The notes beneath the pieces are model-generated. The model had not been told where the DNA came from. It worked only from the letters and a program-made list of their open reading frames with translations, and did not search any database. DNA of 64,000 nucleotides from Corynebacterium pollutisoli. GTDB lineage: Bacteria > Actinomycetota > Actinomycetes > Mycobacteriales > Mycobacteriaceae. Of the stretch, positions 1 through 64,000 are shown piece after piece. The position numbers and the translations under genes are program-made. Position 1 is the stretch's first letter. The number at the start of each line of letters is the position of its first letter. The stretch spans positions 124,001 to 188,000 of the forward strand of contig NZ_FXAR01000005.1 of the NCBI RefSeq assembly GCF_900177745.1, read 5' to 3'.

Positions 1-782
1 TGCTCTCCCCCGGCGTGCTCGCCGCCCTGCTCGGCGTCGTCGACCTCCCCGGCGCCCTGCTTATCGACGCCGCCTCCACCTCCCCCGTCTCCTCCTCGAC
101 CTGGGGATGACCATCGGGCAGATCATCGGCATCATGGCGGGCGTCGGCCTCGTCCTCGGTGGGCTGTCGGCCACGGGCGTCGCGCTCTGACTGGCGAGCG
201 ACCTGGTGGGGCTCGTCGGGGACAACGTCCTCCTCCTGCTGGTCGCCGGCGCGGTGACCTGCTTCCTTTCCTGCTCGGAATGGGACTGACGGTGTCGGCG
301 GCCTACGTGCTGCTGGACATCGTCCTCGTGCCCGGGCTGCTGTCCCTGGACGTCGATCTCTTCGCCGCCCACCTGTTCGTCATCTACTGGGCCTCGGCGT
401 CCTATCTCACCCCGCCGGTGGTGCTGGCGGCGTTCGCCGCCTCCGGGATCTCGGGGGCCCGCCCGTGGGCACGGCTGTCGAGGCCACGCGGCTGGCCTCC
501 GTGAAGTACCTGCTGCCGTTCGCCTTCGTCCTCAATCCGGCTCTGGTCGCGCAGTCGGGCAGCGGGCAGGTGTTCCTCGCCGTCATCCTCGCGGTGGTGG
601 GGGTCCCGGCGCTGGCGCTGGCGCTGGGCACCAGTCGACCCTGGTGGGAGCGGTTGTTCCTCGGGGCCGGAGGCCTGCTGCTCCTTCTCCCACCCGGCTG
701 GTTCACGGGTGTGGGGGTGGCGCTCCTCGGGGTGGTGATTCTGCGTCACCGCGTGAGGCGGGCGTCTACGCTGGCCGCATGA
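1..782 (+). pseudogene. TRAP transporter fused permease remnant (C-terminal part)
   Basis: This was a TRAP-family large permease for a carboxylate substrate and is now disrupted. Pieces in three registers line up with the C-terminal membrane region of DctM-type fused permeases. They run from a GLVLGGLSATGVAL helix, through a GMGLTVSAAYVLL segment and a LTPPVVLAAFAASGISGA segment, to a KYLLPFAFVLNPALV tail. An in-frame TGA lies at 188-190, a frameshift falls near 270 and another near 460, so no single reading frame covers the domain. The end overlaps the start codon of the PrpF-like gene by ATGA, an old operon junction. The 5' part lies outside the window. The family call rests on motif memory; the disruption is visible directly. 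Confidence 0.75.
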
Positions 783-1723
783 GCACCGTCCCCGTCTCCG
801 TCATCCGCGGCGGCACCAGCCGCGCCGTGTTCCTGCCGATGTCCGCGCTCCCGGCCGGGCAGGCCGAGCGCGACGAGCTGTGCCTGCGCCTCATCGGCTC
901 CCCGGATCCGCAGGCCGTCGACGGCCTCGGTGGCGGGGTGAGCTCGAATTCGAAGGTGATGTTCGTCGGCCCCTCCGACCGTGCCGACGTGGAGACACTC
1001 TTCGCCCAGGTCTCCCCCACCGAGGCCCACGTCGACTGGTCGGGCAACTGCGGCAACATCTCCTCCGCCGTCCTCCACTATGCGGAGCACGTCGGGATGT
1101 TCAGCGGCGACCGGGCGCGGGTGTGGAACCTCAATTCACAGGCGCTCTTCGAGCTCGTGCGTGCCGACGACCGCGTCGACATGCGCTTCCTCCGCCCCGG
1201 CGGCGAGAAGTGCGGGGCCATCTTTCCCGCCGGCCGGCGCTGCGAGGTGGACGGCCTCGAGGTCTCGCTCATCGACGTCGCCAACCCCGTCGTGATCACC
1301 CGCGCGGCGGATGTCGGCGTGGATCCCTCCCTGGGGATGGCCGCGCTCAACGCGGATGCGGAGCTGCTGGCGCGGCTGGAACGGCTGCGCGTGGCCGCGG
1401 GTCAAGCCATGGGACTGGAACCGTCGAAGGTCATCCCCCGCGTGGCGATGGTCGCCCCGGGTGAGGACCTGCGCGTCATCATGACCTCGGTCGGGCGCGT
1501 CCACCATGCCCTGCCCGGCACGGGGATTCTCGCGCTGGCGGCGGCAGTGGCCCTCGGCGGCACCGTCATCGACGACGTGCTGGAGGGGCGTCGGGAAGCG
1601 CTCACCCTGCAGCACTTCAAGGGCGACGTCGAGGTCTCCGCGCAGGCAGCGGGCGACGAGCTCGAATGGGTGGCGCTCCCCCGCACCGCCCGGATCCTGC
1701 TCAGCGGGCAGGCCTACCTCTAG
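779..1723 (+). CDS. PrpF-family isomerase (methylaconitate isomerase-like)
   Basis: The 314-residue product belongs to the PrpF/DUF453 fold, enzymes that shift a double bond or epimerise small carboxylates such as 2-methylaconitate. The N-terminal IRGGTSRAVF motif and the GNCGNISSAV loop with its presumed catalytic cysteine are both present. The C-terminal half carries a second pseudo-symmetric domain with HHALPGTGILALAAA. It is shorter than the roughly 390 residues usual for PrpF, so it may be a compact subfamily member. The ATG overlaps the stop of the decayed TRAP permease, which suggests the two once formed an uptake-and-isomerise operon. It ends head to head with the DNA glycosylase gene, the two stops sharing CTAG. 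Substrate unknown. Confidence 0.8.
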   Translation: MSTVPVSVIRGGTSRAVFLPMSALPAGQAERDELCLRLIGSPDPQAVDGLGGGVSSNSKVMFVGPSDRADVETLFAQVSPTEAHVDWSGNCGNISSAVLHYAEHVGMFSGDRARVWNLNSQALFELVRADDRVDMRFLRPGGEKCGAIFPAGRRCEVDGLEVSLIDVANPVVITRAADVGVDPSLGMAALNADAELLARLERLRVAAGQAMGLEPSKVIPRVAMVAPGEDLRVIMTSVGRVHHALPGTGILALAAAVALGGTVIDDVLEGRREALTLQHFKGDVEVSAQAAGDELEWVALPRTARILLSGQAYL

Positions 1724-2229
1724 AGGCGCTCCCACACCTCACGGTAGGCGCGCGCCAGCGAGTCGACCGTCTCGTGGGCGTTGAGGCCGGAGGGGTTGGG
1801 CACGACCCAGGTCTCGGCCCCGCCGATGGACTCCTCCTGGAGGCCGACGGTCGCGCGGGGGCGTCGATAAGCGAGGCGGTAGGCACCGATCCCGGCGACC
1901 ATGACGACCTTGGGGCCGTGGCGGGCGACCTTCTCCGCCAGCACCCGGCCGCCCTCGACGTACTCCGCGCGGCTCAACTCCGAGGCGACGGCCGTGGCGC
2001 GGGGCACGATGTTGGTGAAGCCCAGGCCCGCCCGGCGCAGTTCGGCGCGGTGGGCGGGGGTGAGCCCGGCGCGGGCGTCGATGAGTGTCCCGGTGATGCC
2101 CGCCGCGTGGAGCGCCGGCCAGAAACGGTTCCCCGGGCGGGCGAAGGGCGCGTCGACCGCCTCGGAGACCAGACCCGGGTTGATGCCCACGATGAGGAGG
2201 CGGCAGTGCTCGAGGTTGAGGTCACGCAT
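1720..2229 (-). CDS. mug: Mismatch-specific uracil/thymine DNA glycosylase (Mug/TDG family)
   Basis: This base-excision repair enzyme removes uracil or thymine from G mismatches. Its hallmarks are the GINPGL motif close to the N terminus and the NPSGLN motif near the C terminus, which together form the glycosylase active site of the Mug family. From the ATG chosen here the protein is 169 residues, the normal size for the family. A TTG at 2286 in the same frame would add 19 residues and has a slightly better purine stretch upstream, so the start is uncertain. It lies downstream of pfkA on the same strand, separated by an imperfect inverted repeat. Confidence 0.8.
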   Translation of the reverse strand: MRDLNLEHCRLLIVGINPGLVSEAVDAPFARPGNRFWPALHAAGITGTLIDARAGLTPAHRAELRRAGLGFTNIVPRATAVASELSRAEYVEGGRVLAEKVARHGPKVVMVAGIGAYRLAYRRPRATVGLQEESIGGAETWVVPNPSGLNAHETVDSLARAYREVWERL

Positions 2230-2307
2230 GAGGGGGTATTCGGGTGAGGGCAGAAGTCGAGGAGGGCGCGGGACCTGCCCGGTCAATGCCCTGACTCGAA
2301 TACCCTC
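2230..2307. repeat. Imperfect inverted repeat between pfkA and the Mug gene
   Basis: Arms at about 2230-2252 and 2287-2307 are reverse complements with a few mismatches and a two-base length difference. Both contain GTATTCG or its complement CGAATAC. The arms are 34 bases apart and sit directly after the pfkA stop. There is no T-run after the hairpin on the minus strand, so this could be a processing hairpin or a Rho-type end rather than a classical intrinsic terminator. Confidence 0.4.
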
Positions 2308-3339
2308 TTAGCCGAACATCGCCTGGGCGGTGACCCAGCGGTCCATGGGGACGGTCTTGAGCTGGCCGACGGCCTCCTGCAGCGGGATGTTCTCGATCCG
2401 CTCACCGCGCAGGGCCACACAGGTGCCGAACTCACCGCGGTGGGCGGAACGGGTCGCGCGGACGCCGTAGCGGGTGGCCAGGACGCGGTCGAAGGCGGTC
2501 GGGGTGCCGCCGCGCTGGATGTGGCCGAGGACGGTGGTGCGCACGTCGTGGCCCAGGCGGGAGTGGATCTCGTCGGCGATCTGCTGGCCGATGCCGGTGA
2601 AGACCTCGTGGCCGAACTGGTCGACACCGCCGGACTTGAGCTCCATCGTGCCCTCCTTGGGGGCGGCGCCCTCGGCGACGACGATGATGCCGTACTTCTC
2701 ACCCATCTGGAAGCGGCGCTCCATCTTCTTGCAGATCTCGGAGATGTCGAAGGGCACCTCGGGGATCACGGTGTAGTGGGCGCCACCGGCCATGCCGGCG
2801 TGCAGGGCGATCCAGCCGACGTGGCGCCCCATGACCTCGACGATGAGGATGCGGTTGTGGGACTCGGCGGTGGTGTGCAGGCGATCGACCGCGTCGGTGG
2901 CGACGGCCACGGCGGTGTCGAAGCCGAAGGTGTAGTCCGTGCCGTTGACGTCGTTGTCGATGGTCTTCGGGACGCCGACGACCGGGATTCCGTTGTCGGC
3001 CAGCCACTTCGCACCCTTGAGGGTGCCTTCGCCGCCGATGGGGATGAGGGCGTCGATCCCGGCATCGGCGAGGTTCTCCTTGATCTGGTCGAGCCCCTCC
3101 TTGAACTTGTCCGGGTGCAGGCGACCGGTGCCGAGGATGGTGCCACCGCGCAGGAGAATGCGGTCGATGTGCTCGTCGTCGTAGAGGTCGACGCGGCGGT
3201 CCTCGAGGAGGCCGACCCAGCCATCCTCGTAGCCGACGACGGTGGAACCGAACTCGGCGCTGGCGGTACGGACGATGCCGCGGATGACGGCGTTGAGGCC
3301 GGGGCAGTCGCCGCCGGAGGTCAGGGTGGCAAGTCGCAT
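2308..3339 (-). CDS. pfkA: ATP-dependent 6-phosphofructokinase
   Basis: Catalyses the committed glycolytic step, fructose 6-phosphate to fructose 1,6-bisphosphate. The 343-residue protein begins with [16 protein letters not shown], the phosphate-binding loop. It has GGEGT, where the variable residue after GG is that of the actinobacterial group, and PKTIDNDV with the catalytic Asp. The MGRHVGWIA and HIQRGG motifs follow. Length and start match actinobacterial PfkA. In C. glutamicum pfkA sits near gatCA(B); here an accessory block of about 8 kb separates pfkA from gatA. It is read leftward from a promoter between it and the MFS gene, whose stop is only about ten bases upstream, so the two may also be cotranscribed. 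Confidence 0.95.
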
Positions 3340-3349
3340 GGGGTCCACT

Positions 3350-4765
3350 TTAGCCCCCGTGGGAAGGTTCGGCACCCTGTGGTTCGACCAGCGGTTCGGG
3401 CCGGAAGAAGGCCACCGCCACCAGCCCCAGACCCAGCACGGCGGCCGGCAGCAGCAGGGACACCGCGAGCCCCGGCACGAACCCGAGCGAGACCGCACCG
3501 ACCTGCATCGCCGCGCCGACGCCGGCCGCGCCGAGCACCGCACCCGTCTGCCGCCCGGTGTTGTACACGCCGGCGGCGGCCCCCATGTAGGCGATGTCGA
3601 CGGTGCGCATCGCGGTCGCCGAGTTCGGCGCCCACACCAGCGCATTACCGACGCCCAGCAGGCCCGCCGCCACCAGGAAGATCCACAGCGGCCCGCCGGC
3701 GTACATGAGCCAGGCGATGAGCAGCAGCGTGGCCATCATCGTGCCGAAACCGCCGACCGACAGCAGCCGCGGGTCGAGCCGGTCGGCGGCGGGGCCGATG
3801 AGCGGCGACGCGATCGCGGCGACGACCGCCATGGGGATGAGCATGAGCCCGGCGTCGCGGGAGCTCAGCCCCTGCCCGTCCTGCAGCCACAGCATGACGG
3901 GCAGCATCATCGACGACGCCGTGAAGCCCATCGTCGCGATGGAGAACACGCCGATCGAGTAGTTGCGGTTGCGGAACATCTCCAGCGGCACCAGTGGTTC
4001 CGTGCTTCTCGACGCCGCCGTCGCCTGCATACGGACGAACAGCACGATGAGCAGCAGTCCGAGGACGCCCAGGACGATCGCCCAGGCCGGCCACCCCAGG
4101 CCCGGGCCCTGCTGCACGGCGACGACGAGCGCGGTCATGCCGAGGAAGGAGACGGCGACGGAGGGGGCGTCGATACGCCGGGCGAAGGTGGGCAGGCGCG
4201 GCACCCACAGGGTGGCCAGCACCACCGCCAGGATGCCCACCGGCAGGTGGATGAGGAACACGCCGCGCCAGCCGACGCCCGCGACGATGAACCCACCGAG
4301 CACGGGGCCGACGAGCGTGGCCACCGACCCCACCGCGCCCCACACGCCGAGGGCCGAACCGCGGCGTTCGCGGGGGAACACCCGGTTGATGACACTCATG
4401 GTCTGCGGCGTGAGGATCGCCGCCCCGAGACCCTGCACCGCGCGAGCCGCGACGAGCAGCTCCAGCGTCGGCGCGAGGGCCGCGGCGAGGGCGGCGAGGG
4501 TGAACACCGTGATACCCAGGCGGAAGAGGTGGCGTTGCCCGAAGCGGTCGCCGAGGCGGCCGGTGAACAGCAGCGGCACGAGCAGGCACAGCAGGTAGAT
4601 GGAGGTGACCCACACGACCTGGTCGAGGCGGGCGTCGAAATCCGCCATGATCCCCGGGGTGGCGACCGCGACGATCGTCTGGTCGAGGAGGATCATGAAG
4701 AACCCCAGGCACAGGGCGGCGAGCGCGCGCCAGGCCTGGGCCGGGGGCAGGACGGTGGAGCTCAT
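3350..4765 (-). CDS. MFS drug exporter, DHA2 (EmrB/QacA) family
   Basis: A 471-residue integral membrane protein with about 14 hydrophobic segments, the DHA2 layout of proton-driven drug exporters. The first helix carries [18 protein letters not shown], typical of the family, including the membrane-embedded Asp. The loop 2-3 motif is [13 protein letters not shown], and a motif C-like run follows near [13 protein letters not shown]. The substrate cannot be told. The gene ends about ten bases before pfkA in the same direction. A short inverted repeat upstream could be the operator of a TetR- or MarR-type repressor, but no regulator gene is adjacent. Confidence 0.88.
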
Positions 4766-4792
4766 TGTGTCGACTCTAGACCCGGGAGCGTG

Positions 4793-4827
4793 GACAGCTG
4801 CACTATCACCCGCATTGAGTAGCTGTC
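4793..4827 (-). promoter_or_regulatory. Inverted repeat upstream of the DHA2 exporter, candidate operator
   Basis: Seven-base arms GACAGCT and AGCTGTC are separated by 21 bases and lie about 30 bases upstream of the exporter start. The placement suits a repressor site at a drug-exporter promoter. No binding protein is recognised. Confidence 0.3.
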
Positions 4828-4876
4828 ACCAAGGCCTTTCAGCACCGAACGGTGGGGGTGTAAGTGCACCCGGCCG

Positions 4877-6091
4877 CTAATCGACGGGCACCGGCGGCCT
4901 GAGCACCCGCACCCCGCGCCAGATCGCCCACACCGAGATGAGCACCCACGCGACCGCCAGCACGGCGGCCGTCACGTAGATGGACACCTGGGTGAGCAGG
5001 CCGGTGGCGGTGATGAGCCCGATGGGGGCGGAGAACTGGCCGATGGCCATGAACACCGAGAAGGCGCGGCCGCGGAGCTTCTCGGGGATGATCTCGGTGA
5101 CCAGGACCATCTGCAGCGGCCCCATGAGGCCGCCGCCGAGCCCGGCCACCGCCATACCGACGACGACGAGCCAGGAGTACCCGAGCGCCCCCATCAGCGC
5201 GAAGCCGACGGAGAACAGCAGCATCGACGCCACCCAGATGGTCCGGCGGCGGTCCATGCCCACCGCGGCGACGAGGAAGCCGGAGAGCATCATGCCGACG
5301 GCGTAGGCGGACATGGCGAGGCCCAGCCGGACGGGGGCGTCGATGGACTGGAAGTGGGCGGGCATGAGGACCGCCAGGTACGGGCTCACCAGCGCCGCGG
5401 AGATGAATGTGACAGCCGCGAGCAGGCGGATCGGGGCGGGACGCACGACCTCGGCCCAGGAGCGCAGGGCGCCCAGGTCGGGGACGTCGACGGCCGCCTC
5501 CGCCTCCTCCGCCTCCTCTTCCGCGGGCACGAGGCGCAGCAGGGCGGTGAGCGCGGCGGCCAGCAGGGAGCAGCCGGCGGTGATCCACAGGACGAGTTCG
5601 ATGGGCAGCGCCGCCATGAGGAAGCCGGCGAGCGCCGGGCCGATGAGCCACGCCATGCCGCCGATGGACTGGTTGAGGCCGGCGATGAAGTCGACGGTGC
5701 GCCCGGAGGTCCGCGAGACGGCGCCGACCAGCGCCGAGCGGGCGGCCATGCCGGGGATGTCGCCGACCGCGCCGATGATCCCGAGGATGATGAACCACGC
5801 CAGAGTCAAGCCCACAGCCTGGTCGACGAGGATGACGCCGACAACCGACAGGCCGGAGATGACGTCCGAGATGATCGACATCGGCTTGCGTCCCAGGGTG
5901 TCGATGAGGTGCCCGCCGAGGAACGCCACCGCGAGCGAGGGCACGGCGATGGCCGCCGCCACCACTCCCGCCGCCGCAGGGTTGCCGGTGCGCTCGAGCA
6001 CCAGCCAGGGCCACACGATGGTGGCCACCGCGTTGCCCAGCATGGACGTCGCCGCGGACGCCAGATAGATCCAGACCATCACCGGACTCAT
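4877..6091 (-). CDS. MFS transporter, about 12 TM segments
   Basis: A 404-residue major facilitator protein of the actinobacterial macrolide-exporter-like (MefA/Bcr-like) type. The loop 2-3 motif is GGHLIDTLGRKPMSI. An acidic stretch rich in Glu and Ala near residue 200 is the usual cytoplasmic loop between the two six-helix halves. The second half contains IPEKLRGRAFSVFMAIGQF, typical of the C-terminal A-like motif. The chosen ATG gives a short N terminus running straight into helix 1. The gene is divergent from the small membrane protein gene, sharing a 39-base intergenic region. Substrate unknown. Confidence 0.85.
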   Translation of the reverse strand: MSPVMVWIYLASAATSMLGNAVATIVWPWLVLERTGNPAAAGVVAAAIAVPSLAVAFLGGHLIDTLGRKPMSIISDVISGLSVVGVILVDQAVGLTLAWFIILGIIGAVGDIPGMAARSALVGAVSRTSGRTVDFIAGLNQSIGGMAWLIGPALAGFLMAALPIELVLWITAGCSLLAAALTALLRLVPAEEEAEEAEAAVDVPDLGALRSWAEVVRPAPIRLLAAVTFISAALVSPYLAVLMPAHFQSIDAPVRLGLAMSAYAVGMMLSGFLVAAVGMDRRRTIWVASMLLFSVGFALMGALGYSWLVVVGMAVAGLGGGLMGPLQMVLVTEIIPEKLRGRAFSVFMAIGQFSAPIGLITATGLLTQVSIYVTAAVLAVAWVLISVWAIWRGVRVLRPPVPVD

Positions 6092-6130
6092 CCTACGGGC
6101 CCGCTCCCCCGGCTGGCGTAGTCTGAACAC

Positions 6131-6454
6131 ATGGCAATGATCGACATCAAGAACCCCGAGAACGTCTCCACCGCGGCCGTCGTGTCGCTCGGTCTCATCG
6201 GCGGCTGGCTGACGGCACGCGAGACCGGCATCCGTCCGCTGGGCGGCGCGGTCCTGGCCGCCGCCGGTGGCTGGGCCGCCCGCTCCTGGCTGGCCAAGAC
6301 CGATCCGCTCACCACCGCGGGCCTCACCGCACTGTATGTCGGCGCGTTCGGTGCCTCGCATCCGCTGGCCAAGAAGATCGGCTCGTGGCCCGCCGTGCTC
6401 GGGGTCACCGCCGTCGCCGGTGGCGCGGCGTGCGTGCTCTCCGACCTGAAGTGA
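6131..6454 (+). CDS. Small hypothetical membrane protein
   Basis: A 107-residue protein of unknown function with three or four hydrophobic stretches, around residues 14-27, 38-50, 63-75 and 85-100. They are separated by short charged loops. A TAGTCT box ends only six bases before the ATG and no Shine-Dalgarno sequence is seen, so the mRNA is probably leaderless, as is common in corynebacteria. It is divergent from the MFS gene and runs head to head into the siderophore-interacting protein gene. I recognise no family. Confidence 0.65.
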   Translation: MAMIDIKNPENVSTAAVVSLGLIGGWLTARETGIRPLGGAVLAAAGGWAARSWLAKTDPLTTAGLTALYVGAFGASHPLAKKIGSWPAVLGVTAVAGGAACVLSDLK

Positions 6455-6467
6455 TCAGGCCGGAGGA

Positions 6468-7226
6468 TCAGGCCAGGTCGGCCTCCAGTTCGGCGTTGAA
6501 CTCGCGCTTGGAGGCCTGCCACTGGTCCTCGGTCATGCCGATGCGCCAGTAGCCGGAGATGGAGACGTCGCCGCGCTCGACCCCCCGGTCGATGAACAGG
6601 TGGCGGCGCAGCTCCTTGATCATCTCGGCGACACCGTGGATGAACCAGCCGGTGCGGGTGTCCGGGGTGCTCACCTCGCGCACGGCCTGCGAGAGCGCGG
6701 TGCCGTGGGTGGCGCCGTCGCGGGTCACCCAATGCAGGGTGACGCCCGCGGGCTGCGGCATGTCGAAGGTGGCGTCGGCGTCGGCGATCTCGATGAACAC
6801 CTCGGCGGTGGCCCCCTCCGGGAGCTTCTCGACGCCCGCCGCGATCGCCGGGGCCGCCGATTCATCGCCGGCGAACACGAAGTGCCCGTAGCCCTCCTCC
6901 GGGTGCCAGGCCCCGCCCGGCCCACGGAAGGTGATCGTCTCCCCCACCTGCGCCCGCTGGGCCCACGGCCCGGCGAGGCCCTGGTCGCCGTGAGTGACGA
7001 AGTCGACGTCGAAAAGCCCGGTCGCGGTGTCGATGCGGCGGAAGGTGTAGGTGCGGGTGACCATCTCACCGAAGACGATCTTGATGTAGTGGTCCGTGTG
7101 CGGGAGTTCCGTGCCGATAAGGTCCGGGCAGTCGAAGCTGATGCGCACGAGCTCGGGGGTGAGGCGCTCGACACCGGTGACGGTGGCGGTGCGGGCGGGG
7201 CGGTTCTTGCGGGCAGGTGCGGTCAC
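6468..7226 (-). CDS. Siderophore-interacting protein (FAD-dependent ferric-siderophore reductase)
   Basis: The 252-residue product is a SIP/ViuB-type flavoreductase that releases iron from imported ferric siderophores in the cytoplasm. The FAD-binding motif appears as TRTYTFRR near residue 56. The NAD(P)H-binding Rossmann part follows, and the C terminus has SGYWRIGMTEDQW, a family hallmark. The start is a GTG preceded by GAGGAG. A 19-base DtxR-type iron box lies 23 bases upstream, so the gene should be repressed when iron is plentiful. Directly upstream on the same strand is the ABC-exporter-like gene with a degenerate ATPase domain, recalling the IrtAB/SIP pairing in mycobacteria. Confidence 0.9.
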   Translation of the reverse strand: MTAPARKNRPARTATVTGVERLTPELVRISFDCPDLIGTELPHTDHYIKIVFGEMVTRTYTFRRIDTATGLFDVDFVTHGDQGLAGPWAQRAQVGETITFRGPGGAWHPEEGYGHFVFAGDESAAPAIAAGVEKLPEGATAEVFIEIADADATFDMPQPAGVTLHWVTRDGATHGTALSQAVREVSTPDTRTGWFIHGVAEMIKELRRHLFIDRGVERGDVSISGYWRIGMTEDQWQASKREFNAELEADLA

Positions 7227-7248
7227 GGACGTAGGCTCCTCAATCGGG

Positions 7249-7267
7249 TTAGGTCACCCTAAGCTAT
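7249..7267 (-). promoter_or_regulatory. DtxR-type iron box
   Basis: TTAGGTCACCCTAAGCTAT matches the DtxR consensus TTAGGTTAGSCTAACCTAA at 15 of 19 positions by my alignment. It sits just upstream of the siderophore-interacting protein gene and ends at the stop codon of the preceding ABC-like gene. Binding of iron-loaded DtxR would repress the flavoreductase. Confidence 0.75.
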
Positions 7268-8754
7268 CAGGTGTCCAGGTTCCAATCAATGGTGTTCCCA
7301 TCCTGCAGGGGTGTCGTGCTGACGACCACCCCCGGATAGTTCGCGAGGATCCCGTCGAGGGGCACCGTGGCGATGTCGACGACGAGCAGCGGCGGTTCCC
7401 GCAGCAGGGCCCGCGCGAGTTTCAGGCGGTCGACCTCCTCCGGGGACCACGGCGACCCGCCGTTGCGCAGGGTGGTGCCCATCCCCCGGTCCGCGGCGGC
7501 GACGCTGGGCCGCAGGCCGACGCGCTCGATGACCCGGCGCAGCTCCAGGGGGCGGGCCCCCGGGACCCGCAGCCCGGCCAGCCGCGCCACGGAGCCGCGC
7601 TCCACCGCCATGCCCGTCACGGCCACACCGATGAGCTCCCGGCGGACCTTCCCCGGGGCCGCCCGCATATCGGCGCCGCCGACGGACACCTCCCCGCGCG
7701 CGAGGGCCGCGACGGCGGCGTCCACCCGGGCCGGATCCGCACTGTGCACGTGCACCCGGTCGCCGGGGAAGGCCACCAGCTCCCCGGGCACCTCGACAAT
7801 GCCGGTGTGCTCCCCCACCGGGGTCCACTCCGCGGCACGCCGGTCCTCGGCCTCCCGGTGCTCGGCGGCCCGCTCGTTGAGGGGGCGCAGGATGCGGGCG
7901 GCGGCCAGGTGATTCTGCCGGTACTCCACGACCCGGCCGAGGTCGGTGACGGGGGTGGCCAGCACGCCGAGCAGGGTCATGGCCCCGGCCACGCCGGCCG
8001 GGTCGAGGTGTCCGGCGGCGGCCAACCACACCACCGCGACGGTCGACAGCGACGCGGCACCGGCCGTCACCGCGCGCGTCAACCCGGTGACCACCGAGCG
8101 GTGCACCGCCGCATCGACCACCCGCCGGGAGTCGCGGGACAAGGCGTTGAGCTCCCGGGAGACGGCACCGTTGGCCTGCACGGAGTCGCGGGCGATGACC
8201 ACGTCGGCGATGCGGGCGGACAGGCGGCCCCGGCGGCGGCGGAGAGCACGGGAGCGACGGTACGTCGCCCGGGCGAGGAACGGCAGGGCCCCACCGGCCG
8301 CGACCAGCGGCGCGGCGACGGCCACCGCCACCCGCCAGTCGAGCAGCGCCAGGCCCGCGAGCACCCCGACGATGAGCGGGACCCCGGTGACCAGCGGGAC
8401 GATGCCCAGGCTCAGCCAGTTGCGCACCGCGGCGAGGTCGTTGCTGGCGCGGGTGACGGTCACCCCGAGGGAGGCTCGGTCCTGCGGGTGCAGCGCGGCG
8501 GTGAGCAGCAGGCGGCGCTGCTCGTGGACGTAGTCCTGCCCCAGCTGCTCGGCGACGACCCGCTCCACCCAACGTGCCACCCCGATGCCGAGCACCGAGG
8601 CCGCCAGCACCGCGATGAGCTCGGGGCGGCCGTCGCCGGCGAGCACCCGCGTCACCCCGAGCGCGAGGAGGAGCGCCAGCGCCGCCTGCACGACGCCGAG
8701 GCCCGCGAGGTGGACCAGGTGGAGGCGGCGGTCGCCGGACCAGACGCGCGGCAT
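7267..8754 (-). CDS. ABC exporter-like protein with degenerate (motif-less) nucleotide-binding domain
   Basis: The 495-residue protein has the layout of a half ABC exporter: about six membrane helices up to residue 290, then an NBD-like domain. ATPase motifs are gone. Where Walker A should be (after PGDRV) the sequence reads HSADPARVD, with no GKS/T. The LSGGQ signature is replaced by WSPEEVDRLKLARALL. Walker B survives as LLVVDIATVPLD but with Ile instead of the catalytic Glu, and there is no H-loop His. The fold therefore persists without apparent ATPase chemistry, and the frame is intact, which argues for a retained non-catalytic role. The start overlaps the stop of the upstream P-loop gene (TGATG), indicating translational coupling. 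Confidence 0.75.
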   Translation of the reverse strand: MPRVWSGDRRLHLVHLAGLGVVQAALALLLALGVTRVLAGDGRPELIAVLAASVLGIGVARWVERVVAEQLGQDYVHEQRRLLLTAALHPQDRASLGVTVTRASNDLAAVRNWLSLGIVPLVTGVPLIVGVLAGLALLDWRVAVAVAAPLVAAGGALPFLARATYRRSRALRRRRGRLSARIADVVIARDSVQANGAVSRELNALSRDSRRVVDAAVHRSVVTGLTRAVTAGAASLSTVAVVWLAAAGHLDPAGVAGAMTLLGVLATPVTDLGRVVEYRQNHLAAARILRPLNERAAEHREAEDRRAAEWTPVGEHTGIVEVPGELVAFPGDRVHVHSADPARVDAAVAALARGEVSVGGADMRAAPGKVRRELIGVAVTGMAVERGSVARLAGLRVPGARPLELRRVIERVGLRPSVAAADRGMGTTLRNGGSPWSPEEVDRLKLARALLREPPLLVVDIATVPLDGILANYPGVVVSTTPLQDGNTIDWNLDT

Positions 8755-9902
8755 CACTGCGGCAGCACGCCGCGGGCGACGGCCGGGTCCGTCAGGTCGT
8801 ACGTGCCCACGACCGGCACCCCGAGCTCGCCGAGGACGATGGACGCCTCGACGGTGGCCAGCGGGGAGGCGGTCATGACGCCGGCGGCGGCGGTGACGGG
8901 GAGGTGGGCGTCGAGAAGCACGGCGACGCCGGCCCGGGCCCCGAGGGCATCGGTGGCGGCGAACACGATCGCGTCGACGGAGGCGCGGAACGTGGCGTCG
9001 CGCAACAGGCGGGCGGTCTCCTCCTGGTAGACGCCGTCGGCGATCTCGACGATGACGGTGTCAGCGCCGGTGTCGGCGAGGGCGTGGATCATGTTGAGGG
9101 TGAGCGCGCGGATGTCGGCGAACTCGAGGCGGAAGGTGGTGGCGTAGCCGAAGTCCGTGAAGTCGAGGACGGCGTGCGCCCCGGCGTCGTGGTAGTGCAT
9201 GCGGTCGTTGCCCGCCCCGGTGCCGGTGATCTTGCCGGCGCCGACGCGGTGGCCCTCGGCACTCAGACCGTTGACCAGGCACGCCGCCACCGTGGACTTG
9301 CCGGAGTTCATCGAGGTGCCCAGCACGGCGATGACCCGGGGGCGGTCGGTGCGCGGGGTGGCGTCGAGCGGGTTGGACAGGGGTGCGGCGTCGGCGATGG
9401 AGACCACGCCGTCGCGGGTGGCCAGGAGGCCGAGAGGCTCGATGAGGGTCGGTTCGTCGACCCGGTCGTGGGTGTGGGTGACCACGCCGGCGATGCCGCC
9501 CGCCGCGACGAGGTGACAGTGGTCGAGGGTGGGCGGGACGTGCGCGAGGAACTGGTCGGCGGCGTAGCGGTGCCCGTAGGCGAGGAGGATGAGCGCCCCC
9601 GGGAAGAGGATGGCCTTGCGGGAGTCGGGCGTCTCGACGCGCCGGTGCTGGCGGATCTCGCCCACCCGCGCGAGGACGACGTCCCCCGGCCGCGGGGACA
9701 CGTCGGCGCCCGCGATGAGGTGGAAGGCGGTCGGGTCCGCCGCGAGCCGCTCATCGACGAAGCGCGTGGTGTAGCTGCCCTGCACCCGGGCCGGGACCTC
9801 CAGGCGGCGCAGCGGCCCGCACGCCGCGGCGGCGGGGGCGGTGGTGTCCAGCAGGTCGGCGACGGCGGGGACCTGGCGGGTGAGGTGGGCGAGGGTGGTC
9901 AT
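8754..9902 (-). CDS. P-loop NTPase of DUF1611/MobB-like type, paralogue 1
   Basis: A 382-residue soluble protein of unknown function. Residues 1-180 look beta-rich, with a conserved GDVVLARV-type motif. The C-terminal half is a P-loop domain with Walker A GTSMNSGKST near residue 190, followed by KITGTGAGNDRMHY and DTVIVEIADG, a Walker B-like strand. The closest recollection is DUF1611 and MobB-type GTPases; substrate and partner are unknown. The start was chosen at an ATG preceded by GAAAGG, rather than an in-frame codon 17 residues earlier. It is coupled to the downstream motif-less ABC protein and is homologous along its whole length to the next gene upstream. Confidence 0.7.
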   Translation of the reverse strand: MTTLAHLTRQVPAVADLLDTTAPAAAACGPLRRLEVPARVQGSYTTRFVDERLAADPTAFHLIAGADVSPRPGDVVLARVGEIRQHRRVETPDSRKAILFPGALILLAYGHRYAADQFLAHVPPTLDHCHLVAAGGIAGVVTHTHDRVDEPTLIEPLGLLATRDGVVSIADAAPLSNPLDATPRTDRPRVIAVLGTSMNSGKSTVAACLVNGLSAEGHRVGAGKITGTGAGNDRMHYHDAGAHAVLDFTDFGYATTFRLEFADIRALTLNMIHALADTGADTVIVEIADGVYQEETARLLRDATFRASVDAIVFAATDALGARAGVAVLLDAHLPVTAAAGVMTASPLATVEASIVLGELGVPVVGTYDLTDPAVARGVLPQ

Positions 9903-9980
9903 GGCGGGGCCTTTCAGGAGTCGGTCCCGGGGGTTGTCCGGGTACCACTCCATGAAAGGCCGCGGCTGTGAAAAGACGAT

Positions 9981-10000
9981 GAAGCCCGGGTGAGGGCTTC
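9981..10000 (-). terminator. Hairpin terminator between the two P-loop paralogues
   Basis: Seven-base arms GAAGCCC and GGGCTTC flank a six-base loop. On the minus strand the stem is followed after a few bases by TCTTTTC. It lies directly downstream of the first-transcribed paralogue and probably reduces read-through into the second. Confidence 0.6.
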
Positions 10001-10011
10001 CTCATGTGCCG

Positions 10012-11193
10012 CTACGCGCGGGTGACCTGCGCGATCCGGGTGGCGGTCGCCGGGTCGGTGAGCTCGTAGGAGCCGACGACCGGCACGCCGAACCGGCCGA
10101 GCACCTCGCGGGCCTCGGCGGTGGCCAGCGGGGAGCGGGTCATGATGCCGGAGGCGGCGGCGACGGTGAGGCCGGCGTCGAGGAGCTCGGTGACACCGGC
10201 GCGGGCGCCGAGCGCGTCGGAGGACGCGAAGACGACCTGGTCGACGCTGGCCTGGAAGGCCGGGTCGCGCAGCAGCATGGCGGTCTCCCGCTGGTAGATG
10301 CCGTCGGCGATCTCCACGATGACGGTGTCCGCGCGCGTGTCCGTGAGCGCGGAGATCATGTTGAGCGACAACGCCCGGATGTCCTCGAACGGGGTGCGGA
10401 ACGTGGTGGCGTAGCCGAAGTCGGTGAAGTCGATGACGGCGTGCGCCCCGGCGTCCTGGTAGTGCATGCGGTCGTTGCCCGCGCCGGTACCGGTGATCTT
10501 GCCGACGCCGACCAGGCGACCCCCGCGGCTCAGGCCGTTGACCAGGCAGGCGACGACGGTGGACTTGCCCGCGTTCATCGACGTGCCCAGCACCGCGATG
10601 ACCCGGGGACGGCTCGCCCGCGGGTACACGTCGAGCGGGTTGCGGTGGGAGCCGTAGCTGCGCACGTTGACCACGCCGTCGGTGGTGGCGAGCAGGCCGA
10701 GCGGCTCGATCTCCGTCGGGGAGTCCACAGCCCCGTGCACCTCGGTGACCACCCCGGCGACACCGCCGGCGGCCACGAGGTGGCAGTGGTCGAGGCTGTC
10801 CGGGACATGGGCCAGGAAGAAGTCCGCGGCGTAGCGGTGGCCGTAGGCCAGCAGCACGAGCCCATCCTCGAAGAGTGTGGCCTTGCGGGATTCCGGGGTC
10901 TCGATCTGCTTGTGGCTGCGGATCTTCGTGACCCTCGCGACGACCACGTCACCCACCTGCGGCGCCACATGCTCGCCCGCGGAGAGGTGGAACGCCGCCC
11001 GGTCCGCCTCCAGCGCAGCGCCGACGAAACGGGTGCTGTAGCAGGAGTGGACCCGCTCGGGCACCGGGAGACGGCGCAGCGGGCCCCGTGCCGCCTCGGC
11101 ACGGGCCACGGCGATCTCGGCGACCGGGGTGGCGGGGTTCCCGACCGCGCCACCCGGCGTGGCGGCGGTCGAGGAGGGGGTCAGGAGGGTCAT
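10012..11193 (-). CDS. P-loop NTPase of DUF1611/MobB-like type, paralogue 2
   Basis: A 393-residue protein, clearly the tandem duplicate of its downstream neighbour. The N-terminal beta-rich half shares GHRYAAD and SLDHCHLVAAGG. The P-loop is GTSMNAGKST, followed by KITGTGAGNDRMHY and DTVIVEIADGIYQ. The N terminus is longer and Ala/Pro/Thr-rich. The ATG was chosen because GAAAGG stands about ten bases upstream; a longer reading frame from 11262 lacks such a site. The 5' region contains two inverted repeats between it and gatA. No function is assigned. The divergent N termini with conserved P-loop regions suggest that the two paralogues act as related subunits or on related substrates. Confidence 0.7.
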   Translation of the reverse strand: MTLLTPSSTAATPGGAVGNPATPVAEIAVARAEAARGPLRRLPVPERVHSCYSTRFVGAALEADRAAFHLSAGEHVAPQVGDVVVARVTKIRSHKQIETPESRKATLFEDGLVLLAYGHRYAADFFLAHVPDSLDHCHLVAAGGVAGVVTEVHGAVDSPTEIEPLGLLATTDGVVNVRSYGSHRNPLDVYPRASRPRVIAVLGTSMNAGKSTVVACLVNGLSRGGRLVGVGKITGTGAGNDRMHYQDAGAHAVIDFTDFGYATTFRTPFEDIRALSLNMISALTDTRADTVIVEIADGIYQRETAMLLRDPAFQASVDQVVFASSDALGARAGVTELLDAGLTVAAASGIMTRSPLATAEAREVLGRFGVPVVGSYELTDPATATRIAQVTRA

Positions 11194-11282
11194 GGCATAG
11201 AAGCCTTTCGTCAGGAAACAACGGACCCCGGCGGTCGGGTGACCGTTCCGGGGTGACGACACCGACGCCCCACCAAAGGGAA

Positions 11283-11326
11283 ACGCAGTAGCCGCTGAGA
11301 AAATGTAACATCAGCTGCTACTGCGT
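11283..11326 (-). repeat. 16-base inverted repeat upstream of P-loop paralogue 2, gatA terminator or operator
   Basis: The arms 11283-11298 and 11311-11326 pair over 16 positions with one mismatch, leaving a 12-base A/T-rich loop. On the minus strand the stem is followed by GTTTCCCTTT, so it could end the gatA transcript. It also lies about 90 bases before the paralogue start, so a role as operator or leader hairpin is equally possible. Confidence 0.55.
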
Positions 11327-11331
11327 GGGAA

Positions 11332-11360
11332 CACGGTGGCACAAATTGTTATCCACCGTG
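11332..11360 (-). repeat. Perfect 8-base inverted repeat just after gatA
   Basis: CACGGTGG and CCACCGTG are separated by 13 A/T-rich bases. The element lies between the gatA stop and the larger inverted repeat. The internal TTATCCACC resembles a DnaA box only by chance. No T-run follows, so function is open. Confidence 0.4.
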
Positions 11361-11380
11361 GTCAGAGGGGGTAAACGACG

Positions 11381-12868
11381 TCAGTTCCGACCCGCCTCGT
11401 AGGCCGCGCCGACGCGGTAGAGACGGTCGTCGGCGAACGCCGGGGCCATGATCTGCAGGCCCACCGGCAGGCCGGTGTCCGCGGCGAAACCGGCCGGCAC
11501 CGACATGCCGCACAGGCCCGCCAGGTTGAGCGGCAGGGTGCACAGGTCGAAGTTGTACATCTCGACCGGATCCGAGACCTTCTCGCCCAGCTTGAAGGCC
11601 GTGGTCGGGGTGGTCGGGGTGACCAGGACGTCGACCTCGCCGAAGGCCTTCTCGAAGTCCTGCGCGATGAGGGTACGCACGCGCTGGGCCTGCAGGTAGT
11701 AGGCGTCGTAGTAGCCGACGGACAGGGCGTAGGTGCCCAGGATGATGCGGCGCTTGACCTCCGGGCCGAAACCGGCGGCGCGGGTCAGGGCCATGACCTC
11801 CTCGGCGGAGTGGGTGCCGTCGTCGCCGACGCGCAGGCCGTAGCGCATGCCGTCGAGGCGCGCCAGATTCGAGGAGACCTCGCACGGCATGATGAGGTAG
11901 TACGCGGCGAGGGCGTCGTCGAAGTGGGGGCAGTCGACCTCGATGATCTCCGCGCCCTGCTCGGCGAGCTGGTCGAGGGACGCGCGGTAGCTCGCCAGGA
12001 CGCCCGGCTGGAAGCCCTCGTCGCGGTTGAGCTGCTTGACGACGCCGACCTTGACGCCCGTCAGGTCACCCTGCGCACCCTCGCGGGCGGCGTCGACGAC
12101 GCTGCTCAGCTCACGGTCGACGGTGGTGGCGTCGAACGGGTCATGGCCGGCGATGATCTCGTGGAGAAGCGCGGCGTCGAGAACCGTGCGGGCGGTCGGG
12201 CCGGCCTGCTCCAGGGAGGAGGCGGCGGCGAGGAAGCCGTAGCGGGAGACGGTGCCGTAGGTGGGCTTGACACCGACGGTGTTGGTCAGTGCGGCCGGCT
12301 GGCGGATCGAGCCGCCGGTGTCGGTGCCGATCGCCAGCGGGGCCTGGCCGGCGGCGATCGCCGCGGCGGAACCGCCGCCGGAACCACCCGGGGTGCGGGT
12401 GAGGTCGTAGGGGTTCTTCGTCGCGCCGAAGGCGGAGTTCTCCGTGGAGGAACCCATGGCCATCTCGTCGAGGTTGGTCTTGCCCAGGATCGGGATGCCG
12501 GCCTCGCGGAGCTTGCGGGTGATGGTCGCGTCGTAGGGGCTCATCCAGCCCTCGAGGATCTTCGAGGCACCGGTGGTCGGGGCGTCGGTGGTGACGATGA
12601 CGTCCTTGAGGGCCAGCGGCACGCCGGCCAGCGGCGAGGCGGGGGCCTCCCCGGCGTCGAGACGCTTGTCGACGTCGTCCGCGGCCGCCAACGCAGCCTC
12701 CGCGCCGATGTGCAGGAAGGCGTTGAGCTCGCCGTCGGTCTCGGCGATGCGGTCCAGGTGCGCCTGGACGACCTCCCGCGAGGTGACCTCACGGGAGTGG
12801 ATCTTCTCGGCCAGCTCGGCGGCGGACAGGGAGGTCAGCCCGGACTCGGGAACGGTGTAGGTGGTCAT
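11381..12868 (-). CDS. gatA: Asp-tRNA(Asn)/Glu-tRNA(Gln) amidotransferase subunit A
   Basis: The catalytic amidase subunit of GatCAB liberates ammonia from glutamine for transamidation of misacylated Glu-tRNA(Gln). The 495-residue protein has the amidase signature region [19 protein letters not shown]. Its Ser-cisSer-Lys triad lies in the LKDVIVT, GSIRQPA and GGSGG segments. The chosen ATG has GGAG eight bases upstream; a GTG nine bases earlier is less likely. It follows gatC closely and is cotranscribed with it. The gatB gene is not in this window, whereas in related genomes it lies nearby beyond pfkA. Confidence 0.95.
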
Positions 12869-12873
12869 GTGGG

Positions 12874-13182
12874 TCACTCCTCGCCCAGAATCTGCGGAAC
12901 CATGAAACGGCCGTCCTCGGCCGCCGGGGCCTGGTCGAGGGCCTGCTCGGCGGTGAGCGTGGGGACGAGGACATCCTCACGCATGGAGGTGGCGATCGAG
13001 TGCGGGTGGCTCATCGGCTCCACACCCTCGGTGTCCACCTGCTGGACGGCGGAGACGGCACCGATGATCTCGTCGATCTGGGTGGCGAACTGCTTGAGCT
13101 CGTCCTCGCTGAGCGCGAGGCGGGACAACATGGCGAGGTGGGCGACCTCTTCGCGCGAAATGTCGGACACTACGGAATTCAT
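12874..13182 (-). CDS. gatC: Asp-tRNA(Asn)/Glu-tRNA(Gln) amidotransferase subunit C
   Basis: A small 102-residue subunit that wraps GatA and GatB in the transamidosome. The sequence opens with [21 protein letters not shown], the typical helical N terminus. It ends with the GRFMVPQIL segment that inserts into GatA. The stop codon forms part of the gatA ribosome-binding region. The gene is divergent from the ACT-domain gene, and a TAGCAT box upstream on the minus strand is a plausible -10. Confidence 0.93.
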
Positions 13183-13332
13183 CCTTTACGCATCGTTAAA
13201 TGAACTTCATCCATGCTACTGCAGGGCCCCGGCCGAAACTTATCTGAGGTATCTGCACTGTCGTGACGTGATGTTATCTATGATTGAAATCACTCCATTG
13301 CAATATGTTTCCGAAAGGTCGGCCACTCCCCC

Positions 13333-14004
13333 ATGTCTTATCTCATCCGCGTCCTGCTCCCCGACACCCCGGGTAGCCTCGGACAACTCGCGGAGGCGAT
13401 CGGGCTTGTCGACGGCAACATCGAGTCCGTCGACGTGGTCGAGTCCTTCCCCGACGGCACGGTCATGGACGACATCGTCGTCTCCCTGCCCAAGGGTGCG
13501 ATGGCCGACTCCCTCATCACCGCCGCCGACACCATCGACGGCGTCGAGGTCGACTCCATCCGCCCCTTCTCCGGGCGCGTCGACCGCCGCGGTCAGATCC
13601 AGATGCTCGCCGAGGTCGCCGCGCACGCCCGCAACATCCCGCGCGCCATGGAGGAACTGGTCACCGTCACCCCCCGGTCGATGACCGCCTCCTGGGCGAT
13701 CGTCCTCGACGACAAGGCCTCCGCCGACGAGATCTCCCGCGTCGCCGCCTCCATGGCCGCACCCGAGGACGACGGCTCGCACCCCAACGACATCGACATC
13801 ACCGCCGCCCGCATCCTCGACGCGGACGCCGAGGACTGGATCCCCGAGACCTGGGGTCTGCTCGACTCCTCGCTCGCGGCCACCCCCCTGGGCTCCACCG
13901 GCATGGTCCTCATCGTCGGCCGCACCGGCGGGCCCGATTTCCTGGCCAGCGAGGTCGAGCACCTCGGCCAGCTGGGCCGCATCGTGGGCGCGATCCTGAG
14001 CTAG
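13333..14004 (+). CDS. ACT-domain amino-acid-binding protein
   Basis: A 223-residue cytoplasmic protein beginning with an ACT domain (MSYLIRVLLPDTPGSLGQLA), the ligand-binding fold used to sense amino acids. A second part of about 110 residues of unknown structure follows. No catalytic domain is fused, so it is probably a free-standing sensor. Homologues sit next to gatCA in corynebacteria, though their role is not established as far as I know. A TATGAT box at 13279-13284 is a good -10, and GAAAGG lies upstream of the ATG. It converges on the ggt gene. Confidence 0.8.
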   Translation: MSYLIRVLLPDTPGSLGQLAEAIGLVDGNIESVDVVESFPDGTVMDDIVVSLPKGAMADSLITAADTIDGVEVDSIRPFSGRVDRRGQIQMLAEVAAHARNIPRAMEELVTVTPRSMTASWAIVLDDKASADEISRVAASMAAPEDDGSHPNDIDITAARILDADAEDWIPETWGLLDSSLAATPLGSTGMVLIVGRTGGPDFLASEVEHLGQLGRIVGAILS

Positions 14005-14112
14005 ACGGTGTCGACCCGCGCGTGGTTGTCCGGGGGCTGCGCGGGGTCAAGTCCCCGCACCCGCTCCGGGCGTGCCGGGCGCGCCACCTGAGCGGGGTGC
14101 GGTGGCCGGTGG

Positions 14113-16134
14113 CTACCCACCCAGGACAATGCCCTCGCGGCGGGGGTCGGCGCCGCCGATGATCCCGGTGTCGGTGACCACCAGGGCGGACAGGCCGCTG
14201 GACTGGTCGTCCTCGGTGACCTCGTGGCCGAGGTCCTCCAGCGCGGAGACGAGGTCATCCGCGTCGGACATGAGCGGATGTTCGCCGCCGAGGCCGGTCT
14301 CGGGGGTGTTGCGGGCACCGAAGTTCGGGGCGGAGACCGCCTGCTGCGGGTTCATGTCCCAGTCGACGATGTTGATGAGCGTCTTCGTCACGTACTGGAT
14401 GATGAGCGAACCGCCCGGGGAACCCAGCACCATCCGCAGGTCACCGGGTGCCTCCCCCTCGCCGCGGTCGAAGACGAGCAGCGGGGACATCGACGAGCGC
14501 GGGCGCTTGGCGGCCTCGACGCGGTTGGCCACGGGCTCGCCGTCCTCGGACACCGGCTCCGCAGAGAAGTCGGTGAGCTGGTTGTTGAGCAGGAAGCCCT
14601 GCGTCATGTGGAAGGAGCCGAAGCCGGCCTCGATGCTGGTGGTGGCGGAGGCGGCGTTGCCGTCGGCGTCGATGACGCTGATGTGCGTGGTGCCCTGCTC
14701 GGGCAGGTCGGCGCCGAGGGCCATGGCGGGGACGAGCTCACCGGGCTGGGCGGTGCCCATGGATGTGCCGGGGTCGATGAGCTCGCCGCGCCGGTCGATG
14801 TAGTCGTCGGAGAGGAACACCTCAACGCCGCCGGGGATGTCGGTGAAGGCGGGGTCGGCGATGTAGGTGTCCCGGTCGGCGTAGGCGAGGCGCTGCGCCT
14901 CGGAGACGAGGTGCACGGCCTCGGGGTCGGGCAGGGCGCCGTCAGGACCGGCCTCGTCCGGGGCGAACCGGGCGAGGTCGTGGGCGTCGAGAAGCCGCAG
15001 TGTCTCGAGCACCGCCACGCCGCCCGACGAGGACGGCGGCATGCCGCACACGAGCGTGTCACGGTAGGGCGCGCACAGCGCCTCGTGGACGACGGGGGTG
15101 TATCCGGCCAGGTCAGCGGTGGTCATGAGGGAGGGGGTCATGCCGTCGGCGTCGGAGGTCGCGCTCTCGACGATGCCCTGGGCGATCTCGCCGGTGTAGA
15201 AGGCGTCGGGCCCGTCGCTCGCAAGCGTATCGACGACCGCCGCATACTCCGGGTTCTGCAGCAGCGTGCCGGCCTCCTTGGCGTCGCCCTCGTCGTCGAG
15301 GAAGTAGGCGCGGGCGGCGGGGTCACGGGCGAGGTCCTCGGCGGAGGACTCGACGGAGGCGGCCATGCGCGGGGAGATCTCGAACCCCTGGGTGGCGATG
15401 TCGCTGGCCGGGGTGAGGTTCTCGGCCCACTCGCGGGCACCGAAACGCTCGTGGAGGGTGCCGAGCGCGGCGACCATGCCGGGCACGCCGATGGAGCGGC
15501 CGGAGCGGCGGGCGTCCGGGACCGGGGCGTTCTGGTCCTCGGCGGAGATGTGACGCAGGTAGTTCTCGTCGGCGGCCAGGGGCGCGACCTCGCGGCCGTC
15601 GATGGCCACGATCTCGCCGGTGGCGGCGTCGTGGTAGAGGATGTACCCGCCGCCACCGAGCCCGGAGGACTGCGGCTCCGTCAGCCCGAGGACGAACTGC
15701 GCGGTGACGACGGCATCAGCCGCGGTACCACCCGCGAGCAGAACGTCGCAGGCCGCCTTCGTGGCGACGGGATTGGCTGTGGCGACGGAGAAGTTCTGCG
15801 TCTCCACGGCCTGCATCCCGGCGCGGAAGCCGGTGGCGATCTCCGGGTTGGTGGTGATGTCACGGTCGCTATCCCCGCCGGAGGTCTCCCCTGTCCCCTC
15901 GTCGGTGGGCGCGTCATCGAACTCGCAGTTGCTGGAGGTGATGGTGGTGACCTCGGCGGCGGCCGCGGCGGAGGTGTCCGTGGTGGTCTCGGTGGCGGTC
16001 TCGGTGGCGGTCGTAGTCTCGGTCTCGGTGGTGGCGGTGCCGGAGCCGTCCTCGGCGCAGGCCACGAGCACCAGCGCCGAGGCCCCCAGGACGGCCGTCA
16101 CCGTGCGGGCGCGGGAATGGAAGATGGTTCTCAT
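14113..16134 (-). CDS. ggt: Gamma-glutamyltransferase, secreted lipoprotein
   Basis: A 673-residue GGT that hydrolyses or transfers the gamma-glutamyl group of glutathione and related peptides outside the membrane. The signal peptide ends in LVLVAC, so Cys26 is a likely lipidation site. A Thr/Glu-rich linker of about 40 residues follows. The core has the SSGLGGGGYILYHD start region and the autoprocessing site at GTTHISVID, whose Thr becomes the N-terminal nucleophile of the small subunit. GSPGGSLIIQYV and GGEHPL complete the family pattern. A GlxR-like site lies just upstream. The mRNA may be leaderless, since CATTACATT is close to the ATG. Confidence 0.92.
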   Translation of the reverse strand: MRTIFHSRARTVTAVLGASALVLVACAEDGSGTATTETETTTATETATETTTDTSAAAAAEVTTITSSNCEFDDAPTDEGTGETSGGDSDRDITTNPEIATGFRAGMQAVETQNFSVATANPVATKAACDVLLAGGTAADAVVTAQFVLGLTEPQSSGLGGGGYILYHDAATGEIVAIDGREVAPLAADENYLRHISAEDQNAPVPDARRSGRSIGVPGMVAALGTLHERFGAREWAENLTPASDIATQGFEISPRMAASVESSAEDLARDPAARAYFLDDEGDAKEAGTLLQNPEYAAVVDTLASDGPDAFYTGEIAQGIVESATSDADGMTPSLMTTADLAGYTPVVHEALCAPYRDTLVCGMPPSSSGGVAVLETLRLLDAHDLARFAPDEAGPDGALPDPEAVHLVSEAQRLAYADRDTYIADPAFTDIPGGVEVFLSDDYIDRRGELIDPGTSMGTAQPGELVPAMALGADLPEQGTTHISVIDADGNAASATTSIEAGFGSFHMTQGFLLNNQLTDFSAEPVSEDGEPVANRVEAAKRPRSSMSPLLVFDRGEGEAPGDLRMVLGSPGGSLIIQYVTKTLINIVDWDMNPQQAVSAPNFGARNTPETGLGGEHPLMSDADDLVSALEDLGHEVTEDDQSSGLSALVVTDTGIIGGADPRREGIVLGG

Positions 16135-16142
16135 ATTCCAAA

Positions 16143-16158
16143 TGTAATGCAGCTCACA
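16143..16158 (-). promoter_or_regulatory. GlxR (CRP-type) site candidate at the ggt promoter
   Basis: Read on the minus strand, TGTGAGCTGCATTACA matches TGTGANNTANNTCACA at all but two specified positions. It lies nine bases upstream of the ggt start, overlapping the likely -10 region, which would suit repression. Confidence 0.4.
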
Positions 16159-16227
16159 TAAATGCGGTAGTACTTTTCCGTGGGTACGGTCGCGGGAAAG
16201 GACGATGTCCGCAGAAAGGAATCCCCC

Positions 16228-16581
16228 GTGCGCACCCTCTTCCTCACCGCCGCCGCCGTGCACGCCGTGCTCGTCGCCGGCGTCTGGCTACCCCTGCCGA
16301 TCGACGTCATGCTCCTGGCCGGGATCGGGGTGGCCGCAGCACTCACCGTCGGGCTCATCGCGCTCATCCGTAACGGCCCCGTCGCACCGCTGTGGGTGGG
16401 CACGGCGGCCGGACTCACCGCGCTCATCGGCTGGGGATCGTGGCTGGTGCTGTGGGCGCTGGACCCGGGCCGCACCGACGACACCGTCAACGTCATCGGC
16501 GTCCTGTTCCCGCCTCTCGCGGTGGTCATCTACCTCGTGGCGGCCCTGCTGCCGGCCACCCGGCGCGGTTTCGCGCGCTGA
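16228..16581 (+). CDS. Small hypothetical four-helix membrane protein
   Basis: A 117-residue protein with four hydrophobic segments, roughly residues 3-22, 25-43, 53-74 and 88-110, and little loop sequence. The GTG start was preferred to an upstream ATG because AGAAAGGA stands eight bases before it. Function unknown. It is divergent from ggt and converges on ligA, with a strong hairpin just after its stop. I see no family motif. Confidence 0.7.
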   Translation: MRTLFLTAAAVHAVLVAGVWLPLPIDVMLLAGIGVAAALTVGLIALIRNGPVAPLWVGTAAGLTALIGWGSWLVLWALDPGRTDDTVNVIGVLFPPLAVVIYLVAALLPATRRGFAR

Positions 16582-16584
16582 ACC

Positions 16585-16640
16585 GCGCGGTTTGGCCACT
16601 TCCGGGCTGTTTGAACACCCCGGAAGTGGCCAAACCGCGC
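16585..16640. terminator. Perfect 22-base-pair hairpin between convergent genes
   Basis: The arms 16585-16606 and 16619-16640 are exactly complementary over 22 bases, with a 12-base loop. It starts four bases after the stop of the small membrane protein gene and lies downstream of ligA on the other strand. No T-run follows on either side, so it is a strong bidirectional end-of-transcript structure rather than a textbook intrinsic terminator. Confidence 0.7.
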
Positions 16641-18795
<2,155 letters not shown>

Positions 18796-18797
18796 TT

Positions 18798-19265
18798 ATG
18801 GAAACGGAAGCCCGGCTGCACGCCATCGAAGAACGTCTCGCCGCCCTGGAGGGCGGGGCGTCGCCACGCAGGGAGACGGGCGGCGACCTGTGGGCCCTCG
18901 ACAACATCGCCGACTCCGTCATCTTCGCCGGCGACGTCCGCACCGACGCCGGCCACGCGCAGTACCAGTGGCAGCGCCCCACCACCCTGCTTCTCGACGA
19001 GGACTGGTCCCCCCACTTCGACCGCCTCGCCGCCCTCGCCCACCCGGTACGCGGCGCCATACTGCGTCGGCTTCTCGACGCCCCCGCCACCGTCGGCGAC
19101 CTCGTCGACGACGAGGTCGCCACCTCGACCGGCACTGCCTACCACCACCTCGGCGCGCTGCAGGCCGGGGGCTGGATCGCCAAGGAGGCGGGTGGGCGCT
19201 GGAGCGTGCGCACCGCCCGCGTCGTCCCCCTGCTCACCATCATCGCCGCCACGGAGGACCACTGA
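18798..19265 (+). CDS. ArsR-like winged-helix transcriptional regulator
   Basis: A 155-residue regulator. The first 60 residues are charged and probably helical and have no obvious ligand motif. Residues about 75-140 form a winged helix: ALAHPVRGAILRRLLDAP as the first helices, then STGTAYHHLGALQAGGWI as the recognition helix region. This pattern is seen in ArsR/DUF2087-like and PadR-adjacent regulators. No cysteine metal site is visible. The stop overlaps the start of the serine hydrolase gene (TGATG), making it the first gene of a three-gene operon, and it may repress itself through the palindrome at its promoter. Confidence 0.75.
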   Translation: METEARLHAIEERLAALEGGASPRRETGGDLWALDNIADSVIFAGDVRTDAGHAQYQWQRPTTLLLDEDWSPHFDRLAALAHPVRGAILRRLLDAPATVGDLVDDEVATSTGTAYHHLGALQAGGWIAKEAGGRWSVRTARVVPLLTIIAATEDH

Positions 19266-20257
19266 TGCGTACCCGCAACCTCACCGCCGCCGTCATCGTC
19301 GCCATCGCCGTCGGGCTGGCCGTCACCGCCACCGCCGTGTGGGCCGGGCCGGACCGGATCACCCCGTCCACCGAGCGCACCGGTGACCCGGAGCTCGCGG
19401 CCCGCCTCGCGGGGCACGCCACCACCGGGCACCACCGCCTCGCCGCGTTCACCATCGACGGCGGTGAGACCACCTTCGCCGGGCTCGGCGCCGACGAGCA
19501 CGACGAGTTCGAGATCGGTTCCCTCACCAAGACCTTCACCGCCGGCATCCTCGCCGACCGCGGCCTGGAGGAGACCACCGTCGGGGAGATCATCGCGGCG
19601 GAAGGCTCCGACATCGCCGACGTCACCCTCCGCGAACTCGCCGACCACACCTCCGGGCTCCCCCGCCTCGCCGGGCTGGGGTGGTGGACGATGTTCACCA
19701 CCGCGCTCACCGGCGGCAACCCCTACGCCGGGATCACCCGCGACGACGTCATCGACGCCGCTCTGGGAGCCCCACTCTCCGACCGCGGCGGGTACTCCTA
19801 CTCCAACCTCGGCTCCGCCCTGCTGGGACAACTCCTGGCCCTCGAGGCCGGGACCCCCTATGAGCAGCTGCTCGCCGAGCACCACCTCGCGCCCCTCGGC
19901 ATGACGGACACCTACCCGATGACCGACGGCTCCGTCTCCCCCACCGCTCCCCGCGGACTGCAGTCCACCGGTGACCACGCCGAACCCTGGGAGATGGGTG
20001 GCTACCTCCCGGCCGGCGGCCTGCGCTCCACCCCGGCCGACATGGCCCGCTACGCCACGCGTCTTCTCGAGGACGGGGTCCCGGACCTCGCCTGGGGCGT
20101 CGACGACGACGGCACCCGTCGCCACAACGGGGGCACCTACGGCTTCTCCACCACGTTGCTGGTCAACCCGGACACCGGGCGCGCGGTCTTCGTCGCCGGC
20201 GACACCGAGCACGATGTCGAGACCGTCGCGGATGCCCTCCACGCGGAGCTGCCGTGA
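19265..20257 (+). CDS. Secreted serine hydrolase, beta-lactamase/DD-peptidase (class C) family
   Basis: A 330-residue extracytoplasmic protein of the penicillin-binding/beta-lactamase-related fold. A signal or anchor helix spans residues 5-27. The catalytic SxxK is SLTK, with Ser near residue 88, followed by the YSN triad member and a C-terminal HNGGTYGF region in place of KTG. Substrates could be peptidoglycan peptides, D-amino-acid esters or beta-lactams; this cannot be settled from sequence. It is translationally coupled to the regulator upstream and overlaps the small membrane protein downstream by four bases, so the three are made together. Confidence 0.83.
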   Translation: MRTRNLTAAVIVAIAVGLAVTATAVWAGPDRITPSTERTGDPELAARLAGHATTGHHRLAAFTIDGGETTFAGLGADEHDEFEIGSLTKTFTAGILADRGLEETTVGEIIAAEGSDIADVTLRELADHTSGLPRLAGLGWWTMFTTALTGGNPYAGITRDDVIDAALGAPLSDRGGYSYSNLGSALLGQLLALEAGTPYEQLLAEHHLAPLGMTDTYPMTDGSVSPTAPRGLQSTGDHAEPWEMGGYLPAGGLRSTPADMARYATRLLEDGVPDLAWGVDDDGTRRHNGGTYGFSTTLLVNPDTGRAVFVAGDTEHDVETVADALHAELP

Positions 20258-20529
20258 GCGTCTACATCGCCTGGGGCCTCGTCGTCTTCCTCATCCTGTC
20301 CGTCCTGCAGTCCATCCGCCGCGCCCTGCGGGGAGGACAGTCCCGCCGGACCCTGCTTATCGACGCCGCGCTCGGCATCCTCCCCCTCGCCGTCCTCGTC
20401 GGCGGTCTGACGACCATGTCGTGGAACACGGCCCTGCCGGTGCCGGTGTGGTGGATCATCGCAGGTCTGCTGGGTGTTCTGGCCGGGGTGGTCACCTTCC
20501 GTGTCCTTCATGTCCGGGTGGCCGTCTAG
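20254..20529 (+). CDS. Small three-helix membrane protein
   Basis: A 91-residue protein with three hydrophobic segments (about residues 4-20, 34-52 and 63-85) separated by a basic loop, RRALRGGQSRR. The GTG start shares GTGA with the stop of the serine hydrolase gene. Function unknown. The tight coupling to a regulator and a beta-lactamase-fold enzyme hints at a sensor or partner role at the membrane. One copy of the dispersed 13-base word lies within it. Confidence 0.65.
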   Translation: MSVYIAWGLVVFLILSVLQSIRRALRGGQSRRTLLIDAALGILPLAVLVGGLTTMSWNTALPVPVWWIIAGLLGVLAGVVTFRVLHVRVAV

Positions 20530-20539
20530 GGTGGAAGCC

Positions 20540-21220
20540 ATGACCGGATTCAGCGGCTTCGACGCCTCCCGCATGCTCTCCTTCGACCTCGAGACCACGT
20601 CACGGTTCCCCAGGGAGGCACGCATCGTCACCTCGGCGCTGGTGCGGATCGACGGCCGGCAGGTCGACGCCGTCGAGCACCTCGCCGACCCCGGGGTGGA
20701 GATCCCGGAGGAGGCCACGAAGATCCACGGCATCTCCACGGAGAAGGCCCGCGCGGAGGGTCGCCCCCACGACGAGGTGCTGGCCGACACCGTCGCCGCG
20801 ATCAGGAAGGCGTGGGAGGACGGTCTGACGCTGGTGGTCTACAACGCCTGCTACGACCTCACCGTCCTGCGCCAGCTCACCGGGGACTTCGTGGTCACCG
20901 GCCCCGTCTTCGACCCCTACGTGGTCGACCGGGTGAAGGACCCCTACCGCCGGGGCAAGCGCAACCTGGGGGCCATGTCCGAGCACTACGGCGTCGAGCT
21001 CGGCAACGCGCACGAGGCCACCTCGGACGCTCTCGCCGCCGCCCGCATCGCGTGGAAGCAGGCCCGTCAATGGCCGGAGCTCACGCGCATGGACGAGGGG
21101 GAGCTCATGGAGTTCCAGGCCGTCGGCCACCACGACCGGCAGATGGACTTCGCGCGGTACCTGCAGGGCCAGGGCAAGGACGCCTCCGACGTGAGCACGG
21201 CCTGGCCGATGCAGGGGTAG
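20540..21220 (+). CDS. DEDDh 3'-5' exonuclease (DnaQ-like)
   Basis: A 226-residue exonuclease-domain protein resembling the epsilon subunit of DNA polymerase III. ExoI is SFDLETT, ExoII is YNACYDLTVL, and the ExoIII region NAHEATSDALAA carries the His and last Asp of the DEDDh set. No polymerase-binding or other domain is fused; the last 50 residues are specific to the group. It probably acts in repair or RNA/DNA turnover. The ATG follows AGGGTGGAAG. It converges on the TDT transporter gene. Confidence 0.85.
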   Translation: MTGFSGFDASRMLSFDLETTSRFPREARIVTSALVRIDGRQVDAVEHLADPGVEIPEEATKIHGISTEKARAEGRPHDEVLADTVAAIRKAWEDGLTLVVYNACYDLTVLRQLTGDFVVTGPVFDPYVVDRVKDPYRRGKRNLGAMSEHYGVELGNAHEATSDALAAARIAWKQARQWPELTRMDEGELMEFQAVGHHDRQMDFARYLQGQGKDASDVSTAWPMQG

Positions 21221-21236
21221 GCCCGGCGACCAGGGA

Positions 21237-22124
21237 CTACCGCCTGTGACGGATGGCGAAGCGCGCCGCGCACAGCGCCCAGTGCGTGAGCAGTAGCCCG
21301 AGGAACGTCGCGCTCACCTGCTCCCACCCCAGGTAGGCGGCACCGAGCGACAGCGTGCCCGCCGGGAAGGTCGAACCCCACCAGCCGGGCGAGTACTCCG
21401 CCCAGGTGCGCACCGCGCGGCCCCAGAAGTGCCACGCGGCGTAGGCGATCATCGGCACGCCAAGGGCGGCCATGACGAGGCCGTAGGTGTGGGCGAAGGG
21501 GGCGTCGAGAAGCACGTGGGCCGCGGCGGTCGACTGGCCGACGATGCCCAGCGGGATCCACGCCGTGCCCGCGAAGGATGCGGGGATGCGCGGGCGCGCG
21601 GCGTAGATGCGCGCGAACAGCGGCAGGCCGGTGACGAGGCTGAGGGCGAAACACCCCAGCGCGATCGCAGGGATGACCTGCGCCCCCGGGCCGTCGAGCT
21701 GGAGCGCCAGCTGTCCGCCGGAGGTCGCGGCCACCATGGGCGAGACGACCGCCAGGCCCCAGGGGAAACTCGGCGCACCGCTGAAGCGGCGCAGCTGCCA
21801 CAGACACACCACCACGGCCAGCGGCAGGCCGATGAGCCAGGCGAGGAGCTGCGGGGCGAGGAGGTCCGTGGCGGCGGTCCACGCGCTGCCCAGCGCCATG
21901 ACGCCCATGGACACCATGCCCCACGGCCCCATGAACTCCTGGGTGAAGCCGGGGTTGCGGTGGCGCAGCCAGCCGACGGCGAACACGGGCAGGAGGACAC
22001 TGGCGACGGCCAGGAGCGCCAGGCCCGGCCACACCAGGCCGTGCATGAGGGACAGCGTCGCGGCGATCGACGTCCCCATGAGGGAGCCGGCCCACGCGGG
22101 GCCGGCGGGAGGAGACCGGGTCAT
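21237..22124 (-). CDS. TDT-family transporter (tellurite-resistance/dicarboxylate transporter type)
   Basis: A 295-residue integral membrane protein with about ten helices and the GPWGMVSMGVMALGSAW and FPAGTLSLGAAYLGW motifs of the TDT family (TehA, Mae1, SLAC1 relatives). Such proteins carry C4-dicarboxylates or anions, or export sulfite. The specific substrate is not evident. The start is the ATG after AGGA, ten bases beyond the stop of the MetE-like gene, so the three genes mnmA, metE-like and this one form one transcription unit. Confidence 0.8.
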   Translation of the reverse strand: MTRSPPAGPAWAGSLMGTSIAATLSLMHGLVWPGLALLAVASVLLPVFAVGWLRHRNPGFTQEFMGPWGMVSMGVMALGSAWTAATDLLAPQLLAWLIGLPLAVVVCLWQLRRFSGAPSFPWGLAVVSPMVAATSGGQLALQLDGPGAQVIPAIALGCFALSLVTGLPLFARIYAARPRIPASFAGTAWIPLGIVGQSTAAAHVLLDAPFAHTYGLVMAALGVPMIAYAAWHFWGRAVRTWAEYSPGWWGSTFPAGTLSLGAAYLGWEQVSATFLGLLLTHWALCAARFAIRHRR

Positions 22125-22134
22125 GGCGTCCTGC

Positions 22135-23127
22135 TCACAGGTCTCCGGCGTCGGTGCGCAGCATGTGGTCGACGGCGCGGGCCATGGCGTAGGCACCAGC
22201 GGCGTCGAGAAGCGTGCCCTCGGTGAGGCCGGCGCGGGGGTGGACGTCGACACGCTCGGTGAGCCACTGCGGGTCAAGGCCGAGGCGCTCCCAGAAGCGG
22301 GCGACGGCGACGGCCCGTTCGCGGGGGCGTGCGTGGAGCTCGTCGACGTGGTCACCGGGGCCGGTGACGCCGAGGCCGATGCGGGTGCCGGCGCTGACGG
22401 TGTGGCCGAAGCCGTCGTACTGCGCGGTGCCCTGCACCAGGTCGAGGGAGACGAGGACGGTATCGGCACGGGAGTCGCGGGCGACATCCCACAACGGGGC
22501 GTAGCCGGTCTGGTTGAGCAGAACCCGCTCGGCGTCCAGCTTCTCGACGACCCCGGCGAGCCGCTCGGCGAGATCCTTCGGGTTGACCGGGCGGACGGGG
22601 TGGAAGCGGGTGACGCCGGGCAGGCCGGCGGCGATGTCGGGCAGCAGCGGTTCGTCGAGCTGGACCGTGGCGTCCGCGCGGAAGCGGCGGGTGAGCTCTG
22701 CGGCGTGGGCGTTGACGCCCTCGACGAGCGCCTCGGTGAGGTCCCGCAGGGCACCGGGGTCGGTGATGACGCGGTGCCCGCTCGCCAGCTCGATGGAGGC
22801 GGCCAGCGTCCACGGTCCGGTGACCTGCACCTTGAGCTGCGGCACGGTGGTGCCCCACGCCTCCTCGAGCTGGTCGAGGTCGCGGTCGAGGAGGTCGCGG
22901 GTGCGGCGGGTGAGCAGCTGCGGGCGGTCGGTCATGATCCAGGAGCGCGGGCCGCGGTCGACGCTCACCGCCTCCAGCAGCGCGGCGGTGCGGCCCACCC
23001 CGTCCGCGCCGAGGCCGCGGGCGGGCAGGTCGGGGACGTGCGGGAGGTCACCGGTCTCGGAGTGGACGACGTCGGCGGCGTCGGAAAGCGAGGTGCCGGG
23101 CAGGGGGCCGAGGCCGTAGGCGGTCAC
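22135..23127 (-). CDS. MetE-like protein (cobalamin-independent methionine synthase C-terminal fold) lacking cysteine
   Basis: A 330-residue single-domain member of the UROD/MetE-like fold, corresponding to the catalytic C-terminal half of MetE. The barrel segments [13 protein letters not shown] and [14 protein letters not shown] are recognisable. In MetE the zinc that activates the thiol is held by one His, one Glu and two Cys, but no cysteine occurs in this whole sequence, and where HxC is expected it reads HPV. It therefore cannot be a standard zinc methyltransferase. The GTG start shares four bases with the mnmA stop, so it is coupled to tRNA thiolation. Its true reaction is unknown. Confidence 0.75.
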
Positions 23128-24218
23128 GGTGCTGCCACCGCCTCCGTCCCGCAGATCGTGCCCGAGCCGAGCACGACGTCACCCTGCCCGTCCGGGTCGG
23201 GCAGGTAGAGCACGGCGGCCTGGCCGCGGGCCACGCCCTGCAGCGGTTCGGCGAGGGTGAGCGTCAGGGTGTCACCGTCGACGACCGCGCGGCAGGCCAC
23301 CACCCCGCCGTGGGCGCGAACCTGGACGTGCGCGTCGATCTCGCCGACCATCCCGGGGTGGAGCACCTTGAGGCGGTCGGCGTGGATGACGCCGACGGAC
23401 AGCGCCGCGCGGGGGCCGACGGTGACGGTGCCGGTCGAGGCGTCGATGTCCGTGACGTAGCGGGGGCGGCCGTCGGCGGCCGGATCCCGCAGGTCCAGTC
23501 CCTTGCGCTGACCGATGGTGAAGTTCCACGCGCCGTCGTGGTCACGCAGCTCGCGGCCCTCGGTGTCGACGACCAGACCCGGGCGCAGGCCGATCCGCGC
23601 CCCGAGGAAGGCCTGGGTGTTGCCGTCCGGGATGAAGCAGATGTCGTAGGAGTCCGGCTTTTTCGCCACTGAGAACCCGTGGCGGGCGGCCTCCTCGCGG
23701 ATCTGCGGCTTCTCCGTGTTGCCCACCGGGAACAGGCAGCGGTCCAGCTCCGCGCGGGTGAGCACGCCGAGGACGTACGACTGGTCCTTCGCGGGGTCGA
23801 CGCTGCGGCGCAGGTGCCCGGCGTCGTCGATGAGCGCGTAGTGGCCGGTGGCGACGGCGTCGAAACCGAGCGCCACCGCGCGGTCGAGCAGCGCGGCGAA
23901 CTTGATCTTCTCGTTGCAGCGCAGGCAGGGGTTGGGGGTCTCGCCACGGGCGTAGGAGTCGACGAAGTCATCGATGACGTCCGCCTGGAAGCGGTCCGAG
24001 AAGTCCCACACGTAGAAGGGGATGCCCAGCTTGTCGCACACCCGGCGCGCGTCGGCGGAATCCTCCAGCGAGCAGCAGCCGCGGGAGGATTCGCGCACCG
24101 CCTGCGGGTCGCGGGACAACGCCAGGTGCACGCCGACGACGTCGTGGCCCGCCTCCACCATCCTCGCTGCGGCGACCGCCGAATCGACGCCGCCGCTCAT
24201 CGCTGCCAGTACGCGCAT
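23124..24218 (-). CDS. mnmA: tRNA-specific 2-thiouridylase
   Basis: Installs the 2-thio group on the wobble uridine of tRNA Lys, Glu and Gln, using sulfur from a cysteine desulfurase. The 364-residue protein has the PP-loop [11 protein letters not shown] at the N terminus, the first catalytic Cys in [12 protein letters not shown] and the second in [10 protein letters not shown]. The C-terminal beta-barrel is complete. A NifS-like desulfurase is encoded about 2 kb upstream in the same direction, though a lysozyme gene and an opposing spermidine synthase-like gene lie between. A perfect inverted repeat occupies the divergent promoter region. Confidence 0.95.
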
Positions 24219-24268
24219 GCTTCCTCCCTCTCTCAGGTGTGCAGCGTAGTAGCCGGGGCCGTTATTCC

Positions 24269-24352
24269 GGAAACGTCAGACGCCCGGGCGGGTGCGCGGA
24301 ACATATCCCCAGGTCGCCCCCTGCCGCCCCGGCGACACCGTCTGACGTTTCC
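24269..24352. repeat. 14-base perfect inverted repeat in the mnmA divergent promoter region
   Basis: The arms GGAAACGTCAGACG (24269-24282) and its exact complement (24339-24352) are 56 bases apart. The GC-rich interior can extend the pairing imperfectly. The region serves two outward-facing genes, so a terminator is unlikely. Two facing operator half-sites or a looped regulator site fits better. Confidence 0.5.
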
Positions 24353-24380
24353 CGACACCGACAGGCTACGATGACCACTC

Positions 24381-25301
24381 ATGGCCCGATCCCGCAGGAA
24401 CCGCACCCGCCCCACCGACACCCCGACCACCGGGGCGGCGGCCGGCACCTACGAGATCTCCACCGGTACCGCCGAACTCGTCCCGGACACCTTCCACCCG
24501 GACGCGTGGACGCTCATGATCAACGGGGTCCCCAGCTCACACGTGCAGATCGGGCGCCCGGACGTCCTCGAGTTCGAGTACATGCGCTGGATCGCCGCGA
24601 TCGTGGAACAGCAGACCGACGCCCGCTTCGACCCCACCGCCCTCCGCGTGACGCACCTCGGGGGCGCGGCCTGTTCGCTCGCCCGCTACTTCGCCCACCT
24701 GTGGCCGCAGTCCCGGCACACCGTCGTCGAACTCGACGCGAAGCTGGCCGACCACGTCCGCGAATGGTTCGACATCCCCCGCGCCCCGACCGTGAAGATC
24801 CGCGTCGGGGAGGCCGGGGAGGTCACCCGCGGTTTCTACCCGGGCAGCCGTGAGGTGATCATCCGGGACGTCTTCGCCGGCAACCGCACCCCCCTCGACC
24901 TGACGACACCGGACTTCTTCCGCGCCGTCCACTCCGCGCTCACCCCGGGCGGGCTGTACGTGTCCAACTGCGGCGACTACTCCAGCCTCCTCGGCTCGAA
25001 AACGGAGCTGGCGGGCATGGCGGAGGTCTTCGACCATGTCGCCGTCATCGCCGATCCGCCGATGCTCAAGGGCCGCCGCTACGGCAACATGATCCTCATC
25101 GGCTCCGACGCCGAGCTTCCGGCCGAGGGTTCCCCGGAGGCCGCCCAGCTGGCCCGGGTGCTGCTCGGTGGTGCCGTCCCCGCCCACTACAAGGACGAGC
25201 GCTGGGCCCGCGCGCTTTTCGACGGCACCGTGCCCCGCACCCTGGACACGCGGCACGATGGTGCCGCTGACGTGATCAGCCGGCGTTCGCCAGGAGGATG
25301 A
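24381..25301 (+). CDS. Spermidine synthase-like methyltransferase-fold protein
   Basis: A 306-residue protein of the SpeE/PABS fold. The Rossmann core is visible from THLGGAACSLARYF, followed by TVVELDAKLADHVREWF, the acidic residue that binds the adenosine ribose. REVIIRDVFAGNRTP stands in the catalytic loop position. The usual polyamine-site residues are not clearly conserved, so it may act on another substrate. Actinobacterial homologues are usually annotated spermidine synthase or fused MFS/spermidine synthase. Its last 26 bases overlap the end of the convergent lysozyme gene. Confidence 0.75.
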   Translation: MARSRRNRTRPTDTPTTGAAAGTYEISTGTAELVPDTFHPDAWTLMINGVPSSHVQIGRPDVLEFEYMRWIAAIVEQQTDARFDPTALRVTHLGGAACSLARYFAHLWPQSRHTVVELDAKLADHVREWFDIPRAPTVKIRVGEAGEVTRGFYPGSREVIIRDVFAGNRTPLDLTTPDFFRAVHSALTPGGLYVSNCGDYSSLLGSKTELAGMAEVFDHVAVIADPPMLKGRRYGNMILIGSDAELPAEGSPEAAQLARVLLGGAVPAHYKDERWARALFDGTVPRTLDTRHDGAADVISRRSPGG

Positions 25302-26298
25302 GCAGATCGCCGATGCTGTAGTCGGGGTTGTCCACCATCACCTGGAGATCCTCGACGGGCAGATCACCGGTGGCGATGAGCTCCCCGACGCGGCGGCTGA
25401 TGTCGTCGATGAGCACGGGCTCGATGCCCAGCTGCGGGGCGGCGGCCTCGAGGGCGCCCTCCGGGAGGATGCCGGTCTGGGCGGCGAGGATGAGTCCGGC
25501 GAGGGCCGCGTTGTCGCCGCCGAGGGTCTCCAGGACCCCGTTGTCCGGGGTGGCCATCTCCTGGAATGCTGCCCCGAGGTTGACGTGGTTGCCGGCGACG
25601 AAGTCGCCGAGCTGGGACTCGGTGCCGTTGAAGAGGTTGAGGTCGACGGGGGCGTCGATACCCGGCACGCGCCCGGTCTCCGAACGCTGCCAGAAGGTGA
25701 GGTGGTTCCAGCCGCCGACGGGCTCCGGGGCGTGGTTCTGGTAGGCGGCGAGCCACAGGGGGTAGTTGGCGAACTCGTGGGTGTCGTTGAGGTGCTCGCG
25801 CCAGAAGTAGCGGTAGGTGTACACCATCGGGGTGCGGCCGGTGAGGCGCTGCGTCTCGTGGAGGAAGTCGCGGACCCAGTTCTGCAGCTGCTCCGGATCG
25901 AGGCCCTCGGCGACCTCGATGTCGAGGACCGGCGGCAGGGAGTGCTGCGGGACGGTGGCCAGGGTGGCGGCGTAGTGGGCGGCCTGCTGGCGGGCGTCAC
26001 CGGCGGGGCGGGCGTAGTGGTAGGTGCCCACGAGCAGTCCGGCCTGATGGGCGGCGTGGACGTCCTCGAGGTAGTGCTCGTTCACCCAGGTCTCGCCCTC
26101 GGTGGTCTTGACGAAGGCGAACTTCTGCCCGTCGGCGGCCACCTCCTGCCAGCGGATGGAGCCGTTGCCCCGCTGGTGGCCGGAGACGTCGACTCCCGAG
26201 GGGGCGATCGACGAGAACGCGGTGGCAGGGACCGCGGCCAGGGTGAGGGCCAGTGCGGTGGAGGCGATGACGGAGCTGAGGCGGGTGAGAACACGCAT
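25276..26298 (-). CDS. Secreted GH25 (Chalaropsis-type) lysozyme
   Basis: A 340-residue exported muramidase that cleaves peptidoglycan. The signal peptide spans about residues 1-30 (ALALTLAAVPATA then the cleavage site). The GH25 domain begins at GVDVSGHQ with the substrate-binding Asp. It includes FAFVKTTEGETW, PPVLDIEV with the catalytic acidic pair, and DLNLFNG at the end of the barrel. About 110 C-terminal residues form an Ala/Leu-rich helical tail without a known binding motif. The ATG was preferred to a TTG three codons earlier. It overlaps the end of the spermidine synthase-like gene on the other strand. Confidence 0.88.
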   Translation of the reverse strand: MRVLTRLSSVIASTALALTLAAVPATAFSSIAPSGVDVSGHQRGNGSIRWQEVAADGQKFAFVKTTEGETWVNEHYLEDVHAAHQAGLLVGTYHYARPAGDARQQAAHYAATLATVPQHSLPPVLDIEVAEGLDPEQLQNWVRDFLHETQRLTGRTPMVYTYRYFWREHLNDTHEFANYPLWLAAYQNHAPEPVGGWNHLTFWQRSETGRVPGIDAPVDLNLFNGTESQLGDFVAGNHVNLGAAFQEMATPDNGVLETLGGDNAALAGLILAAQTGILPEGALEAAAPQLGIEPVLIDDISRRVGELIATGDLPVEDLQVMVDNPDYSIGDLLILLANAG

Positions 26299-26368
26299 GG
26301 TTCTCAAGATAACTTAAGAAACCTCAGCCGTCACTTCTTTCACTCAAATCACACGAGTCACACCCGCA

Positions 26369-27484
26369 TCAGCCGGCCATCCCCGCCAGACGGGCCCGTT
26401 CCACCGTGTCCGCGATCACCGCGAGCACCGCGTCGACGTCCTCCTCGGTCGACGTCCGCCCCACGGTGAACCGCACCGCGCCCCGCGCCACCCGCTCGGG
26501 GACGCCCATTGCCTCGAGGATGTGGCTCACCCGGTTGACACCGGCGGCGCAGGTGGAGCCGGTGGCGGCCTCGATGCCGGCGGCGTCGAGAAGCATGATG
26601 AGGCTGTCGCTCTCCGCCCCGGGGAAGGACAGGTGCAGGTGCCCCGGCAGCGCGGGTTCGGTGGTGTGGACCACCACGTCCTCCACCCGGGACAGGATCC
26701 CCGCGCGCAGTCGGTCGCGCAGCGCGGTGAGGCGCGCCTCCTCGGCGGCCATCTCCCCCACCGCCTCCTCGAGGGCGGCGGCCGTCGCCGCCGCCGTCGC
26801 CACGTCGAGGGTGCCCGGGCGGATCGCCCGCTCCTGCCCGCCGCCGAAGAGGATCGGCGTCGGGGCCGGGGAACGGCGGGCCAGCAGCAGCCCGCCGCTG
26901 CGCGGACCACCGAACTTGTGGGCGCTGGCCGCCAGGGTCGTGGCCCCCAGCTCCCGGAACGACACGGGCAGGTGGCCGACGACCTGAACGGCGTCGACGT
27001 GCACGGGCGTGCCCGCGGCGGCGGCCCGCTCGACGATCTGCGCCACCGGCTGGATGGCGCCCGTCTCGTTGTTGGCCCACATGCACGCGGCCAGGGCGGC
27101 CGGGGAGTCGAGGGCCGTGAGGTCACTGACCCGGCCGTCGGCGACGGGCAGCCACTCCACGTCGGCGCCGAGCGCCTGCACCGACTTGAGCACCGCCGAG
27201 TGCTCCAGCGGCGAGGCCACCACGCGGGTGGCGTCCGACGCCCGGTAGAGGCCCGTCACCGCGAGGTTGTCGGCCTCCGTACCGGAACCGGTGAAGATGA
27301 CCTCGACGGGGTCGGCGTCGAGAAGCGAGGCGATGAGCTCGCGTGCATCGTCCAGCACCCGGCGGGCCGCGCGCCCGGCAGCGTACTGGCCGCCCGGGTT
27401 GAGCATGCCGGAGTGCTCCACCCACGCGTCAACAGCCACCTGCCGCATGGGCGAGGTGGCCGCGTGATCGAGAAAGTGACGCAC
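26369..27484 (-). CDS. Cysteine desulfurase (NifS/IscS-like)
   Basis: A PLP enzyme that takes sulfur from cysteine to give alanine and an enzyme persulfide, for tRNA thiolation or Fe-S assembly. The 371-residue protein has LDHAATSPM at the N terminus, NETGAIQP and the HVDAVQ region. The PLP-binding Lys is in SAHKFGGP, and the persulfide Cys in GSTCAAGVN, in the long-loop class I arrangement. The GTG start immediately follows the etfA stop, so it is read on the etfBA transcript. It probably supplies sulfur to MnmA, encoded further along the same strand. Confidence 0.93.
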   Translation of the reverse strand: MRHFLDHAATSPMRQVAVDAWVEHSGMLNPGGQYAAGRAARRVLDDARELIASLLDADPVEVIFTGSGTEADNLAVTGLYRASDATRVVASPLEHSAVLKSVQALGADVEWLPVADGRVSDLTALDSPAALAACMWANNETGAIQPVAQIVERAAAAGTPVHVDAVQVVGHLPVSFRELGATTLAASAHKFGGPRSGGLLLARRSPAPTPILFGGGQERAIRPGTLDVATAAATAAALEEAVGEMAAEEARLTALRDRLRAGILSRVEDVVVHTTEPALPGHLHLSFPGAESDSLIMLLDAAGIEAATGSTCAAGVNRVSHILEAMGVPERVARGAVRFTVGRTSTEEDVDAVLAVIADTVERARLAGMAG

Positions 27485-28435
27485 CTACTGACGCGCCCTG
27501 ATCTCGGAGATGAGCGCCGGGACCACCTCGAAGAGGTCACCGACGACGCCGAGGTCGGCGATCTGGAAGAGCGGGGCGTCCTCGTCGTTGTTGATCACGA
27601 CGATCTTCTTCGCGGTCTGCATGCCGGAGGTGTGCTGGATCGCGCCGGAGACACCGAGGCCGATGTAGAGGTCCGGGGAGACGGTGACGCCGGTCTGGCC
27701 GATCTGGTACGCGCCGTCGTAGTACTCGAGGTCGACGATGTCGCGGGTGACGCCGACGGCACCGCCGAGGGCGTCGGCCAGCTCCTCGGCCAGGGCCATG
27801 CCCTCCTTCGAGCCGATGCCGCGACCAGCGGCGACGACGACCTTGGCGGCGGGCAGCTCCGGGCGGTCGCCGCGCACGGCCGGTGTGAACCCGGTGACGG
27901 TGACGTCCTTGGCGGTGGCACCCGGCAGGGCCAGGGCGGTGACGGTGCCGGCCCCGGCGACGGGGGCGGCCTCGACGGCACCGGGGCGCACGGTGTAGAT
28001 CGGGCAGGCGCCGCCGACGGCGGCGGACACCTGGATCTGGTCGCCGAAGACGGACTGGGCGGCGGTACGGTCGGCGTTGATGCCGACGACGTCGCACAGC
28101 ACGCCGGATGCCAGGCGCGCGGCGAGGCGACCGGCGATCTCGTTGCCGGCCGGGTCGGCGACCACGACGATCGGGCCCGGGGTGGTGGCGGCGAGGGTGT
28201 GCAGGGCGTCGACCTGCGGGAGGAGGAGACGCTCGGCGGCGTCGGCGGCCTCGGCGGCGACGATGGCGTCGGCGCCGGCGGCGGCCAGGGCCGGGGCGAG
28301 GGACTCGGTGACGCCGGGGGCGCCGACGACGACGGCCGTGACCTCACCCAGCGGACGGGCGGCGGTGATCAGCTCGGCGGTGACGGGGGCAACCTGGGAA
28401 CCATCGTGCTCGACCAGGACGTAGACAGTGGACAT
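27485..28435 (-). CDS. etfA: Electron transfer flavoprotein alpha subunit
   Basis: FAD-binding subunit of the ETF heterodimer that passes electrons from acyl-CoA and other dehydrogenases to the quinone pool. The 316-residue protein has the N-terminal alpha/beta domain. The FAD domain signature includes VVVAAGRGIGSKEG, YQIGQTGVTVSPDLYIGLGV and SGAIQHTSGM. The second of two nearby ATGs was chosen because AAGGAG stands seven bases before it. It follows etfB by about 30 bases and abuts the cysteine desulfurase gene. Confidence 0.95.
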   Translation of the reverse strand: MSTVYVLVEHDGSQVAPVTAELITAARPLGEVTAVVVGAPGVTESLAPALAAAGADAIVAAEAADAAERLLLPQVDALHTLAATTPGPIVVVADPAGNEIAGRLAARLASGVLCDVVGINADRTAAQSVFGDQIQVSAAVGGACPIYTVRPGAVEAAPVAGAGTVTALALPGATAKDVTVTGFTPAVRGDRPELPAAKVVVAAGRGIGSKEGMALAEELADALGGAVGVTRDIVDLEYYDGAYQIGQTGVTVSPDLYIGLGVSGAIQHTSGMQTAKKIVVINNDEDAPLFQIADLGVVGDLFEVVPALISEIRARQ

Positions 28436-28464
28436 GCTCATGCTCCTTATACGGGTCGAGGGGG

Positions 28465-29271
28465 TCAGAGGAACTTCTCGTCGGCCAGGAAGGCGGCCAC
28501 CCGGGCGGCCGCGGCCTCGCCGTCGGCGCCGCCGATGACGTCACCCGCGGTGCGCTCGGGGCGTTGGGTGGCGGCGGTGACCGCGGTGGCGGAGTGCGCG
28601 AGGCCGACCTGGGCGGCGTCGACGCCGATGGCAGCGATGTCGAGCACGGTGATCTCGTGCTTCTTCGCGGCCATGAGCCCCTTGAAGTTGGGGAAGCGCG
28701 GCTTCGGTGCCTTGTCGGTGACGGAGATGATCGCCGGGAGCTGGGCGGAGAGCTCGTAGCGGCCGGCGGAGGTCTCGCGCACGGCGGTGACGGTCTGCCC
28801 GTCGAGCGCCACGGAGCGCACGCCGGTGAGGGCCGGGACCTGGCGGTACTCGGCGAGGATGCCGGGCAGCGCGCCCATGGCGCCGTCGGAGGAGGCGTTG
28901 CCCGCGACGATGAGGGCGACGTCGTCGGTGGCGGCGATGGTGTTGAGCGCGTTGGTCAGCGCCCAGGTGGTGCCCAGCAGGTCGGAGCCGGCGAGGGCGT
29001 CGTCGAGGAGGTGGACGGCGTCGTCGGCGCCCATGGCCAGGGCCTTGCGCAGGGTCTCGTCGGCGCCCGCCGGGCCCATGGTCAGCGCGATGACGCGGTA
29101 GCCGGCGTCCGGGTTGTCGTCCCGCAGCTGGAGGGCCTGTTCCATGGCGAACTCGTTGATCTCGTCGATGACGGAGTCGACGTTGACACGGTCCAGGGTG
29201 TGGTCGCCCTCGAGGGCCTTCCGGGACCAGGTGTCCGGAACATGCTTGACGAGTACCACGATCGCGGGCAT
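28465..29271 (-). CDS. etfB: Electron transfer flavoprotein beta subunit
   Basis: AMP-binding partner of EtfA. The 268-residue protein starts with IVVLVKHVPDTWSRK and has the INEFAMEQAL, VIALTMGPAGADETLRKALAMGADDAVHL and AGNASSDGAMGALPGILAEY segments of the family. The adjacent KAPKPRFPNFKGLMAAKK is the recognition-loop region. It is the first gene of the etfB-etfA-desulfurase unit. AGAAAGG precedes the ATG, and a TAGACT box upstream is a plausible -10. Confidence 0.95.
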   Translation of the reverse strand: MPAIVVLVKHVPDTWSRKALEGDHTLDRVNVDSVIDEINEFAMEQALQLRDDNPDAGYRVIALTMGPAGADETLRKALAMGADDAVHLLDDALAGSDLLGTTWALTNALNTIAATDDVALIVAGNASSDGAMGALPGILAEYRQVPALTGVRSVALDGQTVTAVRETSAGRYELSAQLPAIISVTDKAPKPRFPNFKGLMAAKKHEITVLDIAAIGVDAAQVGLAHSATAVTAATQRPERTAGDVIGGADGEAAAARVAAFLADEKFL

Positions 29272-29350
29272 CGGCAGTCACCTTTCTTGGGGGTGGGGGA
29301 AGTCTGCAGAGAGTCTACGCTAGGCCCCGCCCGTGCAACCAAGCCAACCC

Positions 29351-30508
29351 TTAGTTTCGGGCCGGCCGGTGCTCCCGCGGCCCGCACACGATCGCCACAC
29401 CCTGGGTGCCGATCCGCGTGCACACCACCGCCGCCGGGCGCGAACCCCGGAGCTTCAGCTTCTTCCGCAGCACGTCCGGGTCGACGTCGACGCCGCGCAC
29501 GAGGATCTCCAGCGAGCCCACGTCCGACCCCAGCGCCGCCTTGAGCTTCTTCAGCGGCACGATCTGCTCGACGGGGAATCCGCTGCGCCCGGCCGGGATG
29601 TCGTCGCCGGTGAGGTAGGCGATGCGCTCGTCGAGCATCCACAGCCCCTCCCGCGCGGCGTAGTGCCGCACGAGCCCGGCGCGCACGACCGCCCCGTCCG
29701 GGTCGATGAGGTAGCGCCCGGGTTCGCCCGCGCCGACGTCATCGGGCTGGGCGTCCGTGAGCCGGTCGACCTCCCCGCCGGAGATGACGATCGCCTCGCG
29801 CCGCTCACCGTCCGCCAGACCCGGGGTGTACAGGCACGCCTCCTTGACGCCGCCGTCCACCGACACGAGACTCACCAGCCCGTCCCAGTCGGAGAAGTCC
29901 AGCCCCGGCGCGCACTTGACGGCCAGTTCCTGGCCCGGCCACGCGGCGAGCAGGTCCGGCAGCGGCGGCAGCAGTTGGTCGGGATGCGTGATGCGGCGTC
30001 CCCCGGCCCGCCGCGCGGGGTCCGCCACGATGGCGTCCGCTCCCCTGCTCGCCGGCACGGTCGCGTCCGCCCGCACGAGCCACGCGTCGGCCCCCAGGTT
30101 GTGCCGGGCCATCGCCAGCCGGACCGGGTCCAGGTCGCTGCCCAGGTAGCGCCCGCTTATCGACGCCCCCTCCGTCCCCACCGAGCACGTCACATCATGG
30201 ATGAGCGCGTCCGCGCCCAGCACGCGCCGCAGGCGGGCGGCGCGCTGCGCCGCCACCACCTGCGGCGTCGCCTGCTGGGCGGCGTCGAGGTCGGTGAGCC
30301 AGTCGGCGGGGAACTTGCCGTGCGCGGTGGCCGAGCGGCGGGCCTGGGCCAGCTCGGTGACGGCCCGGCCGTGCTCGCCGAAGCGGGCGCGGAGCACGGC
30401 GACGTCGTCAAGCAGGGAGGAACGGGTGAACGCCAGGCCGGCGGTGGCGGCGGCGATGTCGTCGGTGTGGGTCGCGAGGAAGGCGACCTCGTCGAGGGTG
30501 TAGGCCAT
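29351..30508 (-). CDS. SAM-dependent methyltransferase with THUMP-like C-terminal domain
   Basis: A 385-residue protein. After an alpha-helical N terminus, the Rossmann methyltransferase core runs through DVTCSVGTEGASI, YLGSDLDPVRLAMARHN and DAIVADPARRAGGRR, in which DPARR sits at the motif IV position. The C-terminal 120 residues contain PLKKLKAALGSDVGSLEILVRG, matching the THUMP-like domain family. An RNA methylation role is a reasonable inference, though the target is unknown. The ATG overlaps the Nudix gene stop (TGATG), so the pair is coupled. Confidence 0.85.
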   Translation of the reverse strand: MAYTLDEVAFLATHTDDIAAATAGLAFTRSSLLDDVAVLRARFGEHGRAVTELAQARRSATAHGKFPADWLTDLDAAQQATPQVVAAQRAARLRRVLGADALIHDVTCSVGTEGASISGRYLGSDLDPVRLAMARHNLGADAWLVRADATVPASRGADAIVADPARRAGGRRITHPDQLLPPLPDLLAAWPGQELAVKCAPGLDFSDWDGLVSLVSVDGGVKEACLYTPGLADGERREAIVISGGEVDRLTDAQPDDVGAGEPGRYLIDPDGAVVRAGLVRHYAAREGLWMLDERIAYLTGDDIPAGRSGFPVEQIVPLKKLKAALGSDVGSLEILVRGVDVDPDVLRKKLKLRGSRPAAVVCTRIGTQGVAIVCGPREHRPARN

Positions 30509-31323
30509 CAGAAGTTCGGGCGGATCCGGTCGACCCAGGCGGTGGTGAAGTACTCGGCGTAGCGCGGATCATCGACCGGGTCGCCGACGACCGGGGTGAG
30601 ATCGGCCGCATCCGCCCCGGCGAGCGCCTCGGCGGCGGTGGGGAACTGGGCGAGGAAGCTCAGCTGCGCCCACGTCGGGATGGCGAGGCGGACGAGGCCG
30701 TGCCGCCAGCCGTCGAGAAGCAGCTGGGGCGGGAACCAGCCCGCGTCATCGGCCTCCGAGGTGTCACCGTCCGGGGACTGACCGCGCGGCGCGACGGCGA
30801 CGAAGGAGACGGTGTCGAACCAGTGCAGGTCCTTCCAGCCACCGACCCAGCGGGCCCACGGGCGCGCCAGGTCCGAGCACACTCGCAGGTCACGGCGGGT
30901 GAGCATGTCCGTCAGCGAGATCCGGTGCGAGATGAGGTCGACGCGGTCCTGGTGGTACGGGGTGACGTCGGTGATGGGGGTCCCGTCCCCGTGGACCGCC
31001 AGCAACGTGCCCGTCTCCTCGAAGAGCTCACGCACCCCGGCGAAGACGACGGCGTGGGTCTGCTCGGGGCTCAGGCCCAGGCGCGCCGCGAGCTCCTCCA
31101 CGGGCTGCCCCGTCCACAGGTCCGAAGTGTCCCACGTGCCCGCGGGGAAATCACGGTGGTCGACGCCGCCGCCCGGGAAGACGGTCATGCCCGGGTAGTT
31201 GCGCATCGTCGACACCCGCTCCTGTGCCCACACCTGCAGGCCCTGGTCCGAGTCGCGGACGAGGATGATGGTGGTGGACAGCCGGGCCTGGTCGTAGCCG
31301 GTGGGCGCCTTGCGCTGGGGCAC
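30508..31323 (-). CDS. Nudix hydrolase
   Basis: A 271-residue hydrolase for nucleoside-diphosphate-linked substrates. The Nudix box is split by an insertion: FPGGGVDH comes first, and about 45 residues later VRELFEETGTLL carries the REXXEE helix. This spacing is typical of the longer NUDT7/CoA pyrophosphatase-like and NUDT19 group, so a CoA-type substrate is possible. The start is a GTG within a 12-base palindrome (GCACAGCTGTGC at 31320-31331), possibly an operator. It is coupled to the methyltransferase gene downstream. Confidence 0.85.
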   Translation of the reverse strand: MPQRKAPTGYDQARLSTTIILVRDSDQGLQVWAQERVSTMRNYPGMTVFPGGGVDHRDFPAGTWDTSDLWTGQPVEELAARLGLSPEQTHAVVFAGVRELFEETGTLLAVHGDGTPITDVTPYHQDRVDLISHRISLTDMLTRRDLRVCSDLARPWARWVGGWKDLHWFDTVSFVAVAPRGQSPDGDTSEADDAGWFPPQLLLDGWRHGLVRLAIPTWAQLSFLAQFPTAAEALAGADAADLTPVVGDPVDDPRYAEYFTTAWVDRIRPNF

Positions 31324-31380
31324 AGCTGTGCACCTCCTTCTCGACGGTGGGGGCGGGTGTACCGACAGTCTAGGCGCGTG

Positions 31381-32241
<861 letters not shown>

Positions 32242-32263
32242 TGTGGCCGATTTTGTGCGTCCC

Positions 32264-32280
32264 CTGTGGAACTGACACAG
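32264..32280. promoter_or_regulatory. CTGTG-N7-CACAG inverted repeat at the glgE divergent promoter
   Basis: It lies between the ABC ATPase and glgE starts. The half-sites resemble those of CRP/GlxR sites, but the spacing is one base short, so GlxR binding is doubtful. A TAGGCT box downstream is a candidate -10 for glgE. Confidence 0.25.
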
Positions 32281-32335
32281 CTGGACTAGGCTCGTTGGGG
32301 TAATTCCAACCCCTGAAATGTGGAAGGTGAAACAC

Positions 32336-34354
32336 ATGACCGGTCGACTCGGAATCGATGACGTCCGCCCCCAGATCACCGGGCGCCTGTACCCCGCCAA
32401 GGCCGTTGTCGGAGAGGTCATCCCCGTCACCGCACTGGCATGGCGGGAAGGGCACGACGCCATCGCGGCGACGCTCAACGTCACCCCGCCCGAGGGCGAG
32501 ACCGTCGCCATCCACATGACCACGGACCCGGACAACCAGGACCGTGTCCACGGTGTGTTCGTCCCGGACGCCCCCGGCCTGTGGACCTTCCGCGTCGACG
32601 CCTGGTCCGACGTGTTCGCCACCTGGCGCAACGCCGTGACCAAGAAGATGGACGCCGGCCAGTCCGCCGCCGAGCTGGCCAACGACCTCGCCCACGGCGC
32701 CGACCTGTTCGACAAGGCCGCCGAGGCCGCCCCGGACTCCGTGTCCGGCGTGCTGGTCGACGCCGCCTCGGCCCTGCGCAACGAGGACCTCAGCGTGGGT
32801 CGCCGCGTCGAGATCGGCCTGTCCGAGGTCGTCACCGCCGTCCTCCACCGCCACCCGCTGCGCGAGCTGCTCACCCACGGCCCGGTCTGCGAGGTCCTCG
32901 TCGAACGCCGCGGCGCCCTCGTCAGCTCCTGGTACGAGCTGTTCCCCCGCTCCACCGGCGGCTGGGACGAGCACGGTAACCCGGTCCACGGCACGTTCGA
33001 GACCACCGCCGCCGCCCTCGAGCGCGTGGCCAAGATGGGCTTCGACACCGTCTACTTCCCCCCGATTCACCCCATCGGTGAGATCAACCGCAAGGGCCGC
33101 AACAACACCCTCACCCCGGAGCCGCACGACGTCGGCTCCCCGTGGGCCATCGGCTCCAAGGCGGGCGGCCACGACGCCGTCCACCCGGAGCTGGGCACCG
33201 AGGAGGACTTCTCCGCCCTCCTCGCCCGCGCCGAGGAGCTGGGCCTGGAGATCGCCCTCGACCTCGCCCTGCAGGCCGCCCCCGATCACCCGTGGGCCAC
33301 CGACCACCGTGACTTCTTCACCGTCCTCGCCGACGGCACCATCGCCTACGCCGAGAACCCGCCGAAGAAGTACCAGGACATCTACCCGATCAACTTCGAC
33401 AACAACCCGACCGCGGTGTACGACGAGATCTACCGCGTCGTCATGCACTGGGTCGACCTGGGCGTGCGCACCTTCCGCGTGGACAACCCGCACACCAAGC
33501 CGGCCAACTTCTGGGAGTGGCTGATCAACAAGGTCCACGAGACCGACCCGGACGTCATCTTCCTCGCCGAGGCCTTCACCCGCGCCCCGCGACTCTACGG
33601 CCTGGCCAAGCTCGGCTTCTCGCAGTCCTACACCTACTTCACGTGGAAGACCTCGAAGGAGGAACTGACCCAGTTCGCCTCCGAGATCCGCGACGCGGCC
33701 GACTACTCGCGCCCCAACCTGTTCGTCAACACCCCGGACATCCTCCACGAGTCCCTGCAGGTCGGCGGCCGCGCCATGTTCGCCGTCCGCGCCACCCTCG
33801 CGGCCACCATGTCCCCGCTGTGGGGCGTGTACTCCGGCTACGAGCTCTACGAGCACGAGCCGGTCGCCCAGGGCTCCGAGGAGTACCTCGACTCCGAGAA
33901 GTACGAGCTGCGCCCCCGCGACTTCGAGGGTGCCCTGGCCTCCGGTGACTCCCTCGAGCCGTACCTGACGCTGCTCAACCACATCCGCCGCGAGAACCCG
34001 GCCCTGCAGCAGCTGCGCAACCTGCACTTCCACGACGTCGACAACGATCAGATCCTGGCCTACTCCAAGGTCGACCCGGTCACCGGCAACGTCGTGCTCG
34101 TGGTGGTCAACCTGGACACCTACCACACCCAGGCCGGCACCGTGCACCTCGACCTCGCGGCCCTCGGCCAGCACCCGGGTGCGACCTTCCCGGTCCACGA
34201 CGCCGTCACCGGCGCCACCTGGACCTGGGGTGAGCACAACTACGTCCAGCTCACCCCCGAGGTCGACGTCGCCCACATTCTCGTCCTGCCGACGGTTGCC
34301 GCTGATCAGCGTGAGCCGCTCGCCTGGCGGAATGTCACCGATTACCGCGCCTGA
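32336..34354 (+). CDS. glgE: Alpha-1,4-glucan:maltose-1-phosphate maltosyltransferase
   Basis: Extends alpha-glucan chains using maltose 1-phosphate. The 672-residue GH13_3 protein has an N-terminal N/S domain. The barrel begins at GFDTVYFPPIHPIGEINRKGRNN. The nucleophile Asp is in RTFRVDNPHTKP, the acid/base Glu in IFLAEAFTRAPRLYGLAKLG, and the transition-state Asp in NTPDILH. The ATG was chosen because GGAAGG stands about nine bases before it; an earlier in-frame ATG lacks this. It is followed by glgB on the same strand, with a structured gap, and the two make branched glucan together. Confidence 0.95.
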   Translation: MTGRLGIDDVRPQITGRLYPAKAVVGEVIPVTALAWREGHDAIAATLNVTPPEGETVAIHMTTDPDNQDRVHGVFVPDAPGLWTFRVDAWSDVFATWRNAVTKKMDAGQSAAELANDLAHGADLFDKAAEAAPDSVSGVLVDAASALRNEDLSVGRRVEIGLSEVVTAVLHRHPLRELLTHGPVCEVLVERRGALVSSWYELFPRSTGGWDEHGNPVHGTFETTAAALERVAKMGFDTVYFPPIHPIGEINRKGRNNTLTPEPHDVGSPWAIGSKAGGHDAVHPELGTEEDFSALLARAEELGLEIALDLALQAAPDHPWATDHRDFFTVLADGTIAYAENPPKKYQDIYPINFDNNPTAVYDEIYRVVMHWVDLGVRTFRVDNPHTKPANFWEWLINKVHETDPDVIFLAEAFTRAPRLYGLAKLGFSQSYTYFTWKTSKEELTQFASEIRDAADYSRPNLFVNTPDILHESLQVGGRAMFAVRATLAATMSPLWGVYSGYELYEHEPVAQGSEEYLDSEKYELRPRDFEGALASGDSLEPYLTLLNHIRRENPALQQLRNLHFHDVDNDQILAYSKVDPVTGNVVLVVVNLDTYHTQAGTVHLDLAALGQHPGATFPVHDAVTGATWTWGEHNYVQLTPEVDVAHILVLPTVAADQREPLAWRNVTDYRA

Positions 34355-34364
34355 CCGCCCTCTG

Positions 34365-34407
34365 CCGCCCGGTTCACTCCTGTAGCGTCAGGAGTGTGAC
34401 CGGGCGG
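34365..34407 (+). other. Intercistronic hairpin between glgE and glgB
   Basis: The arms 34365-34382 and 34389-34407 pair almost fully, with a one-base bulge and a six-base loop. It lies between the glgE stop and the glgB start. It could be a partial terminator or an RNA-stability element setting the glgE to glgB ratio. Confidence 0.55.
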
Positions 34408-34458
34408 TGCAACACCACCCCGATAAACCGATCAACCTTCCACCTGCGAGGTACAGCC

Positions 34459-36666
34459 ATGCACGACGCCTATGGGCTCGACCAGAAACTGCTCATCCCG
34501 GACGCGGACCTGGAGCGCCTGCGTAACTGCAGCCACCACGCGCCCCACGACTTCTACGGATGGCACGCCGTCGAGGGCGGTTCCGTCATCCGCACCCGCC
34601 AGCTCGGAGCGGTCCGCGTGGACGTCCTCATCCACAACGAGGCCCGTGAGGCCACCCCGATCGGTGACGACATCTGGGTCCTGGGCCTGCCGGACATCTA
34701 CACCCCGGACTACCGTCTGCGCATCACCTGGCCGGACACGGAGCCGGTCGTCATGGCCGACCCCTACGCCTTCCTGCCCACCCTGGGCAGCCTGGATCTG
34801 CACCTCATCTCCGAGGGCCGCCACGAGCGCCTGTGGGATGTCCTCGGCGCCAACGTCCGCTCCTACGAGACTGCCCTGGGCACCGTGAAGGGCACCTCCT
34901 TCGCCGTGTGGGCCCCCAACGCCATCGGTGTCGCCGTCGTCGGTGACTTCTGCGCCTGGAACAGCAACCAGTACCCGATGCGTTCCCTCGGTTCCTCCGG
35001 CGTGTGGGAGCTGTTCATCCCGGAGATCGGCGCGGGCGACACCTACAAGTTCGCCATCCAGACCAAGGAGGGTCACCGCCGCGACAAGGCCGATCCGCTG
35101 GCGAAAGGCACCCTGGCCCCGCCGGAGACCACCTCCGTCGTCGTCGACTCCCGCTACGACTGGACCGACGGTGACTGGATCCGCCAGCGCTCCGAGGCCG
35201 ACATCATCAACGGCCCGATGTCCATCTACGAGGTGCACCTGGGTTCCTGGATGGTGGGCAAGGGATACAAGGAGCTCACCACCGAACTGGTCGACTACGT
35301 CGCCGAGCAGGGCTTCACCCACGTCGAGCTCATGCCCGTCGCCGAGCACCCCTTCGGCGGCTCCTGGGGTTACCAGGTGTCCGGCTACTACGCCCCGACC
35401 GCCCGCTGGGGCGACCCGGACGAGCTGCGTGCCCTCATCGAGGCGTTCCACAACCGGGGCATCGGCGTCATCGTCGACTGGGTGCCGGCGCACTTCCCCA
35501 AGGACGACTGGGCCCTGGCCCGCTTCGACGGCCCGGCCCTCTACGAGCACCCGGACTGGCGCCGCGGTGAGCAGAAGGACTGGGGCACCTACGTCTTCGA
35601 CTTCGGTCGCCGTGAGGTCCGTAACTTCCTCGTCGCCAACGCCCTCTACTGGATCGAGGAGTTCCACATCGACGGCCTGCGCGTCGACGCCGTCGCCTCC
35701 ATGCTCTACCTCGACTACTCCCGCGAGGACGGCGAGTGGGAGCCCAACCAGTTCGGTGGCCGCGAGAACCTCGAGGCGGTGCAGTTCCTCCAGGAGATGA
35801 ACGCCACCGTCCACCGCGCGCACCCGGGCGTGCTCACCATCGCCGAGGAGTCCACCTCCTGGCCGGGTGTCACCGCCCCCACCGAGCACGGCGGCCTGGG
35901 CTTCTCCCTCAAATGGAACATGGGCTGGATGAACGACACCCTCGAGTACTTCAAGCTCGACCCGGTTCACCGCAAGTACCACCACAACGACATCACCTTC
36001 TCGTTGATCTACGCCTACTCCGAGAAGTTCGTCCTCCCCTTCTCCCACGACGAGGTCGTCCACGGCAAGGGTTCCCTGTGGGGCCGCATGCCGGGCGACG
36101 ACTGGAACAAGGCCGCCGGCCTGCGCGCCCTCTACGGCTACATGTTCTCCCACCCGGGCAAGAACCTGCTGTTCATGGGCCAGGAGTTCGGCCAGACCGG
36201 CGAGTGGGACGAGGCCTACTCCATCGACTGGTCCAACCTCGAGGGCTGGGGCCACGAGTACCACCAGGGCATCAAGGATCTGGTCAAGGACATCCACTGG
36301 GTGTACCGCTCCAGCCCGGCCCTGTACTCCCAGGACCACGACTCCCGTGGTTTCCAGTGGATCAAGGGCGACGACGCCGCCAACAACCTCCTCGCCTACG
36401 TGCGCTGGGGCAACGACGGCTCCGCCCTGCTGTCGGTGATCAACCTCTCCGGCACCTCGCAGCCCGCCTACAAGCTGGGTATCCCGCGCGCCGGTGACTG
36501 GGAGCTCGTGCTCAACACCGACGACGCCAAGTACGAGGGCGCCGGCAACCATCTCGAGCAGGTCGTCTCCACCGCGGACGAGGGCTGGGACGGTCAGGAG
36601 CACTCCCTGACCCTGCACATCCCCGCCAACTCCGTGCAGTGGTACCGCCACCGCGGCGGCTGGTAG
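34459..36666 (+). CDS. glgB: 1,4-alpha-glucan branching enzyme
   Basis: Introduces alpha-1,6 branches into glycogen-type glucan. The 735-residue protein has an N-terminal extension domain and a CBM48 (FAVWAPNAIGVAVVGDF). The GH13_9 barrel carries MPVAEHPFGGSWGYQ, the nucleophile Asp in GLRVDAVASMLYLDYSR, the acid/base Glu in TIAEESTSWPGVT and LPFSHDEVVHGKGSL. The ATG follows GCGAGGTA. An alternative GTG at 34396 would add 21 residues. A strong hairpin terminator follows the stop, and one copy of the dispersed 13-base word lies three bases after it. Confidence 0.95.
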   Translation: MHDAYGLDQKLLIPDADLERLRNCSHHAPHDFYGWHAVEGGSVIRTRQLGAVRVDVLIHNEAREATPIGDDIWVLGLPDIYTPDYRLRITWPDTEPVVMADPYAFLPTLGSLDLHLISEGRHERLWDVLGANVRSYETALGTVKGTSFAVWAPNAIGVAVVGDFCAWNSNQYPMRSLGSSGVWELFIPEIGAGDTYKFAIQTKEGHRRDKADPLAKGTLAPPETTSVVVDSRYDWTDGDWIRQRSEADIINGPMSIYEVHLGSWMVGKGYKELTTELVDYVAEQGFTHVELMPVAEHPFGGSWGYQVSGYYAPTARWGDPDELRALIEAFHNRGIGVIVDWVPAHFPKDDWALARFDGPALYEHPDWRRGEQKDWGTYVFDFGRREVRNFLVANALYWIEEFHIDGLRVDAVASMLYLDYSREDGEWEPNQFGGRENLEAVQFLQEMNATVHRAHPGVLTIAEESTSWPGVTAPTEHGGLGFSLKWNMGWMNDTLEYFKLDPVHRKYHHNDITFSLIYAYSEKFVLPFSHDEVVHGKGSLWGRMPGDDWNKAAGLRALYGYMFSHPGKNLLFMGQEFGQTGEWDEAYSIDWSNLEGWGHEYHQGIKDLVKDIHWVYRSSPALYSQDHDSRGFQWIKGDDAANNLLAYVRWGNDGSALLSVINLSGTSQPAYKLGIPRAGDWELVLNTDDAKYEGAGNHLEQVVSTADEGWDGQEHSLTLHIPANSVQWYRHRGGW

Positions 36667-36681
36667 GACGCTTATCGACGC

Positions 36682-36714
36682 CCGCCCCCTCGCCGTTTCC
36701 CGGCGAGGGGGCGG
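36682..36714 (+). terminator. Terminator of glgB
   Basis: Fourteen-base GC-rich arms (36682-36695 and 36701-36714) with a five-base loop are followed by TTGTT. It is directly downstream of glgB. Confidence 0.75.
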
Positions 36715-36741
36715 TTGTTCGCGTATCTGCGCCGGGGCCCC

Positions 36742-36829
36742 GTATCCCTACCCCGGTATCCCCACCCCGGGTCCCGTGCCTCCGGGGTCGCCGAACCCCG
36801 GTATCACCACCCTCCCGGGGTAGGGATAC
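36742..36829. repeat. 15-base inverted repeat in the glgB/CnoX-like gap
   Basis: GTATCCCTACCCCGG at 36742-36756 is repeated as its exact complement at 36815-36829. Two shorter CCCCGGTATC copies lie between the arms. The array sits between convergent genes and resembles a REP-like or bidirectional terminator element. Confidence 0.55.
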
Positions 36830-36850
36830 CGGGGTTGCCCGAAACGGCCC

Positions 36851-37762
36851 TTAGAACAGGGCCGACGCCATCTTCGTGCGGGCGGCGGTGACGCGGGGAT
36901 CGGCGGCGTCGAACAGCGCGAAGAGTTCGACGAGGCGATCGCGCACGCGGGCCTTCTCCCCCGGCTGCGCGGTCATGAGGCCGATGAGGCGGTCGAAGGC
37001 GCGCTCGGGGGCACCGGCGACCATCTCGGCGTCGGCGGCGCGGAACTGCTTCTCGACGTCCCCCGGGGCGGCGTCGGCGGCCGCGATCGGGTCTTCGGTC
37101 TGGTTGACCGGGTCGAGGCGCTTGAGCAGCCTGGCGGTGTCACGCGCCTGGGTGATGTTGGTGTCCCCGGGGGTCTCGGCGAGGATCTCGTCGTAGACGG
37201 CGATGGCGGCGTCAAAGTCACCGGTGTTGAGGGCGGCGAGCGCAGCCTCCAGGCGCGGGTCCTCGGGCTCCTCCTCGGCAGGTGCCTCCTCCAGGCCGGA
37301 GAGCTGGGGGCCGACCTGCTCGACGAGGGAGTCGACCCAGGAGCGCAGGGCGTCGAGGGGCTGGCCACCCTCGAACTGGGTAAGCGGGCGACCGCCGCCG
37401 AGGGCGATGACGGTGGGCAGCATCTGCACGCCGAAGGCCTGGGCGACGGCCGGGGTGGCGTCGGCGTCGGCGTAACCGACGATGAACGTGCCGCCGGCGG
37501 CGGTGGCCAGCGCCTCGAGGTCGGTGCGCAGCTGCTCGGACTCGGGGCTGCGCGGGGTGCCGACGAGCACCACCACCGGCACCTGCGTCGACCGGCGGAC
37601 GATCTCGACCTCGAAGTTCTCCGGGGTGACGGTGATGAACGGGGCAGGTCCGGATCCGGCGGGGCGGGCGGCGGCCGCGGCGGCCTGCTCACGGGCCTCG
37701 GCGCGGGCCTTGACCTCCCCGAGGTCGATGGCTCCGGAGACGTAACGGTGCTGGTTGTTCAC
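36851..37762 (-). CDS. Thioredoxin-fold/TPR co-chaperone, CnoX (YbbN)-like
   Basis: A 303-residue protein with a thioredoxin-like domain (about residues 42-150, including PVVVLVGTPRSPESEQ and QMLPTVIALGGGRP). A TPR-like helical tail follows (residues 165-303). The site where thioredoxins have CxxC reads TPRSPE, so it has no redox pair, as in many CnoX/YbbN chaperedoxin relatives that hand substrates to DnaK or GroEL. The GTG start has GGAG seven bases before it. It is last in a leftward group with the thiamine-binding, zinc-ribbon, NucS and DUF2550 genes. Confidence 0.85.
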   Translation of the reverse strand: MNNQHRYVSGAIDLGEVKARAEAREQAAAAAARPAGSGPAPFITVTPENFEVEIVRRSTQVPVVVLVGTPRSPESEQLRTDLEALATAAGGTFIVGYADADATPAVAQAFGVQMLPTVIALGGGRPLTQFEGGQPLDALRSWVDSLVEQVGPQLSGLEEAPAEEEPEDPRLEAALAALNTGDFDAAIAVYDEILAETPGDTNITQARDTARLLKRLDPVNQTEDPIAAADAAPGDVEKQFRAADAEMVAGAPERAFDRLIGLMTAQPGEKARVRDRLVELFALFDAADPRVTAARTKMASALF

Positions 37763-37773
37763 TCAAAAACTCC

Positions 37774-38070
37774 TTACAGATGCTTCTCCAGCGAGGACAC
37801 CTTCTGGTGCAGCTGGTCCTGGTGGCCCGGGCGGATGTCGGCCTTGAGCACCAGGGACACGCGCGGGGAGACCTCCGCGACGGCGAGGGTGGCGCGCTTG
37901 ACCACGTCCATGACCTCGTCCCACTCCCCCTCGACGAGGGTGAACATGGCGTTGGTCTCATTCGGCAGGCCGGATTCCCGGACGATGCGGACGGCCCGGG
38001 CGACGGCGGCGGACATCTCGGCGTCCGGGGTCTCGGTGACCGCGGGCGCCACTGAAAAGGCGATGATCAT
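37774..38070 (-). CDS. Thiamine-binding protein, MTH1187/DUF77 family
   Basis: A 98-residue ferredoxin-fold protein starting MIIAFSVAPAVTE, the family's usual first strand. It also has GLPNETNAMFTLVEGEWDEVM and VSPRVSLVLKADIRPG. Members bind thiamine or its precursors, often with unclear physiological roles. It sits between the zinc-ribbon protein and the CnoX-like gene with gaps of about ten bases, so it belongs to the same transcript. Confidence 0.85.
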   Translation of the reverse strand: MIIAFSVAPAVTETPDAEMSAAVARAVRIVRESGLPNETNAMFTLVEGEWDEVMDVVKRATLAVAEVSPRVSLVLKADIRPGHQDQLHQKVSSLEKHL

Positions 38071-38080
38071 GCCCACCAGG

Positions 38081-38380
38081 CTACCGCCTGTCCCAGCAGT
38101 GGCGGTGCCAGTGTCGACGGTCGTCGGCACCCCGGCCGGTGTCCCGGGGCCAGGCGACGATGTGGGCCACTCCCGGCGGGATGTTGTTGTTGCACGCGGG
38201 ACACACGTAGAACTTCGTCGCGGCGTGGCTGCCCATGTGCCGGAACAGGTACATCTCCCCCTGCGCCCAGCCCGGCCCCTCGACGGCCTGGGTGCCGTAG
38301 AAGGCCGCGCCGTCGCGGGGCAGCTCCCGGGGTTTTTTCGCTTCCCGACGCCCACCCCGCCGCTGATTACGCCGCGGCAT
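38081..38380 (-). CDS. Small basic zinc-ribbon/HNH-like protein
   Basis: A 99-residue protein of unknown function. The N terminus is very basic (RRNQRRGGRREAKKPREL). A likely metal site is made of VCPAC near residue 60 and HWHRHCW at the C terminus, reminiscent of an HNH or zinc-ribbon fold. A nucleic-acid-binding role is a reasonable guess, and no catalytic claim can be made. The ATG overlaps the nucS stop (TGATG), which ties it to the mismatch-repair nuclease; the partnership deserves note. Confidence 0.7.
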   Translation of the reverse strand: MPRRNQRRGGRREAKKPRELPRDGAAFYGTQAVEGPGWAQGEMYLFRHMGSHAATKFYVCPACNNNIPPGVAHIVAWPRDTGRGADDRRHWHRHCWDRR

Positions 38381-39072
38381 CAGAACAGACGGAGTTCGTC
38401 GGACTCGATGCCCCGCAGCGCCTGGTAGTCGAGGGTGAGGCAGCGGATGCCGCGGTCCTCGGCGAGCAGTCGGGCCTGGGGCTTGATCTCCTGGGCGGCG
38501 AACACGCCGCTCACCGGGCGCAGCAGTTCATCGCGGTTGAGCAGCTCGAGGTAGCGGGTGAGCTGCTCGACGCCGTCGATCCCACCCCGACGCTTGACCT
38601 CCACGGCGACGGTGGCTCCGTCGGCGTCGCGGGCCAGCAGGTCCACCGGGCCGATGGCCGTGGGATACTCACGGCGCACGAGGGAGTAGCCCTCACCCAG
38701 GGTGCCGATGTGCTCGGCCAGCAGCTCCTGCAGGTGCGCCTCGACGCCGTCCTTGACCAGACCCGGGTCGGTGCCGAGATCGTGGTTCGTCTCGTGGTGG
38801 ACCTGCTCGATGGTGATGCGCAGCTGCTCCCCCTTGGGGTTCTCGACGATCCACAGCTGCTCGCCGGTGTCCTCGTCATCGATGTCCTTGATGGAGGTCT
38901 CGGTGAGCGAGCACGGCGGGGTCATCCAGTTGAGGGGCTTGTACGCCCGGTCGTCGGCATGGACGGACACGGAGCCGTCCGCCTTGATCATGAGCAGGCG
39001 GTCCGCCATGGGCAGGTGCGCCTCCAGGCGGCCGACGTAATCCACGGAGCAACGGGCGATGACTAAACGCAT
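38380..39072 (-). CDS. nucS: Mismatch-specific endonuclease NucS (EndoMS)
   Basis: Replaces MutS/MutL in actinobacteria: it cuts both strands at mismatches and works with the sliding clamp. The 230-residue protein has an N-terminal DNA-binding/dimer domain ([16 protein letters not shown]). The C-terminal RecB-like nuclease core contains [22 protein letters not shown], whose Asp and EVK residues bind metal. The C terminus (DELRLF) resembles a clamp-binding tail. It is coupled to the small zinc-ribbon gene and follows the DUF2550 gene, the common actinobacterial order next to the ATP synthase operon. Confidence 0.93.
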
Positions 39073-39093
39073 GCAGACCACCCTAGCCGGGAG

Positions 39094-39558
39094 TCACTTC
39101 CCGTTCTTCCCCCGGGTGATCCTGTTACGCAGCGCCACGTGGTCGATGCGCTCGTGGCGGATGTCGGGCGCGGACTCCACCCAGGCCGTCAGCGCCATGA
39201 GGCCGTGCGTGTCGAGGGCGATCTCGTAGTGCGTACCGTCGTCACACAGCGTGGCCACCGACAGGTGCTCGTCCATGAACTTCTTCTCCTCGGCCGTCAG
39301 CGTCCGCGGCTCATGGAAATCGAGGTGCTGCCGGTTGAACACCTGGTCCGCCATCGGGGAGATCGAGCGCAGTTTGAAGTACTCCAGGTCGTCGCCGTTG
39401 TAGCGGATGGTGCCGTGCCGCCAGCCGTGGACCCCTGAGGCCGGCAGACGGCGCAGGAGTATCGACTGTCCTCGGGACCGCAGCGTGAGGAAGCGCCAGA
39501 TGGCCAGCAGAATGGCCAGCACAATGAGCGATACCAGGGCCCAGAAGACAAACTCCAC
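39094..39558 (-). CDS. DUF2550 membrane-anchored protein
   Basis: A 154-residue protein with one N-terminal membrane helix (about residues 3-24). A soluble domain follows with GVHGWRHGTIRYNGDDLEYFKLRS, recognised as DUF2550. It is found just downstream of atpC throughout Corynebacterium and Mycobacterium. Function is not established. The start is a GTG with GAAAGG about 13 bases upstream, and a TAGAAT box gives it its own promoter. nucS follows after about 20 bases. Confidence 0.85.
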   Translation of the reverse strand: MEFVFWALVSLIVLAILLAIWRFLTLRSRGQSILLRRLPASGVHGWRHGTIRYNGDDLEYFKLRSISPMADQVFNRQHLDFHEPRTLTAEEKKFMDEHLSVATLCDDGTHYEIALDTHGLMALTAWVESAPDIRHERIDHVALRNRITRGKNGK

Positions 39559-39929
39559 AGACGCACACCTTTCGTGACGGTTAAGGGATTATTCTAGTCC
39601 CCGCCCGGGGATTTACGAAGTGAGGTTACCCGCCCCCGTATCGGGCGCGGAAATGCGCGGACCCCGGGGCCCGCCAGCCGGCGGACCACCCGGGGTCCAC
39701 TTCTCCTCCGGGGTCGTTCCCGGTGGAGCATGTCCGATCACTGTAACGCACGTCACTTCCGGTCGTCAAGAGGGAGATCGCCGGTACGTTCCCCGGAATC
39801 CGGGCCCCCGTGAACGGCTTACGTACCGGCTATCGCCCGGAGGGGGCGTCGATAAGCGAAAAGACCGGCACCCGCCAGCAGGAAGCTGGCGGGTGCCGGT
39901 CTGAGAGAGGTAGAGGCGGCGCCTCGGAT
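39559..39929. other. Non-coding gap between the DUF2550 gene and atpC
   Basis: About 370 bases with no supported gene. It holds the DUF2550 promoter (TAGAAT box on the minus strand), a ten-base-arm hairpin at 39659-39698, one copy of the dispersed 13-base word at 39845-39857 and the atpC terminator. Short frames here have no coding character. Confidence 0.7.
39864..39900 (-). terminator. Terminator of the ATP synthase operon
   Basis: Perfect 16-base arms (39864-39879 and 39885-39900) with loop AGGAA. Read on the minus strand the stem is followed by CTTTTCGC. It lies about 30 bases after the atpC stop. Confidence 0.85.
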
Positions 39930-40301
39930 TTAGCCCTCAGCCTTGCGGCGCACGGCGTTGAGCGAAGCCTCTGCGCGGGCGCGCACGGACTCGTCCTCGT
40001 CCTGCAGCTGGGACTCGGCCTGCGAGGCGTCAACCTCGTCGGCCCAGATCGCGTAATCCGCGAGGATGGTGACCTTCTCCGGGGAGACGGAGAGGAAGCC
40101 ACCCTGCACGCCGGCGACGAGCCTGTCGCCGTCGGTCGGACGGATGGTCACGACGCCGTTCTCGCGCAGCTGCCCGAGCATCGGCTCGTGACCCGACAGC
40201 ACGCCGATCTCACCCTCAGTGGTCTGCGCGGTGACGATGCTGGCCGTACCCGACCAGAGCATGCGCTCCACGGCAACCAGTTCAACGGTGATGTCAGCCA
40301 T
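39930..40301 (-). CDS. atpC: ATP synthase epsilon subunit
   Basis: Central-stalk subunit of F1 that couples rotation and can inhibit hydrolysis. The 123-residue protein has the N-terminal beta-sandwich ([30 protein letters not shown]) and a shorter C-terminal helical part, as usual in corynebacteria. It is the last gene of atpBEFHAGDC, 12 bases after atpD, and is followed by the operon terminator. Confidence 0.95.
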
Positions 40302-40313
40302 GTGCGTCTCCTC

Positions 40314-41762
<1,449 letters not shown>

Positions 41763-42737
41763 CTAGTCACTTTCTCCGCTTTCGGCGAGCGCGCCAGCGC
41801 CACCGACGATCTCTGTGATTTCCTGGGTGATCTGTGCCTGACGGGCCTGGTTGGCCACGCGCGACAGGTCCTTGACCAGTGCCGACGCGTTGTCAGTCGC
41901 AGACTTCATGGCGTTACGGCGCGATGCGGACTCGGCTGCGGAAGCCTCGAGGAACATCGCGAACAGACGACGCGAGACGTACTTCGGCAGAAGCGCGTCC
42001 ATGAGCGAGTCTGCATCCGGCTCGAACTCGACGTCCGGCCCGATCTCGCCGCCGGTATCCTGCATGGACTCACCGGTGTTGAGCTCATCCTCGCGGATGA
42101 CAGGCTCGATCGGCAGCAGCTGGTGCGCCACCGGAACCTGGGACAGCATGGAGACGAACTCGGTGTACACCACGTGCACCTGGTCGAAGCCACGGACCGG
42201 CTGGTCGTCGGAGTTGACGCCTGCGCGGAACTTGGCCTCGCCCTTGGAGCCGGCGTTGAAGCCCTCGATGAGGTGGTGGCGGACGTCGTGGGTGGCGTCC
42301 CAGGACGGATCCTGCGAGAAGCCGGTCCACTGGCCCGCGACGAAGTCATCGCGGAACTTGTAGTAGCCGACGGCCTTGCCACCGGTCACGTAACGGACGA
42401 CCTCGTAGCCGGCTTCCTCGAGCTTCTTCTGCAGCTCGGCAGCCTTCTTGAAGACGTTGTGGTTGTAGCCACCGGCCATGCCGCGGTCAGAAGAGACCAC
42501 GAGGATGGCGGCCACGTTGCCGTCTTCACGCTCGTGCAGCATCGGGTGGTCGAGCGAACTCGCCGACGCCAGACGCTCCATCATGTCGGACAGCTCCTGC
42601 GCGTACGGCAGGGATGCCTCGACCTTGGCCTGAGCCTTGGTGATGCGCGAGGTGGCGATCAGCTCCTGAGCCTTGGTGATCTTCTTGGTCGAGTTGACGG
42701 ACCGGATACGGTCACGCAATTCGCGAAGATTAGCCAT
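41763..42737 (-). CDS. atpG: ATP synthase gamma subunit
   Basis: Rotor shaft of F1. The 324-residue protein begins with the coiled-coil helix LRELRDRIRSVNSTKKITKAQELIA. It contains SSDRGMAGGYN, and ends with the C-terminal helix ASRRNAMKSATDNASALV and RQAQITQEITEIVGGAGAL. It is longer than the E. coli protein by an insertion around residues 195-230, the mycobacterial/corynebacterial gamma loop. It lies between atpA and atpD in the operon. Confidence 0.96.
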   Translation of the reverse strand: MANLRELRDRIRSVNSTKKITKAQELIATSRITKAQAKVEASLPYAQELSDMMERLASASSLDHPMLHEREDGNVAAILVVSSDRGMAGGYNHNVFKKAAELQKKLEEAGYEVVRYVTGGKAVGYYKFRDDFVAGQWTGFSQDPSWDATHDVRHHLIEGFNAGSKGEAKFRAGVNSDDQPVRGFDQVHVVYTEFVSMLSQVPVAHQLLPIEPVIREDELNTGESMQDTGGEIGPDVEFEPDADSLMDALLPKYVSRRLFAMFLEASAAESASRRNAMKSATDNASALVKDLSRVANQARQAQITQEITEIVGGAGALAESGESD

Positions 42738-42793
42738 GGTTCACACTCCTCCCTTCGTTATTGTTGACGGTTTCGACAGTGGGCATCGAAGCC

Positions 42794-44437
42794 CTACTTC
42801 TTGGCCGTCTTGCGGGGGACGGTGAGCTGGGTCTTCTTGTGGTCAGCCTCGGACAGTGCGTCGACCTCCGGCTCATTGATGACCGGGCGGCCGTCAGTGG
42901 TCTGGAAGGACTTCGCGAAGTCGTCGTTGGCGGCCAGCAGAGCAGCCTGGGACTCGTCGGACAGAGCGGCGCCGCCGGCGATCTGGTCGTAGACCTCCGG
43001 GTTGTTGGCGCGGATGTACTCGTGCAGCTCGGTCTCGTAGCGGCGGACGTCCTCGACGGGAACGACGTCGAAGGCACCCTCACCGGCGAGCCAGATCGAG
43101 ATGATCTGGTACTCGACGGCCTGCGGGGAGTTCTCGGCCTGCTTGAGCAGCTCGACGAGACGCTGGCCACGCTCCAGCTGAGCCTTGGATGCAGCATCCA
43201 GGTCAGAGGCGAAGGTGGCGAAAGCCTCGAGGTCACGGTAGGCGGCGAGGTCCAGACGCAGGGAACCTGCGACCTTCTTCATGCCCTTGGTCTGTGCGGC
43301 ACCACCGACACGGGAGACGGAGACACCGACGTTGATGGCCGGACGGACACCCTGGTTGAACAGGTCGGACTCGAGGAAGACCTGGCCGTCGGTGATGGAG
43401 ATGACGTTGGTCGGAATGAAGGCCGACACGTCGTTCGCCTTGGTCTCGATGATCGGGAGGGCGGTGATGGAACCGGCACCCATGTCGTCGGACAGCTTGG
43501 CGGCGCGCTCCAGCAGACGGGAGTGCAGGTAGAACACGTCACCCGGGTATGCCTCGCGGCCCGGCGGGCGGCGCAGCAGCAGGGAGATCGCACGGTAGGC
43601 CTCGGCCTGCTTCGTCAGATCATCGTAGATGACCAGGACGTGGTTGCCCTGGTACATCCAGTGCTGAGCCAGGGCGGCACCGGTGAACGGGGCCAGCCAC
43701 TTGAAGCCGGCGGAGTCGGATGCCGGAGCAGCCACGATGGTGGTGTACTCCAGGGCGCCGTGCTCCTCGAGGGTCTTGCGGACCGCTGCGATGGTGGAGC
43801 CCTTCTGACCGATGGCGACGTAGACACAGCGGACCTGCTTGGTCTTGTCGCCGGACTCCCAGTTCGCCTTCTGGTTGAGGATGGTGTCGATGCAGACCGC
43901 GGTCTTACCGGTCTTACGGTCGCCAATGATCAGCTGGCGCTGACCACGACCGATCGGGGTCATCGCGTCGATGGCCTTGATACCGGTGGCCAGCGGCTCC
44001 TCGACGGGCTGACGCTGCAGCACGGAGGGGGCCTGCAGCTCGAGAACGCGGTTCTCCTCAGCTGCGATGGCGCCCAGACCGTCGATGGGCTGTGCCAGGG
44101 GGTTGATTACTCGGCCGAGGAACTCCTCGCCGACGGGGATGGAGAGGACCTCACCGGTCCGCTTGACCTCGTCGCCCTCGGCGAGGGTCTCGAAGTTACC
44201 CAGCACAACGACACCCACGGTGTCGGTGTCAAGGTTCTGTGCGACGCCGATGACGCCGTTCGGGAACTCAAGCAGCTCATTCGCCATGACCGACGGGAGG
44301 CCCGAAACCTGGGCAATACCGTCAGCTGCCGAAATGACCACGCCGACCTCCTCACGGGAGGCCTCCGCGGAGTAGCTCGAGGTGTAGTTCGCTATCGCGC
44401 TACGGATCTCATCGGAGGAGATCGTCAGCTCCGCCAT
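42794..44437 (-). CDS. atpA: ATP synthase alpha subunit
   Basis: Non-catalytic nucleotide-binding subunit of F1. The 547-residue protein has [15 protein letters not shown] as P-loop, [15 protein letters not shown] and the signature [14 protein letters not shown]. The C-terminal extension, which ends in basic [14 protein letters not shown], is the actinobacterial feature linked in mycobacteria to suppression of ATP hydrolysis. The ATG chosen starts [11 protein letters not shown]; an in-frame codon 11 residues earlier is unlikely. Confidence 0.97.
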
Positions 44438-44496
44438 GTTCTTCCTGCTCTCGGTTGTATCTTCCAGCATATTTTTATTTCGTCTGTAGTCGTGTC

Positions 44497-45315
44497 TTAC
44501 GCGAGGTTCGCGCGGAGTTTGGCGAGCTTGCCCGCCAGGCTGCCGTCGATGATCTCGTCGTCGACGCGGATGGTCATGCCACCGAGGAGGCTGGGGTCAA
44601 CCTCAGAGTGGATGGACATCGCACGACCGTAAATTCGTCCCAGCTTGTCGGCGAGCGCCGCCTGCTGGCCCTCGTTCAGCTGCTCGGCAGAGACGACGTG
44701 TGCCACGGAACGGCCCTGCAGCTGGGCTGCGGTGCCGACCAGGTTGGCGATGTCGTCGATCGGGTTCTTCTCGGGGCGGCCGATGACCTGAAGCGCGAGC
44801 GCCTCGGTGATCATGTTGACCTTGCCGTACAGAACACTTGCGAGCAGGCCACGCTTGCGTGCCGGGTCCGCAGCCTTGTCGGAGAGGAGCTGGGTCAGCT
44901 CGCCCTCACGGTCCAGGACGCGGGAAAGTCGGAACAGTTCGTCCTCGACCTGGCCCAGCTGGCCCTGCTTCTCGGCACCGCGCAGAAGGGCGCGGCGGCC
45001 GAGCTCGACAAGTCCGGTACGGAACTGGCGCGGGGTGGACCACTGCTGAGCGGCTGCCTCGTTGAGCACCGAGAGGGTGCTGTCGGAGACCTTGCCGCCG
45101 AAGATGGTCCGGATGACACCCGTGCGTCGCTCGGCGGTCGAGGCGGGATCCGCGACGGCGACGCGCAGGGTGCGGTCGCGGTCGAGGGCGTCGACGACGT
45201 CGAAAAGCTCGGTTCCGGTCTGGGCTGCGGTGGCGACGGCGTCACCCGCACCGTGGACGAGACCGTCCAGGTGGGACTCGACCGTTGCTAGTGCTTCGCG
45301 GCTCGCTGCGTGCAT
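44497..45315 (-). CDS. atpH: ATP synthase delta subunit (b-delta type length)
   Basis: Peripheral-stalk subunit that clamps the top of F1. The product is about 272 residues, longer than the 180 of E. coli and typical of Corynebacterium. The C-terminal OSCP-like domain ([42 protein letters not shown]) is clear. The start was placed at an ATG with AGGA about 11 bases upstream. A GTG three codons earlier overlaps the atpF stop and is the alternative. Confidence 0.93.
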
Positions 45316-45320
45316 GGCGC

Positions 45321-45890
45321 TCACTTTCCTGCCGGTGCCACGGTGTCCAGGTCGGACAGGAAGGAGTCGATCGTGCCGGAGCGCTTGGTGGCGTCGGAAA
45401 GCTCGCCACCGAGCAGACGCTCAGCAAGGTTGATCGAGTTCTGTCCCATCTCCTGGCGAAGCTCTGCGACGACCTGCTCACGCTGGGCCAGCAGCTGCTT
45501 CTCACCGGATGCGATGATGCGGTTGCTCTCCTCGGTGGCCTGTGCCTTCATCTCAGCCTCGATCAGCTTGCCCTTCTCGCGGGCCTGCTCACGGATCTCG
45601 GCTGCCTCGGCACGTGCTTCGGCGAGCTGCGCGTTGTACTTCTCAAGTGCGGCCTTGGCCTCGGCCTGTGCGGCCTCGGCGCGCTGAATGCCACCCTTGA
45701 TCCGGTCCTCACGCTCGGTCAGGACCTCCTGGAACTTCGGAAGCACGAACTTCCAGAAGATCAGCAGGATAACGACGAGCGGAATGATGGACCAGACGAT
45801 GTCGTAGGCCTTGGGCAGGAGGATGGAGTTGCCGCCCTCCAGGGGAAGCGTCTCAGCCTCCTGCGCAAGGTAGTAAATGACGTTCGTCAT
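45321..45890 (-). CDS. atpF: ATP synthase b subunit
   Basis: Peripheral-stalk stator. The 189-residue protein has one N-terminal membrane helix (about residues 28-50, [20 protein letters not shown]). A long charged coiled coil follows, from [20 protein letters not shown] to the C terminus. A short N-terminal segment before the helix ([15 protein letters not shown]) is typical of actinobacteria. It is located between atpE and atpH. Confidence 0.95.
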
Positions 45891-45930
45891 GAGTCTCCAG
45901 TCTTAAAGGGGTGTGGTTTCCGCTCGGAAT

Positions 45931-46203
<273 letters not shown>

Positions 46204-46270
46204 TCAACCGGGACTTCAGGTGGTGATTGAAGTGGGGTTATTCAGTTGGCCGCGTGAGGTTCGCAGCTTG

Positions 46271-47068
46271 TCAGTGAGAGTCCGCGTGCAGCGAGAGTTC
46301 GATGTACACCGCGACCAGCAGAGCGAAGATGTACGCCTGCAGGAAGATGATGATGCACTCGTACAGAGTGAACGCGATAGCGGCGAGGATGGTCACACCG
46401 GACATCGCGGTCCAGCCGTTCAGCTGCCAGAAGAAGAAGTTCGTGGCGGAGTACAGCAGAACCAGAATGAGGTGTCCCGCGAGGAAGTTCGCCATGAGAC
46501 GAAGTGCGAGAGTGACCGGCCGCATGATGAACGTCGAGAAGAACTCGATCGGCACCACCAGGAGGTGGAGAACCGGAGGAAGGTTGGGAATGACCACCGA
46601 AGACTTCATGAACTTGCCGAAGCCGTAACGCTTGGAGCCGGCGTAGATCATGGCGACATAACCGAAGAGCGCGAGGACGATCGGGAAACCGATACGCGCG
46701 TTCGGGGAGATGTTCAGACCCGGGATGATCGTCGGGATGTTGAACGCCAGGACGGCGAAGAAGATGGTGGCGATGACCGGCAGGAACCGGCGGCCCTCCT
46801 TCTTGCCCAGGATGTCCTCGGCGATGTGCACCCGGACGAAATCCAGTGCGAGTTCTGCGAAGTTCTGCAGGCCTGACGGAACCAGCTTCGGGTTCCGGAA
46901 GGCGACAAGGAAAAGGACCGCCAGAAGGATCGTCATGAGAATTCTGACGAGCATCAGTCGGTCCAGTGCGAACCACCCGTTTGCGATGTCCGCAAACAGA
47001 ATGTGGCCGTAGTATTGCCCCGGGAAAAATTCAGGATCCAGTTCGGGTGCGTGGAATTCGCCCCTCAT
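46271..47068 (-). CDS. atpB: ATP synthase a subunit
   Basis: Stator half-channel subunit of Fo. The 265-residue protein has the conserved LRLMANFLAGHLIL helix with the essential Arg, and QAYIFALLVAVYIE as the last helix. It is the first gene of the structural operon. An alternative start five codons upstream is possible, but MRGEFHAPELDPEFFPG is the normal corynebacterial N terminus. A long non-coding leader separates it from atpI. Confidence 0.96.
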   Translation of the reverse strand: MRGEFHAPELDPEFFPGQYYGHILFADIANGWFALDRLMLVRILMTILLAVLFLVAFRNPKLVPSGLQNFAELALDFVRVHIAEDILGKKEGRRFLPVIATIFFAVLAFNIPTIIPGLNISPNARIGFPIVLALFGYVAMIYAGSKRYGFGKFMKSSVVIPNLPPVLHLLVVPIEFFSTFIMRPVTLALRLMANFLAGHLILVLLYSATNFFFWQLNGWTAMSGVTILAAIAFTLYECIIIFLQAYIFALLVAVYIELSLHADSH

Positions 47069-47591
47069 GGCCAGTGTTGTAACGCTCAGCGTTCTCTCCC
47101 GTGTTCGGGCCGTGTGTGGACGTTGCAGTCCCACACGGTGCGATGGACGTCTGAAAAACTCTTTCCGGCACCGCCTCGGACTCCGTCGCACATCAGCGAG
47201 GGCGGTGACAGGGGATGAACCACGAACCTGCCGCAGCACCCTCCTGTGGATCGCACATGAGGGCACATTGACCGTGCCGGGGTAACCCGCAGGACAGCTT
47301 ATCAGGGTCCCCCCGGATTCTCGCGCAGCGCCCCAATATGTTTCCTGACGTGGCGCGATACCCCGCCGACGACGCCCCCGCATCGGCCCGAAAATGGCCC
47401 GTATCGGCAGTTTTAGACCCTGCTGTAAGGTCGGTCACACGAGTTCCCGGCAGGGGGAGATTCCCCCCTCGCCCACCCCCGAAATGACGACAACCTCCCT
47501 GCCCACTCCCCCTGTTGTGGGCAGGGAGGCCGTGCCATCGTGTCATGGCGGTCTCCCGGCTGTGCTCTGTCGACTGCTTGTCGACGCCGCG
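47069..47591. other. Non-coding region between atpI and atpB
   Basis: About 520 bases without a supported gene. It carries the terminator-like hairpin after atpI, a G/C hairpin near 47450-47470 and one copy of the dispersed 13-base word at 47576-47588. The atp operon promoter should lie here. The composition is less GC-rich than the flanking genes in places. An unannotated small RNA cannot be excluded. Confidence 0.6.
47494..47529 (-). terminator. Hairpin downstream of atpI
   Basis: Perfect 13-base arms (47494-47506 and 47517-47529) with a ten-base loop. On the minus strand it is followed by TTGTCGTCATTTC. It would separate the wecA-atpI transcript from the atp structural operon. Confidence 0.65.
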
Positions 47592-48026
47592 TCAGTTGAC
47601 GTAGGTCACTTTCGCGGTGATGACCCCCCACACCTCGGTGGCCAGGACCACGATGAGCGCGAGGATGAGGGTGACCAGCAGCGCCATGCGGTCGTAGAAC
47701 TCCATGTCCCGGATGATCGCCAGGATGATGATGAGCACGACGATCTTGAGCAGCCAGCTGCCCAGGACGACCGCGCCGGTGGTGGCGGGGTTCGTCGAGG
47801 ACGTGAAGAGCACGCTGGCGGCGGTCATGAGGACGAAGCCGCCGCCGATGGCGGCGCCGATGAGGACACCCCAGATGCCGGGCAGGTCACGCATGCCGCC
47901 CCACACTGCCAGCGAGATGACCGTGAGAATGGCCAGGGCGATCGAGCCGAAACGCACGGCGCGTAGGAGCGGGCGGCGCGGATCGTCGTACTCGGAGCGT
48001 TCGGGTGTGGTGTCAGGAGTAGTCAC
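47592..48026 (-). CDS. atpI: ATP synthase-associated membrane protein AtpI-like
   Basis: A 144-residue protein with four membrane helices and the LLKIVVLIIILAIIRD segment. Its position just upstream of the atp operon fits the AtpI/c-ring assembly factor role, though conservation is low in actinobacteria. A GTG start is chosen, giving MTTPDTTPERSEYDDP. It follows wecA by about 30 bases on the same strand and is followed by a hairpin, so it appears to be the tail of the rho-to-atpI gene run. Confidence 0.8.
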   Translation of the reverse strand: MTTPDTTPERSEYDDPRRPLLRAVRFGSIALAILTVISLAVWGGMRDLPGIWGVLIGAAIGGGFVLMTAASVLFTSSTNPATTGAVVLGSWLLKIVVLIIILAIIRDMEFYDRMALLVTLILALIVVLATEVWGVITAKVTYVN

Positions 48027-48058
48027 GCCCCCGGATACTACCTGTCCCCCACCCGGCG

Positions 48059-49234
48059 TCAGGACGTGGGATCGATGTGGACGACCACACGCGTCGGCGG
48101 GGACTGTCGTCCCAGCTTGCCGGCCCGCACGGGGCCGAGGGTGAACAGGAACGCGACGATGAGGAGGATGAGGGTGCCGGCGACGGCCACGCGGGCGGGA
48201 ACGACGGAGAAGCTCACCGCACCCAGGGCGACGACGCTGACCCACATGTAGAGCACGAGCACGGTGCGGCGGTGGGTGTGGCCCAGCGACAGCAGGCGGT
48301 GGTGGAGGTGGAGTTTGTCCGCGGCGAAGGGCGACTGGCCGTTCGCCAGGCGGCGCACGACCGCCAGGACAAGGTCCAGGACCGGAACGAAGATGGCCGC
48401 GGCCACGACGATGATGGGGCTCATGAGCGCGACGATGTCGGCGGTGCCGTAGAGGGACATGTTGATCTTGCCCGAGGCGGACGTCGCGGACGCCGCCAGG
48501 AGCAGGCCGATGAGCAGGGAGCCCGAGTCGCCCATGAAGATGCGGGAGGGTTCGAAGTTGTGGGGCAGGAAGCCCAGGCACATGCCCACCAGGCCCGCGG
48601 CCATGATGGCCGGCGGGTAGGCGGAGACGGCGCCGCCCTGGTCGTGGAGGACGGTGAGGGAGAAGATGAGGATCGCGCCCCCGGCGATCATGCCCAGCCC
48701 GGCCGCCAGCCCGTCGAGGCCGTCGACGAAGTTGATGGCGTTCATCAGTGCCACGGTGAAGATCGTGGTGGCGATCGTGGCCTGGATCTGGTCGAGCACC
48801 ACCGTCGTGCCGTCCCCGACGGGCAGGTAGAGCAGGGTCCACGACAGGCCCAGCACGCTCATGATGATGGCCGCCAGGATCTGGCCGATGAGCTTGGTCA
48901 CGGCGTCGAGGTCGTAGAGGTCGTCGAGGATTCCGACGAGCACGATGGCGAAGGCCGCCCACACCACCGCGTTCATCTCCGGCGTGATGGGCATGAACCC
49001 CCTGGTCAGTGCCGGGAGCTGGTTGGCCAGGAAGACGGCGGCGAGGAACCCGGAGAACATCGCCACCCCGCCGAGGCGCGGCGTGGGCTGGGTGTGCACG
49101 TCGCGCTGCCGGATCTCGGCGACCTTGCCGGAGCGCACCATGACGGAGCGGACGATGCCCGTGGCGAGGTAGGTGATCGTCGCTGCCACGAGGATCACCA
49201 GGCCGAGTTCGCGCAGCGGGACGCCGGCTCCCAT
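48059..49234 (-). CDS. wecA: Undecaprenyl/decaprenyl-phosphate GlcNAc-1-phosphate transferase
   Basis: Starts the arabinogalactan linker by moving GlcNAc-1-phosphate onto decaprenyl phosphate, in the mycolata. The 391-residue polytopic protein has about 11 helices and the MraY/WecA family motifs: PTPRLGG, GILDDLYDLD, NAINFVDGLDGLAAG and KLHLHHRLLSLGH (the HxHHR-type cytoplasmic loop). The C terminus ends in an extended tail. It lies between the sua5 and atpI genes, as in other corynebacteria. Confidence 0.92.
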   Translation of the reverse strand: MGAGVPLRELGLVILVAATITYLATGIVRSVMVRSGKVAEIRQRDVHTQPTPRLGGVAMFSGFLAAVFLANQLPALTRGFMPITPEMNAVVWAAFAIVLVGILDDLYDLDAVTKLIGQILAAIIMSVLGLSWTLLYLPVGDGTTVVLDQIQATIATTIFTVALMNAINFVDGLDGLAAGLGMIAGGAILIFSLTVLHDQGGAVSAYPPAIMAAGLVGMCLGFLPHNFEPSRIFMGDSGSLLIGLLLAASATSASGKINMSLYGTADIVALMSPIIVVAAAIFVPVLDLVLAVVRRLANGQSPFAADKLHLHHRLLSLGHTHRRTVLVLYMWVSVVALGAVSFSVVPARVAVAGTLILLIVAFLFTLGPVRAGKLGRQSPPTRVVVHIDPTS

Positions 49235-49245
49235 GTCGTGCCTGC

Positions 49246-49905
49246 CTAGGGGCGGGTCCGCAGGACCTCGGGGTCCACGCCGATGACCTCGCCGATGCGC
49301 TCGGCGCTCAGCGCCCCTTCGCGCAGGAGGTAGGGGGTGGGTCCGGAGAGATCGATGATGGTCGAGGGCTTGCCGATCGGGGTCTCTCCCCCGTCGAGGT
49401 ATACCGACACGGCGTTGCCGAGCTGCTGCTTGGCGGCGATGGCGGTGGTCGGCGGCTCGTGGCCGGAGATGTTGGCGGAGGACACGGCCATGGGGCCGAC
49501 CTCGCGGAGCAGCTCGATGGCCACCGGGTGCAGCGGCATGCGCAGCATGACGGTGCCGCGGGTGTCGCCGAGGTTCCACGGCAGCGAGGGAGCCTGCGGG
49601 ACGACGATGGACAGCCCACCCGGCCAGAACGCCTTGACCAGGGACTCGGTCATCGGCGGGTACTCGCGCACGAGGCCGCGGATGGTGTCCCAGGAGCCGA
49701 CGAGCACCGGCACGGGCATGTCCGGCCCGCGGCGCTTGGTGGCCAGGAGGGTGGCCACGGCCTGGTTGTCGAAGGCGTCGCAGCCGAGGCCGTAGAGCGT
49801 GTCGGTGGGCAGCACGACCAGGCGGCCGCTGCGCGCGGCGTCGACGGCCGCGCTGATGCCCTCCGCACGGGAGGTCTCGTCAGCACAGGAGTAGATGCGG
49901 CTCAT
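49246..49905 (-). CDS. L-threonylcarbamoyladenylate synthase (Sua5/YwlC/YrdC)
   Basis: Makes the threonylcarbamoyl-AMP used for t6A37 of ANN-decoding tRNAs. The 219-residue protein has the VVLPTDTLYGLGCDAF motif, ATKRRGPDMPVPVLVG and the SSANISGHEPPTT segment that closes the nucleotide site. It lacks the long C-terminal Sua5 domain, so it is of the short YrdC-like type. It is four bases from prmC and about ten from wecA in one leftward unit. Confidence 0.93.
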   Translation of the reverse strand: MSRIYSCADETSRAEGISAAVDAARSGRLVVLPTDTLYGLGCDAFDNQAVATLLATKRRGPDMPVPVLVGSWDTIRGLVREYPPMTESLVKAFWPGGLSIVVPQAPSLPWNLGDTRGTVMLRMPLHPVAIELLREVGPMAVSSANISGHEPPTTAIAAKQQLGNAVSVYLDGGETPIGKPSTIIDLSGPTPYLLREGALSAERIGEVIGVDPEVLRTRP

Positions 49906-49909
49906 GGGG

Positions 49910-50731
49910 TTACACCTTACTCGCCGTGACAAACCGCGCCCGACCGGTCAGGTCCCGCAGGACCGCGATGTCGCGGAAACCGCCGTGAGCGGCGACGACG
50001 TCCTGCACGGCCCGGGAGGTCGTGTCGTCGTGTTCGATGCCGACCTGCCCGCCCGGGCGGAGCAGGGCGTGGATGGTCGGCAGGAAGGCGTCGATGACGT
50101 CCATGCCGGTGGCGCCGGCGAACACCGCCTGCGGCGGGTCGGCGTAGACCTCCCGGTCGAGGTCGGGGGTCTCGGGGACGTACGGCGGGTTCGTCAGCAC
50201 GAGGTCGACGGTGCCGTGCCACTGACCCAGCAGGGTCGGATCGGTGACGTCCCCCTGGATCATCCGTGCCGTGCTGCCCTCCGCATTGCGGCGGGCGTAG
50301 CTCAGCGCCTCATCGTGTAACTCGACGCCCACCACCTCCGCTCCCGGAACCTCGTGGGCGACGTAGAGCGCCAGCGCCCCGGAGCCGGTGCACAGGTCGA
50401 CGACCCGGGGCGAGGGGACGTCGACAAGCTGGCGCACGCCCCAGTCCGCGAGGACCTCGGTCTCGGGGCGGGGGATGAACACGCCGGGGCCGACGGCCAG
50501 GTCGAGAGCCCCGAAGGGCGCGACCCCGAGGATGTGCTGGAGAGGTTCGCGCCGCTCGCGGCGGGCGACCATCTCCTCGAAGCCCGCGGGGATCTCGTCG
50601 CGGAACGCGACGTCGAGGGGCCCGCAGCCGAGCAGGTGCGCGGCGATGAGGCGGGCGTCGACAAGCGGGGACGGGACGCCGGCGCGGCGGAGGCGCTCCG
50701 CGGCGTCGGCAAGCGCGGCGCGGAGCGCCAT
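49910..50731 (-). CDS. prmC: Peptide chain release factor N5-glutamine methyltransferase
   Basis: Methylates the Gln of the GGQ motif of RF1 and RF2. The 273-residue protein has an N-terminal helical substrate domain. The Rossmann core carries [16 protein letters not shown] and the catalytic [10 protein letters not shown]. Its own substrate, RF1, is encoded one base upstream in the same transcript, a conserved pairing. Confidence 0.95.
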
Positions 50732-50732
50732 C

Positions 50733-51806
50733 CTATTCAGCCTCGAGACGCTCGGCGCGCTCGGCCGCCTTGAGGGCGGTGAACAGGTCGTCGAGGTTGC
50801 CGTCGAGGACGGAGTCGAGGTTGTTGGCCTTGAAACCGATGCGATGGTCGCTGATGCGGTTCTCCGGCCAGTTGTAGGTGCGGATGCGCTCGGAGCGGTC
50901 CATGGTGCGCACCTGGGCGGCACGCCCCTCGGCGGCCTCGGCGTCGGCCTTCTCGCGCTCCATCTGCTCGAGGCGGGCCTGCAGGACCTGCATGGCGCGC
51001 GCCTTGTTCTGGATCTGCGAGCGCTCCTTCTGACAGGTCACGATGAGACCGGTCGGCAGGTGCGTGATACGCACGGCGGAATCCGTCGTGTTGACGCCCT
51101 GGCCACCCTTACCGGAGGCGCGGTAGACGTCGACGCGGATGTCCTTGTCGTCGATGGTGATCTCGCCCGCGTCCTCGGTCTCCGGGAAGACCATGACACC
51201 GGCGGCGGAGGTCTGGATGCGGCCCTGCGACTCGGTCACGGGGATGCGCTGCACGCGGTGGACGCCACCCTCGAACTTGAACACACTCCACGCGCCGTCG
51301 CGGGAGGGCTTCTTCGCACGGATGGACAAGGTCATGTCCTTGACTCCGCCGAGGTCGGACTCGGACAGGCCGAGGACCTCCCAGGTGAAACCGTGCTTGT
51401 CGGCGTAGCGCTCGTACATGCGGGCCAGGTCGCCGGCGAACAGCGCGGCCTCCTCGCCACCGGCACCGGCCTTGATCTCGAGGATGACGTCGTCGCCGTC
51501 GTGCTCGTCACGGGGGGCGAGCAGATCGGCGAGCTCCTCCTCGAGCTCGACGGCCCGGGCCTCGAGGCGCTCGGCCTCGGCGGCGAACTCCTTGTCCTCG
51601 TGGGCCATCTCGCGGGCGTCCGCGAGGTCGGCGCGGGTGCTCACCAGCTCGGTGTTCACCTTGATGATCGGCTGCAGCTCCGCATAACGCTTCGACAGCT
51701 TGCGGAACAACGCCTGGTCACCGGCGGTCTCGGGGTCCGCCATCTGGGCCTCGATGCCCTGGTACTCGGAGACGACATCGTCGACCGCGGACACATGGGA
51801 ACTCAC
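50733..51806 (-). CDS. prfA: Peptide chain release factor 1
   Basis: Terminates translation at UAA and UAG. The 357-residue protein contains the codon-recognition PVT motif in [16 protein letters not shown] and the catalytic [16 protein letters not shown] loop. The GTG start overlaps the last base of the rho stop codon, so translation of the two is coupled. prmC follows immediately. Confidence 0.96.
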
Positions 51807-53821
51807 TAGGAGTAGTCCTCCTCTTCCTTGTCGGCGGCCATCGGGGCGCTCGATGCGACCTGCATGAGGAACTCGCCGTTGCTCTTGGTCTTCTTCAGCT
51901 GCTTGATGAGCAGATCGATGGCCTGCTGCGGATCCAGTGCAGACAGGATACGACGCAGCTTGTGCATGATGCGGGCCTCCTCCGGGGCGAGCAGCAACTC
52001 GTCCTTACGGGTGCCCGACGGGTTGACGTCGACGGCCGGGAAGACGCGACGCTCGGAGATCTTGCGGTCCAGCTTGAGCTCCGCGTTACCGGTGCCCTTG
52101 AACTCCTCGAAGATGACGGTGTCACCGGCGGAACCGGTCTCCACCATCGCGGTGGCGATGATGGTCAGCGAACCACCGTTCTCGATGTTGCGGGCGGCAC
52201 CCAGGAAACGCTTCGGCGGGTACAGCGCGTTGGAGTCGACACCGCCGGAGAGGATGCGTCCCGACGCCGGCGAGGAGTTGTTGTAGGCGCGACCCAGGCG
52301 GGTGATGGAGTCGAGCAGGACGACGACGTCCTTGCCCTGCTCCACCAGGCGCTTCGCACGCTCGATGGCCAGCTCCGCGACGGCGGTGTGCTCTGACGGC
52401 GGACGGTCGAAGGTGGAGGCGATGACCTCACCGTTGACCGACCGCTGCATGTCGGTGACCTCCTCCGGGCGCTCGTCCACGAGGACGACCATGAGGTGGC
52501 ACTCCGGGTTGTTGGTGGAGATCGCGTTGGCGATGTTCTGCAGGATCGTCGTCTTACCGGCCTTCGGCGGGGACACGATGAGGGCACGCTGGCCCTTGCC
52601 GATCGGCATGATGAGGTCGATGACGCGGGTGGTCAGCACCTTCGCCTCGGTCTCCAGGCGCAGACGCTGGTTCGGGTACAGCGGGGTGAGCTTGGAGAAC
52701 TCCGGACGGCTGCGGGCGTCCTCGACGCTGAGTCCGTTGACCGTGTCGACGCTGACCAGCTGGTTCGCCTTCTGGCGGTTGCGGCCCTGGCCGTGGGTCT
52801 GGGCGTTGCCTATCTTCACCTTGCCGGTGACGGCGTCGCCGGCGCGCAGGCCGGAACGACGGATGAGCTGGTTCTGCACGAACACGTCCGCCGGGCCGGC
52901 GTGGTAGCCGGTGGTGCGGACGAACGCGACGTTGTTGTCGACGATGTCGAGAATGCCGGCCACATCCTGCAGATCAGCGGAATCGTGCTGCTGCTCCTGC
53001 TGCTGACCGCCGTCGTGCTGGTCGCCCCCACGACCCCGACGGTTACGGCGGCTGCGACGACCACGACGGCCCTCACCGTCGTTGTTGTCCCGGTTGTCGC
53101 GGTTGTCACGGTTGTCACCGCGCTGGTTACGGTTGCCGCCGCGCTGGTTCTGATCCTGCTTCTGGTTCTGCTGGCCGCGCTGCTGATCCCGGTTGTCGCC
53201 GAAATCCTGCTGCTCGGAGGACTGCTCCTGCTGGTCCTGCTTGTCCTGGCCGGAGTCCGGCTGGCCCTGCTCCTGCTCACGCTGGTTGTGGCGGGCGCGG
53301 TTACGGCGGGCACGGCGGGCGGCGGAGCGGGACTCGTAGCGCGGCTCCTCGGAGCCGTCCTGCTGGTCCGACTTGTCCTGCGGCTCCTGCTTATCGGCGT
53401 TCGCTGCGGCCTCGGTGGCCTCGGTGGCCTCGGTGGGCGCGGTGGGCGCGGCGGGCTCGGCGGTCTCGGCGGGCTTGTCAGCCTGCTCGGGCTTGCCTTC
53501 CGGTGCCTCGTCGGTCGCCTGGGTGCGGCGGGTGGCGCGGCGTCGCTGCGGGCGCTCGTCCTGCTGCTCGTCCTTCTTCTCCTCGCGGGCGGGCTCGGCG
53601 GGAGCTTCCGCCTGCGCCGGCGCCTCGGCCACAACCTCAGCCGGAGCCTCGGCACGGGCGCGGGCGGGCACGGTGCCGGTCTGGATGGCGGTGATCAGGT
53701 CGCCCTTGCGCAGGCCGGAGACCCCCTTGAGGCCCTTCTCCGCGGCGATCTTGCGCAGCTCGGTGAGCTTCAGCGACGCGAGGTCGGAAGATGCTACGTG
53801 GGCGGTGTCCGTATCGGTCAC
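51806..53821 (-). CDS. rho: Transcription termination factor Rho with long disordered insert
   Basis: Hexameric RNA helicase that ends transcription at C-rich sites. The 671-residue protein starts with a Rho-N SAP-like domain ([17 protein letters not shown]). From about residue 55 to 285 there is a low-complexity stretch: Ala/Pro/Glu first, then Gln/Asp/Asn/Arg-rich repeats such as [13 protein letters not shown]. The cold-shock RNA-binding domain and ATPase follow, with Walker [23 protein letters not shown] and [16 protein letters not shown]. coli Rho is 419 residues, so the extra length is almost all insert, as in other actinobacteria. Confidence 0.96.
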
Positions 53822-54182
53822 GGATGTCCTTTCGTTGCTTCACCAGTCTCGTATGCGTCTTGAGTGGATGCGTCTGGCATCGGACTGGAAGCCTTCTGTG
53901 GAGTTGAGCGACTCGACATCCCCCGCACCGGGCCGTGGGAGACCGGGTGGATACGTCAGGAATGGAGCCGTACTACATGGTTGATCAGACCGTGGCCGGA
54001 CCGTGTTGACCGCATTCCCCCGGGCGACAGCGCGGGGCGCCAGCCGGCAGTGGGGAAGGGTGGACGCGTGGTCCGGACGAACCAGGGCCTGCGTGAGCAT
54101 TATCAGACCCCCGTCGATCTCCGGACAGTGTAGCGCATGCCGGTCCCACAGTCCTAGTGACCCGCCGGGCTAGAGTGAGTGC
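53822..54182 (-). promoter_or_regulatory. Long rho leader and divergent promoter region
   Basis: About 360 bases without a supported gene. On the minus strand a GATAAT box near 54099-54104 and a TACACT box near 54128-54133 are candidate rho promoters. They imply a leader of 250 bases or more, in keeping with Rho autoregulation by leader termination in other bacteria. On the plus strand TAGAGT at 54171-54176 is the -10 of the ligase gene, seven bases before its ATG. Confidence 0.5.
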
Positions 54183-55922
54183 ATGCTCTCCACCATGCAG
54201 AATGTGCCGCTGTCGATTTCGCGGATCCTGGAGTACGGCGCGACGGCCCACGCGTCGACGAAGGTGACCACGTGGCGCACCGATCATGCCGAGGAGACGA
54301 CGTTCGAGGAGGTCCGCGCCCGGGCGGCGGCCTTCGCCAACGCGCTGCGCGACGACCTGGGAATCACCGGTGACCAGCGGGTGGGCTCGTTCATGCACAA
54401 CTGCGCGGAGCATCTCGAGGTGCAGTTCGGTGTGTCGAGCATGGGGGCGGTGTTCGCGCCGCTCAACAAGCAGCTGATGACGGATCAGGTGCGGCACATC
54501 ATCAACCACGCGCAGATCGAGATCATCGTGTGTGATCCGCGTCTCGCCGCCGCGCTGGGCAAGGCCCTCGACGGCTGCCGCACGGTCCGCGCCATCGTCT
54601 TCACGGGTCTGCAGCCGGTGGAGCCGCTGGCGGAGCACATCCCGGACCATCTCGCCGTCCACTCCTACGAGGCACTGCTCGACGGCCGGTCCACGGTCTT
54701 CGACTGGCCGGTCCTCGACGAGGACACCACCGCCGCGATCTGCTACTCGACGGGCACCTCGGGTGCCCCGAAGGGCGTGGCCTACTCGCACCGTTCCGTC
54801 TACCTGCAGGCTATGTCGCTGCGGGCCACGGACTCCCTGTCGGTCTCCCACGGCGAGTCCTTCCTGTGCTGTGTGCCGATCTACCACGTCCTGTCATGGG
54901 GCGTGCCCTACGCGGCGTTCATGTCCGGCACCCCCCTGGTGTTCCCGGACTCGGACGTCTCCGCCCCGACGCTGGCCCGCCTCATCGCCGCGGTGCACCC
55001 GCGCGTGGCGCACGGCGTGCCGACGGTGTGGATCCAGCTCATGGTCCACTACCTGCACAATCCCCCGGAGCGTATGTCGCTCACCGAGCTCTACGTCGGC
55101 GGTTCCCCGGCCCCGCCGATCCTCATCCAGCTGTGGGAGGAACGCTACGGCGTCGACGTCGTCCACGTGTGGGGCATGACGGAGACGTCCTCGGTGGGCA
55201 CGGTCGCGCGGCCGCCGTCGGGTTCCTCCGGCGAGGCCCGCTGGGCGTACCGCGTCAGTCAGGGTCGTTTCTCCAACCTGCTGGAGTACCGGGTGGTCAA
55301 CGACGGCCAGGTCGTCTCCTCCACCGACCGCAACCAGGGTGAGATCCAGGTGCGCGGCAACATCGTCACCGGCGAGTACTACCACTCGCCCACCGAGGAC
55401 GGCGACGGCTCCGCCAGCCAGTTCCGCGGCCGCGAGGTCGACGACGCGGAGGAGCTGTTCACCGCGGACGGCTGGCTGCGCACCGGCGACGTCGGCTCCG
55501 TCACCGCCGACGGCTTCCTCACCGTCTCCGACCGCGCGCGCGACGTCATCCGTTCGGGCGGCGAGTGGATCTACTCCGCCATGCTGGAGAGCCTCATCAT
55601 GAACGCCCCCGAGGTCGTCGAGTGTGCCGTCATCGGCTACCCGGACGAGAAGTGGGGCGAGCGTCCGCTGGCGGTCACCGTCCTCCACGAGGACATCGCC
55701 CAGACGAAGCAGACCGCCGAGGAGCTGCGCGACCAGCTGCGCTCCTCGCTGCCGGGCTGGATGCTGCCGGAGTACTGGACCTTCGTACGGGACATCGACA
55801 AGACCTCCGTCGGCAAGTTCGACAAGAAGGACCTGCGCAAGCACCTCGCGGACGGGGACTTCGAGATCGTCAAGCTCAAGGGTCCGGGCGAGAAGGACGT
55901 GCCCACCGCGGACGAACGGTAG
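54183..55922 (+). CDS. Long-chain acyl-CoA ligase (AMP-binding, FadD-like)
   Basis: A 579-residue ANL-superfamily enzyme that activates a fatty acid with ATP and transfers it to CoA. The P-loop is CYSTGTSGAPKGV, the A5 motif VHVWGMTETSSVG, the A7 motif DGWLRTGDVGSV, and the C-terminal Lys lies in KTSVGKFDKKDLRKHL. The size and motif set resemble medium/long-chain ligases such as AlkK; the chain length is not evident. The gene is divergent from rho with a leaderless-looking promoter, and moaA follows after 58 bases. Confidence 0.9.
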   Translation: MLSTMQNVPLSISRILEYGATAHASTKVTTWRTDHAEETTFEEVRARAAAFANALRDDLGITGDQRVGSFMHNCAEHLEVQFGVSSMGAVFAPLNKQLMTDQVRHIINHAQIEIIVCDPRLAAALGKALDGCRTVRAIVFTGLQPVEPLAEHIPDHLAVHSYEALLDGRSTVFDWPVLDEDTTAAICYSTGTSGAPKGVAYSHRSVYLQAMSLRATDSLSVSHGESFLCCVPIYHVLSWGVPYAAFMSGTPLVFPDSDVSAPTLARLIAAVHPRVAHGVPTVWIQLMVHYLHNPPERMSLTELYVGGSPAPPILIQLWEERYGVDVVHVWGMTETSSVGTVARPPSGSSGEARWAYRVSQGRFSNLLEYRVVNDGQVVSSTDRNQGEIQVRGNIVTGEYYHSPTEDGDGSASQFRGREVDDAEELFTADGWLRTGDVGSVTADGFLTVSDRARDVIRSGGEWIYSAMLESLIMNAPEVVECAVIGYPDEKWGERPLAVTVLHEDIAQTKQTAEELRDQLRSSLPGWMLPEYWTFVRDIDKTSVGKFDKKDLRKHLADGDFEIVKLKGPGEKDVPTADER

Positions 55923-55980
55923 ATTTTCCACGGCCTTTCCGTTGCTAATACGGGTGGCCGATCACTACCATGGACACGTA

Positions 55981-57048
55981 ATGGCCGAGAGACTGATTCT
56001 GCAGACCCCGCCGCGGCACGACACCCCCGCGGGGCGGCCACTCACGCTCACCGACCGCCACGGTCGCACGGCCCGCGATCTGCGCGTCAGCCTCACCGAC
56101 CGCTGCAACCTTCGCTGCACCTACTGCATGCCCGCCGAGGGCCTCGACTGGATGCCCACGCAGGACACGCTCAGCGACGCCGAGGTCATCCGCCTCATCA
56201 CCATCGCCGTCCGCGACCTGGGCATCCGCCAGGTCCGCTTCACCGGCGGCGAACCACTGCTGCGCCGCTCCCTGGCCGACATCATCGCCGCCACCACGCA
56301 GCTGCGTACCGACGAGGGCCGCGTCCCGGCCACCGCCTTGACCACCAACGGGCTGGGCCTGGACAAGCGTCTCCCGGAGCTGGTCGACGCCGGCCTCGCC
56401 CGCGTCAACATCTCCCTCGACTCCCTCGACCGGGAGCGCTACGCCCGCCTCACCCGCCGTGACCGGCTGCCGGATGTCCTGCGCGCCATCGACGCGGTGC
56501 TCGCCGCCGGGCTGCATCCCCTCAAGCTCAACACCGTCGTCATGCCGGGGGTCAACGAGGACGACATCCTCCCTCTGGCCCACTTCGCGCTGGACTCCGG
56601 AGCCCAGCTGCGCTTCATCGAGCAGATGCCGCTCGGCCCCCGCGAGGAGTGGAAGCGCGGCGACATGGTCACCGCCGACGACATCCTCGCCCGGCTGCGC
56701 ACCGACTTCGAGCTCACCCCGGTTGAGGAACCGCGCGGCGCGGCACCGGCCGCACTGTGGACGGCACGGGGCGTCGACAAGCAGGGCACCATCGGCGTCA
56801 TCGCCTCGGTGACCCGGCCCTTCTGCGGTGACTGCGACCGCACGCGCCTGACCACCGACGGCGCGATGCGCACGTGCCTGTTCTCGCGGACCGAGACCTC
56901 GCTGCGCGACCTCATGCGCGCCGGCGCCGACGACGCCGCCCTCGCCGCCGCCTGGGCCGGGGCCATGCGGGAGAAGAAGCCCGGCCACGGCATCGACGAC
57001 CCGGGGTTCCTCCAGCCCGACCGCACCATGTCGGCCATCGGCGGCTGA
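55981..57048 (+). CDS. moaA: GTP 3',8-cyclase
   Basis: First enzyme of molybdenum-cofactor synthesis, a radical-SAM protein. The 355-residue sequence has the N-terminal cluster site DRCNLRCTYC, the SAM region RFTGGEPLLRR, and the C-terminal second 4Fe4S site CGDCDRTRLTTDGAMRTC. The conserved C-terminal GG is present as MSAIGG. TACCAT ends nine bases before the ATG and no ribosome-binding site is seen, so the mRNA is probably leaderless. It heads moaA-moeA-moaC-mobA. Confidence 0.96.
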   Translation: MAERLILQTPPRHDTPAGRPLTLTDRHGRTARDLRVSLTDRCNLRCTYCMPAEGLDWMPTQDTLSDAEVIRLITIAVRDLGIRQVRFTGGEPLLRRSLADIIAATTQLRTDEGRVPATALTTNGLGLDKRLPELVDAGLARVNISLDSLDRERYARLTRRDRLPDVLRAIDAVLAAGLHPLKLNTVVMPGVNEDDILPLAHFALDSGAQLRFIEQMPLGPREEWKRGDMVTADDILARLRTDFELTPVEEPRGAAPAALWTARGVDKQGTIGVIASVTRPFCGDCDRTRLTTDGAMRTCLFSRTETSLRDLMRAGADDAALAAAWAGAMREKKPGHGIDDPGFLQPDRTMSAIGG

Positions 57049-57049
57049 C

Positions 57050-58270
57050 GTGCGCACCATCCCCGAGCATCTCGCCGCGGTCCTCGCGACGGCCACTCCC
57101 CTGCCCCCGGTGCGTGTCGACGTCCGCGCCGCCCACGGCCTCACCCTCGCCGCGGACAGCCCGGCGCGCCTGCCGGTGCCGCCGTTCACCAACTCCGCGA
57201 TGGACGGTTTCCTCGTGCACTCCGCCGACCTGGAGGGTGGTGCGCCGTGGACGCTGCCGGTCGTCGCCGACGTCCCCGCCGGGGCCGCCCCCGTCCCTCT
57301 CGAGCGCGGGTCAGCGCTGCGGGTCATGACAGGCGCGCCTGTCGCAGGCGACCCGGAGCTGCTGCGAGTCATCCCCGTGGAGGACACCGACATCGCACCG
57401 GGCCCGGGCGCGCTGCCGGCGGAGGTGACCATCCGTGATCTCCGCCCCGCGCGGACCCACATCCGCCGGGCCGGGGAGAACATCGCCGTCGGCGAGCCCG
57501 CACTGGCGGCCGGGACGGTGCTCGACGCCGGGGGCGTCGCGGCGGCCGTCTCGTGCAGGATCACGGAGGTGGAGGCCCATCCGCGGCCCCGGGTGGCGGT
57601 GATCTCCTCCGGCGACGAACTGCTCGAGCCCGGTGTCACGCCTGGCCCGGGGCAGCTGCCGGACTCCAACCGGGTGATGCTCGCCGCGCTCCTCGCTGAG
57701 CACGGCATCACACAGGTCACCGACGTCCACTGCGGCGACGGCCCGGGCGGGTTCCGGGAGCTTATCGACGCCCTCTCCGCGGACCACGACCTCGTGCTCA
57801 CCACCGGCGGGGTCTCCGTCGGCGCCTTCGACGTCGTCCGCGAGGTGACCGAGCCCGCCGGCGTGTGGTTCGGCACCGTCGCCCAGCGCCCCGGCCAGCA
57901 CCAGGGCGCGGGCACGTGGAACGGGGTGCCGCTCGTGTGTCTGCCGGGTAACCCCGTCGCCGCGTTCGTCTCCTTCCTCCTCTATGTCCCGCCGCTGCTG
58001 CAGACGCTGGCCGGGCGTACCCCGCAGCGCCCGCAGGTCACCGCGCTGCTCACCGGCGACGGCCTGCCCGCGCGTCCCGACCGGACCGTGCTCGCCCCGG
58101 TGCGCGTGACATACACCGAGGTCGGGGTCATGGCCACCCCCTTCGACCGACGTGTGGGGTCGCATCTGGTGGCCTCCCTCGCCGACACCCACGGCCTGGC
58201 CGTCGTCCCGCCGGGCGGCGAGCGGCTGGTGGCCGGCGACCCCGTCCGCGTCCTGCTCCGGCTAGGTTAG
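57050..58270 (+). CDS. moeA: Molybdopterin molybdenumtransferase
   Basis: Inserts molybdate into adenylylated molybdopterin. The 406-residue protein has PVPPFTNSAMDGF at the N terminus, LRVMTGAPVAGD, the VISSGDEL motif and LTTGGVSVGAFD. The LCLPGNPVAAFVSF segment and C-terminal domain IV follow. The GTG start is one base after the moaA stop. It is cotranscribed with moaC and mobA. Confidence 0.94.
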   Translation: MRTIPEHLAAVLATATPLPPVRVDVRAAHGLTLAADSPARLPVPPFTNSAMDGFLVHSADLEGGAPWTLPVVADVPAGAAPVPLERGSALRVMTGAPVAGDPELLRVIPVEDTDIAPGPGALPAEVTIRDLRPARTHIRRAGENIAVGEPALAAGTVLDAGGVAAAVSCRITEVEAHPRPRVAVISSGDELLEPGVTPGPGQLPDSNRVMLAALLAEHGITQVTDVHCGDGPGGFRELIDALSADHDLVLTTGGVSVGAFDVVREVTEPAGVWFGTVAQRPGQHQGAGTWNGVPLVCLPGNPVAAFVSFLLYVPPLLQTLAGRTPQRPQVTALLTGDGLPARPDRTVLAPVRVTYTEVGVMATPFDRRVGSHLVASLADTHGLAVVPPGGERLVAGDPVRVLLRLG

Positions 58271-58276
58271 GAAGAC

Positions 58277-58741
58277 ATGAAGTTCACCCATCTCGACGAC
58301 GCCGGTGCGGCGTACATGGTCGATGTCACCGAGAAGAATCCCACCGTGCGCACGGCCACCGCGCAGGGTGAGGTCGCCTGCTCCCCCGAGGTGCTCGCCG
58401 CCCTGCGCGACGGCACCGTGCCGAAGGGTGATGTGCTGGCGGTCGCCCGCATCGCCGGCATCTCCGCGGCGAAGAAGGTCCCGGACCTGCTGCCGCTCGC
58501 CCACACCATTGGCGTCCACGGCTGCGCGGTGGAGCTGGACATCCGCGAGGACCACGTCTTCATCGAGGCCACCGTGCGCACCGCCGACCGCACCGGCGTG
58601 GAGATGGAGGCCCTCACCGCCGTCACCGTCGCCGCGCTGTCGGTCGTCGACATGGTCAAGGGCGTGGACCGCTCCGCCGTCATCCGCTCGTGCATGATCA
58701 CCGCCAAGTCGGGGGGTCGCTCCGGGGACTGGTCGCGCTGA
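58277..58741 (+). CDS. moaC: Cyclic pyranopterin monophosphate synthase
   Basis: Second enzyme of the pathway, acting on the MoaA product to give cyclic pyranopterin monophosphate. The 154-residue protein has MVDVTEKNPTVRTATAQGEV, KKVPDLLPLAHTIGV, TGVEMEALTAVTVAALSVVDM and the catalytic VKGVDRSAVI with the conserved Lys and Asp. It lies six bases after moeA and overlaps mobA. Confidence 0.95.
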   Translation: MKFTHLDDAGAAYMVDVTEKNPTVRTATAQGEVACSPEVLAALRDGTVPKGDVLAVARIAGISAAKKVPDLLPLAHTIGVHGCAVELDIREDHVFIEATVRTADRTGVEMEALTAVTVAALSVVDMVKGVDRSAVIRSCMITAKSGGRSGDWSR

Positions 58742-59292
58742 TCGAGACGATCCTCCTCGCCGGGGGCCGCGGGGAGCGCATGGGCGGGGTGGACAAGGCG
58801 AGCGTGCGGCTGAACGGCCGCCGCCTCATCGACCACCTTCTCCCCGCCCTGCCCGGGCCGGTCATCGTGGTCAGCCCCCATGACCTGCCGCTTCCCGACG
58901 CCGCGCGCCGCGTCACCGAGGACCCGCCCTACGGCGGTCCCGTCGCCGGCATCGCCGCCGCCGCGCCGCTCATCCGCTCGGACCTGGTGGCGGTCCTCTC
59001 GGTCGACGCGCCCGACTCCCCCGCCCTCCTGCCCGCACTTGTCGACGCCCTCACCGCCGCCCCCGACGCCGGCGTCGCCGTCACCCGCTCCGCCGACGGC
59101 TGGGTGCAGCCGTTGTGCGCGGTGTGGCGTCGGGACGCTCTCCTCGCGGCGTTGGCCACGCTGGAGTCGACCCGCGACATCGCCGCGAAACGGCTCCTGG
59201 CCGCCGCGACGGTCGTGGAGGTGCCCGGCGCGGGCCTGGACACCGACTACGACACCCTCGCCGAGCTCGCTCAGCGCGGCGAGGTCGGCTGA
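58690..59292 (+). CDS. mobA: Molybdenum cofactor guanylyltransferase
   Basis: Attaches GMP to molybdopterin to form the guanine dinucleotide cofactor. The nucleotidyltransferase motif LAGGRGERMGGVDKA is close to the N terminus, followed by EDPPYGGPVAGI and VLSVDAPDSPAL, where the metal-binding Asp sits. The start is uncertain: the ATG used here lies inside moaC and gives a 17-residue leader, while the natural N terminus is probably around 58738, where only CTG or similar codons are available. It converges on the copper oxidase gene with one base between stops. Confidence 0.85.
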   Translation: MHDHRQVGGSLRGLVALIETILLAGGRGERMGGVDKASVRLNGRRLIDHLLPALPGPVIVVSPHDLPLPDAARRVTEDPPYGGPVAGIAAAAPLIRSDLVAVLSVDAPDSPALLPALVDALTAAPDAGVAVTRSADGWVQPLCAVWRRDALLAALATLESTRDIAAKRLLAAATVVEVPGAGLDTDYDTLAELAQRGEVG

Positions 59293-59293
59293 C

Positions 59294-60625
59294 TCAGCCG
59301 ACGACGATCTGCCCGCGCTGCCCCTTCTCGGCGTCGGTCATGACGTGGTTGACGAAGGTGTAGGTGCCCGGTTCGTCGAAGGTGACCTCGACGAACCCGC
59401 CCTGGGCCGGGAGCAGCGGCAGCACCTGGGCCCCGGTGTCGGTGGCGTCGCGGATGAGGTGGCGTCCCTCGCTGAAGACGGCGTCGAAGATCTCCCCGAC
59501 GAGGTGGAAGCTCACCGGGTTGTCGGGGCCGACGTCGAGGACCCAGAAGCGGACGGTGTCGCCGACCGCGGCCCGCAGCGGTGCGTCGACGTACTGGTGC
59601 GGGTAGCCGTTGAAGGCGGTGTGGTCGTAGGGCCCGTCGCTGACGCGCGCGGCGTCCGCCCCGGTGTCCCGCTCCCCCAGCCACACCGCGGAGGCGACGA
59701 GCGAGTACTCGGCGTCGACGGGCGGCAGGTCCGGTGGGTCGATGATGACGGCCCCGAACATGCCGTTCGCGATGTGCAGGCTCATCGGCGCCGTGGCGCA
59801 GTGGTACATCCAGATTCCCGAGCGTCGGGCGACGAACTCGTAGACGAGGGACTCCCCCGGGTTGATGGTCCGCATCGGGGCGTCGGGACTGACCTCCCCG
59901 GCGTGGAAGTCGACGGAGTGCCCCATGGTGCCGTCGTTGTGCAGGGTGAGGCGGAAGGTGTCCCCGACCTTCCCCCGCAGGGTGGGTCCGGGGAGCTGCC
60001 CGTCGAAGAGCCACACCACCTGCTCGTGGCCGGGGGCGACCTCGCGGATCTCCTCGGTGACGCTCCACTCCAGCTCGTGGACGGTGCCCTCCGGGGCCGG
60101 CGGCAGCGCGGCGTCGTGGACCTCGGCGGTCGCCGGGGTCGCCGGGGCCGCCGTGTCAGCCGTGTCAGCCGCGCCGTGCTGGTGGGCGTCGACCACGACG
60201 ACGGTGAGGATCATGCCCATCGCCTTGTGCCCGGCCACGGTGCACCACCCCTCGGTGTCGGTGCTGACCACCCCGGCGTCGAAGGTGAGGGAGTCGCCGG
60301 GGTCGACGAGCGCGGCCCGGCGGTCGTTGATCTGCAGGTCGTGACGCATGTCGTCGTCGTTGTGCAGCTCGATGATGAGGTGGGTGCCGGCGGGGACCTC
60401 GATGACGTCCGGGTGGTAGGCCATGTCCCGCATGCTCACCTCGACGGTGCGGGTGTCCCCGCCCGCCGCGACGGGGGTCTCCTCCGGGGCGGTCGTACCC
60501 AGGGTGAGGCCGAGGACGACGGCCGCGGCCAGGGCCAGGCCGACGAGGATCCACGAGGCCCAGCCGGCCGACGGCTGGGAGGGGGCCGACGCAGCCGGGG
60601 TGGAGGGGCCGAGGGGCAGGGTCAT
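59294..60625 (-). CDS. Copper nitrite reductase-like multicopper oxidase with fused N-terminal cupredoxin
   Basis: A 443-residue membrane-anchored copper protein. An N-terminal helix (about residues 24-44) is followed by an extra cupredoxin domain with type 1 ligands in MRHDLQ and CTVAGHKAMGM. The two-domain NirK-like core then has GHSVDFH (with the catalytic Asp), YHCATAPMSLHIANGMFG (type 1 and 2 ligands), SFHLVG and TFVNHVMTDAEKG. This ligand set fits reduction of nitrite to nitric oxide. It is the third gene of an operon with two NnrS/oxidase-like membrane proteins, overlapping the previous stop by ATGA. A general copper oxidase is the alternative. Confidence 0.82.
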   Translation of the reverse strand: MTLPLGPSTPAASAPSQPSAGWASWILVGLALAAAVVLGLTLGTTAPEETPVAAGGDTRTVEVSMRDMAYHPDVIEVPAGTHLIIELHNDDDMRHDLQINDRRAALVDPGDSLTFDAGVVSTDTEGWCTVAGHKAMGMILTVVVVDAHQHGAADTADTAAPATPATAEVHDAALPPAPEGTVHELEWSVTEEIREVAPGHEQVVWLFDGQLPGPTLRGKVGDTFRLTLHNDGTMGHSVDFHAGEVSPDAPMRTINPGESLVYEFVARRSGIWMYHCATAPMSLHIANGMFGAVIIDPPDLPPVDAEYSLVASAVWLGERDTGADAARVSDGPYDHTAFNGYPHQYVDAPLRAAVGDTVRFWVLDVGPDNPVSFHLVGEIFDAVFSEGRHLIRDATDTGAQVLPLLPAQGGFVEVTFDEPGTYTFVNHVMTDAEKGQRGQIVVG

Positions 60626-61812
60626 GAGGGGTCCTTCCGGTACTGGAGGGTGACGGCGAGCGCCAGCGCGAGGACGTGGCCGAGCAGGCCGAGCGCCAGC
60701 AGGATGATCCCGGCGGGCCCGGGGGCCACGAGGGTGAGCACGCCGCCGAGGTTGATGAGGACCCACCGGGCCGGCCCGCCGCGGTCGGCCCGCTCCCGGG
60801 CGGCGATGACCTTCCCCGGTCCGCCGCCGACGAGGATGGGCAGCAGGTGCAGGAGCACGGAGGTGACCAGCTGCAGCAGGCCCGCGCCGAGGAGGGCCGG
60901 GACGAGCAGGCGGATGCCCTCCCGCGGGTCGACCTCACGGGCCAGCAGGACGGCGTCGGTGGTCGCCAGCGCCACCATCCACACCGTGCCCGCGGCGACG
61001 CCGAGCCCGGCGGTGCGCCAGCGGGTGCCGGGCAGGACCCCGGCGAGGACCGGCTGCACGAGCATGACAGCGGCGGCGACGGTGACCAGGAGGGGGAGGG
61101 CGGCGGACGGGGCGTCGATAAGCAGGGCGCCCACGGCCAGGACGAGGCCCGCGGCGTGGACCACCAGGGCGCGGGTGCAGCGGGCCCGCGCGGTGGCGGA
61201 GATGCGCGCGCCGGTGAGGGTGGGCAGCAGGCTGATGATGGTGCCGAGCACCGTCAGCCACGTGAAGCCCCACACCGTGGCGCGGGAGTGGGCGGCGATG
61301 AGGTCGTCGTAGGAGCCGAGGCCGCGGCCCGCCGCCCAGGCGAGCCCGACAGCCAGGACGAGGAACGCGGCGGCCACCAGGTAGAACGGCACGGTCACCA
61401 CGACGGAGCCGGCCAGGGACCGGCGCAGCCGCGACCACAGGGCCACCCCGTGCCACCCGAGTACGACCAGCACGAGGGCGGCGCCGAGATCGGCGGGCGC
61501 GGACCAGCCCGGTCCGGCGTCCCCGACGAGCAGCAGGAGGACGGCCCCCTGGAGGAGCGCCACGCGCCCGGCCACGGGGAGGTGGGAGGCGGCCGGGGTG
61601 CGGGTGAGGGCCTCGGTGAAGTGGGTGGAGTAGACGAGGACGGCGGTGGTCAGCGCGCCGAGGGTGAAGGGGTGGACGACGGCCCACCACGACGCCCCGG
61701 CGAGGAAGAACCCGAGGCCGGCGAGCATCCACGCGCCGATGACCACCGCGGCCGTGGTGTGCCAGCGGGCGCGGGAGCGTAGGGAGACGTCCGACAGTGC
61801 GAGGGTGCTCAT
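60622..61812 (-). CDS. Polytopic membrane protein resembling heme-copper oxidase/NnrS proteins
   Basis: A 396-residue protein with 11-12 membrane helices. Histidines sit within or at the ends of helices: VVHPFTLG and YSTHFTEAL in helix 2, GWHGV in helix 4, AAHSRATVWGFTWLT in helix 6, VVHAAGL in helix 7 and LLHLLPIL in helix 10. This is reminiscent of heme-binding oxidase-like or NnrS-like folds. I cannot prove heme ligation. Similar actinobacterial proteins carry uninformative names. It is coupled by ATGA overlaps to the genes on both sides, linking it firmly to the copper nitrite reductase-like enzyme. Confidence 0.7.
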   Translation of the reverse strand: MSTLALSDVSLRSRARWHTTAAVVIGAWMLAGLGFFLAGASWWAVVHPFTLGALTTAVLVYSTHFTEALTRTPAASHLPVAGRVALLQGAVLLLLVGDAGPGWSAPADLGAALVLVVLGWHGVALWSRLRRSLAGSVVVTVPFYLVAAAFLVLAVGLAWAAGRGLGSYDDLIAAHSRATVWGFTWLTVLGTIISLLPTLTGARISATARARCTRALVVHAAGLVLAVGALLIDAPSAALPLLVTVAAAVMLVQPVLAGVLPGTRWRTAGLGVAAGTVWMVALATTDAVLLAREVDPREGIRLLVPALLGAGLLQLVTSVLLHLLPILVGGGPGKVIAARERADRGGPARWVLINLGGVLTLVAPGPAGIILLALGLLGHVLALALAVTLQYRKDPS

Positions 61813-62906
61813 CGGCGGGCCCTCCTCCGGGAGGCGCGCACGCTGAGAGTGACGCCGGTGAGAAGAAACGTCAGCACGGCGAGGACGTTGATGACGCCGC
61901 CGGCCTGCCACAGGGGGACGGCCTCCCGGGCGTCGCCGAGCAGGCGCAGCGCCAGCCCGCCGTGGAGGAGCGCCACGGGCACGTACATCACGGGGTGGTA
62001 CGGCAACGGGCGGCGGATGACGGCGGTGAGGATGATCGGGGCGTGCGCGAAGATCATGGAGATGACGAAACCGAGGAAGACGGCGTGGACGGCGGCGTCG
62101 TAGAGGAATCCGGTGGTGGTCCGGGGGAACGCCACCCACAGCAGGCCCGCCAGCCCGAGCCACAGGTAGCCGGCCAGCATGCACACCGCGCTGAAGCGGG
62201 GCAGGCCCTGCGCGCGGACGAGGCGGCGGGCGACGTCGACGCGGGCGGTGACCACGGCGACGGCCACCAGCAGCAGGCCCATGAGGGGGTGGCCCACCTC
62301 GGGGGCCGCGACGAAGAGGATCCCGGCGGCCGCGAGCGCCAGCACGAGCCCGGTGATGAGCGGCTCGGGATTCCCGGCCGTCACGGGGATGCGGGCCAGC
62401 TCAAGTCGTTCGCCGATGATGGTGGCCACGACGAAGACGACGGCGGGCGGCATGGCGGCGGCGAACCCGCCGTCGCCGAAGCCCCACAGGAGGGTGGCGC
62501 TGACGGCGCCGATGACGCCGGCCGCCTGGGCGATGACCGCGGCGGTCGCCTGGCGCCGGTGGACGGTGGCGTACACGAGGCCGAGCAGCAGGAAGCTGCC
62601 GGTGAACAGCAGGGCGGGCACCGCCACGGGGAGTCCGGCGAGGAGGGTGACGACACCGAGGGCGCTGCACACCGGGCCCGCCCACGCCCACCGGGTGCGC
62701 ACCGCGACGGTGCGTTCCAGGCCGATGGCCCCGCCGACGAAGCCGAAGATCATGAGCGGCCCGTGGTCGGCGGCCAGCGTCGCTGCGCGGGTGCCGCCGA
62801 GGTACCCGAGCAGGGCGAGCGCGGCGGTCAGGCCGGTGAGGACCGAGGCTCCGGCGAAGGCCAGGAACACGAATCGGTGCCACACCACCGGCTGATCTTT
62901 TTTCAC
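61809..62906 (-). CDS. NnrS-like polytopic membrane protein
   Basis: A protein of about 365 residues with 11-12 helices. It shows NnrS-like features: ADHGPLMIFGFVGGAIGLER in the first third, and AVHAVFLGFVISMIFAHAPIIL plus YHPVMYVPVALLHGGL in the last third. NnrS is a heme- and copper-binding membrane protein that protects against nitric oxide in denitrifiers. The GTG start chosen gives MKKDQPVVWHRF and follows a TACGAT box closely, so the mRNA is probably leaderless. It is the first gene of the three-gene operon and is divergent from the DUF2249 gene across a short palindromic region. Confidence 0.72.
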   Translation of the reverse strand: MKKDQPVVWHRFVFLAFAGASVLTGLTAALALLGYLGGTRAATLAADHGPLMIFGFVGGAIGLERTVAVRTRWAWAGPVCSALGVVTLLAGLPVAVPALLFTGSFLLLGLVYATVHRRQATAAVIAQAAGVIGAVSATLLWGFGDGGFAAAMPPAVVFVVATIIGERLELARIPVTAGNPEPLITGLVLALAAAGILFVAAPEVGHPLMGLLLVAVAVVTARVDVARRLVRAQGLPRFSAVCMLAGYLWLGLAGLLWVAFPRTTTGFLYDAAVHAVFLGFVISMIFAHAPIILTAVIRRPLPYHPVMYVPVALLHGGLALRLLGDAREAVPLWQAGGVINVLAVLTFLLTGVTLSVRASRRRARR

Positions 62907-62910
62907 GGAC

Positions 62911-62926
62911 TTAATCGTACTAAATT
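62911..62926. promoter_or_regulatory. A/T-rich near-palindrome covering both divergent promoters of the NnrS/DUF2249 pair
   Basis: TTAATCGTACTAAATT is centred on GTAC. It contains the candidate -10 of the leftward operon (TACGAT on the minus strand) and of the rightward gene (TAAATT). The A/T content stands out sharply from the surroundings. A nitrosative-stress or oxygen regulator such as an Rrf2 or Crp/Fnr protein is a plausible binder, but no consensus match is claimed. Confidence 0.45.
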
Positions 62927-62962
62927 GGGGAGGCAGACAGAACACCACCGAAAGGACCCGCC

Positions 62963-63226
62963 ATGGAGATCAACCTCCCCCTCACCCCCGACGACTCCAC
63001 CCCGGAACCCACCCTCATCGCCGCGGCCATCCCGCACGCCATCCGCCACGGCGCCATCCACGGCGCCCTGGGTACCCGCGCCGTCGGCGAATCCATGGTG
63101 CTCGTCGCCCCGCACAACCCGACCCCGCTGCTCACGGAGATCGAGCGCCGGGAGGAGGATTTCGACATCGAGTACCTCACCGAGGGCCCCGACACCTGGC
63201 GCCTCCGCTTCACCCGCACCGCCTGA
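62963..63226 (+). CDS. DUF2249 domain protein
   Basis: A single 87-residue DUF2249 domain, with AIRHGAIHGALGTRAVGESMVLVAPHNPTPLL and the C-terminal DFDIEYLTEGPDTWRLRFTR segment described here only in part. DUF2249 proteins commonly lie beside nitric oxide and denitrification genes and are thought to bind metal through conserved histidines (here RHG and APHNP). GAAAGGA precedes the ATG. The divergent placement from the NnrS-like operon supports a common regulon. Confidence 0.85.
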   Translation: MEINLPLTPDDSTPEPTLIAAAIPHAIRHGAIHGALGTRAVGESMVLVAPHNPTPLLTEIERREEDFDIEYLTEGPDTWRLRFTRTA

Positions 63227-63243
63227 CCCTAGGATGGGCAGGT

Positions 63244-64000
63244 ATGGGCCATGAACCGCGCAACCTGCTCATCCAGGGCGAGAACCTCGAGGTCCTGCGC
63301 AGCCTGGCCGCCACCCACGCCGGGCAGGTACGCCTCATCTACATCGACCCGCCGTACAACACCGGCAGCGGCGACTACCTCTACGCCGACGCCATGCCCC
63401 GCGAGCAGTGGCTCCGGTTCATGGTCGAGCGGCTGGAGGCCGCGCGTCCCCTGCTTATCGACGACGCCGTCATCGCCATCCAGTGCTCCTTCCACCAGTC
63501 CGCCCACCTCGAGGTCACCCTCGACGGGCTCGACTGGCTGCACAAGGTCATGGTCTTCCACGTGCTCGTCCGCCACCCGGGCCGGGCCCTCACCGCCGAC
63601 AAGCAGTTCAACGACGTCATGGAGCAGATCCTCATCTACTCCCCCGACCCGCACTTCCGCATGCCCCGCCGCGAGCGCGAGCGCGACCTGAGCGACTACC
63701 GCTGGGAGGTCGAGATCCACGGGCCCGGCACCCCGCGCCTGCTCGGCGACCGCCGGTGCCACGTGTACGCGCCGGAGGAGTGGCGAAAGGTGGAGGTCGC
63801 CCCCGGGGAGGGCACCTTCCGCACCCACTCCGTCCGGGGCAGCCTGCGCGAGAAGAACTCCTCCGGACGTTTCTGGGTGGCCCACCTCGAGCCCCTCGAC
63901 CTCCCGCCGCTGTCCCTCATCCGGGTGCCCGACATCGGCGACGACGGCCTCGGCCACCGCTTCTTCCACTCCCCCAGGGCGGGCAACCGCAACGGCTCCT
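63244..64000 (+). CDS. DNA adenine methyltransferase, DPPY type (type III Mod-like), truncated by the window
   Basis: An open frame of 252 codons running off the right edge without a stop. Motif IV IYIDPPYNTG at residues 32-41 is that of beta-class N6-adenine methyltransferases. It follows NLLIQGENLEVLRSL, the usual Mod opening, and precedes EQWLRFMVERLEAARPLLIDD. The stretch after this, IAIQCSFHQSAHLEVTL, departs from the usual SIDDNE-type motif. The SAM-binding motif I would lie beyond the edge in this class. A restriction or helicase partner, if any, is outside the window. It starts 17 bases after the DUF2249 gene on the same strand, though the two are probably unrelated. Confidence 0.8.
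   Translation, partial: MGHEPRNLLIQGENLEVLRSLAATHAGQVRLIYIDPPYNTGSGDYLYADAMPREQWLRFMVERLEAARPLLIDDAVIAIQCSFHQSAHLEVTLDGLDWLHKVMVFHVLVRHPGRALTADKQFNDVMEQILIYSPDPHFRMPRRERERDLSDYRWEVEIHGPGTPRLLGDRRCHVYAPEEWRKVEVAPGEGTFRTHSVRGSLREKNSSGRFWVAHLEPLDLPPLSLIRVPDIGDDGLGHRFFHSPRAGNRNGS

Follow-up and report, generated by a model that had tools for sequence, protein, structure and literature searches.

A probable solitary DNA methyltransferase derived from a Type III Mod protein in one clade of the genus Corynebacterium

We analyzed a stretch of 64,000 nucleotides from Corynebacterium pollutisoli, in the following termed the window (G000:C11:124001-188000 of a genome of 2.54 Mb), the right-hand edge of which carries a gene for what is probably a solitary, site-specific DNA amino-methyltransferase that stems from a Type III Mod protein, has lost the Res partner as well as both terminal domains of its ancestor, was gained once and has been inherited vertically since. 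Judged from its sequence, this enzyme appears to be domesticated, probably active and directed toward one fixed target. A literature search, many results of which were off-topic, listed no publication dealing with this gene or with an orphan methyltransferase of Type III origin in Corynebacterium.

The methyltransferase frame starts with its first ATG at position 63244 and not, as had been given in the initial annotation, at 63234; in agreement with that annotation it stays open through base 64000, the last one of the window. The gene ends 389 bases past this edge (L005:4389, i.e., G000:C11:188389) and is complete with 381 codons (Table 1). PF01555 matches residues 29-343 (E=3.7e-33, 115.8 bits vs. 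a cut-off of 26.7), and motif IV precedes motif I (DYHLGSGTT, residues 315-323, with its G-S-G invariant among the orthologs), which places the protein among the DNA amino-methyltransferases of the beta class. Based on the PF01555 score and on 12 further near-full-length orthologs (66-86% identity), a chance frame can be dismissed. The GC content of the gene (0.70) equals that of the whole window. The hexamer TAGGAT located 8 nt before the ATG suggests a leaderless start, and a TANNNT element is present 3-9 nt ahead of an in-frame start ATG in 11 of the 13 orthologs, which are related and not independent, vs. 20 of the 1429 ATGs in the window. The only other place in the same genome that matches PF01555 is a 309-aa frame with reversed motif order (G000:C8:95849-96268; L030:1129-2058), in which a motif I-like part comes first and SPPY follows later; it represents a second, different methyltransferase.

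Table 1. Positions of the methyltransferase gene, its elements and its left-hand neighbors in the window.
Feature	Position	Strand	Basis or remark
Cupredoxin/copper nitrite reductase-like protein	59294..60766	-	TIGR02376, 145 bits, below the cut-off of 296
Protein without Pfam family, part of the surrounding block	61812..62948	-	Membrane protein by eye
DUF2249 gene, directly upstream	62963..63226	+	Pfam; methyltransferase between DUF2249 and mog in 9/13 genomes
TAGGAT, -10-like hexamer, 8 nt before ATG	63230..63235	+	TANNNT in 11/13 orthologs
Solitary (probable) beta-class DNA methyltransferase, codons 1-252 of 381	63244..64000	+	PF01555, frame, motifs
Catalytic motif IV DPPY, residues 35-38	63346..63357	+	Invariant in 13/13 orthologs
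IAIQCSFHQSAHLEV segment, residues 77-91	63472..63516	+	QxSFHQ/E at this position in the three nearest Mods of Type III
Putative target-recognition region, start (~residues 105-284)	63556..64000	+	Bounds placed by us between motif blocks

The resemblance to Type III Mod proteins that had been noted at the outset is borne out by PF01555 and by 47-48% identity to such proteins, and it also holds true that a SIDDNE-like segment is absent and that IAIQCSFHQSAHLEV occurs in its place. This segment had been considered unusual, an assessment that we do not share, as complete Type III Mods carry MQISFHEYPYL, IQISFHQYPYL or IQTSFHQYPYL at the same position. With these counterparts in the three nearest Mods, the segment constitutes a mark of the subfamily and no oddity. 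The idea that it characterizes a new family was rejected, since it is common to complete Type III Mods.

Among the matches listed, the nearest relatives outside the genus are plasmid-borne Mods of Lactobacillales, which share the 47-48% identity over residues 7-373 (96-97% of the protein). The plasmid search listed 12 matches, one further record had its best place at 60-80% identity, and closer relatives may occur in unsampled genomes. In a phylogenetic tree of the methyltransferases, comprising 12 of 80 viral loci and six of 14 comparison proteins and leaving out the near-copies L106 and L109, the Lactobacillales Mods form the sister group of the Corynebacterium proteins (support 100/98); 31 of the 80 viral loci were taken into A2. 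The Mods of Carnobacterium maltaromaticum pL21581-4, Pediococcus pentosaceus pPC892-2 and Ligilactobacillus salivarius pMP118 have the recognition region and the QxSFHQ/E segment in common with the window protein. In contrast to it, each of them is followed by a Res-type gene, located directly after the Mod in C. maltaromaticum and P. pentosaceus and after an array of three Mods in L. salivarius. Furthermore, these Mods exhibit a longer N-terminus and about 100 additional C-terminal residues; compared with Mods of 659-669 aa, the window protein lacks approximately 170 N-terminal and 100 C-terminal residues (L040 was left out of the comparison with full-length Mods). The N-terminal Mod domain PF12564 is absent from the window protein (P0001) at E<=1 and present in the two full Mods scanned, including that of C. 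maltaromaticum, the one scanned among the three nearest, while the L. salivarius Mod is preceded by a separate gene for about 180 aa. In PADLOC the window protein matches MTase_III best (225.5 bits). Together with the identity to Mods encoded upstream of Res, this identifies the catalytic core and the recognition region of a Type III Mod. On pMP118 of L. salivarius UCC118 (L088:5457-11412), three Mod-like genes lie in a row before one helicase/Res gene, each Mod being annotated as a piece of about 180 aa plus a separate piece of 470-500 aa; this may be a Type III system in which the Mods are split and more than one recognition subunit is available.

Within Corynebacterium, the N-terminal domain appears to have been lost to different degrees, with the reservation that the start used by each ortholog is deduced from sequence. 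The orthologs end soon after a W-x-GGG-like motif (L043 is cut by the end of its contig). When read from an in-frame ATG, the basal ortholog L053 comprises 495 aa, scores 24.0 bits with PF12564 (cut-off 25) and has an N-terminus that aligns, with internal deletions, to a full Type III Mod of Corynebacterium (31% identity, E 5e-16). Orthologs L046-L052 possess starts giving 419-433 aa, and the remnant aligns to the same Corynebacterium Mods (L046); PF12564 was found in none of the five members of this group that were among the eight of 13 orthologs scanned. The proteins of the window subclade, with 381 aa in the form from the window, begin at the motif block itself. A TAGNNT hexamer precedes the long start in all seven of L046-L052 and the short start in four of the five members of the window subclade.

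On the left, the methyltransferase gene is flanked by DUF2249, two Pfam-less proteins that resemble membrane proteins by eye, and the cupredoxin/nitrite reductase-like protein; for the Pfam-less protein listed in Table 1, NnrS-like serves as a working label. Further to the left follow genes that we take to be mobA, moaC, moeA, moaA and acsA on the basis of sequence reading and the known gene order in Corynebacterium. The copper protein combines a cupredoxin with a copper nitrite reductase-like domain and lies beside the two Pfam-less proteins, and the copper-protein block between mobA and mog is found again in several genomes of Corynebacterium but not in all of them. To the right, where frames were read up to narG, the methyltransferase is followed by mog (reverse strand, PF00994), narK (which stays below the cut-off of TIGR00886) and narG (which exceeds that of TIGR01580). 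Six listed frames were scanned beyond narG, and Pfam indicated the delta and gamma subunits of nitrate reductase, a solute-binding protein, an ABC transporter and an HTH regulator; one scanned frame without family occupies the expected place of narH and overlaps frame L005:9818-11872. PADLOC gave weak scores for the ABC transporter (best mad3, 6.4e-22) and the HTH regulator and none for five further proteins scanned. No restriction genes were found in the flanks read. The initial annotation had considered it possible that a restriction or phage-defence locus opens to the right and had proposed to look there for Res/helicase or nuclease genes. Extension of the sequence revealed none of these; mog, narK and narG of a nitrate reductase region lie there instead. 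A lone gene without motif I had been named as the outcome that would speak against this annotation. The gene is indeed lone, but motif I is present in the completed gene, so that the objection does not apply.

The neighbors of the methyltransferase being DUF2249 and mog, there is no Res gene next to it, and searches were extended to whole genomes. The Type III nuclease domain PF19778 was found in none of the 13 genomes with the methyltransferase, compared with four of five Mod-bearing control genomes (G118, G008, G179 and G274; beside the Mod only in G118); neither G004, which contains a full-length Mod-like frame, nor 14 named control genomes yielded a match. Since PF19778 was not seen in two plasmid Res proteins either, it is a poor probe for this subfamily. 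The Res protein of C. maltaromaticum found no match at E<=1e-5 in 14 genomes, among which there was no positive control; the same query detects the Res proteins of four other plasmids (38-47% identity, E below 1e-140). Four complete plasmid Res queries matched the PF19778 loci of Corynebacterium weakly (best 6.6e-7) and gave nothing better than E 0.32 at all 16 ResIII-like places of the C. pollutisoli genome. As plasmid Res proteins are detectable in this manner and none emerged at the 16 places, it is very unlikely that this genome encodes a matching type of Res, although a distant one may be present. The case for absence of Res across all methyltransferase-bearing genomes is strong, not absolute, and genome-wide searches for Type III Res found none.

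With regard to distribution, a survey of 242 Corynebacterium genomes at E<=1e-20 returned 19 matches, 13 of which, including that of C. pollutisoli, are near full length (66-100% identity) while the other six are partial or distant. No ortholog was found outside the genus, neither in a class-wide sample at E<=1e-50 (one of 394 genomes, C. pollutisoli itself) nor in a family-wide sample at E<=1e-20 (two of 301, i.e., C. pollutisoli and one distant Mod), and a contig scan, which reaches close relatives only, yielded four loci, all from Corynebacterium. In a tree of acsA sequences derived for the 30 best of 238 matching genomes, the 13 genomes fall into one clade of 14 (support 100/99). The sole member without the methyltransferase, G003, is nested inside this clade, so that one gain and one loss suffice. 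The methyltransferase tree exhibits the same subclades, and L053 (from G069) is basal in both. From these trees we infer one acquisition by the clade ancestor, followed by vertical inheritance as a solitary gene. In G003, PF19778 matches a 269-aa frame (G003:C5:65261-65584) that is perhaps a Res fragment.

Ten of the 13 orthologs reside within a nar/nir locus, nine of them between DUF2249 and mog, whereas L053 has the copper protein on one side and mog on the other, DUF2249 being absent. In the remaining three (L043, L044 and L045), the gene is located directly behind acsA, the AMP-ligase gene. Baits for moa, the nir block, mog and nar found no match in these three stretches, and narG was not detected at E<=1e-200 in the corresponding genomes G198, G169 and G076, the last of which is a single contig with 100% completeness, the first two being drafts with 90 and 92%. 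L044 and L045 have lost the blocks on either side, and the methyltransferase lies there between acsA and a PF13531 solute-binding protein with an HTH regulator, followed by thrB and hom; the contig of L043 ends at the methyltransferase gene and cuts it. The stop codon TAG of acsA doubles as the beginning of the -10-like TAGGAT in L044 and L045, while in L043 the acsA stop lies one base ahead of the ATG and the hexamer has disappeared, meaning that two kinds of junction exist. L043, moreover, groups with the narG-bearing genome of the window in the acsA tree (84/91) as well as in the gene tree (93/85), neither node being among the starred ones. Given this grouping and the differing junctions, the nar locus was likely, though not provably, lost on two separate occasions.

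NarG is encoded in 83 of the 242 genomes, and the ten highest identities (86-100%) belong exactly to the ten genomes that contain both genes, while the next genome, G122 (84%), is devoid of the methyltransferase. Of 21 narG-positive, methyltransferase-free genomes that were read, eight (G105, G068, G060, G137, G127, G055, G025 and G205) possess part or all of a nir-like block at the same place. Arrival of the methyltransferase together with this block is thus unsupported. In G060, the aligned DUF2249 and mog pieces are only about 20 bp apart, while in G068 a different 325-aa frame, ion channel-like by eye, occupies the slot (L189:2637-3614); this slot may take in genes. In G134, narG (G134:C1:1350901-1354632) exhibits one in-frame TAG in an otherwise full-length match and is possibly a pseudogene or affected by a sequencing error.

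The gene is conserved in its clade under purifying selection (13 of 14 genomes): dN/dS according to Nei-Gojobori amounts to 0.03-0.43 and stays below 1 in nine of nine pairs, the value of 0.43 stemming from the deepest pair and all values being rough because GC3 is about 0.96. Internal stops were found in none of the 13 ortholog frames, L043 being cut by its contig end. Mean pairwise identity among the 13 orthologs is 0.75 for the recognition region vs. 0.74 for the catalytic parts. Where Type III families switch their specificity, it is the recognition region that varies. The same is described for EcoPI and EcoP15I in PMC8259958. With a recognition region as conserved as the catalytic parts, one fixed target would be the natural reading of the sequences. 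Activity is not assured, as certain Type III Mods depend on their Res for methylation, according to the same paper (PMC8259958), and the window protein lacks regions of its relatives. The methylated base would most likely be N6-adenine; N4-cytosine would also be possible, as N4-methylcytosine formation by Type III Mods with DPPY is mentioned there as well (PMC8259958).

A structure model derived from an alignment of 44 sequences reached a pLDDT of 91 and a pTM of 0.82, compared with a pLDDT of 66 for an earlier, shallower alignment. Its best match among solved structures (VIA) is the EcoP15I Mod (4zcf; Z 25.6, rmsd 2.4 A, 235 aligned residues), with model residues 3-381 placed on chain residues 91-514, followed by CcrM (6pbd; Z 24.8), the 6k0w Mod (24.6) and M.BceJIV (24.5). 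According to the model, the fold is that of a beta-class methyltransferase; with Z values tied or nearly so, it does not discriminate a Mod from CcrM. By sequence, the solved relatives align mainly at the conserved ends. The parts of EcoP15I Mod before and after residues 91-514 have no counterpart in the window model, and no Res was found here. CcrM acts without a partner and has been passed on vertically within a clade. The fold is also common to CcrM and other solitary beta-class adenine methyltransferases, but the CcrM equivalog NF050803 scores only 70.2 bits with the window protein vs. a cut-off of 830, and, unlike CcrM, the enzyme occurs, within the genomes sampled, in a single clade of one genus only.

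Several other explanations have to be weighed against a solitary enzyme of Type III descent, and two of them, local regulation and protection from invading systems, themselves presuppose a solitary enzyme that is active and are special cases of it; the respective confidences therefore overlap. We regard it as very improbable that the gene provides the modification function for a locus of restriction or phage defence continuing to the right. Mod ancestry, closest relatives in Mod-Res loci and the weak PADLOC scores further right would fit, but Pfam explains the latter as transporter and regulator, and mog and the nitrate reductase genes, the nar/nir gene order in ten of 13 genomes and the negative PF19778 (0/13) and Res (0/14 genomes, 16 ResIII-like places) searches contradict it. 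It is improbable as well that the gene is an inert remnant, in the course of being lost, of a restriction-modification system that no longer functions. The loss of Res and two Mod domains and the absence from G003 would be in accordance with decay, which is however at odds with 13 frames free of internal stops, invariant DPPY and G-S-G residues, dN/dS below 1 in all pairs and survival of the gene in L044 and L045 after the blocks on both sides had vanished.

Recruitment as a local regulator that tunes nitrate/nitrite respiration by methylating sites in nar/nir promoters appears unlikely, albeit less so than decay. Genomic place alone suggests such a local role, given ten of 13 copies inside the nar/nir locus and the coincidence with the ten top NarG identities, and a precedent exists in M.PaeTBCFII, an orphan methyltransferase of Pseudomonas aeruginosa with a Type I-like bipartite motif that affects nitric oxide reductase genes, as stated in PMC9600465; there an effect on nitrogen-oxide genes was reported, whereas in our case it is the location that points in this direction. 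On the other hand, the three genomes without a narG match that keep the gene argue against nar/nir as its sole role, nir-like blocks occur without the methyltransferase in other species, and an own -10-like element argues against simple co-regulation. About equally unlikely is retention as a shield that protects the chromosome when a Type III system with identical specificity invades on plasmids or phages; while relatives of the recognition region do occur in complete plasmid-borne systems, these are found in Lactobacillales, and the four full-length Mod-like frames of Corynebacterium that were compared match either weakly (L023 and L028, with 30% over the length) or at the conserved ends only (L025 and L027). 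An epigenetic or housekeeping role is favored by vertical retention, by the conservation of the recognition region and by the fact that the gene outlasted the nar losses.

For the solitary enzyme that we prefer, a Mod would have lost its Res partner, its C-terminal domain and, step by step, its N-terminal domain, and a single acquisition by the ancestor of the Corynebacterium clade would have been followed by vertical inheritance. The protein would bind AdoMet at motif I and, with its DPPY site, methylate one base on one strand of a target that is short and asymmetric and is specified by the undiversified recognition region. After replication, the mark would be missing from one daughter duplex until the enzyme returns. 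Such a transiently absent mark could serve as an epigenetic signal, not as self-labelling against a nuclease, and without Res it could not serve restriction.

The common view is that restriction systems give rise to orphan methyltransferases when their nuclease is lost; to our knowledge, intermediate stages of this process are seldom at hand. The clade described here seems to hold a graded series that leads from a Mod with a decayed N-terminal domain to the bare core with a constant recognition region and is also marked by survival of flanking deletions. Tentatively, and with more doubt than for solitary status as such, we propose that a Mod was captured in a respiration locus, whittled down to core and recognition region, and now acts in this clade as an epigenetic regulator with a housekeeping function, directed at nitrate/nitric-oxide respiration or at a wider set of genes. 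If this is true, intermediate forms of 495, about 420 and about 380 aa survive in living species, and these would bear on the question whether the core of a Type III Mod works alone, and on what.
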